A stretch of DNA of 36,612 bases, taken from positions 1 to 36,612 of the forward strand of contig NZ_JAHENT010000035.1 of the NCBI RefSeq assembly GCF_018609725.1. The letters are read 5' to 3'. The first letter of the stretch is position 1, and each line of letters opens with the position of its first letter. Positions 1 through 36,612 of this stretch are shown here, in pieces. A model generated the notes under the pieces. It made no database searches, had not been told where the DNA came from, and saw nothing but the letters and a program-made list of their open reading frames with translations. Made by a program: the position numbers and the translations under genes. This DNA is from Methanohalobium sp. (lineage in GTDB: Archaea > Halobacteriota > Methanosarcinia > Methanosarcinales > Methanosarcinaceae).

Positions 1-1
1 A

Positions 2-586
2 ATGTCTAAACGAGATAACTGCAAACGCAAATCTCAATTTATACCTATAAGTGAAACAAGAGGGTATTGGGAACCAAGTAACAAATGGAAAAGATACGAC
101 AAAGCGCTGGAGAAAGCACTACATACCAAACGAGAACAGACAAAGTTGGGTATGTTTACGATAGCAAACTATCTTTGCAGAAACTACGATAAAATCCTAA
201 TGGGTGATTATACTCCATCGAAAGAAGTTTCACCGCATAAAAAAGCAAATCGCAGTATCTTAAATCAAACTCTCATCGCAAAATTGCGCGGAACAATTGA
301 ATGGGTTTGTGAAAGATCAGGAAAAACATTCAAAAAAGTTGATGAGAAAAATACAACAAAAAAATGCTGTATTTGTGAAGATGTAGAAAAGAAGGATCCA
401 GATGTAAGAACTTTTACCTGTAAAAAATGCGGTCAGACCATTTCAAGAGATATAAACAGCGCTGTAAATATTGCTAAAAAAGAAATGCATTTGTCTGGCA
501 CGGACTACAAAGGTAATCTCAAAGAACCTTTGTATATTGCATATTGGAAATACAATAACTCGAAAATAAATATGCAAACGAATTAA
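2..586 (+). CDS. tnpB: TnpB (IS200/IS605 OrfB), 3' part, Fanzor-like active site
   Basis: RNA-guided DNA nuclease of the IS200/IS605 group, C-terminal part only; the frame is open to the window edge, so the true start is probably upstream. Residues are numbered from the ATG at 2. The end carries the family zinc ribbon (C122/C123, C125, C140, C143) and the RuvC-III motif RDINSAVNI (D150). At the place where classical TnpB has the RuvC-II glutamate (as in the 3874 copy, VFEDL), this protein reads LMGDY (G68-D69). An acidic residue instead lies just before the zinc ribbon (KVDEKNTT, E115), where the other copy has VNPNYTS. This is the relocated-glutamate layout known from eukaryotic Fanzors and a TnpB subgroup. 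The D of RuvC-I is not in the window. Family call is firm; the rearranged-site reading rests on motif alignment by eye. Confidence 0.88.
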   Translation: MSKRDNCKRKSQFIPISETRGYWEPSNKWKRYDKALEKALHTKREQTKLGMFTIANYLCRNYDKILMGDYTPSKEVSPHKKANRSILNQTLIAKLRGTIEWVCERSGKTFKKVDEKNTTKKCCICEDVEKKDPDVRTFTCKKCGQTISRDINSAVNIAKKEMHLSGTDYKGNLKEPLYIAYWKYNNSKINMQTN

Positions 587-710
587 ACGAGAAAGATGAT
601 ACTTTCTCACCTAAGTTTACATCATTTTATGTAAATAGGAGTGCGGAAAGCAGGGATTACAACAACGATGCTGATGTAGGTGGACCAAAATTTGCCGATT
701 TTGGTCTGTT
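587..710 (+). ncRNA. Candidate guide (omega) RNA / right end of the first tnpB element
   Basis: Immediately after the tnpB stop there are three perfect small hairpins: 589-595 with 602-608 (gagaaag/ctttctc), 616-622 with 629-635 (tttacat/atgtaaa) and 683-690 with 699-706 (gaccaaaa/ttttggtc, followed by a T-rich run). TnpB elements encode their guide RNA at the 3' end of tnpB and beyond, so this is the expected place for it. The last hairpin could equally be the transcription terminator or the subterminal hairpin of the element's right end. The exact 3' border of the element cannot be set by eye. Confidence 0.45.
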
Positions 711-737
711 TTAAATTATTAATCAAAAATTTAATCT

Positions 738-1478
738 ATGTTTGCGGATAATGTTGGCTCGATGGATGATGTTATATCTGTTAAAAATCTTTCCAAATCC
801 ATTGGCAACCATCAGGTATTAAAAAATATATGTTTTTCAGTAAAAAAAGGTTCTACAGTAGCCATATACGGACCCAATGGAGCCGGCAAAACAACACTTT
901 TTAAGATATTATCAACACTGTGGACACCAACAGAGGGAAGCGTAGCAATCAACAAGTTTGATGTATCTACCGATTCATCAAACATCAGGAAATCTATAGG
1001 TATACTCTCACATGAAACTTTTCTGTACAATGACCTTACTGCAGAAGAGAACCTGTGTTTTTACGGACAGATGTATGGTATAGACAATGATATTCTGGAT
1101 AAGAGGATAGAATACTTTCTGGAAAAAACAGGTATAACATACAGAGCAACTGATAGGGTAAGTGAATTATCAAGAGGTATGAAACAGCGTCTATCCATCG
1201 CAAGAACATTGATACACGAACCGCAAGTCCTTTTTCTGGATGAACCTTATACAGGACTTGACCAGAACGCTGTCAACGTATTTGAAAACATTTTAAAAGA
1301 ACTTGATAGCAAAAAGACCACCAAATTAATTGTTTCGCATAATATTGAGCAGAGTTTTAAATTGTGTGACAGAGCCATAATTCTGGACAAAGGGAAAATT
1401 GTATTTGATGATTTAAAAAAAGACATATCCGATGTTGGCAGTTTTAAACAGACATACAAAAACCTGATAAACAGTTAA
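738..1478 (+). CDS. ccmA: Heme exporter ATP-binding protein CcmA
   Basis: ABC-transporter ATPase that powers heme handling in system I cytochrome c maturation, acting on the cytoplasmic face with the membrane proteins CcmB and CcmC encoded next to it. Walker A is GPNGAGKT (residues 45-52), the signature LSRGMKQ (144-150), Walker B VLFLDEP (164-170), and the H-loop histidine is H201. The normal Q-loop position reads SHETF. 246 aa is slightly longer than the usual ~200-220 because of the N-terminus; the ATG at 762 is an alternative start and would give a more typical protein beginning MDDVISVKNL. No strong ribosome binding site precedes either start. Generic ABC ATPases look similar, so the gene name depends on the ccmB/ccmC neighbours. 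Confidence 0.85.
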   Translation: MFADNVGSMDDVISVKNLSKSIGNHQVLKNICFSVKKGSTVAIYGPNGAGKTTLFKILSTLWTPTEGSVAINKFDVSTDSSNIRKSIGILSHETFLYNDLTAEENLCFYGQMYGIDNDILDKRIEYFLEKTGITYRATDRVSELSRGMKQRLSIARTLIHEPQVLFLDEPYTGLDQNAVNVFENILKELDSKKTTKLIVSHNIEQSFKLCDRAIILDKGKIVFDDLKKDISDVGSFKQTYKNLINS

Positions 1479-1507
1479 ACCAACCAATTGAAATCGACCT
1501 GATATAA

Positions 1508-2182
1508 ATGATTCAGAGTTTAAGAATTGCACTGAAAGATTTAAAATCTGAATTTCGCACCAAACAAATGCTGAATTCAATGCTTGTTTTTTCATTAATT
1601 GTTATTGTTATATTCAGCATATCATTCGGGAATTTGCTCAATAGGTCACAGATAATCGGTCAACTGGCACCGGGCGTTTTATGGATATCATTCACATTTG
1701 CAGGAACTCTCGGATTATCAAGGTCATTTGCAGCAGAACTTGAAAACGGTTGCCTCGATGGGTTAAAACTTTGTTCTTTTAACTGGAATTCAATATATAT
1801 CGGTAAAATGCTGTCCAGTACAATTTTGATGATTACCATCGAATTGATTATAATTCCGTTGTTTATTGTTTTTTTCAATTTCAATATCCAGGGAATTCAT
1901 GGTCTTTTTATAATTCTTGTTCTTGGAACGATAGGGTATATATCAGTTGGAACTCTTTTATCTGCGCTAACAGTGAATATACGCACAAGAGAAATCCTGC
2001 TGCCTGTTTTGCTTCTCCCGTTAATCATACCTATTTTATTACCTGCTGTACTGGCTACCGGTAAATTGTTTTCTGGCGGGAATATAACTGATGTCTTTCA
2101 GGAAATACGTTTGCTAATTGTTTATGATATAATATTTTTTGTAATCGCACAGCTTGTATTTGAATATGCAATACAGGATTGA
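1508..2182 (+). CDS. ccmB: Heme exporter membrane protein CcmB
   Basis: Integral membrane partner of CcmA in the cytochrome c maturation complex. The 224-aa protein starts with the family's typical amphipathic stretch (ALKDLKSEFRTKQ) followed by about six hydrophobic spans. A conserved-looking loop (RSFAAELENGCLDGLKL) lies after the second span, as in CcmB proteins, whose usual length is ~220 aa. It follows ccmA by 29 bp and precedes ccmC by 82 bp in the same direction, giving the standard ccmABC order. Its function in heme delivery is inferred from family and context. Confidence 0.88.
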   Translation: MIQSLRIALKDLKSEFRTKQMLNSMLVFSLIVIVIFSISFGNLLNRSQIIGQLAPGVLWISFTFAGTLGLSRSFAAELENGCLDGLKLCSFNWNSIYIGKMLSSTILMITIELIIIPLFIVFFNFNIQGIHGLFIILVLGTIGYISVGTLLSALTVNIRTREILLPVLLLPLIIPILLPAVLATGKLFSGGNITDVFQEIRLLIVYDIIFFVIAQLVFEYAIQD

Positions 2183-2193
2183 TGTAGCCAATC

Positions 2194-2203
2194 GTTTTAT
2201 ATA
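2194..2203 (+). promoter_or_regulatory. Possible TATA box upstream of ccmC
   Basis: The 82-bp gap between ccmB and ccmC contains an AT-rich run, tttatatatt, about 70 bp before the ccmC start. It resembles an archaeal TATA element and could give ccmC its own transcript. Weak call: AT-rich spacers in this genome often look this way. Confidence 0.3.
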
Positions 2204-2264
2204 TTAAATACGAGCCTTATTCATTAAAACAGGTTTAATAGATCGTTTTTTGGGTAGATGAGAT

Positions 2265-2978
2265 ATGTTATCATCAGAATCAAAGAAAGTAAATTTACTG
2301 GCGGTACTAACCACCATCGCCATTATTGTTGCTACAGGCATGATATTTTTTTATCTCCCGCAAATGACAGGTGGTTCCAGCGAGGTTCTTGGTGAAAGTT
2401 TTAAAATATTCTATATCCATCTTCCGATTGCATTTACTTCCTATCTTGCTTTTTTTATTGTATTTGTTGCAGGGATAATGTATCTCAGGAGTTCTAATAA
2501 AAAATGGGATATTTTAGCCCGCTCTTCTGCTGAAGTGGGTATTGGGTTTGCTTTTCTGGTAATTGCTACTGGTTCTATCTGGGCAAAAGCGGTATGGGGA
2601 TGGTACTGGATATGGGAACCCCGACTTACTACATCACTTGTATTACTGCTTGTTTATCTTGCATATTTCATGGTACGCCAGAGTATAGATGAACCTGAAA
2701 CTCGTGCTCGACTATCATCGATATTTGGTATTGTAGGGTTTGCAGCTGTTCCTTTGAGTTTTCTGTCTGTCCGGTTGTGGCGTTCAGTACATCCTCTCAT
2801 GTTTGGAGAAAGTATCTATGGAGGTTCAGGTGGTGGTCTTGAAGGACCATCATTGATATTAACTCTTCTTGTCAATTTCATAGCTTTTTTCATGCTTTTT
2901 GCAACACTTTTTGTATATAAAATTCAGAATGAAGAGTTAAAAGAACAGGTCAATGATTTAAAACAATCAATGGAATAA
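2265..2978 (+). CDS. ccmC: Cytochrome c maturation heme-handling protein CcmC
   Basis: Membrane protein of the heme-handling protein family that presents heme to CcmE on the outer face of the membrane. Six hydrophobic spans are visible in 237 aa, the normal size. The tryptophan-rich WWD signature is at residues 111-122 (WGWYWIWEPRLT), and the two flanking heme-ligand-type histidines are H52 (FYIHLP) and H176 (LWRSVHP). The signature has glutamate where the family usually has aspartate (W-W-D). A short charged C-terminus (residues 222-237) follows the last span. ccmE and ccmF are not present in this window, so the heme acceptor and ligase must be encoded elsewhere or upstream. Confidence 0.92.
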   Translation: MLSSESKKVNLLAVLTTIAIIVATGMIFFYLPQMTGGSSEVLGESFKIFYIHLPIAFTSYLAFFIVFVAGIMYLRSSNKKWDILARSSAEVGIGFAFLVIATGSIWAKAVWGWYWIWEPRLTTSLVLLLVYLAYFMVRQSIDEPETRARLSSIFGIVGFAAVPLSFLSVRLWRSVHPLMFGESIYGGSGGGLEGPSLILTLLVNFIAFFMLFATLFVYKIQNEELKEQVNDLKQSME

Positions 2979-2983
2979 ACAGT

Positions 2984-3484
2984 ATGGACACATCCCAACT
3001 TTTCCAGTGCCTAAAGAAAAATGCTTTAAAAATATCCATACATGATTTAATGAAAGCCAAAGCTTATATTGAGTATAATAACCGCAATTTACCAGAAAAA
3101 TATCAAAAAGAGTATACTCAAAAACTATTTGGATATATTTTCAATACTTTGGTAGAAATTAAAAATAAAAATTCGGTGGACAGTGTCGAGCATATAGATG
3201 AAAATATTTTTAGGGATTTGGTAGAAAAGATAAACCGTTTGAATGAAAATTATAGTTCAGAACAGAAAATATTCAACCGAATAATAAAAATTGTCTCCCT
3301 ATACCTTGTTTTCATTGCCAAAAAACCGATACATCCTGAAAGTATGATATTTCCGGGTGGTTTCAAAATAACTAAAGAAAGCGGAGTATATTACTGTCCT
3401 GTCAAAGACAAACAATCAGGAATTGAATTTGCACTCTGCGATTTTTGTGTATGCAGGGATAAAGAGGAACTTGAAACCTATTAA
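2984..3484 (+). CDS. DUF2115 (UPF0305) family protein
   Basis: 166-aa member of DUF2115, a family of unknown function found in methanogens. The diagnostic C-terminal block is present: IAKKPIHPESMIFPGG (about 111-126) and YYCPVKDKQ (136-144), followed by a Cys-containing tail (LCDFCVC, with C138 nearby) that could bind a metal. The N-terminal half is charged and predicted helical. It starts 5 bp after ccmC and is probably cotranscribed with the ccm genes, although no functional link to heme is known. Confidence 0.82.
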   Translation: MDTSQLFQCLKKNALKISIHDLMKAKAYIEYNNRNLPEKYQKEYTQKLFGYIFNTLVEIKNKNSVDSVEHIDENIFRDLVEKINRLNENYSSEQKIFNRIIKIVSLYLVFIAKKPIHPESMIFPGGFKITKESGVYYCPVKDKQSGIEFALCDFCVCRDKEELETY

Positions 3485-3864
3485 ATACTTTTTTGCCGCA
3501 CTAACAAAATATTTCCTGTAATATACTTATCAAAAAATATTAAATAATTCCTGTAATTTATGATGAACGGGTGCAGGGATATAGAAAGCCCATGAGTTCA
3601 CTTATGCTCTTAAAATTAGAACACTCTAAATTAGAAATTTAGAGTTAAACTTAAACTTGGTAAATTGAAAATTTACCAATATCTTTAAACTATAGTTTAA
3701 AGAGTCTTTGATTTAAGTTGTTTTAAAGATATCTTTGAACTCCGTTTTAAGAGTGATGAATCACCCCGCCTATATCTGATTAATACTATAATATTTGGTA
3801 AATTCGCTAACATTAGATAAAATTTATATGGCTTCAAAACGTATAATCAGCATCAGGTAAATGG
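3485..3864. repeat. Gene-free palindrome cluster with an IS605-like right-end relic
   Basis: No plausible gene lies in these 380 bases. They hold a dense row of perfect or near-perfect hairpins: 3591-3596/3601-3606 (catgag/cttatg, one G-U), 3623-3631/3637-3645 (9 bp), 3657-3665/3671-3679 (9 bp), 3682-3690/3695-3703 (9 bp, inside a 22-base palindrome), 3725-3736 (12-base palindrome) and 3753-3756/3761-3764. The segment gaaagcccatgagttcac (from 3584) resembles the terminal hairpin of IS200/IS605 right ends, but no tnpB precedes it. The best reading is a degenerate or non-autonomous IS605-derived element (MITE/PATE type) plus the left flank of the following tnpB. The units differ from one another, so this is not a CRISPR. 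Confidence 0.5.
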
Positions 3865-3873
3865 GTGGAGTCG

Positions 3874-5214
3874 ATGGTACGTAAGGATGATCAAAACTGC
3901 AGGAATTTGAGGTTCAGAATTCATCCCACTCCTGAACAGGAGAAAAAACTGAATGAAACACTGGAGTGCTGCAGACTAATCTGGAACCATCTTCTATCTA
4001 TCAAAGTAGATTTATACGAAAGATTCGGTCTTTCTGTAAAAAGATCAGAACTAGAAAAACTCCTGAAAAATCTGGATTATCCTATACATTCATCAGTAAG
4101 ACTGGATGTATTCCAGCGATTGTGTTTTGCTTATGACAAGTTCTTCGATGATTTGGAAAAAGGTAGGCTGAAGAATACAAAACCTAAAAAAGGAATGTTC
4201 GTCAAGAGAAAAAATGTTCCATGTGGAAATAATTCATCAGGATTTATCAAATATGATGGAATTCTTCCGAAAGCCCACCCCAAATTCAAGAGTAAAGAAG
4301 ATTTCAGTAGTTTCAGATATAAACAGCATGGGAACGGATGGCGTCTGGATGGAAACTGGTTGCATCTATCCAAGATAACCAGTAAATCAAATCTCATCAA
4401 GATTGACATCGATAATCTGCCAAATGGCGAACTGAAGACCTGCACTCTGAAAAAGGAAGGCAAACAATGGTTTGCCTATCTGACCGTAGAGCTACCGGAT
4501 AATCCGGTTCCATCTACTCCAGAAAACGCTGTAGGCATCGACCTTGGACTGAAATCTTTTATAACTACATCAGATGATGATTTTGTCGAACCACCGAAAT
4601 TCCTCAGGAAAGCTGAGAATAGGCTTGCTAAAGAACAGCGAAAATTGTCGAGAATGAAATTCAGATCAAACAACTATAACAAGCAGAAGCAAAAAGTGAA
4701 CAGGATTCACAGGAAAATCGCCGCTGCAAGAAACCATTTCTCGCATTGCCTGAGCAAATTGTTGGTGGAGAGATACGACCTGATTGTATTTGAGGATTTA
4801 AAAATAAAAAATCTTGTCAAGAACAACAAATTGGCTAAATCCATTTCGGATGTTGGCTGGAATAAACTGATCCAGCATGTGACTTATAAAGCTGCTGAAA
4901 GAGGTAAAATAGTGGACAAGGTCAATCCTAATTATACTTCTCAGGTCTGCTCTCATTGTGGAACTAAGAAAAAAGAAAAACTGAAACTGGAAGATAGGAC
5001 ATTCTACTGCAGTAATTGTGGTCTGGAAATGGACAGGGACCTCAACGCTTCAGTCAACATACTGACAAAATCATCGTATTATGATCCATCAATGCATACC
5101 GTGGGGCTCGCGGGAATGAACGGCTGTGGAGATGGTACCTCTACGACTGGTCTCGATATCAGTTCGCAAGTACCGTCCATGAATCAGCAAATGCTCAACC
5201 TCGTCAAAGGTTGA
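3874..5214 (+). CDS. tnpB: TnpB (IS200/IS605 OrfB), complete, canonical active site
   Basis: RNA-guided nuclease TnpB, apparently full length. An in-frame GTG at 3865 would give 449 aa, but ggtggag at 3864-3870 lies just before the ATG at 3874, so I prefer the ATG (446 aa). Numbering from the GTG: N-terminal helix-turn-helix and wedge region 1-220 (FRIHPTPEQEKKLN start), RuvC-I GIDLG (D226), bridge-helix region 250-295, RuvC-II VFEDL (E310), zinc ribbon CSHCG...CSNCG (C362, C365, C382, C385) and RuvC-III DRDLNAS (D392). All three acidic residues are present, so it looks catalytically intact. There is no TnpA (Y1 transposase) beside it, i.e. an IS1341-type arrangement. Its right end abuts the remains of an NSS transporter gene. 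Confidence 0.93.
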   Translation: MVRKDDQNCRNLRFRIHPTPEQEKKLNETLECCRLIWNHLLSIKVDLYERFGLSVKRSELEKLLKNLDYPIHSSVRLDVFQRLCFAYDKFFDDLEKGRLKNTKPKKGMFVKRKNVPCGNNSSGFIKYDGILPKAHPKFKSKEDFSSFRYKQHGNGWRLDGNWLHLSKITSKSNLIKIDIDNLPNGELKTCTLKKEGKQWFAYLTVELPDNPVPSTPENAVGIDLGLKSFITTSDDDFVEPPKFLRKAENRLAKEQRKLSRMKFRSNNYNKQKQKVNRIHRKIAAARNHFSHCLSKLLVERYDLIVFEDLKIKNLVKNNKLAKSISDVGWNKLIQHVTYKAAERGKIVDKVNPNYTSQVCSHCGTKKKEKLKLEDRTFYCSNCGLEMDRDLNASVNILTKSSYYDPSMHTVGLAGMNGCGDGTSTTGLDISSQVPSMNQQMLNLVKG

Positions 5215-5262
5215 GGCTCTCAAGAGAATTCCACGAGTTTACACTACTCGTGAGAGCAGTCA
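5190..5262 (+). ncRNA. Candidate guide (omega) RNA 3' end and IS right end
   Basis: Two perfect hairpins sit exactly where TnpB guide RNAs end. The first (ctcaacct 5194-5201 with aggttgag 5208-5215) overlaps the tnpB stop codon. The second (cacgagt 5232-5238 with actcgtg 5246-5252, 7-base loop) is the likely subterminal hairpin of the right end. NSS-like coding sequence begins again at about 5265, which sets the element's right border within roughly ten bases after the second hairpin. The following bases (agagcagtcagattgg on) would then be the guide segment. The 5' end of the RNA, inside tnpB, cannot be located by eye. Confidence 0.6.
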
Positions 5263-5264
5263 GA

Positions 5265-6385
5265 TTGGCATGGACGAGTGCTGCAGATACTGGAACATAT
5301 TTCATAGGTTCTGTGTTACAAAGAACCGGTTCACCGTGGGAATTGGGTGGATTCCCTATTGAAATACTTATAAGCCTACGGTTGTCTGGTTCATAACATG
5401 GTTGATCGAAATCAAAGGTGTTCTGAAAGGAATCGAGAGAGCAAACAAATTTTTCATACCAATCATCTGGCTACTTATCATTGTTCTGATAGTCAGAGCA
5501 CTAACACTTCCCGGAGCACTTAATGGTATAGATTGGTATCTCAAACCTGATTTTGGAGCGATTCTAAACCTTGATGTCTGGCTTGCTGCCTTTGGACAGA
5601 TATTCTATACACTCAGTCTCGGTATGGCTATAATGGTGGCCTATTCAAGTTATTTACCAAAAAAGAGTGACATAGTCAACAATACATTCATTGTTACACT
5701 GGCAAATGCGGCTTTCAGTTTCCTTGTCGGTTTTGCAGTATTTGGAACTCTTGGATACATGGCTCATGCCAAAGGTGTAGGTATTGAAGAAGTAGTTGCG
5801 GACAGTATAGGACTTGCATTTATTGTATTCCCTGAAGCCCTGAGTCTGTTACCGGGACTTAAAGTTTTGACAGCGGTAGTATTCTTCATATGTATATCGA
5901 TTGCAGGTCTGTCTTCATTGATATCTCTTGTTGAAGCGTTCTCTTCATCGTTAATGGACAAATTTGAACTCAGCAGAAAAAAGGCGGTAAACATTACTAT
6001 CGGTATAGCATTTGCAGGGAGTCTGATTTATGCCACTCGAGGTGGTCTTTACTGGCTGGATATTATAGACCATTTCATCAATGTTTACGGACTGCTGGTT
6101 GTTGGTGTGCTTGAAGCAGTGGCAATCGGCTGGATATTTGGTGCGGACAAATTCAGAGAATGGGCAAACAATTACTCTGATATAAAAGCTGGTAAATGGT
6201 GGAATTTCAGCATCAAATTCCTTGTTCCAGTAGTTCTGACTATATTGATAATACAGGAAACAATATCAAATTTGCAGGCTCCCTATGGAGGAGACCTGAT
6301 GGCTGCAGCACTTGGTGTAGTTGTAATGGTGGTTGGTATGATTCTTGCGGCTATATTGACATCGGTTAGAAAGGATGTGGTATAA
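5265..6385 (+). pseudogene. NSS-family sodium symporter, truncated and frameshifted
   Basis: Remains of a sodium:neurotransmitter symporter (SNF/NSS) gene for amino acid uptake. Intact members are ~450-510 aa with 11-12 spans; here the coding similarity starts near the end of the third span (AWTSAADTGTYF) directly after the IS right end, so the first ~125 residues are gone. The first piece runs in one frame to ELGGFPIEILISL (to 5378). The frame must then change at 5379-5380 to continue as VVWFITWLIEIKGVLKGIE; the first frame stops at 5394 and the second is closed upstream by a stop at 5360. A single-base loss explains this. From 5402 (TTG) the remaining ~327 codons are open and include LSLGMAIMVAYSSYL typical of the sixth span. 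Almost certainly non-functional as a transporter. Confidence 0.85.
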
Positions 6386-6490
6386 TTGCTGTCAACAGAA
6401 AGCATAATAGTGGCTATATTCGGGTTTGCAGTTCTTTACGGAGGACTGTTTTATTTCTTGAGAATAGCAATGAAGAAAAGAAAGATTTAA
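6386..6490 (+). CDS. MetS-like small NSS-transporter subunit
   Basis: A 34-codon frame starting with TTG directly after the NSS stop codon (no gap) and ending at 6490. It encodes one hydrophobic span (IIVAIFGFAVLYGGLFYFL) followed by a basic tail (RIAMKKRKI). This matches the layout of MetS-type small subunits (about 30-60 aa, single span with a GG motif, basic C-terminus) that are encoded right after many prokaryotic NSS transporters and are needed for methionine/alanine uptake in Corynebacterium. Because its partner gene is broken, it is probably an orphan relic. It is too short for routine gene calling. Confidence 0.65.
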   Translation: MLSTESIIVAIFGFAVLYGGLFYFLRIAMKKRKI

Positions 6491-6512
6491 TCCACTCTTT
6501 TTTTTTCTTTGT

Positions 6513-7010
6513 TCACTCAGTTTTGTTGAAATTTTTTATTTCCTGAAGAGCTTTTTGTTCTACCATTTCTTTAAGTTCATATATGCTTATATTAAGCCCA
6601 TATTGTTTAATGTCCTCAGTGGCAGATTTAAGTTGCTCAAATTCAGCTCTTGCTGAAAGCGGTATACCCTGTTTATTTTTAACAATTTTTGCATCTAAGC
6701 ATCCTTTCCAGAGAAGTTCACCGTCATTATCGTCAAACGATAAGTTTACTTTTTGTATATCAAAATCAAAAACATAATGTTCAGTTTCAATTTTCCTTAT
6801 TCCAAGGGTTCCAGTCTCAAGTGCCATAAATTCTGCTACATTTTCCATATTATCTTTTGAAACATCAATGAAGAAAATATATTCCTGGCGACCCTTTTTG
6901 GTAAATGAAGGTACTACATGAACATTTTTAGCAGATTTTTTGTATAATTCATCGATTATATATGGAATCTGGTCACATGAAACACTGTCTACATTAGTCA
7001 TTAGAAGCAA
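6513..7010 (-). CDS. LarC C-terminal-domain (DUF111) protein, free-standing
   Basis: 165-aa protein resembling only the C-terminal half of LarC, the CTP-dependent cyclometallase that inserts nickel into the pincer cofactor. Matching features are the opening TNVDSVS (LarC: TNIDDMT), the centre ETGTLGIRKIET (residues ~65-76; LarC: ETTTLGVR) and the end region with GIPLSARAEFEQLK. The N-terminal LarC domain (usually ~200 aa) is absent here and is not encoded beside it. A strong Shine-Dalgarno, aaggagg, lies 7 bases before the TTG at 7010, which supports that start over the ATG at 7001. It follows the unrecognised 7046-8565 gene by 35 bp, in the same direction and probably in one operon. Whether it binds nickel is unknown; the domain is diverged. 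Confidence 0.7.
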   Translation of the reverse strand: MLLMTNVDSVSCDQIPYIIDELYKKSAKNVHVVPSFTKKGRQEYIFFIDVSKDNMENVAEFMALETGTLGIRKIETEHYVFDFDIQKVNLSFDDNDGELLWKGCLDAKIVKNKQGIPLSARAEFEQLKSATEDIKQYGLNISIYELKEMVEQKALQEIKNFNKTE

Positions 7011-7030
7011 CTTTTGTCCTCCTTAAAAAG

Positions 7031-7060
7031 AAAGATATGGATAATTTATTCCATATCTTT
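7031..7060 (-). terminator. Stem-loop overlapping the stop codon between two minus-strand genes
   Basis: An 11-bp perfect stem (7031-7041 with 7050-7060) and an 8-base loop. The stem includes the last codons (KDME) and stop of the upstream gene. On the minus strand it is followed by tctttttaaggagg, i.e. a short T run and then the ribosome binding site of the LarC-like gene. It may terminate part of the transcripts, protect the 3' end of the first message, or set the ratio of the two proteins. Confidence 0.5.
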
Positions 7061-8565
7061 AACAATTCTTACAGCAAGTTCTGCAACTTCTTTTGCTTTG
7101 GGTTTTGCTCCCGGTATAGCAGCCGTACATGAGGCTGCAGCTTCTGACTGTTTGGCTGCTTCTTTTGGATCCATAAGGTTCATTGCAGCAGCTACTGCAG
7201 ACGGTATTGTAATATAAAGGATAGTGTGGCCAGATAGCTGTAATTCAGATATAGGTATAGTGGCAAATGGTAAAACATCCAATAAATCTTGTTTTTGGTT
7301 AAATATGGCATCAGGTATAACATTTTGTGCTATTCCTGACAGGTTTATTTTTTTACCATCTACTACAAGTTCCACGTCAGCATCAGTGTCAAATCCGTAG
7401 TATTCTTTTACAAACGGAATATCTCGCCGACATCCTCCGGTAAGTTTTGTGATTTTTATTTCAAGTTCATGCCCTGTCATAGAACCAAGCATCTGGGCAC
7501 AGCTTTTTTCCACAAATTCTTTCCTTTCTTCATCGATTTCGCTGACTACTTCTTTTAGTGATTTGCCAGATTTTAATTCTTCATAAGCCCTGTGAGCGAT
7601 ATTGTGTATAAGGTTAGCACGCATCCCTTCGGTTGCAGTGATTATTATTTCTGTAATTGGACCGCGGCGAACCTGTTCTACCTTTCTTGCGATAGTGTTG
7701 GCACCTGTTGCTGCCAGTTCTGGCTCTAACCACTGTGTTTTTTTAATGTCTCTAAGTATATCAGCTGATTTGGATTTATCACCATTGTTTGATATGAGAG
7801 ATCGTAATGAAATGACTAAATCAGCTGTTATGTGTCCCAGTGGCGGCATTATAGGCCCACCTGAGAAACCGGATACTCCCTCTTCAAAAGCTGAGAGCAT
7901 TTCTTCAAAAGACATCATACCTATTACAGATGGAGCACCGATATCTTTCAGTATAACTCCAAGGTCACCCACAAGTTGTGCAGTATCATATTCTTCACCA
8001 GTACCCCTAATATGAAGTTTTTCAGGTAATCCGGCAACTTTGGCGGCATGTTTTCCTGCAAGATTTGCACTTTTTACTTTAAAAGCCTCTCCATATTCTT
8101 CTCCTAGACCGGCATCAGGGTGTACTATTTCAAGTGTTGAAGCCACACCTATTATGGCTGATATAATACCGTTTGGAGCCATTCCAGCACCTGCTTGAGC
8201 ATCCATCATTGCTTTTGTGCTGATTTCAGCTCCTCTGGATGATATTTCCGGATAGCTTATATCTTCACCGAGATGACTGTGACCATAGAGTGGTCCGCCA
8301 GCAACTCCAAGTGGAAGTTTTCTGCCATCTACTTTGGTCAGGTTGCCTTCTTTAAAACATCATTTACCTGCAACTGACCGGTATTTTCATCAGTCAGCAT
8401 GATGTTTACTCCGCGAAGTACTTCAGTAGTTATAGCGTTTGCTGCGCTCATGGCTGCAATGTTGGTCATTCCATGACTTTTTGTCAGCGCTTCAATTCTA
8501 TCGTTTGTGATATTGTTTATATTGGATATAGCAGCTAGTGATGCAGCATAGGCTTCTTTCTCCAA
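7046..8565 (-). CDS. Unrecognised ~506-aa archaeal protein, needs a -1 frameshift
   Basis: I do not recognise this family. Translation starts at a TTG (8565) preceded by gggggag. The first frame (75 codons, MEKEAYAASL...) stops with TGA at 8338-8340. The frame at -1 continues without a start codon (EGNLTKVDGRKLPLGVAGG, then YGHSHLGEDISYPE) into the long open frame down to 7046. Joining them at tttaaag (minus strand, 8356-8350), read as T TTA AAG, gives one continuous protein of ~506 aa. The protein is Gly/Ala/Met rich, has no signal or clear membrane span, and contains GGCRRDIP and a late CTAAIPGAKPKAKE. An ATG at 8209 exists but would cut off ~119 residues including the well-conserved-looking GGPLYGHSH block. 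It is the leading gene before the LarC-like gene. Confidence 0.75.
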
Positions 8566-8720
8566 AATATTCTCCCCCTTTATTATTAATGTATTGACAG
8601 TTGTAACAACTGTAATAGGTTATGTTTTTATTTCTTATATAATTAATTCGATTTATCCACCAGTACCCTTGTTGAGTTGTATAAAAAGAAATATAAATTT
8701 ACAGATAATCAGATTCAACC

Positions 8721-9836
8721 ATGTTACTTGAACCTATTAATATATCACAACTTGAAATTCCGAACCGTTTTGTCCGTTCTGCAACTCATGAATGGCTTGC
8801 AGAAAACAACGGAAAACCGACTTATAAGCTTGCAGAGATGTACGAAGAACTTGCCAGAAATGAAGTCGGACTTATAATTACTGGTTATTCATATGTAAAC
8901 CCCAGAGGTAAAAGTGCAAATAATCAACAGGGGATTTATACTGACGATTTTATTGAACCCTACAGTCAAGTAGTATCAAGGGTTCACAGGTACAATAGCA
9001 AAATAATGCTCCAGATAGTACATGGTGGTCGACAGTCACTGGTCTCTAAAGACTATCCTGCTCTTGCACCATCTGCGGTGACCGATGAAGCGACCGGTAT
9101 AACACCAGTTGAGATGAGTGAATCACAAATTCTTCAAACTATAGAAGATTTTGCCAATGCTGCAAGACGTGCAAAAGCCGCAGGTTTTGACGGTGTTCAA
9201 CTGCACTGTGCACACGGGTTTTTGTTGAGTAACTTCATATCTCCCTATACCAATCGAAGAACCGATAAGTGGGGTGGTTCTGTTGAAAACAGGACAAAGA
9301 TTATTACCGAAATCATCAAACGTATCCGTGGTATGACCTTAGATATGGATTATCCAATAACTGTAAAACTTAACAGCACCGATGGATTTGGTTCTGATTC
9401 TGACAAACCGGGTCTTGACATAAACGATACCATCCAGATTGCAAAAATACTGCAACAAAACGGTGTTAACGCTATAGAAGTAAGTGGCGGAATATTTGAA
9501 ACACATCTGATGTCACAGCAAAATATCGATTCAGTGGAAAAAGAAGCCTATTTCAAGAAAAATGCAAAATTGATTAAAAACGCTGTAGATATACCGGTAA
9601 TCCTTGTCGGAGGAGTAAGGTCTAAATACATTATGGAAAAAATAATTAGTGCAGATAATGCGGACATGATATCATTGAGCCGCCCGTTCATCTGTGAACC
9701 TGACCTTGTAGCAAAAATAAAAGAGGGTATTAGTGAAGAATCCCAGTGTGTATCCTGTAATCTCTGTTTCGATTCCACAGGAATAAAGTGCAATTATTTT
9801 AAAAAGAGTGAAACATCAACCTCGAGTTTAAATTAA
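8721..9836 (+). CDS. Old-yellow-enzyme family NADH:flavin oxidoreductase
   Basis: FMN-dependent TIM-barrel oxidoreductase, 371 aa, that reduces activated C=C bonds or similar substrates. Seen motifs: N-terminal NRFVRSATHE, the FMN/substrate region QIVHGGRQS (98-106), the active-site HCAHGFLLSNFISP (162-175) with the family's H-x-x-H pattern, and RRTDKWGGSVENR (179-191), and phosphate-binding LVGGVRS near residue 295. The C-terminus carries clustered cysteines (CVSCNLC, then GIKC), like the iron-sulfur site of the 2,4-dienoyl-CoA reductase branch, but the second (FAD/NAD) domain of that branch is missing. The physiological substrate cannot be inferred. Likely heads an operon with the next two genes (6-bp gap). 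Confidence 0.9.
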   Translation: MLLEPINISQLEIPNRFVRSATHEWLAENNGKPTYKLAEMYEELARNEVGLIITGYSYVNPRGKSANNQQGIYTDDFIEPYSQVVSRVHRYNSKIMLQIVHGGRQSLVSKDYPALAPSAVTDEATGITPVEMSESQILQTIEDFANAARRAKAAGFDGVQLHCAHGFLLSNFISPYTNRRTDKWGGSVENRTKIITEIIKRIRGMTLDMDYPITVKLNSTDGFGSDSDKPGLDINDTIQIAKILQQNGVNAIEVSGGIFETHLMSQQNIDSVEKEAYFKKNAKLIKNAVDIPVILVGGVRSKYIMEKIISADNADMISLSRPFICEPDLVAKIKEGISEESQCVSCNLCFDSTGIKCNYFKKSETSTSSLN

Positions 9837-9842
9837 AACAAC

Positions 9843-10505
9843 ATGAGACTGGACGTATATCTTGTTGAAAATGGCTATTTTACATCCAGAGGACGCTCCA
9901 AAACTGCAATTGCCAGTGGGAAGGTGAAAATCGATGGCAGGATTGTTAAAAAAGCGTCCAAGGATGTAAAACCAGAAAATAAAGTGGAAGTTGAAGAGGG
10001 ATTTGATAGACCTCAGGGGTATTTTAAACTCCAGTTTATACAGGAAAAAACAGGAATAATCAGTAAAAACGATTATGTACTGGATATTGGTTCAAGTGCA
10101 GGTGGATTTCTTCTATACGCATCAGAAATCGCAGCACATATAAATGGAATAGAATTCAGCCGTTATTTTGAATCAGAACTGGGAAAAATATCATCAGAAT
10201 ATGGCAATGTATCCTTTGTAATCGATGATATATTCACTGTTACCATGGATAAATTGTCCAGTAGAAAAGTTGATGTTATTCTTAGTGATTTAACTCTTGA
10301 ACCAATGGATTCTGTTCAAATACTTGAAAGGGTACTGCCACTGTTAAAACAGAATGGAAAATTATTACAGGTGACAAAAACAAAAGATATCAATACAAGA
10401 GCCATTATACTTGAAAAATTAAAGAAAATGGGTTTAACAATAATTGATGTTCTGGAACCTGAAAAGCAGGAAATCTATATAATTGCTCAAAAGTCTGGTT
10501 ATTGA
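9843..10505 (+). CDS. S4-domain FtsJ/TlyA-like RNA methyltransferase
   Basis: 220-aa protein with an S4 RNA-binding domain (residues 1-55; MRLDVYLVENGYFTSRGRSK is the typical start, GKVKIDGRIVKK the core) joined to a Rossmann methyltransferase of the FtsJ/TlyA type. SAM motif I is VLDIGSSAGGFLLY (79-92); later blocks are VDVILSDLT and LLQVTKTKD. TlyA proteins use this S4 plus FtsJ architecture to 2'-O-methylate rRNA, but they are longer (~250-270 aa) and this archaeal version is compact, so the target RNA is not known. It is followed without a gap by the DUF2119 gene. Confidence 0.83.
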   Translation: MRLDVYLVENGYFTSRGRSKTAIASGKVKIDGRIVKKASKDVKPENKVEVEEGFDRPQGYFKLQFIQEKTGIISKNDYVLDIGSSAGGFLLYASEIAAHINGIEFSRYFESELGKISSEYGNVSFVIDDIFTVTMDKLSSRKVDVILSDLTLEPMDSVQILERVLPLLKQNGKLLQVTKTKDINTRAIILEKLKKMGLTIIDVLEPEKQEIYIIAQKSGY

Positions 10506-10510
10506 TTATA

Positions 10511-11092
10511 ATGTCTGTAAATATCTATGGTAGTGGAGCTCCCGTACGTCTTTTTGTTGCAGGATTGCACGGTGATGAATGGAAAGATACATCCGACATT
10601 TTATACAATCTAAAAACACCCAGACATGGTACACTGATAACCATTCCTGTAGTAAACAGTGGTGAATATGTATCAACCCTTGATGAAAACTATTATAAAA
10701 ACCAGGGTAAATTAATAATCGACACTGTTATAAAATATCAACCAAGCATCTATGTGGAATTGCATTCCTACTCCGGTGAAAACATAATATATCTGACAGA
10801 TAAAAACCGACTTAAAAATACTGGAGTACCTGCATACAGTAAACTTGATAATAATGTTTTACTCGGTTCAGTAGCTCCCTATATCAGGCGTAACTATTTT
10901 TCCAAAAAGGCACTGTGCCTATCATTTGAAATCAAAAAATCCGATGAAAAATCAAAACAATTTGCCGCTAAATTGGCTGATATAGTAAAAGAATGCGATT
11001 CAAGGGATGAATTTATACTATTTTTAAAACAGATATATCCAGAACAAGCAGAAAAAGCAATTGAAAATTATAAAAAATTTTATGGTTTGTAA
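10511..11092 (+). CDS. DUF2119 putative metallohydrolase
   Basis: Methanogen-type DUF2119 protein, ~193 aa. It carries the zinc-ligand pattern of the M14/succinylglutamate desuccinylase fold: VAGLHGDEW (H20 and E23) and YVELHSYSGE (H85), numbered from the ATG at 10511. A catalytic glutamate candidate is in SFEIKKS. The open frame reaches back to a TTG at 10502 overlapping the previous stop, but the ATG six bases past that stop is the better start. Substrate unknown; the tight linkage to an RNA methyltransferase is notable. The stop codon lies in a strong stem-loop. Confidence 0.78.
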   Translation: MSVNIYGSGAPVRLFVAGLHGDEWKDTSDILYNLKTPRHGTLITIPVVNSGEYVSTLDENYYKNQGKLIIDTVIKYQPSIYVELHSYSGENIIYLTDKNRLKNTGVPAYSKLDNNVLLGSVAPYIRRNYFSKKALCLSFEIKKSDEKSKQFAAKLADIVKECDSRDEFILFLKQIYPEQAEKAIENYKKFYGL

Positions 11093-11106
11093 CACTGTTA
11101 CAAACC
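11084..11106. terminator. Bidirectional stem-loop between convergent genes
   Basis: A perfect 10-bp inverted repeat (ggtttgtaac at 11084-11093 and gttacaaacc at 11097-11106) with a 3-base loop. It overlaps the DUF2119 stop codon and ends 12 bases before the stop of the convergent thermosome gene. Probably a shared 3'-end or terminator structure. Confidence 0.6.
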
Positions 11107-11118
11107 AGTTCTTAAATA

Positions 11119-12765
11119 TCACCTGCGACCTGGCATTTGGGGAGGTGTCATCCCTTCATATGTGTTTACATTGTGTTCAGGTTTGACTTCTGGAGTGGAT
11201 TCTTTCTGTGACCGCAGTACATCATCAATGCGAAGTACCATTACTGATGCTTCTGATGCGGACTTGATGGCCTGTGTTTTAACTCTGAGCGGGTCTACAA
11301 TATTATTTTCATACATGTCAATGACTTCACCGCTATTCAGGTTAAATCCGGCGTTTTTAATATTGCTGTGTTTTGTACGAAGTTCCAGAAGGGAATCTAT
11401 TGAATCATAACCTGCATTGGTTGCAAGGGATTTGGGGATTGCTTCTACAGCATCTGCAAAAGCAGAAATAGCAAGTTGCTGACGTCCTCCTATAGATACA
11501 GCATAATCACGTAATCCAAGAGCAACCTCGATTTCGGAAGAACCTCCACCGGGTACTATTTTTCCATCTTCTACAACTGATTTTATAACCTTGAGTGCAT
11601 CATCAATGGCACGTTCAATATTATCAGTAACGTGTTCTGTACCGCCGTGAATAGTAATTGTCACTGTTTTGTACGGACAGTCCTTGATGTAAGTCTTTGC
11701 ATCATCAAATTCGCCTACCTGTTCCAGCAGTCCGGCAGTACCCAAATCAGTATCTTCCAGTTCATTTACATCCTGCACAATATGGGCACCTGTCGCCTGA
11801 GATAGGCTTTTCATTTCTGAATTACCTACTCTGCGTGCAGCATAGATTCCTTTGTCCTGAAGGTAGTGTACTGCTCTGTCGTCAAGACCCTTGGAACAGA
11901 ACAAAACGTTTGCTCCGCTTGCTATGACAGATTCTGCCATCTTCTTGAGTTGAGCTTCTTCTCTTTCTGTATATGCTGACATTTCATCAGGTGAATTAAT
12001 TTCTACTTTTGAATCAATCTGGGTCTTTTCGACTTCAATAGGTGCATCCACAAGAGCAATTTTTGCATCCTGTATCTTTTTTGGCATACTTGGGTGTAGT
12101 TTGCCCTTATTTAATGCAATACCCTTGATAAGCTCTGTATCACTGGCTTTTCCGCCAACTTCCTGATTGATTAGTATGTTATCTTCAATATTTACTTCAC
12201 CATTGTCTTCGATTGCTGTGACAGCATCAACACAGATTTTTGGAAGGTAGTCACCATAGGATTCAGATGCTTTTCCTGTTATAGAGGTCTTGGCGATTTT
12301 TTCCAGTATTATTCTATCTCCATTGTCTGTGTCTATTGCAAAGTTTTCAAGGATTTCCTGTGCTTTATTTGCTGCCATCTTGTATCCTTTTGCAATAATT
12401 GTTGGATGAACACCTTTGTGAACCAGTTCTTCTGCTTTATCCATTAGTTCACCGGTCATTACAACGGCACTCGTAGTTCCATCTCCTGCAATATCGTCCT
12501 GGGTGCTTGCAACTTCAACAATAAGTTTTGCAGTAGGATGTTCAATATCCATTTCATCAAGGATGGTAGCACCATCATTTGTAAGAATTATATCTCCTAC
12601 ACCGTTTACAAGCATCTTGTCCATTCCTTTAGGACCAAGTGTTGACCGTACTACATTGGCAACAGCCTTTGCAGCATTAATATTCATTGATAAAGCGTCT
12701 CTACCCGATGTTCTTTGTTTGCTGGGGTCTAAGTACATCGGTTGACCATATTGTTGTCCTGCCAT
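11119..12765 (-). CDS. ths: Thermosome subunit (group II chaperonin)
   Basis: Cytosolic ATP-dependent folding chamber subunit, 548 aa (usual 540-560). Motifs: [10 protein letters not shown] (43-52), the ATPase loop GDGTTSAVV (94-102), VNIEDN in the intermediate region, and [10 protein letters not shown] (404-413). The C-terminus ends PPQMPGRR rather than in the long GGM repeat of many thermosomes. Start codon ATG at 12765 has a strong aggagg at 12774-12780 (minus strand). Methanosarcinales often have several thermosome genes; only one is in this window. It is transcribed divergently from dphB across a 168-bp AT-rich spacer. Confidence 0.97.
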
Positions 12766-12907
12766 TGATTTTATCCTCCTGTGATAAATTTAATAACGAT
12801 TATATAATCCTCAGTATAAATCTATGTATAAAAACTACTGTTATGGGTTCTATAAAAATATTGTGAAATAATACGATACAACCAAGAGGTAAAACAAAAA
12901 ACTTTAA

Positions 12908-12916
12908 TTTATAAAT
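12908..12916 (+). promoter_or_regulatory. TATA box of dphB, probable leaderless transcript
   Basis: tttataaat lies 18-26 bases before the dphB ATG and no purine-rich ribosome binding site is present (aaaacaactatacatg). Archaeal transcription starts about 25 bases after the TATA box, i.e. at or next to the start codon, so the message is probably leaderless. Confidence 0.5.
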
Positions 12917-12933
12917 TATCAAAACAACTATAC

Positions 12934-13725
12934 ATGCTTAATTTTATAGGACTTGGACTCTATGATGAAAAAGATATATCGGTAAAAGGACTGGAAACCA
13001 TTAAAAATGCAGATAAAGTGTACCTTGAGTTTTATACATCACACCTTTTTGGAACAGATATAAAAAAAATGGAACAATTCTACGGGAAAAAAATACATGT
13101 TCTCAAAAGGGAAGATGTAGAACAACATCCAGACTGGATTGATGAGGCAAAAGAGAAGAATATAGTATTTCTTACCGGTGGCGATTCCATGGTCGCCACA
13201 ACTCATGTTGACCTGAGAATCCGTGCAATTGATAAAGGTATCTGGACATCAGTAATACATGGTGCTTCAATTGCCTCTGCTGTATGTGGACTTACAGGAC
13301 TACAGAATTATCGTTTCAGTAAATCCACAACAATTCCTTTTCCTTATACCACAGGCAGAGGTAAAACAATTGTTTCTGAAGTACCTTATGACACGATAAA
13401 ATCAAATTTTGAGCAGGGTTTACATACACTGGTTTATCTGGATATAGATATGGATAAGGGCTACATGTCTATTAATAAGGGACTTGAAATATTACAGGGA
13501 ATAGATAAAAAACGCAGAAAGAATTTTATAAATGACAAAATTGCTGTAGGTGTAGCAAGAGCAGGGTCTGATAATCCTGTAATAAAGGCGGATTATATCA
13601 GTTCATTAATTGATTTTGAATTTGGTTCACCGCTACATATACTTGCAATTCCCGGTCCATTGCACTTTATAGAGGCAGAGGCACTGGTTAAACTGGCAGA
13701 TGGTCCTGAACAAATTCTGGATTGA
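12934..13725 (+). CDS. dphB: Diphthine synthase
   Basis: SAM-dependent methyltransferase that methylates the modified histidine of elongation factor 2 during diphthamide synthesis, found in archaea and eukaryotes. The 263-aa protein has the tetrapyrrole-methylase fold: N-terminal FIGLGLYDEKDISVKG, KADKVYLEFYTS-like segment (NADKVYLEFYTS, 26-37), FLTGGDSMVATTH (about 79-91) and VIHGASIASAVCGLTGLQ. Length and these blocks match archaeal DphB throughout. Probably expressed from its own promoter, opposite the thermosome. Confidence 0.96.
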   Translation: MLNFIGLGLYDEKDISVKGLETIKNADKVYLEFYTSHLFGTDIKKMEQFYGKKIHVLKREDVEQHPDWIDEAKEKNIVFLTGGDSMVATTHVDLRIRAIDKGIWTSVIHGASIASAVCGLTGLQNYRFSKSTTIPFPYTTGRGKTIVSEVPYDTIKSNFEQGLHTLVYLDIDMDKGYMSINKGLEILQGIDKKRRKNFINDKIAVGVARAGSDNPVIKADYISSLIDFEFGSPLHILAIPGPLHFIEAEALVKLADGPEQILD

Positions 13726-13792
13726 ACCTGAAAAACTATATAACACTTAATTAATATAAACCTACAAAAATATTATTCTAAAGAGAGCAAAC

Positions 13793-15448
13793 ATGTCACG
13801 CGGTTCAGTAGGTGTTATATTTGGAGAAACCGGGACACTTGAATTCAAGTTCCTGGTATCAGAAAGTACTCCTGTTCACAGAGGAGAGTATGTAAAAGCT
13901 TGGCACGAATCCGATGGCTGGATTCTTGCACAGGTGATATTGATAAAGCGATACAGCGAAAAATATACACTCAAAGAGGCGAAAAACGGTTTAAGGAAAG
14001 ACAAAAGCGGAGATAATATCGTAGCTGAAGCAACTGTTATAGGCAACAGGGACAGTTCTGGACTGCTCCGCGCACCTACAATACCTTTCAGTCCGGGAGA
14101 CCCGATATACAAGGCTGATGATGAATTGATAAACAGTGTACTAGGATTATCCGGAAAAAAGGATATGAATATCGGATTGCTGGAAGGCACAAACATCCCT
14201 GTAAATTTAAGTGTCAACAGCCTTGTCCAGCGGCACTGTAGTATACTTGCAAAAACTGGTAGTGGTAAGTCCTATACTGCAGGTGTAGTTCTGGAAGAAC
14301 TACTGGACAACAATGTTCCGCTTCTTATAATAGACCCACATAGTGAATATGCATCACTCAAAGACCCAGGGTCTGAAAAACAGGAAGACCTCGACAAGTA
14401 TAATATTTCTCCAAAAGGATATGGTTCCGATATAACTATTTATACACCGGCAAACAAAGCAATAAATCCGGTGGCTGATGAAGCGTTCAGGTTGAACGGG
14501 AACAACCTTACGGTAAAGGAATTGACATCTATCTTTCCAGAGAGTTATACCAGTACACATGTTGGTATCCTTTATGAAGCCGTACAGAAACTCAGGTCAG
14601 AGATGGATACTTATACCATTGATGATATTATTTTTGAAGTTGGTAATGATAAAAGCAAGGCAAAGTGGAACGTTATAAACTTACTTGAGAGTGTACGTGA
14701 TTCTGAAATACTTTCAACCACCCCGACACCAATCGAAGACCTACTCCAAAAGGGGAAAGCATCAGTTATTGATTTAAAAGGTGTATCTCCAGATCTTCAG
14801 CGCATGATTGTTGCTGAATTATGCAGTTCCTTGTTTGAAGCCAGAAAAATGGACAATGTACCACCCGGTATGCTGGTTATAGAAGAAGCACACAACTTTG
14901 CTCCTGAAAAAGGATTTAGCAAATCACCAAGTTCTGAAGTACTCAGAAATATAGCTTCTGAAGGGCGTAAATTCGGTCTCGGTATGATGGTTATATCCCA
15001 GAGACCTGCACGTGTGGATAAAAACGTGTTATCTCAGTGTGGGACACAGATTATCATGAAAGTGACAAATCCCAACGACCTCAAATCCATAAGTAAAGGT
15101 CTTGAAGGTGTTAATTCCTATGTTGAGGATGAATTGATACGACTCCCTCAGGGTGTTTCCATGCTTGTCAGCACCGACATAGAAAAACCTGTACTTGTGG
15201 ATATAAGGGTTCGAAAATCACAGCATGGCGGTAAATCTGTTAATGTTTTGAAAGGAAAACAAAAGAAACAAAAGTCAAAGGAAACCAAACAAAAACAAAG
15301 TCCTCCTCCAAAGAAAACCCCTTCTGAACCTTCACAACCATCTGCAGATACTGGTGGCACATCTGCACCAAAACAATCTGAAACACCAGAACAAAATTCA
15401 GAGGATAAAGGCGGATTGTTCAAGAAAATCTTTGGTGCAAACAAATGA
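13793..15448 (+). CDS. herA: HerA-like bidirectional DNA helicase/translocase
   Basis: Hexameric DNA-pumping ATPase of the HerA/FtsK superfamily that works with nuclease NurA and Mre11-Rad50 in DNA end resection. Layout of the 551 aa: N-terminal HAS-barrel (1-140), Walker A AKTGSGKS (153-160), Walker B LLIIDPH (177-183), second acidic motif LVIEEAHNFAPE (361-372), and GRKFGLGMMVISQRPARVDK with the arginine finger region (391-410). The last ~65 residues are a K/Q/P/S/T-rich low-complexity tail, probably disordered. nurA, mre11 and rad50 are not adjacent here, unlike the classical archaeal operon. Start: ATG at 13793, preceded by aaagagagc. Confidence 0.92.
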   Translation: MSRGSVGVIFGETGTLEFKFLVSESTPVHRGEYVKAWHESDGWILAQVILIKRYSEKYTLKEAKNGLRKDKSGDNIVAEATVIGNRDSSGLLRAPTIPFSPGDPIYKADDELINSVLGLSGKKDMNIGLLEGTNIPVNLSVNSLVQRHCSILAKTGSGKSYTAGVVLEELLDNNVPLLIIDPHSEYASLKDPGSEKQEDLDKYNISPKGYGSDITIYTPANKAINPVADEAFRLNGNNLTVKELTSIFPESYTSTHVGILYEAVQKLRSEMDTYTIDDIIFEVGNDKSKAKWNVINLLESVRDSEILSTTPTPIEDLLQKGKASVIDLKGVSPDLQRMIVAELCSSLFEARKMDNVPPGMLVIEEAHNFAPEKGFSKSPSSEVLRNIASEGRKFGLGMMVISQRPARVDKNVLSQCGTQIIMKVTNPNDLKSISKGLEGVNSYVEDELIRLPQGVSMLVSTDIEKPVLVDIRVRKSQHGGKSVNVLKGKQKKQKSKETKQKQSPPPKKTPSEPSQPSADTGGTSAPKQSETPEQNSEDKGGLFKKIFGANK

Positions 15449-15464
15449 TTCATGGAGGTTATTT

Positions 15465-15746
15465 TTGGTAGCTAATTTGAATGAAAAAGTAGATAGGTAT
15501 CAGAGGCTACTCGAAAAAGCACTCGAAAAAGCAGAATTCATTCCGATTGAAAACTCACATATGTATACAGTTGCCAGTGATTTTTATACGATGGCAAAAG
15601 CATACTATGAGGACGGTATGCATTTTATCAAAATGAATGACCCTGTTAATGCACTGGCGTGTTTTAGCTATGGGCATGCATGGCTTGATGCTGGTGCAAA
15701 ACTTGGTGTTTTCATAGTTGATGATGAAAAACTGTTTACCATATAA
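15465..15746 (+). CDS. DUF357 family protein
   Basis: Small all-helical archaeal protein of unknown function, 93 aa from the TTG at 15465. That start is chosen because ggaggtt lies 4 bases upstream and the family begins here (NEKVDRYQRLLEKALEKAE); the frame is open further back, but only as an overlap with herA. Diagnostic residues are in YTMAKAYYEDGMHFI and NALACFSYGHAWLDAGAKLG. It follows herA by 16 bp and is very likely cotranscribed. DUF357 proteins look like helical adaptor or repeat units; a role with HerA would be inference from position only. Confidence 0.83.
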   Translation: MVANLNEKVDRYQRLLEKALEKAEFIPIENSHMYTVASDFYTMAKAYYEDGMHFIKMNDPVNALACFSYGHAWLDAGAKLGVFIVDDEKLFTI

Positions 15747-15875
15747 ATCATTAAAAAGCCGGTAATTATAATAGTTATCAAAAATTTAATAAACCGACTA
15801 GTTAATAGGAAATTTGAACTATAAAATCAACAGGACTATAATCCACAAACGAGATGTAGGGAGAGGAGAAGAAGA

Positions 15876-16217
15876 ATGCCAAATTATCATGTAACACTTG
15901 AAGCCGCTTGGTTGGTGAGAGATGTAAAAACAGCCGATGATGCAATCGGTGTAGCAATATCCGAAGCAGGGAAACGATTAAATCCAAAACTGGATTTTGT
16001 AGAGGTTGATGTAGGTACTACGTCTTGCCCTGCATGTGAAGAATCTTTCAGTAGCGTTTTTTTAGCTGCTGACACTGCAATCGTTGGTCTCATTCTTGAT
16101 ATGAAAGTATTTGATGCTGAAAGTGAAGAGCATGCATCAAGAATTGCCAAGTCTGTAATTGGTCGTACATTGCGTGATGTTCCTTTGAAGGTTATCGAGG
16201 TAGAAGAATTTGAATAA
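15876..16217 (+). CDS. DUF555 / UPF0212 family protein
   Basis: 113-aa conserved archaeal protein of unknown function. It shows the family pattern throughout: start [16 protein letters not shown], a [11 protein letters not shown] motif (residues 49-59) with a CxxC pair that may bind metal or be redox active, and the end [17 protein letters not shown]. The ATG is preceded by a purine-rich gggagaggagaag. Gap of 20 bp to the next gene suggests an operon with the kinase. Confidence 0.85.
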
Positions 16218-16237
16218 ATTCAAGGGGATTTGACCTG

Positions 16238-17134
16238 ATGGATAAAGCAATATCAATCGTGGGTCATACAGCTCTTGACTACCTGTTCAATGTAGAAAAA
16301 ATAGCAGGACCTAATGAGTCCTTTCCTATACTTGATTATGCTATATCTTATGGGGGAGGTGCTGCAAATATTGCAGCTACAATTGCAACTCTTGGTGGAA
16401 AATGTCAGTTAATGTCTGGAATTGGTAATGACTTTAAAAGCAGTGGATATGAAGAGTATCTGACATCAACAGGTGTGGATTTATCCAACCTTTACAGAAT
16501 GGAAGATGAAAAAAGTACAAAAGCATTTGTATTTACTGATAAGGACCACAACCAGTGTACCTATTTTCATTGGGGGCCATCAGCACGTTTAAAAGAGACA
16601 GATCCCCCATCACTTGATTTTGTTCATCTTGCTACATCTGAACCTGTATTTAATTCTAAAGTGGCTCAAAAGGCTGGATTTGTATCCTTTGATCCTGGTC
16701 AGGATTTGGTAACCTATACCTCTGAAATTCTTGAGACAATCCTTTACAATACCAATATCATGTTTGCAAACAAACATGAAATCAGAAGGGTATGTAACAT
16801 GATAAACCAGCCTTTTGATAAACTTAAAGATATGCTTGATGTTGTTGTAGTAACCTACGATGCGGAAGGTAGTAGAATCTATACAGATGATATTGATTAC
16901 TGGATTCCTGCGATACCTGTTAATGCAGTAGATCCAACAGGTGCTGGTGATGGGTATCGTGCAGGATTTTTACTAGCATATATCCAAGGATATTCGCTTG
17001 ACAATTGTGGAAAAATAGGTTCAACTGTGGCATCATTTATAGTAGAAAAATCTGGTTGCCAGACAAATCTACCTGGCTGGAACGATGTTGAAAAACGGTG
17101 CAAATACTATTATGATTTAAATCTTTCAGATTAA
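16238..17134 (+). CDS. PfkB-family sugar/nucleoside kinase
   Basis: Ribokinase-superfamily kinase, 298 aa, transferring phosphate from ATP to a sugar or nucleoside. PfkB signature 1 is YGGGAANIAATIATLGG (38-54) and signature 2 is DPTGAGDGYRAGF (232-244), with catalytic base D238 and the anion hole GAGD. The VGHTALD start is typical of the archaeal members related to the broad-specificity nucleoside kinase of Methanocaldococcus (MJ0406). The exact substrate is not determined by the motifs. A T-rich stretch (ccctttttcttttaat, from 17135) after the stop may end transcription. Confidence 0.88.
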   Translation: MDKAISIVGHTALDYLFNVEKIAGPNESFPILDYAISYGGGAANIAATIATLGGKCQLMSGIGNDFKSSGYEEYLTSTGVDLSNLYRMEDEKSTKAFVFTDKDHNQCTYFHWGPSARLKETDPPSLDFVHLATSEPVFNSKVAQKAGFVSFDPGQDLVTYTSEILETILYNTNIMFANKHEIRRVCNMINQPFDKLKDMLDVVVVTYDAEGSRIYTDDIDYWIPAIPVNAVDPTGAGDGYRAGFLLAYIQGYSLDNCGKIGSTVASFIVEKSGCQTNLPGWNDVEKRCKYYYDLNLSD

Positions 17135-17178
17135 CCCTTTTTCTTTTAATCCATAAATATTTTATTTAAGTAAATAGG

Positions 17179-17203
17179 TATATTTAATACAGTCTTAAAT
17201 ATA
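17179..17203 (+). promoter_or_regulatory. Possible promoter of the pilus-like operon
   Basis: Two TATA-like runs, tatattta (17179-17186) and ttaaatata (17195-17203), lie 24-48 bases before the ATPase start. The first would give a short leader containing gaaggt (17214-17219) as ribosome binding site. Which one is used cannot be told by eye. Confidence 0.35.
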
Positions 17204-17226
17204 ATTATATCCCGAAGGTAGCAGTG

Positions 17227-18846
17227 ATGGAGAACCCTATACAAACTCTGGTCTCTAAATTAAAATCCGGGCAAAAGAAACAATTTGTTTTGCCAGATTA
17301 TGACCCTGAAATGCATGGTCATCTGGTTGATTATGAAGTTTCTGAGGATTATACAGAAATTGAAAGGTACTGGATAGACCAGCCCTATGTATTTGTCAGT
17401 ATTGTTAAAGACCGCTGGATGAAATACTACAATATTGTAGAACCATCGCTTTATGAATATGAGAAATACCTGCTGGAGAAAGTATATGATGATTTGCAGG
17501 ATATTCTTGTACTTGAAAATACTGATTTAGATAAGGATAAAGAAACCATCCTTATAGACAAAGCTCTTTCCCTTCTTTATCGTTATCATAAAACAATAGA
17601 TATAACATCTATATACAAAATAACCTACTTTTTAAGGAGAAAATTTCTCGGATATGAAAGTATTCATCCCCTAATGCTTGATCCTTACATAGAAGACATA
17701 TCATGTGACGGTGTTAATGTACCTGTTTATCTCTATCATATAAAATATCACAATATAATGACAAACATATCCTTTAGTGAAGAGCGATTAAATTCTTTTG
17801 TTATTAAACTCTGTCAGAAAAGCGGGAAGCAGATATCTATGGGAGAACCGCTTGTCGATGCTACAATGAGTGATGGTTCCAGACTTCAGGCGACTCTTGG
17901 TAAAGAGGTTACAACCCGGGGAAGTTCTTTCAGTATACGAAGATTTAGAAGTAATCCACTAACACCTATTGACCTTATAAGTTTTAACACCTCCAGTCTG
18001 GAAATAATGGCGTATTTCTGGCTGGTAATTGAAAATGGAAAAAATGCCATATTTGCAGGGGGCACTGCTTCTGGTAAAACTTCGATGCTTAATGCAGTAT
18101 CATTATTCATACCACCTCTTACCAAAATAATATCTATTGAAGATACCCGTGAGTTAATGTTGCATCATGATAACTGGATTGCAGGTGTTACAAGAAAATC
18201 ATTTACTAAAGATGGTACTTCTGAAATATCGATGTATGACCTTTTAAAGGCTGCTATGAGACAAAGACCAGAATACATTCTTGTGGGCGAAGTACGGGGT
18301 AAGGAAGCACTTACACTGTTTCAGGCGATGTCAACAGGTCATACTACCTATTCTACCATGCATGCTGGTGATGCACAGACAGTGGTGAACCGGCTGGAAA
18401 ATGATCCAATAAATGTACCACGTGTTATGCTAAGATCAATTGATATCCTTTCAATCCAGAAGCAGACCTATGTTAATGAAAACAGAGTAAGAAGAACTCA
18501 GAGTATAGTTGAATTTACCGGTATTGACCCCAAGACAGGAGAAATCCGGATTAATGAACTTTATCGATGGGACCCTGTAAACGATAATTTCTACAGTACA
18601 ATGAATTCTCAGGCCCTTAACCATATCATGCAGGTTAGAGGATGGAGTAAAGAAGGTATGTATAATGAGATCGAAAACAGGAAAAAAATACTTGATTATA
18701 TGCGTGTTAACAACATGAGAGATTATATCAGCGTGTCCCTTGTTGTTCATGCCTATTCAACAAACCCAGAAGTTGTCATGGAGAGTATTGAAAACAATAA
18801 TCTGGAATGGGTAATATCCAACAACATAGACAGTGATATAAAATGA
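17227..18846 (+). CDS. Type IV pilus / type II secretion ATPase (GspE/TadA-like)
   Basis: Cytoplasmic hexameric ATPase that drives assembly of an archaeal type IV pilus-like filament. Residues counted from the ATG at 17227 (a GTG at 17224 is also possible): N-terminal domain with LDPYIEDISCDG (151-162), Walker A GGTASGKTS (278-286), the Asp box IEDTREL, Walker B ILVGEVRG (351-358) and the His box GHTTYSTMHA (371-380). 539 aa is normal for archaeal members. It overlaps the next gene by 4 bp (translational coupling). No archaellum genes (flaH, flaG/F) are nearby, so a pilus rather than an archaellum is likely. Confidence 0.93.
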   Translation: MENPIQTLVSKLKSGQKKQFVLPDYDPEMHGHLVDYEVSEDYTEIERYWIDQPYVFVSIVKDRWMKYYNIVEPSLYEYEKYLLEKVYDDLQDILVLENTDLDKDKETILIDKALSLLYRYHKTIDITSIYKITYFLRRKFLGYESIHPLMLDPYIEDISCDGVNVPVYLYHIKYHNIMTNISFSEERLNSFVIKLCQKSGKQISMGEPLVDATMSDGSRLQATLGKEVTTRGSSFSIRRFRSNPLTPIDLISFNTSSLEIMAYFWLVIENGKNAIFAGGTASGKTSMLNAVSLFIPPLTKIISIEDTRELMLHHDNWIAGVTRKSFTKDGTSEISMYDLLKAAMRQRPEYILVGEVRGKEALTLFQAMSTGHTTYSTMHAGDAQTVVNRLENDPINVPRVMLRSIDILSIQKQTYVNENRVRRTQSIVEFTGIDPKTGEIRINELYRWDPVNDNFYSTMNSQALNHIMQVRGWSKEGMYNEIENRKKILDYMRVNNMRDYISVSLVVHAYSTNPEVVMESIENNNLEWVISNNIDSDIK

Positions 18847-20801
18847 ATATTGTAGAGGTAACAGCCTATAGAATATTTGGCAATCTGGTTGATAAAAAAG
18901 TCAATAAAAATAAATATATTGACGTTAAGCACCAGTTGCGTCAGGCTGTTATACCTGTTCCAGTTGCGCAATATGTATCACTTGCATATTTTTATTCACT
19001 CATAATTGGTTTGGTAATCAGTTTTATAGGATTTTATGTAAGTCTTGTAGTTTTTTCAAATACAGGAGCTTTATTTGTATTTAAAGATTTGTTGCCAAAT
19101 TGGACTGAAACGTATGCTTTAGAATTAATGGCTTGTGTACAGGGTATTTTAATATTTTTAATTGGCTTTTATACAACCTATTTTGTTTATCTTTCCATAC
19201 CATCATTAAAAGTAAATATTCGTAAAACATCCATAGACCAGTCATTAATCCATGTAACTACTTACCTTTATGCAATGACTCGGGGAGGGGGATTGTCACT
19301 TTTTGATGTTTTCAAATCTCTTAGTAATCATAAACATATCTATGGTACAGCTGCTGAGGAGTTTTGGTACATTGTAAGAGATATGGAATATTTCGGACAT
19401 GATATAATAACTGCTCTTCAGAATGCAAAATTAAGGTCTCCTTCACAAAATTTTAGAGAGCTTATAGACGGGTTAATTTCGATTTTGTCCAGTGGTGGGG
19501 ATATAACTGCTTATTTGAAAAATAAAACCGAACAGTACCGTTCAGTGGCAAAAACCGAACAGCAGACATTTTTGGAAACACTTGGTATACTGGCTGAATC
19601 CTATGTATCTGTTTTTGTCGTAGCACCCCTCTTTCTGATGACAATCCTTGTAGTTCTTGGACTCCTTAACCCTTCCTCAATTATTATCATGTATTTGTTG
19701 ATATATATCGCAGTTCCTTTCGGTACAATGGTATTTCTTATACTGCTTGATACCATAACATCAGACCAGCAAAAATTACCCGAAACCTATGTTACAGAAA
19801 AAAGCCTGAACGTTTTTGATGATGTACATGTTAAATCCTCCAAAATGGATGAAGAATTTATAAAAAAAATCGAATTTCAAAAGCGGATTAAAAAAATCAA
19901 AGATGGTCTGAAACATCCGATACATCTCATGCGCGGTAGACCTTCATATGCTTTTGTGGTAAGTATCCCTGTTGCCCTGTTTTATTTTTTAAATAACATA
20001 ATTGGTAGGTATAAGTTCGATTTTAATATAGAACAGGTCAAATTATCTACTTTTTATATTGGTTTTGCTACATATATTGATGATTATATCTTTTATTCTG
20101 TACTGATTATGTTTGTACCTTTTATCGTGTTCCATGAGTTAAGGACTAAAAGAATCAGTCAGATAGAGGAACAGATTCCTGAATTTTTCAAAAAACTGGC
20201 AAGTATTAATGAAGCGGGAATTATGTTGATGGATGCCATATCAATGACCGCTCAATCCAAAGTGGGTATTATACACACAGAAATAGGTAAAATGAAAGAA
20301 GATATAAATTGGGGAACAAACCTTACACAGGCATTAAAAAAATTTGAATACCGTGTTCGTACGGATTTGACCCGGAGAATAGTGACTACTATTATAAAGG
20401 CAAGCGAATCCACAAATGATGTTACAAGTGTTTTAAACATTGCGGCAAACGATGCTGAAGTCCAGAAACAGATGAAAAATCAGCGCTCTACTGAAATGTA
20501 TGTTTATGTTTTTATTATCTATATGGCGTTTTTTGTGTATCTTTTTATTGTGTATATCCTTACTGTGCATTTCCTTCCTTCCATGCCATCGACAATGGGT
20601 GATTCAGTTGCAGGAATGACGATGGTTAATAGTATAAATATTGAAGAATATGAGATGCTTTTCTTCCATGCTTCCATGATTCAGGGATTTTGTTCAGGAC
20701 TTGTAGCAGGTCAGATGGGAAACGCAAGTGTCAATTCAGGTCTAAAGCACTCAATTATAATGATTGTCTCTTCTTATGTATTATTTGCACTATTAATTTA
20801 A
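18843..20801 (+). CDS. Pilus assembly platform protein with two T2SF domains
   Basis: Polytopic membrane platform (TadC/FlaJ type) for the filament built by the upstream ATPase. The 652-aa protein contains two type II secretion F domains: a first one about residues 100-300 (TYLYAMTRGGGLSLFDVF, then IDGLISILSSGGDI) and a second about 420-560 (FFKKLASINEAGIMLMDAI, then TTIIKASESTNDVTSVL), separated by hydrophobic spans. This double-domain form is standard in euryarchaeal pilus systems. The start ATG overlaps the ATPase stop (atga-type overlap). Confidence 0.9.
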   Translation: MNIVEVTAYRIFGNLVDKKVNKNKYIDVKHQLRQAVIPVPVAQYVSLAYFYSLIIGLVISFIGFYVSLVVFSNTGALFVFKDLLPNWTETYALELMACVQGILIFLIGFYTTYFVYLSIPSLKVNIRKTSIDQSLIHVTTYLYAMTRGGGLSLFDVFKSLSNHKHIYGTAAEEFWYIVRDMEYFGHDIITALQNAKLRSPSQNFRELIDGLISILSSGGDITAYLKNKTEQYRSVAKTEQQTFLETLGILAESYVSVFVVAPLFLMTILVVLGLLNPSSIIIMYLLIYIAVPFGTMVFLILLDTITSDQQKLPETYVTEKSLNVFDDVHVKSSKMDEEFIKKIEFQKRIKKIKDGLKHPIHLMRGRPSYAFVVSIPVALFYFLNNIIGRYKFDFNIEQVKLSTFYIGFATYIDDYIFYSVLIMFVPFIVFHELRTKRISQIEEQIPEFFKKLASINEAGIMLMDAISMTAQSKVGIIHTEIGKMKEDINWGTNLTQALKKFEYRVRTDLTRRIVTTIIKASESTNDVTSVLNIAANDAEVQKQMKNQRSTEMYVYVFIIYMAFFVYLFIVYILTVHFLPSMPSTMGDSVAGMTMVNSINIEEYEMLFFHASMIQGFCSGLVAGQMGNASVNSGLKHSIIMIVSSYVLFALLI

Positions 20802-20813
20802 TCGGAGAATGAT

Positions 20814-21668
20814 ATGAAAATGCAAAAAAATCTAAAGCCTTTATTTGAAAACTCGGATGCAGTTACCGAAGTTGTAGGTGAAATATTGATGACAGCGATT
20901 GTTGTTCTTGCTTTTTCTGTATTGTCCATTTTTGCATTTTCATATCTTGATATTACCGAAAAACCTCATGTTGATGTGGACGGCTGGGTAAATGTTGAAT
21001 CAGATGTTATAAACCTCAGGCACAGCGGTGGTGAAGTTGTTGATACAAAAGATATGAAGATTATCATAAGCCTTAACAACAGTACAAGGAAGGAAATCGT
21101 CTCTGATGGTATTGGTTCAATCTACAATAAAAACACATGGCGATTGGGAGATGTAATATCTATCAACACTTCAAGTAAATGGAATGAAGATATTAAACAA
21201 AACGATTATGTGGAATCCACCATTGTACATACAAAATCAAATATTGTGATTGAGAATGGTGTTTTGCTTGGTGAAGATATTGCAGAAGGGTATAATGGAG
21301 AACCAATAGATCCTCCTGAAGGGAGAGAATCCGCATATTATATTGAATATGTTGTTGATAGTGTTGGAATTGAAAGCGGGAATAATAGATTATATTTTAA
21401 TTTTAGTATTATTAATGGGGAAAAAGTGGAAATAATTGACACAAATACAAGTATTAAATCTAATCATATAAAAGTAAACGGTAATAATATTAATGAAGTA
21501 GAAAGCGTCAATGTCAGTGGAGACAACAATGGGATTACGATACAATCAAGTGGAAATATATTTGCAAATGACTATTATTATGTCGATGATAAAGATGAAT
21601 CTGACATATCAGTAACGTTTTCTTTTGATGATGGAAGTAAAAAACATTTCTACTTCAAAGGAGAGTGA
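20814..21668 (+). CDS. Type IV pilin-like exported protein 1
   Basis: 284-aa protein with a class III (pilin/archaellin) N-terminus: a short charged leader (to ~residue 15), then SDAVTEVVGEILMTAIVVLA, in which the hydrophobic helix would form the filament core after cleavage by an archaeal prepilin peptidase. The rest is hydrophilic and beta-rich, with many N-x-S/T sequons (possible N-glycosylation) and an acidic bias. Directly follows the T2SF platform gene (12-bp gap, cggag as ribosome binding site), which supports a role as major or minor pilin. The passenger domain is not recognised. Confidence 0.78.
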   Translation: MKMQKNLKPLFENSDAVTEVVGEILMTAIVVLAFSVLSIFAFSYLDITEKPHVDVDGWVNVESDVINLRHSGGEVVDTKDMKIIISLNNSTRKEIVSDGIGSIYNKNTWRLGDVISINTSSKWNEDIKQNDYVESTIVHTKSNIVIENGVLLGEDIAEGYNGEPIDPPEGRESAYYIEYVVDSVGIESGNNRLYFNFSIINGEKVEIIDTNTSIKSNHIKVNGNNINEVESVNVSGDNNGITIQSSGNIFANDYYYVDDKDESDISVTFSFDDGSKKHFYFKGE

Positions 21669-21680
21669 GGCAAATCCGAC

Positions 21681-22547
21681 ATGAAGTCCTTAACAAATTC
21701 AGACACTGCAATTTCCACAGTTGTTTCAGCGGTATTGATACTTGGGCTTATTGTTACTGTAGCTACTATTATAAACGTCAGTTACATACCCGAGTGGAAA
21801 ACAGATACAGAATATTCTCATATGACAGATGTACTCAATGACATGTTGGATTTGAAATCCAGTATCGACCTTCTATCTACTGTTGACAGCCAGAATACAA
21901 CCATGAGTGTGCCTGTGAAGATGGGTGGAGGAGAGATTCCAATTGTAGCACCCGGAAAATCCAGTGGTACGCTTGCAGTAAACGATTATAATTATTATCT
22001 TACTGTTAAAGCTAATAATAGTTCTGGAGAAGTGTACAATAGCAGTAATTATTTAGGTTCTATCAGTTACCGCTCAAATAACAACTATTACGTTGACAAG
22101 GTTTTTGGATACGAAAATGGAGCATTGATTGTTGCACAGGATAACAGGTCGATTATGAAACTGTCCCCTCAAATCACTCTTCAGAATAAAGGTAACATAA
22201 GTCTAGTTATAAACGCTGTAAGTATTAAAGGGGATACAAACACCATTAGCAGCAATAATATAGAAGAAGTACAGCTAACATCAAAATCAAGTTTTTCACA
22301 TACATTATACCAAGATAGTAATTTAAAACAGGTTTCTGTAATAGTCAGTTCCGCTTATCCGGGTGCATGGGAACAGTATTTTAATACCACTGCAAAATCA
22401 GAAGGACTAACATATAATATTGATTATAAATTAAAAAATACAAACAGGAATACTGTCAATTTTACAGTCTTAAAAGATCCTATAGACCTGACAGTAACAA
22501 AGGATTCATTTATAGCAAGACTTACGCCTCTTTTAAATACACGATAA
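21681..22547 (+). CDS. Type IV pilin-like exported protein 2
   Basis: 288-aa protein with a second, different pilin-like N-terminus: SDTAISTVVSAVLILGLIVT followed by a hydrophilic extracellular part. The region PEWKTDTEYSHMTDVLNDML after the membrane helix resembles a module seen in several archaeal surface proteins with pilin-type anchors. Many N-x-S/T sequons are present (e.g. NNSS, NSSN, NKGNIS). Gap of 12 bp to the previous gene; last gene of the pilus-like operon. Likely a minor pilin or anchored surface subunit. No prepilin peptidase gene is in the window. Confidence 0.75.
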   Translation: MKSLTNSDTAISTVVSAVLILGLIVTVATIINVSYIPEWKTDTEYSHMTDVLNDMLDLKSSIDLLSTVDSQNTTMSVPVKMGGGEIPIVAPGKSSGTLAVNDYNYYLTVKANNSSGEVYNSSNYLGSISYRSNNNYYVDKVFGYENGALIVAQDNRSIMKLSPQITLQNKGNISLVINAVSIKGDTNTISSNNIEEVQLTSKSSFSHTLYQDSNLKQVSVIVSSAYPGAWEQYFNTTAKSEGLTYNIDYKLKNTNRNTVNFTVLKDPIDLTVTKDSFIARLTPLLNTR

Positions 22548-22613
22548 ATCAGGCTATAGGGGCTCAACTTTTTAATAGGATTATTACATTCATTAACAAT
22601 AGGGGGATTAAAA

Positions 22614-23627
22614 TTGAATAAAGAAGTCATGCTCTATGACAAACTTGACGATAACAAAGTACAATGTAAAATTTGCAGCCACCGGTGCACAATAGCACCC
22701 GGTAAAAAAGGGTTTTGTCAGGTAAGGGAAAACCAAAACGGAACACTTTATGCCCTGAATTATAATGTTGTATCCAGTGAAGCTATTGACCCGATTGAAA
22801 AAAAGCCATTATATCATTTTTATCCAGGGTCGTTATCTTACTCACTCGGTACAATAGGGTGCAATTTCAGGTGCAAACACTGTCAAAACTGGGTAATTTC
22901 CCAATGTGAACTAGATACATCCCAAACTATCGAAATAACACCTGAACAGGCAATTGATCGTGCATTAAATTATAACGCAGACAGCATATCATGGACCTAC
23001 AATGAACCAGCTATCTGGTTTGAATACACCTATGATTCTGCAAAACTTGCCAAAGAAAATGGTATATCCACTGTCTATGTAACAAACGGCTATATCACAC
23101 CTGAAGCATTGAAAATGATATCACCATACCTTGATGCTTACAGTGTAGATATAAAGGCTTTTAACGAAGAATTTTATAAAGACATTGCAAGTGCAAAACT
23201 CCAGCCTGTTCTGGAATCTACAAAACTTGCTAAAGAACTTGGAATGCATGTAGAGGTAACCTATCTGGTTATACCAGAACTTAATGATACACGCGAAGAA
23301 ATCCAGCAGTTTTCAAAATGGGTTGTTGATAATGTGGGTGTTGATACTCCGGTTCATTTTTCGCGATTCCAGCCTCTTTATAAAATGAAGGATTACCAGC
23401 CCACACCAATCGAAACTCTTGATATGGCATCTAATACGGCAATTGAAGAAGGTATAAAATACGTGTATCTTGGAAACGTTATGCATAGACGGGTTAATAC
23501 ATTCTGTCCAAATTGTGGAAAGATGTTAATTAAACGGGGTATGGGTGTAGAACAGTATAATATAAACAATAACAACGAATGCCTGTATTGTGGAGAAAAC
23601 ATTCCAGTGGTTGCCGGTTTTCTCTAA
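22614..23627 (+). CDS. amrS: AmrS-type radical SAM protein (AmmeMemoRadiSam system)
   Basis: Radical SAM enzyme, 337 aa, of the AmrS/PflA-like group. The 4Fe-4S motif is CNFRCKHC (C83, C87, C90). An N-terminal Cys cluster (C18, C21, C25, C35) matches the group's CxICxHxC start, and the SEAIDPIEKKPLYHFYPG block (55-72) is diagnostic. The C-terminus adds a zinc-ribbon-like pair (FCPNCG and CLYCG). The TTG start at 22614 is supported by ggggg at 22602-22606; the first ATG is at 22629. AmrS usually acts with the AmrA (AMMECR1) and AmrB (Memo) homologues, neither of which is encoded here. The substrate is unknown. Confidence 0.88.
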   Translation: MNKEVMLYDKLDDNKVQCKICSHRCTIAPGKKGFCQVRENQNGTLYALNYNVVSSEAIDPIEKKPLYHFYPGSLSYSLGTIGCNFRCKHCQNWVISQCELDTSQTIEITPEQAIDRALNYNADSISWTYNEPAIWFEYTYDSAKLAKENGISTVYVTNGYITPEALKMISPYLDAYSVDIKAFNEEFYKDIASAKLQPVLESTKLAKELGMHVEVTYLVIPELNDTREEIQQFSKWVVDNVGVDTPVHFSRFQPLYKMKDYQPTPIETLDMASNTAIEEGIKYVYLGNVMHRRVNTFCPNCGKMLIKRGMGVEQYNINNNNECLYCGENIPVVAGFL

Positions 23628-23737
23628 CAATACATTTTTTTAAACACATTAGAAAAAACTGAAAGAGCAAAAGATTTAAGTTAGAGTAATACATTAGGAG
23701 TGTTCGCAACACGATAGGCGTACTGAAAACACAAAGA

Positions 23738-23810
23738 GCCGCCATAACTTAGCTGGTAGAGTGCTCGGCTGTTAACCGAGTTGTCACAGGTTCGAGTCCT
23801 GTTGGCGGCG
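23738..23810 (+). tRNA. tRNA-Asn (GTT)
   Basis: Complete cloverleaf of 73 bases without intron: acceptor gccgcca/tggcggc with discriminator g, anticodon stem ctcgg/ccgag, anticodon GTT at 23771-23773, and T-loop ttcgagt. The CCA end is not encoded. Lies 18 bases before a second tRNA, so both are probably cotranscribed. Confidence 0.96.
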
Positions 23811-23828
23811 TCATTACTCTATTTTACA

Positions 23829-23903
23829 GGGCCCATAGCTTAGTCTGGTTAAAGCGCTCGGCTCATAACCGCGTGACCACCGGTTCGAATCCGGTTGGGC
23901 CCA
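23829..23903 (+). tRNA. tRNA with CAT anticodon (elongator Met, possibly Ile2)
   Basis: 75-base cloverleaf: acceptor gggccca/tgggccc with discriminator a, D-stem gctt/aagc, T-stem accgg/ccggt with ttcgaat loop, anticodon CAT at 23864-23866. It lacks the three consecutive G-C pairs expected of initiator tRNA, so it is elongator Met or the Ile2 isoacceptor whose C34 becomes agmatidine; sequence alone does not settle this by eye. The anticodon stem (ctcgg/ccgcg) has a T-C mismatch at the second pair. Confidence 0.9.
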
Positions 23904-24000
23904 TTTGGTTGATTTTTGACAAATAACTCTTATATATGGGGATGTAGGATTACTAAATCAAACAATTATATATTAAGTTAAAAAATATAGGAGATTTCTG

Positions 24001-24870
24001 ATGAAACAAAAACTTATAGCTATATTTCTGGCGTTCATCATGGTTGGTTCGGTTATTCCCTACCTTTTCAGTGGCTCCAGCCAACCGGAGGGAAACAATC
24101 CAGCAGATCAGACCAACGCACCGGGGTTTGAATCGGTATCTGGAAAACACGTAGACCATAAATTTAATTCTATAGATGATGCAATGGAAATGACACCTGA
24201 GGGGGTAATGTCAGCACAGTACTTTGATATTTCAAAAATAAGAGGAACACCCATTGAAAACTTGATCAATCTAAATAGAACTGCTCCACAGGGTATGTAT
24301 AATGCAAACATCACAAAGACCTACTCTGCAAGTTATAATGATTCCCAGTTCCAGTTACATACATTCACACCAGAAATTGTTGCTTTCCAGTACACATCAA
24401 ATTCATACGACGGTTATCAGCTTCTGGGTCGTGGTAAAGGGATGTTTAATGTAATAGGAAACCCGACAATACTTGGTAGTGAAGAAAAGGTTAAGGATGT
24501 TATCGATGTACTCTCAACAAACTCTGAAAATACTGACAAATTCGATAGGATTATAAGTTATAGCAATCCTGATGCAGAGATACAAGTAGTACAGGATATA
24601 CCCAATGATTTTGCTGACCAGTATTATCTGGGAATCAATAAACTCAGAAATAACAATTACCAGCGCAACATTGTTTATCTGAACCCTTCTAACAGTACTA
24701 TGGATAATATATCCCAGCTTGAAGCAAATAGTACAGAACGTGGAGTGGAATTTAATACTACTACAGAGGGTGATATTACAAAAGTAATGGTTGAAGGTAA
24801 TTTAATGAGTGTTATAAGTGAACCACAACCACATTCCAGTATGAATAACACCAATCAAACCCAGCCATGA
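24001..24870 (+). CDS. Exported protein of unknown function
   Basis: 289 aa with an N-terminal signal peptide or anchor (MKQKLIAIFLAFIMVGSVIPYLF, residues 1-23 with two basic residues then a hydrophobic run) and no lipobox cysteine. The mature part starts with an S/N/P-rich linker (24-45) followed by a mixed domain (50-270) and an N/T/P-rich tail. No family recognised; resembles conserved exported proteins of Methanosarcinales in general shape only. It has its own likely promoter (cttatatatg near 23930) and the ribosome binding site aggagattt before the ATG. Confidence 0.72.
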   Translation: MKQKLIAIFLAFIMVGSVIPYLFSGSSQPEGNNPADQTNAPGFESVSGKHVDHKFNSIDDAMEMTPEGVMSAQYFDISKIRGTPIENLINLNRTAPQGMYNANITKTYSASYNDSQFQLHTFTPEIVAFQYTSNSYDGYQLLGRGKGMFNVIGNPTILGSEEKVKDVIDVLSTNSENTDKFDRIISYSNPDAEIQVVQDIPNDFADQYYLGINKLRNNNYQRNIVYLNPSNSTMDNISQLEANSTERGVEFNTTTEGDITKVMVEGNLMSVISEPQPHSSMNNTNQTQP

Positions 24871-24961
24871 TTATGGCGTAAAATATTTAACTAAAAGCCA
24901 CAATTCATAGCCAGCACTTAAGCTGAATATATAGCAGTCAAAAACAAACGATGAATAATGA

Positions 24962-24988
24962 AAAATTATGATTTAATATCATAATTTT
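24962..24988 (+). promoter_or_regulatory. Leader hairpin upstream of rpl7ae
   Basis: Perfect 11-bp inverted repeat (aaaattatgat 24962-24972, atcataatttt 24978-24988, loop ttaat) ending directly at the ribosome binding site gaaggag of rpl7ae (ATG 25004). The position suits translational control. L7Ae is known in archaea to repress its own message through a kink-turn in the leader; a clear kink-turn is not obvious here, although acgatga (box C-like) lies just upstream at about 24948-24954. Confidence 0.45.
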
Positions 24989-25003
24989 GAAGGAGATAAA
25001 AAC

Positions 25004-25357
25004 ATGAAAAAGTTTGACGTACCAGAAGAATTACAAAATAAAGCACTTGAAGCGGTAGAGTTAGCAAGAGACACCGGAAAAATCAAAAAAGGAACAAATG
25101 AGTCCACGAAAGCAGTAGAGAGGGGAACTTCTAAACTGGCAGTGATTGCTGAAGATATAGACCCTGAAGAAATAATTGCTCACCTACCACCACTGTGCGA
25201 AGAGAAAAATATCCCATACATATTCATATCCCAGCAAAAAGAACTTGGTTCAGCATGTGGACTTGAAGTTGGCTGTTCTTCCGTTGCTATTACTGATTCT
25301 GGCAAAGGAAACGAAATCATAAATGATATTGCTGAAAAAGTAGAATCCTTAAAATAA
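25004..25357 (+). CDS. rpl7ae: Ribosomal protein L7Ae
   Basis: Kink-turn RNA-binding protein, 117 aa, part of the large ribosomal subunit and of C/D and H/ACA guide RNPs and RNase P in archaea. Typical motifs: [12 protein letters not shown] (35-46, RNA contact), [13 protein letters not shown] and [13 protein letters not shown]. First gene of a conserved archaeal order L7Ae-S28e-L24e-Ndk-IF2, with a 133-bp leader after the preceding gene that contains a strong hairpin. Confidence 0.97.
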
Positions 25358-25387
25358 TTTAAATAAAAACTATAAGGAGATTCATAA

Positions 25388-25603
25388 ATGGCAGAAGAAG
25401 ATTCTGGCTATGCAGCCGAAGTTATTGATGTAGTCGGAAACACCGGTATGCATGGAGAAGCCAGCCAAATTCAATGTCGTATTCTGGAAGGACGCGACAA
25501 AGGAAGAGTAATTACCCGTAACTGCATGGGACCTGTCCGGGTTGGAGATATAATCGTATTGATGGAAACATCAAGAGAAGCAAAGAAACTAACAACAAGG
25601 TGA
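25388..25603 (+). CDS. rps28e: Ribosomal protein S28e
   Basis: Small-subunit protein of archaea and eukaryotes, 71 aa, OB fold. Family blocks: [20 protein letters not shown] and the end MRENDIL-like segment, here [16 protein letters not shown]. Ribosome binding site aaggag precedes the ATG. Within the L7Ae operon, 6 bp before rpl24e. Confidence 0.95.
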
Positions 25604-25609
25604 TTGTAA

Positions 25610-25795
25610 ATGGAACAAAGAAAATGTTCATTCTGTGGAGAAATGCTTGAACCCGGCACTGGAAAACTCTACGTAAGAAAGGACGGAGCATCCTATTATT
25701 TCTGTTCATCTAAATGTCAGAGTAATTACAATCTTGGAAGGCTTCCAAGGCGTACAATCTGGACAGAACAGGGACGTATTTATCTCAAAAAATAA
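25610..25795 (+). CDS. rpl24e: Ribosomal protein L24e
   Basis: Large-subunit zinc-ribbon protein, 61 aa. The four zinc cysteines are visible as CSFCG (C6, C9) and CSSKC (C32, C36), with YVRKDG between them and the end [15 protein letters not shown]. Length is typical for archaeal L24e. Gap of 23 bp to ndk. Confidence 0.96.
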
Positions 25796-25818
25796 TGAAG
25801 TGGTTTGTAGGTGTTTAA

Positions 25819-26268
25819 ATGGAACAGACATATGTAATGGTTAAACCAGATGGTGTCCAGCGCGGACTTATCGGTGAAATAGTATCAAGAATCGAAAAAC
25901 GCGGTTTAAAAATCACCGCAATGAAGATGCACCAGATAGATGAAGAAACTGCGAGGGAACACTATAAAGAGCACTCAGATAAGCCATTTTTTGAACCACT
26001 GGTAGAATACATCACTTCAAGTCCGTCCGTATCCATGATTGTTGAAGGAGAGAATGCAATAACAATAATGCGTTCAATGAATGGTGCTACAAAACCTATA
26101 GAAGCTCAGCCGGGTACTATACGTGGAGACTTCGCGATTGAAACAGGGAGAAATATAGTACATGCTTCTGATTCAAAAGAAACCGCAGAATATGAAATAG
26201 CACTCCATTTCAGTGAATCAGAAACCACCACCTACTCCAGAATAGATGAAGTGTGTCTTTACGAATAA
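25819..26268 (+). CDS. ndk: Nucleoside diphosphate kinase
   Basis: Exchanges the terminal phosphate between nucleoside di- and triphosphates through a phosphohistidine. 149 aa, with [15 protein letters not shown] at the start and the active-site block RNIVHASDS (H115). All expected nucleotide-binding residues are in place (K9, R86 region MRSMNGAT, R102). Position between L24e and IF2 is the usual archaeal arrangement. Confidence 0.97.
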
Positions 26269-26384
26269 ATACGGCAACACTTCATCACTCTATCTTTCTT
26301 TCTTTAGATTTATATTTGTGTAGGTAAATACTATAATTTAATCTTGGAATTTTAGCCGGGCGCTATACCAGGAAGGGGTTAATT

Positions 26385-28157
26385 ATGAACGAAAAATCCA
26401 ATTTAAGAACTCCTATTGTAAGTGTTATGGGTCATGTGGACCACGGTAAAACTACATTACTTGATAAGATACGTGGTACTACTATAACTTCTGGAGAAGC
26501 AGGTGCGATTACCCAGCATATCGGTGCGACAGAAGTGCCCATCGATTTAATATCGAAAAAATGCGGGGATTCAAACCTTGCCAACAAATTCATTGTACCT
26601 GGATTGCTGTTCATTGATACCCCCGGACATCATGCGTTTACATCACTAAGAAGCCGTGGAGGAGCACTTGCTGACCTTGTTATTGTTATCGTTGATATCA
26701 ATGAAGGCTTCATGCCGCAGACAAAAGAGAGCCTTGAAATTTTAAAAAGGTTTAAAACTCCCTTTGTAGTGGCTGCAAACAAAATGGATAGAATACACGG
26801 CTGGAACCCTACACAGGATTCACCGTTTTCAGCAACATACCAAAATCAGAGCCAGCGTGTAAAGGATATACTCGATCAGAAAGTGTATGAAATTGTCGGG
26901 GAACTTTATGAGGCTGGTTTCAATTCCAACCGTTATGACAGGGTAACAGATTTCCAGAGAAATATTGGTGTTGTACCCATAAGTGCGTCAACAGGTGAAG
27001 GAATACCAGACCTTTTAATGGTTCTTATGGGTCTTGCACAAAAATTCCTCGAATCAGACCTTAGTTATGATGCTGACGGTCCCGGTGTAGGTACTGTTCT
27101 TGAAGTTAAAGAAGAAAAAGGACTTGGTGCTACCATAGACCTCATCCTGTACGATGGTAAATTAAGGAAAGGAGATACCATTGTTATAGGAAGCTCAGGA
27201 GAGCCGATAAAGACCAAAGTCAGGGCTCTTTTGAAACCGAACTATCTATCTGAGATACGAACCGAGGAAAAATTCAGACAGGTTAATGAGGTTACAGCGG
27301 CAACGGGTGTTAAAGTTTCAGCACCAGACCTTGAAAATGTCCTTGCTGGTTCTCCTATAAGAGTTGCAACCGAGGATGTTGACAGGGTGGTTGATGAGGT
27401 TAAAAAAGAACTTGAAGATATTAAAATATCAACCGAAAGTACAGGTCTGACCATAAAGGCTGATACCATTGGTTCACTGGAAGCGCTTGCAAACGAACTT
27501 GCTGAAGAGGAAATACCCATCAGAAAAGCCGAAGTTGGTGACATATCACAGCGTGATATTATCGAAGTCTCGGCTATTGAAGACCAGTATTATTCAGTAA
27601 TTGTTGGTTTTAATGTCAAGGTTTTACCCGATGCAAAGGAAAAAGCTCAATTTTCAGATATCAAACTGTTTGTTAATGATGTTATCTACAAGCTGATTGA
27701 TGACTATAAAGAATGGGTTGAAGAAAAGAAAGCGCTAAGCCAAAACACCATATCAGAAATGATAGTCAAACCCGGAAGATTTACAATTTTACCCGATTAC
27801 GTATTTAGACAGAGCAAACCTGCCGTTGTAGGTGTCAAAGTAAATGGTGGAATTATAAAGACCAATGTTAATGTAGCCAAAAAAGACGGCACAGTTGTAG
27901 GAAAAATCAAAGGTATACAATCTGAAGGAGAGAATGTAGGCGAAGCAAAAGTCGGTATGGAAGTGGCTGTTGCAATAGAAGGTCCGGTGGTAGGTAGGCA
28001 AATAAAAGAAAATGAAATGCTATACGTTGATGTACCAGAAAAACATGCAAAGATACTTGAACATGAATTGTATGATTCATTGAAAGATCATGAAATAGAA
28101 ACCCTTGAGAGTTTCCTGGAAATCAAACGTAAAAATGACCCATTCTGGGCAAAATAA
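26385..28157 (+). CDS. infB: Translation initiation factor IF-2 (aIF5B type)
   Basis: GTPase that promotes subunit joining and initiator tRNA placement. 590 aa, the compact archaeal form. G1 is GHVDHGKTT (16-24), G3 DTPGH (78-82), G4 NKMD (132-135). The domain II beta-barrel follows (GTVLEVKEEKGLGATIDLIL) and the C-terminal domain ends ESFLEIKRKNDPFWAK, as in aIF5B. No intein is present, although archaeal infB genes sometimes carry one. The start has ggaaggggtt upstream. Confidence 0.97.
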   Translation: MNEKSNLRTPIVSVMGHVDHGKTTLLDKIRGTTITSGEAGAITQHIGATEVPIDLISKKCGDSNLANKFIVPGLLFIDTPGHHAFTSLRSRGGALADLVIVIVDINEGFMPQTKESLEILKRFKTPFVVAANKMDRIHGWNPTQDSPFSATYQNQSQRVKDILDQKVYEIVGELYEAGFNSNRYDRVTDFQRNIGVVPISASTGEGIPDLLMVLMGLAQKFLESDLSYDADGPGVGTVLEVKEEKGLGATIDLILYDGKLRKGDTIVIGSSGEPIKTKVRALLKPNYLSEIRTEEKFRQVNEVTAATGVKVSAPDLENVLAGSPIRVATEDVDRVVDEVKKELEDIKISTESTGLTIKADTIGSLEALANELAEEEIPIRKAEVGDISQRDIIEVSAIEDQYYSVIVGFNVKVLPDAKEKAQFSDIKLFVNDVIYKLIDDYKEWVEEKKALSQNTISEMIVKPGRFTILPDYVFRQSKPAVVGVKVNGGIIKTNVNVAKKDGTVVGKIKGIQSEGENVGEAKVGMEVAVAIEGPVVGRQIKENEMLYVDVPEKHAKILEHELYDSLKDHEIETLESFLEIKRKNDPFWAK

Positions 28158-28207
28158 TTTATGTTTTAAAACTGGTTAAAAATAAAATTAAAAGGAGGTA
28201 TATAAAA

Positions 28208-28609
28208 ATGGTAAATTTTAAAGTTATAGTTTCAGATCCAAAAACAAAATCGTACCAATTTGATGTTACCGGTGATGAGGTAAATAATATTATTGGAAAA
28301 TCAATAGGTGAAACACTTGATGGTAATCTGGTAGGACTTCCGGGTTATACATTAAAAATCACCGGCGGAAATGATAAAGATGGTTTTACCATGAGGGGAG
28401 ACCTTCCTGGTGCGAAAAGGCATAGGATACTGATGTCTGGAGGAGTAGGTGATGAGCCAAAATCCAAAGGTGAACGTAAAAGAAAATTTGTTCGTGGAAA
28501 GGAAATATCCAGTGACACTGTGCAGATAAACACAAAAGTTGTAGAATACGGTGACAAATCAATCGATGTTATTCTCGGCGGTGGAGAAGAAGCTGCTGCT
28601 GAAGAATAA
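28208..28609 (+). CDS. rps6e: Ribosomal protein S6e
   Basis: Small-subunit protein, 133 aa, archaeal length without the eukaryotic phosphorylated tail. Family blocks: VNFKVIVSDPKTKSYQF, IGKSIGETLDG and GFTMRGDLPGAKRHRILMS. The RKRKFVRGKEIS segment binds rRNA. Preceded by aaaaggaggt. Commonly linked to infB in archaea. Confidence 0.96.
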   Translation: MVNFKVIVSDPKTKSYQFDVTGDEVNNIIGKSIGETLDGNLVGLPGYTLKITGGNDKDGFTMRGDLPGAKRHRILMSGGVGDEPKSKGERKRKFVRGKEISSDTVQINTKVVEYGDKSIDVILGGGEEAAAEE

Positions 28610-28632
28610 AAATATGAAATAATGTTTTTTAG

Positions 28633-28660
28633 GAGTGGTTCAGATTCTAATCACTCTTTT
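28633..28660. terminator. Terminator hairpin between rps6e and a convergent gene
   Basis: Stem gagtggtt (28633-28640) with aatcactc (28649-28656; one G-T pair), followed by tttt on the plus strand. It lies between the converging rps6e and PNPOx-like genes and fits a 3'-end signal for the ribosomal operon. Confidence 0.5.
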
Positions 28661-28664
28661 ATAA

Positions 28665-29069
28665 TTAGATTAATTTTTTCCCTGCTTCAGGACCAGATTT
28701 ACATTCATATACGTTGGTAATTTTCATTTCTACAAGATGTTTGGCAGGATATTTGTCACCCATCTCTTTAACCATATTATACATTCTGTTGTAATCTCCA
28801 CCACTGGATTTTATTTCTATATCCCCTTTTATCTGATAACATCCACTTGTTTCTGTATTCCATACAAAAATGGATGCTTTTGGATTTTCCTGTAAATTAG
28901 AAAGTGTTTTATCGAAATAATTATCCGCTACCCAGATAGTTTCATCATCCATTAATTTGCAGAATCCAATCGGAACAACATTTGGGACACCATCTTTAGA
29001 TGCAGTAGCAAACGGGAAAATTTTGATTTTTGAAAAGTCCTCTTTCATCTTCTCATCAAGTTTAACCAT
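28665..29069 (-). CDS. Pyridoxamine 5'-phosphate oxidase-like flavoprotein
   Basis: ~134-aa split-barrel flavin-binding protein. Visible features: PFATASKDGVPNVVPIGF (near the N-terminus, FMN-site strand), IWVADNYFDKTLSNLQENPKAS (phosphate-binding helix) and the end CKSGPEAGKKLI. Such proteins bind FMN or F420, but true PNPOx activity is not implied. The open frame extends to a GTG at 29081, but ggtga places the ribosome binding site for the ATG at 29069. The two vitamin B6 genes upstream on the same strand are a suggestive neighbour, yet they belong to the oxidase-independent B6 pathway. Confidence 0.82.
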   Translation of the reverse strand: MVKLDEKMKEDFSKIKIFPFATASKDGVPNVVPIGFCKLMDDETIWVADNYFDKTLSNLQENPKASIFVWNTETSGCYQIKGDIEIKSSGGDYNRMYNMVKEMGDKYPAKHLVEMKITNVYECKSGPEAGKKLI

Positions 29070-29174
29070 ATTTATAATCACCCAATATAAACAGGGTGCT
29101 GGTTATATATAAAAGGATTTAATATGGAAAAACCAATAAAGTAGTCAGGAATTTTCAGAATTTAATTGTAAATT

Positions 29175-29768
29175 TTAAGAAACTTTGTCCAGGAAATGGT
29201 GATGGAACCTTAAGTCGTCCGTTAGTTCAGGGTGGAATGCAAGAGCCATCAGGTTACCCTGTTCGGCGGCGACAACATAATCATCAATTTTTGCCAGTGT
29301 TTTTACATCTTCTCCGTATTTTACAATTGCAGGAGCACGTATAAAAATGGCAATGTATGGTGAATCAAAAACTGACACATCAAGTTTTGTTTCAAATGAT
29401 TCTCTCTGCCTTCCGAATGCATTCCTGTTAACAGTAGTGTCCATAAGAGATAGTAAATACTGACGGGTTTTTTGTACCTGTCCTTCTCCACTCTTTGCCA
29501 TAAGTATCAATCCGGCACAAGTACCCATGATAGGTACACCATCTAATGCGGCTTTTTTTATTTCATCTGCTATCCCTTCATAAACAAGGAGATGACCGAG
29601 TGTTGTACTTTCACCACCTGGTAAAACAAGTGCATTACAGGTAGGGGCAATACCACTATGCTTTATGGTAACAACTTCTCCTTTTTCACCGCGTTCAGAA
29701 ATAGCTTTTTTTAAAGCATCGACATGTTCAGAAACATCACCCTGTAATGCAACTACACCTACACGCAT
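29175..29768 (-). CDS. pdxT: Pyridoxal 5'-phosphate synthase glutaminase subunit
   Basis: Class I glutaminase that releases ammonia from glutamine for PdxS. 197 aa. LPGGESTT (49-56), nucleophile C84 in MGTCAGL, and the H179/E181 pair in AFHPELTDD complete the catalytic triad. The VNRNAFGRQRESFE block (113-126) is diagnostic of PdxT rather than of other glutaminases. Lies 39 bp downstream of pdxS on the same strand. Confidence 0.97.
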   Translation of the reverse strand: MRVGVVALQGDVSEHVDALKKAISERGEKGEVVTIKHSGIAPTCNALVLPGGESTTLGHLLVYEGIADEIKKAALDGVPIMGTCAGLILMAKSGEGQVQKTRQYLLSLMDTTVNRNAFGRQRESFETKLDVSVFDSPYIAIFIRAPAIVKYGEDVKTLAKIDDYVVAAEQGNLMALAFHPELTDDLRFHHHFLDKVS

Positions 29769-29807
29769 ATTGAAACCATCTTAAACTAAAAATTAAGGAT
29801 AAAATAT

Positions 29808-30704
29808 TTAGTATCCACGGGACTGAAGGATTTGATTTTCTTCAATAGTGTCGGTACTGATACCTCTCATACCAGACCCGATTCCCTTGGATATCTCATA
29901 GAGTTTAGCAGGGTTGTCATAATTGTTTACAGCTTCTACAATTGCACCTGCCATTTTTTCAGGGTTTTCTGCTTTAAATATTCCAGAACCTACAAAGATA
30001 CCATCCGCACCAAGTTTCATCATAAGCGCTGCATCGGCAGGTGTGGCTATGCCTCCTGCTGCAAAATTGACAACCGGAAGCCTCCCAAGGTTTACAGTTT
30101 CCTCAACAAGCTCATAAGGTGCTTCAATATCTCTGGCAACCATCATTAATTCTTCTTTAGATTTACCAGAATACTCGCGGATTTCACCCATTATTTGTTT
30201 CATATGATGTACTGCCTGACTTACATCTCCTGTCCCGGCTTCACCTTTTGTGCGAATCATGGCAGCCCCTTCATTGATTCGTCTCAGGGCTTCACCTAGA
30301 TTGCGGGCTCCACTGACAAAAGGTACTGTAAACTGGGTTTTGTCTATATGATATCTGGTATCTGCTGGAGTCAGAACTTCTGACTCATCAATCATATCAA
30401 CACCGATTGATTCAAGAATTTCGGATTCAACCGTATGTCCAATACGGGATTTAGCCATAACCGGAATCGTTACTGAATCAACAATCTGGGATACAATTGC
30501 GGGGTCTGCCATCCTGGCAACACCGCCAGCTTCTCTTATATCTGCAGGTACGGATTCAAGAGCCATTATAGCGACTGCGCCTGCCCTTTCAGCAATTTCT
30601 GCCTGTTCAGGTGTTGTGACATCCATTATCACGCCACCTTTTTGCATTTTGGCAAACCCGCGTTTTATCAATTCAGTACCATGTCTTAAATTTTCTATTT
30701 CCAT
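29808..30704 (-). CDS. pdxS: Pyridoxal 5'-phosphate synthase PdxS
   Basis: Synthase subunit building PLP from a pentose phosphate, glyceraldehyde 3-phosphate and ammonia delivered by PdxT. The open frame extends to a TTG at 30713, but the ATG at 30704 gives the canonical start [20 protein letters not shown] and has aggg upstream. Catalytic lysine K85 is in [10 protein letters not shown]28 in IMDV, and the second lysine K153 in [11 protein letters not shown]. 298 aa, TIM-barrel, dodecameric in the family. Confidence 0.97.
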
Positions 30705-30763
30705 CAAAATCAACCCTTGTTATCGAATTATGGTAATTTGTAGTAATTATTGAAGGTGTTTAT

Positions 30764-33256
30764 TTAGTTATCATCATCTTTTTTAATTCTTGCGACCCCG
30801 ATAACTTTATCGTTTTCTCTCATGTTCATAATTTTAACACCCTGTGTATTTCTGCCCTGTACCCGGATATCCTTAACAGGTATACGTATTACAAGACCCT
30901 GATAGCTTGTAACAACAATATCATCGTCATCTCTAACAGTTTTAACATTTATCACAGGACCGTTTCTGGGTGTCATTTGGATGGTGGTAACACCACGTCC
31001 GCCTCTGTTCATTCTCCGGTACTCTTCAAATTTGGTACGTTTTCCATAACCATTTTGAGTGATTGTAAGAAGCTTTACATTCTCATTATCAGATGTAGTA
31101 TCCATACTTATAACTCTATCATCTGGATTTAGCCTTATACCCCGTACACCCTGTGCAGCTCTACCCATGGGTCGTACATTGGTTTCTGCAAATCGGATGG
31201 CTTTGCCTGTACTGGAAACTAGTATTATATCGTTTTGACCATCGGTTAAAATGACATTTACCAGTTCATCATTATCAGTCAAGTTGATAGCTATAAGACC
31301 GGATTTTTTACGGGATTTGAAACTCGATAATGGTGTCTTTTTCACAGTTCCGTATTTTGTAGCCATCAATAGGTTCCAGTCATCTGAAAACTCTTTTACC
31401 GTTATCATGGATGATACTGCTTCATCATTTTCCAGTTCAAACAGATTAACAAGCGCTTTACCGCGTGATTGTTTGCTTCCCTGCGGAATTTCATAAACTT
31501 TTTTACAGTTCACTCTGCCTTTGTTTGTGAAAAGAAGAAGATAATCACGGGTTGATGCTACAAATACATCTTCTACGAAATCGTCGTCCTTGACATTTAT
31601 ACCCGCAACACCACGACCACCACGGTGCTGTTTGGAGTAGGTGGTAACAGGCAGACGTTTAATGTAGCCACTATTGGTAATTGTTATCAAAACATCTTCT
31701 TCAGGTATGAGGTCTTCTTCACTGAGTTCCTCACCTGATGGCTGTATATCAGTACGTCTTTCATCCGCATAATTTTCTTTCAGTTCGGTTAGTTCATCTT
31801 TTATTATGCTGTATTTTCTGGAATCACTTGCTATTATTTCTTTCAGGTCAGCAATTTTTTCAACCAGCTCGTTATATTCACTTTCGATTTTATCCTGCTC
31901 TATAGCGGTTAAATTTTGCAACCGCATATCAAGGATTGCTTTTGCCTGTGCTTCATCAAGCTGGAATTTTTCTATCAACCCATCTTTTGCTTCAGGGGTT
32001 GTTTTTGAATTTCGAATGAATGAAATAACTTCATCAAGGTTGCCAAGACATATTTTTAATCCGTCAAGGATATGAGCTCTTTCTTCTGCTTTTCTTAACT
32101 GATATTGACTGCGTTTCTGGATAACATCCATCCTGTGATTAAGATAAATCTGCAGAAGCTCATAAAGGTTTAGTACTTTGGGAACACCGTCGACCAGTGC
32201 AAGATTGATGATACCATAGGTTACCTGAAGCTGGGTGTGTTTGTATAACTGATTTAGGATAACATTTGGATTGGTATTGCGTACCAGTTCTATGACAACT
32301 CGGATACCTTCTCTGTCGGATTCATCTCTAAGATCTGAAATACCCTGTATTTTTTTATCCCTTACAAGGGATGCGATGCTTTCAATAAGGTTAGCTTTGT
32401 TAACCTGATAGGGTAATTCAGATATAACAATCCTATGTTTGTCGTTTTTCATTTCCTCGATATCTGCAACCGCGCGTATCTTGATACGACCGCGTCCAGT
32501 TTCATAGGCGGATTTGATACCGTCTGTACCAAGAATTGTTCCGGCTGTCGGGAAATCGGGTCCTTTTATCGCGGTTCTGAGTTCTGATATTGATACATCC
32601 GAATTGTCAATCATCATCAACAACCCGTCTGCCACCTCTTTCAAACTATGAGGCGGTATATTGGTCGCCATTCCGACTGCTATACCTGTAGAACCATTGA
32701 CAATAAGGTTTGGAAGTTTGGCTGGAAGAACTGTGGGTTCTGTCAACGCTCCGTCATAATTGGGCTGGAATGGTACAGTTTCCTTATCAATATCAACAAG
32801 CATTTCTTCAGAAATTTTTTCCATGCGAACTTCTGTATAACGCATTGCTGCTGCAGAATCACCATCTATAGAACCGAAATTACCCTGGCCATCTATCAAA
32901 GGGTAGCGCATGGAGAATTGCTGTACCATTCTTACAAGCGAGTCGTAGACAGCCATATCACCATGAGGGTGGAACTTACCAAGCACATCACCAACAACAC
33001 GTGCGGACTTTTTGTACGGCTTGTCATAGGTAATCCCAGCTTCCTTCATGGAATACAGGATACGCCTGTGAACCGGCTTTAACCCGTCACGAGCATCAGG
33101 GAGTGCCCTGCCTACTATGACACTCATCGCATAATCGATGTATGATTTTTTCATTTCCTCTTCGATTAACACGGGACTGATGTCTTCACCGGTATCAGTT
33201 TCCTGGACATCGATTTCTCCTGAGTTGTCATCGTTATAATTATCGTTTTCTGCCAT
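30764..33256 (-). CDS. gyrA: DNA gyrase subunit A
   Basis: Bacterial-type topoisomerase II subunit that cuts and religates DNA and wraps it for negative supercoiling. 830 aa. Catalytic tyrosine Y140 is in AAMRYTE; the N-terminal [18 protein letters not shown] block (37-54) is typical. The GyrA box QHRGGRG (543-549) marks true gyrase rather than topo IV, and six-bladed pinwheel repeats follow. An acidic 30-residue N-terminal extension precedes the core. Euryarchaea such as Methanosarcinales acquired gyrase from bacteria. 25 bp after gyrB. Confidence 0.97.
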
Positions 33257-33281
33257 TGATTATAACCTCATATCTTATTAA

Positions 33282-35398
<2,117 letters not shown>

Positions 35399-36301
35399 TC
35401 ATTTAGTAGGACACAGGTATTCAGTGTTTTCAACACATTTTTCACATTCAAATTCAAGGGTGACATGTTTTATGTAATATTTTTCAAGTTTTTCCTTAAT
35501 CTCTTTTTTTATGTTTTCTATTTTATCCATGTTCTGTTCATTGGTTAGTATGTGTGCTGTTAGAGCATTTACATTCGAACAGATACTCCATAGATGAACG
35601 TGATGAACTTCATATACACCGGCTGTATTTTCTATTTCGTCTATTACATCATGCAGTTTGACTCCTTTGGGTGTAAATTCCAGCAGTATTCTGAAACTGT
35701 CTTTTATAATCGGAAATGCTGAAAACAATATCAAAAATGCTATTAAAACACTCAATATCGGGTCGATGATTATCTGTCCCGTGAAAAATATCCATACAGA
35801 GGCTAAAATTATTGCTATTGATGATACGGTGTCAGTAAGAACATGCAAAAATGCACTTCTTACATTCAAATCATGGCTTCCGTGTAATCTTAAAGTTACA
35901 TATACGTTTACAATTAAACCAAGCAGTGCAACCAGAAGCATGGTTGCTCCTTGAACCGGCTGGGGGTTGATGAACCTGTGATAGGCTTCCCAGAAAATCC
36001 ATCCACTAACACCAATCAGCAGAAAACCGTTCATTAGCGCTGCAAATATTTCTACTCTGTGGTAGCCGAAGGTTTTTGTTTTTGTAGGAACCCGCTGGGA
36101 AATTTTTACTGCTCCCAGACTCGCAAAAAGCGAAAAAATATCCCTGAACATATGTCCTGCATCACCAAGTAGGGACAACGAACCTGAAATATACCCACCA
36201 ATAACTTCTACAACGAAAAAAATAGAGGTCAATATTATACCGATTTCCAGCGATTTTTGAACATCGCCTTTTTTCATATTTTCGTTGTCTGAATCTCCCA
36301 A
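35399..36301 (-). CDS. CDF-family metal (Zn2+) efflux protein
   Basis: Cation diffusion facilitator exporting zinc or a related divalent metal in exchange for protons, 300 aa with six hydrophobic spans. Metal-site motifs are H50xxxD54 in span 2 (GDAGHMFRD) and H153xxxD157 in span 5 (LHVLTDT), the HxxxD pair associated with zinc-specific members. The cytoplasmic C-terminal domain has HHVHLWS. Extra cysteines near the end (FECEKC, then YLC) may add metal binding. Starts at an ATG preceded by a weak purine-poor leader. Confidence 0.93.
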   Translation of the reverse strand: MGDSDNENMKKGDVQKSLEIGIILTSIFFVVEVIGGYISGSLSLLGDAGHMFRDIFSLFASLGAVKISQRVPTKTKTFGYHRVEIFAALMNGFLLIGVSGWIFWEAYHRFINPQPVQGATMLLVALLGLIVNVYVTLRLHGSHDLNVRSAFLHVLTDTVSSIAIILASVWIFFTGQIIIDPILSVLIAFLILFSAFPIIKDSFRILLEFTPKGVKLHDVIDEIENTAGVYEVHHVHLWSICSNVNALTAHILTNEQNMDKIENIKKEIKEKLEKYYIKHVTLEFECEKCVENTEYLCPTK

Positions 36302-36509
36302 TTTATACCCTGTGTATATAGTATAAATTCAGAAAATAATAGTTTTATGCTCTTTAAAATTTGGTATTAATTGGTTTGTAGTAAATAAAAATTTAAATTA
36401 TAAACATATTAATTTTTAATATTATGTATAAAGAAGTAAATGATTATTGGCATTAGTTTACGTCATTGCAATTGATAAAATTGATAAACATAAACATCAG
36501 TTTTTATTA
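36302..36509. other. AT-rich spacer with inverted repeats
   Basis: 208 bases without a recognisable gene between the CDF gene start and the 3' end of the edge tnpB. It contains two tandem ttgataaa units (36472 and 36481) and a matching inverted ttatcaa at 36507-36513, just beyond the tnpB stop, consistent with the right end of an IS605-type element. The CDF promoter is probably in the 36302-36420 part. Confidence 0.4.
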
Positions 36510-36612
36510 TCAATTACATTCGTGAGATAACCTCACCGGGTGTAACGCCATACCCTCTATTCCCTTCACAGATCTGGGAATTGCTTTCTTCATGATGTTG
36601 TAAGCTCCATTC
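36510..36612 (-). CDS. tnpB: TnpB (IS200/IS605 OrfB), C-terminal fragment at window edge
   Basis: The last 33 codons of a third TnpB, running in from beyond the window. The reading NGAYNIMKKAIP is the end of the RuvC-III block (RDxNGAxN) and GIEGMALHPVRLSHE is a typical TnpB C-terminal tail; the stop is tga at 36512-36510. A hairpin in the same stretch (gtgag 36522-36526 with ctcac 36532-36536) suggests the overlapping guide RNA, as in the 3874 copy. Catalytic state cannot be judged because the rest is outside. Confidence 0.8.
   Translation of the reverse strand, partial: NGAYNIMKKAIPRSVKGIEGMALHPVRLSHECN

What the first reader, a model, noticed from the sequence alone, without database searches (positions are those of the whole stretch)
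203..350. TnpB with a Fanzor-like relocated catalytic glutamate
The copy at 2-586 has G68-D69 at the RuvC-II position where the other complete TnpB in the window has E310. It has E115 (KVDEKNTT) just before the zinc ribbon, where the other copy has VNPNYTS. Relocation of the RuvC-II glutamate toward the zinc ribbon is the hallmark of eukaryotic Fanzors and a minor TnpB branch. An archaeal genome with both active-site types within 4 kb would be a useful natural comparison.
Basis: partly seen in the sequence, partly recalled or inferred. Interest (0 to 1): 0.6.

Follow-up and report, generated by a model that had tools for sequence, protein, structure and literature searches.

The report
TnpB nuclease with relocated catalytic glutamate
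A jumping-gene RNA-guided DNA-cutting enzyme (TnpB) in a salt-loving methanogen carries one of its three cutting residues in the unusual place used by the eukaryotic Fanzor enzymes, and it belongs to a small family, spread over archaea and four bacterial phyla, that offers a natural test of how such active sites are rewired.

Summary
Window 2-586 is the last 194 residues of a 434-residue TnpB cut by the contig edge; full copies sit elsewhere in the genome and in a sister species. The RuvC-II glutamate position holds Gly (G68), and a glutamate (E115) lies exactly six residues before the zinc ribbon, the published 'Ealt' position of Fanzors and some TnpBs. In 67 TnpBs compared, 44 have canonical Glu and no Glu at the alternative site; 23 have Gly plus the alternative Glu; none has both.

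The full copies show RuvC-I 'DPN', giving D205-E355-D390. Homologues with DPN + Ealt occur in Bacillota, Chlamydiota, Chloroflexota and Cupriavidus, several beside an intact IS607 serine recombinase. The family shares a right-end terminus GAGCGG/GTGCGG before the guide. In the window the element ends at 646; an orthologous empty site in the sister species shows recent insertion at a GG core without its own transposase.

It is an IS607-derived TnpB with a rearranged but intact triad, probably an active RNA-guided nuclease. It is not a Fanzor or 'pro-Fanzor' (those are DPG), and trees do not join it to them. One origin for all Ealt proteins is rejected (p-AU 0.01), so the glutamate probably moved more than once.

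The parts
2..586 (+). 3' part (last 194 codons) of an IS607-derived tnpB; 5' part lies beyond the contig edge
   Evidence: ORF; PF07282 E 1.2e-16; 97% identical to full-length 434-aa copy in G000:C106
203..208 (+). G68-D69: canonical RuvC-II glutamate position, occupied by Gly
   Evidence: alignment with canonical TnpBs and homologues
344..346 (+). E115: relocated (Ealt) RuvC glutamate, six residues before the first zinc-ribbon Cys
   Evidence: invariant in 16/16 homologues; aligned to Fanzor2 L79 Glu; index
365..430 (+). TNB zinc ribbon, CxxC (365-376) ... CxxC (419-430)
449..451 (+). D150: RuvC-III aspartate
   Evidence: invariant in alignment; index
457..646 (+). predicted omegaRNA (reRNA) scaffold: end of tnpB plus right end
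   Evidence: folds at -46.2 kcal/mol, z -4.9 against shuffles; sister copy z -6.6
610..639 (+). right-end hairpin (2 nt shorter in its 3' arm than in the other copies)
   Evidence: comparison of copies
641..646 (+). right-end terminus GTGCGG; last GG = recombination core; element boundary after 646
   Evidence: copies diverge after this point; shared terminus G[AT]GCGG in 12 of 14 family loci, 1.07 expected
647..666 (+). host flank that would serve as the guide
   Evidence: empty site in sister species continues with the same flank
3865..5214 (+). comparison: complete canonical TnpB (D226, E310, D392), TnpB-only element
   Evidence: Pfam, residue indices

Best explanation
Window 2-646 is the right-hand part of an IS607-derived element whose TnpB is an RNA-guided DNA endonuclease with a rearranged RuvC triad: RuvC-I Asp (D205 of the full copy, DPN), a glutamate moved from the end of the fourth RuvC strand to just after the fifth (E115 here, E355 in the full copy), and RuvC-III Asp (D150/D390). 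By analogy with characterised TnpBs, the 3' end of the tnpB transcript plus the right end (to GTGCGG, 646) forms the guide scaffold and the downstream host flank the guide; the nuclease would cut the matching empty site next to a G-rich motif (GGG inferred), so that repair copies the element back. The elements here keep only the end of tnpA and probably move with a recombinase supplied in trans. Shown: residues, conservation, family, element ends, empty site, purifying selection. Inferred: guide RNA processing, cleavage, motif, trans-mobilisation.
For: Full copies read WIALDPNHKN...IGDYTP...VDEKNTTKKCCIC...RDIN. D-Ealt-D and canonical Gly are conserved across Bacillota, Chlamydiota, Chloroflexota, Pseudomonadota and archaea. 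NCBIfam guided_TnpB 149.5 bits against a cut-off of 100. Fold: TnpB ternary complex 8h1j E 4.5e-16 and Fanzor2 9b0l E 9e-13 for the homologue model (pLDDT 85). IS607 TnpA intact upstream in six family loci, C-terminal remnant in Methanohalobium copies and Clostridium. Empty site in G001 at 99% flank identity, inserted at a GG core. Left ends of the four sites with a recovered left end all read G|GG. Shared right-end terminus. Structured 3' RNA. dN/dS 0.18 between the two intact orthologous copies. One TnpB of a RuvC-II-rearranged clade (RII-r5) is reported active in guided dsDNA cleavage (PMC10278001).
Against: No biochemical data for this family. One sister copy has a nonsense codon, and the window copy has a 2-nt change in its right-end hairpin, so individual copies may be dead. 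The Glu-to-Asp distances were not measured. The homologue model has pTM 0.55, so domain packing is uncertain. Identity to characterised TnpBs is low (17% in the fold alignment).
Confidence: 0.8

Rival explanations
1. Nuclease-dead, domesticated TnpB (TldR-like guided repressor): loss of the canonical glutamate means loss of cutting, and E115 is incidental.
For: The canonical Glu is replaced by Gly in every family member; TnpB-derived guided transcription factors (TldR) are known (PMC13418256, abstract listed).
Against: E at the alternative site is invariant together with both aspartates across five phyla; the alternative position is catalytic in Fanzors (SpuFz1 E541 with D383, D606; PMC10432273); copies are multi-locus and recently mobile, not single-copy and syntenic.
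Confidence: 0.1
2. True pro-Fanzor: an archaeal branch of the DPG + Ealt clade from which eukaryotic Fanzors descend.
For: Same relocated Glu, same proline in RuvC-I (DPN against DPG), same IS607 association; SpuFz1 has Asn two residues after its catalytic Asp (D383, N385; PMC10432273). Joining DPN with DPG is not rejected (p-AU 0.07).
Against: RuvC-I is DPN in every member that covers it, not DPG; in the trait-masked tree the DPG sequences (L79, L175, L176) fall on the other side of a 98/98 branch; published pro-Fanzors are cyanobacterial (PMC10711439).
Confidence: 0.12
3. Decaying relic: a broken copy with no function, its residues surviving by recent ancestry only.
For: One sister copy has a nonsense codon, one copy has an internal deletion joining the tnpA remnant to the zinc ribbon, tnpA is a remnant in all copies.
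Against: Open frame in window, L032 and L048; dN/dS 0.12-0.29 between copies; insertion absent from the sister species.
Confidence: 0.1

Closest known systems
Ealt TnpBs with D-hydrophobic-G RuvC-I (Yoon et al. 2023, PMC10711439), including archaeal ones found here in Methanosarcinaceae (L049, L050, L052, L068)
   Same: Glu six residues before the zinc ribbon, Gly at the canonical site, TnpB fold; lie on the same side of the main split in the trait-masked trees
   Different: RuvC-I is DIG, not DPN; 22-26% identity; IS607 recombinase beside them not looked for
Pro-Fanzors and Fanzor2 (DPG + Ealt, IS607), e.g. mimivirus L79, PDB 9b0l
   Same: Relocated Glu aligned residue for residue, proline after the RuvC-I Asp, IS607 transposon
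   Different: DPN instead of DPG; about 24% identity over the compared RuvC part; no tree support for common descent
Canonical TnpB (ISDra2, 8bf8/8h1j; window 3865-5214)
   Same: Overall fold, RuvC-I and RuvC-III Asp, zinc ribbon, right-end guide RNA layout
   Different: Canonical Glu at the end of the fourth strand, no Glu before the zinc ribbon
IS607 TnpBs guided by RAGATH-18-derived RNAs (ISFba1, 8iaz; PMC11061315)
   Same: IS607 association, fold (E 1.2e-15)
   Different: Only tRNA and rRNA matches to Rfam at gathering cut-off around the tnpB genes here; IS607_TnpB NCBIfam model only 41.7 bits against a cut-off of 350

Membership tests
TnpB superfamily | RuvC + TNB zinc ribbon protein scoring as guided TnpB | tested here: met
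   NF040570 149.5 bits (cut-off 100), PF07282 60.9 bits (cut-off 26.3)
Ealt (rearranged RuvC-II) TnpB | Glu six residues before the first zinc-ribbon CxxC, no Glu at the canonical site | tested here: met
   EKNTTKKCCIC; Gly at canonical site, 16/16
Ealt (rearranged RuvC-II) TnpB | Ealt spatially completes the catalytic site | tested here: inconclusive
   Topology right in AF2 model of a homologue; no coordinates available to measure distance
Fanzor / pro-Fanzor | RuvC-I DPG | tested here: not met
   DPN in all 15 family rows of the tree set
Fanzor / pro-Fanzor | Common clade with Fanzor2 | tested here: inconclusive
   DPG rows fall elsewhere; joint clade p-AU 0.07; only three Fanzor-like rows, no cyanobacterial pro-Fanzor available
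IS607 element | Serine recombinase tnpA upstream | tested here: inconclusive
   Met in L075, L116, L117, L118, L119, L131; only a C-terminal remnant in Methanohalobium
IS607 element | Insertion between matching dinucleotides, no TSD, no TIR | tested here: met
   Empty site ..ATACTGGGAAAGCAGG.. against right junction GTGCGG|AAAGCAGG; other copies xG|GG at left end
TldR (nuclease-dead TnpB) | Broken RuvC triad | tested here: not met
   D-E-D present and conserved at D205, E355, D390
Guide RNA (omegaRNA) system | Processed RNA ending at the right end | not testable with these tools
   only predicted structure and conserved terminus

The most novel reading that the evidence does not exclude
The DPN + Ealt IS607 TnpBs are a separate family in which the catalytic glutamate moved independently of the Fanzor lineage (or of the other Ealt lineages), so the same active-site rewiring, with the same RuvC-I proline, arose more than once in RNA-guided nucleases.
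Probability: 0.4. Interest if true: 0.65.

Novelty: new variant of a known kind. Interest (0 to 1): 0.5.

Why it matters
[quoted passage not shown] The DPN family carries the same relocated glutamate and RuvC-I proline in archaea and four bacterial phyla, in small proteins of about 430 residues. It lets one ask directly whether the relocated glutamate alters collateral single-strand cutting, a property proposed to explain why this type of nuclease succeeded in eukaryotes. One archaeal genome holds both site types 3.3 kb apart.

Tried and rejected
Finding the 5' half of the window copy on another contig: C75 and C65 are the two halves of a different copy (66-nt identical overlap), and no contig end matches the window start, so L032/L048 stand in for it. 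DNA search of plasmids: no match. Viral contigs with the close family: no family member. RAGATH-18 or other Rfam RNA beside tnpB: none, only tRNA/rRNA in flanks. Plasmid and phage records nearest to Fanzor2 L79: all fetched ones whose sites could be read proved canonical. Measuring catalytic distances: model coordinates are not given. Reading the PNAS 2023 survey of TnpB/Cas12 diversity: not held, so whether the DPN family falls in one of its RII-r clades could not be checked. Covariation in the right-end hairpin: copies too similar, and one internal pair is not kept, so no claim is made.

Full report
Observation. Window 2-586 (+) encodes 194 residues to a stop without internal stops. The window is a complete contig, G000:C35, so the gene is cut by the assembly, not by nature. 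Residues are as reported: G68-D69 at nt 203-208, E115 at 344-346, zinc-ribbon CxxC at 365-376 and 419-430, D150 at 449-451. The second TnpB, 3865-5214, has D226, E310 (VFEDL) and VNPNYTS before its zinc ribbon.

Full gene. The genome holds a full copy on contig C106 (L032, 97% identical to the window part), two halves of another copy on C75 and C65, and an internally deleted copy on C67. A genome of the same genus (G001) has copies L048 and L067. The likely protein is 434 aa (MSFRNKDKF...). Its RuvC-I reads WIALDPNHKNLLTAYD; the catalytic triad would be D205, E355, D390, with Gly308 at the canonical RuvC-II position.

Family. One scan of 84,980 species with an alignment that included a Cupriavidus plasmid homologue returned 31 loci. 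They lie in Syntrophomonadaceae, Clostridium, several Bacillaceae, Chlamydiota, Anaerolineaceae, Epulopiscium, a Mollicutes MAG and Cupriavidus, where there are many copies. Within 393 Halobacteriota genomes the family was found only in the two Methanohalobium genomes; the next best matches are at about 32% identity, E 1.8e-30, and those of this kind whose sites were read are other TnpBs. In the alignment the canonical-site Gly, the alternative Glu, the zinc-ribbon Cys and the RuvC-III Asp are invariant in all rows, and DPN is kept in every row that covers RuvC-I. Epulopiscium L129 is degenerate: it lacks DPN and the zinc ribbon.

Is the swap real? Over 67 TnpBs the two states exclude each other: 44 with Glu at the canonical site and another residue at the alternative one, 23 with Gly at the canonical site and Glu at the alternative one. 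The 23 include four archaeal TnpBs with DIG in RuvC-I (L049, L050, L052, L068) and mimivirus Fanzor2 L79 (PDB 9b0l) with DPG. HMMER alignments put the L79 Glu (NVNEYLTTKTC) on the family Glu. E115 matches the published Ealt expression exactly (PMC10711439).

Structure. A model of Clostridium L107 (46% identical to the window part) has mean pLDDT 85 and pTM 0.55. D197 ends a strand (193-198), the canonical Gly300 ends strand 296-301, E347 follows strand 341-346 directly, and D382 starts helix 381-392. This agrees with the description of Fanzor and related catalytic sites: Asp on the second strand, Glu on the loop between fifth strand and TNB domain, Asp on the helix (PMC11423790). Best solved folds are TnpB 8h1j (E 4.5e-16), with ISFba1 8iaz (E 1.2e-15) and Fanzor2 9b0l (E 9e-13) further down the list; viral predicted folds include IS607 TnpBs of phages and many giant-virus transposases. 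The fold does not tell canonical from rearranged, and no coordinates were available to measure distances.

Phylogeny. With the DPx, canonical and alternative-site columns masked, the DPN family is one group (100/99). In the first tree it joins the archaeal DIG + Ealt group (100/99). After adding viral sequences, including two DPG + Ealt ones (L175, L176), the DPG rows group together (96/93) on the other side of a 98/98 branch. Constraint tests: all Ealt as one clade rejected (p-AU 0.0098); DPN + DPG not rejected (0.074); DPN + archaeal DIG + DPG not rejected (0.22); DPN + archaeal DIG not rejected (0.40). The glutamate therefore probably moved (or moved back) more than once; whether the DPN and Fanzor lineages share one move is open. 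The trees rest on 211-220 RuvC columns and contain no cyanobacterial pro-Fanzor.

Element. IS607-type serine recombinases with an N-terminal MerR-like helix-turn-helix and a resolvase domain lie directly upstream of tnpB in L075, L116, L117, L118, L119 and L131. Methanohalobium copies keep only about 45-55 C-terminal codons of tnpA, and G001 has a decayed longer tnpA (L149, eight stops). Intact but more distant IS607 recombinases are present once in G000 and three times in G001, so mobilisation in trans is possible. Left ends read GG-AATAAAACAG and right ends AGGAGTGCGG. The window right flank is intact in G001 at 99% identity without the element: ATACTGGGAAAGCAGG. This places the right boundary after 646 and the core at GG. 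The base before the left GG is G at four of four sites with a recovered left end and at the inferred window site, so GGG is the predicted adjacent motif.

Guide RNA. Window 457-646 folds at -46.2 kcal/mol, z -4.9, and the equivalent region of another copy gives z -6.6. Copies share everything up to GTGCGG and differ after it. The terminus G[AT]GCGG occurs within 300 nt downstream of tnpB in 12 of 14 family loci against 1.07 expected from Markov shuffles; control windows 500-800 nt downstream have 2. The loci are related, so the nominal probability is not meaningful, but the pattern holds across phyla. The window copy has lost two bases in the 3' arm of its terminal hairpin.

Function. dN/dS between the intact orthologous copies L032 and L048 is 0.18, so the protein has been kept. 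By analogy with characterised TnpBs, the protein would process the 3' end of its own transcript, carry the downstream flank as guide, and cut empty sites; one TnpB of a RuvC-II-rearranged clade has been shown active (PMC10278001). All of this is inference for the present family.

Known or new. Ealt TnpBs and Fanzors are known, and so are IS607 TnpBs. What I did not find described is the DPN + Ealt family, which both published search expressions (DPG and D{not P}G) would miss (PMC10711439). The PNAS 2023 survey of TnpB and Cas12 diversity was not readable here, so prior inclusion under one of its rearranged clades cannot be excluded. Hence: new variant of a known kind, moderate interest.

Noticed in passing
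L175, L176 (viral contigs IMGVR_UViG_3300035158_000070 and 3300032516_000187): DPG + Ealt Fanzor-like proteins with Ile-Pro-Lys instead of Gly around the canonical site.
   Followed up: partly
L182 1515-2573 (viral contig IMGVR_UViG_3300031707_000001): TnpB with DPG in RuvC-I, Ser-Asp-Asp at the canonical site and a Glu seven rather than six residues before the zinc ribbon: possibly a further site variant.
   Followed up: no
L180, L194, L198 (viral contigs): TnpBs with D-L-G RuvC-I and Ealt that fall in separate parts of the tree; L194 and L198 have an NAD-type RuvC-III. They probably drive the rejection of a single Ealt clade.
   Followed up: partly
L045 1-177 (G000:C72 edge): The same genome holds a contig-edge fragment of another Ealt TnpB (RIIEIDESYTSQDCCNC) resembling the archaeal DIG type.
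   Followed up: no
window 647-715 and L160 2300-2800 (minus strand): The element sits near the 3' end of a gene that in the sister species reads on as ...RGYWESRGYNNDADVGGPKFADFGLF; by eye it resembles a molybdopterin-type oxidoreductase, not tested.
   Followed up: partly
window 5215-6385: The canonical TnpB element lies beside a sodium-dependent-transporter-like gene (5402-6385, by eye) whose start is missing or scrambled, as if interrupted by the insertion.
   Followed up: no
L035 (G000:C67), L149 (G001): Internally deleted relatives of the element: tnpA remnant fused to the zinc-ribbon end of tnpB (L035), and decayed tnpA followed by a tnpB tail and intact right end (L149).
   Followed up: partly
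L118-L128, L130, L133, L134: Cupriavidus necator A5-1 carries 14 fetched, closely similar copies of a DPN + Ealt IS607 element with tnpA, all with left end GGGGCAAG and most with right end GAGCGG: a ready source for testing activity and target motif.
   Followed up: partly
G000, whole genome: 61 TNB-domain matches in a 2.09-Mb genome of 161 contigs, many at contig edges: TnpB elements are probably a main cause of its fragmentation.
   Followed up: no
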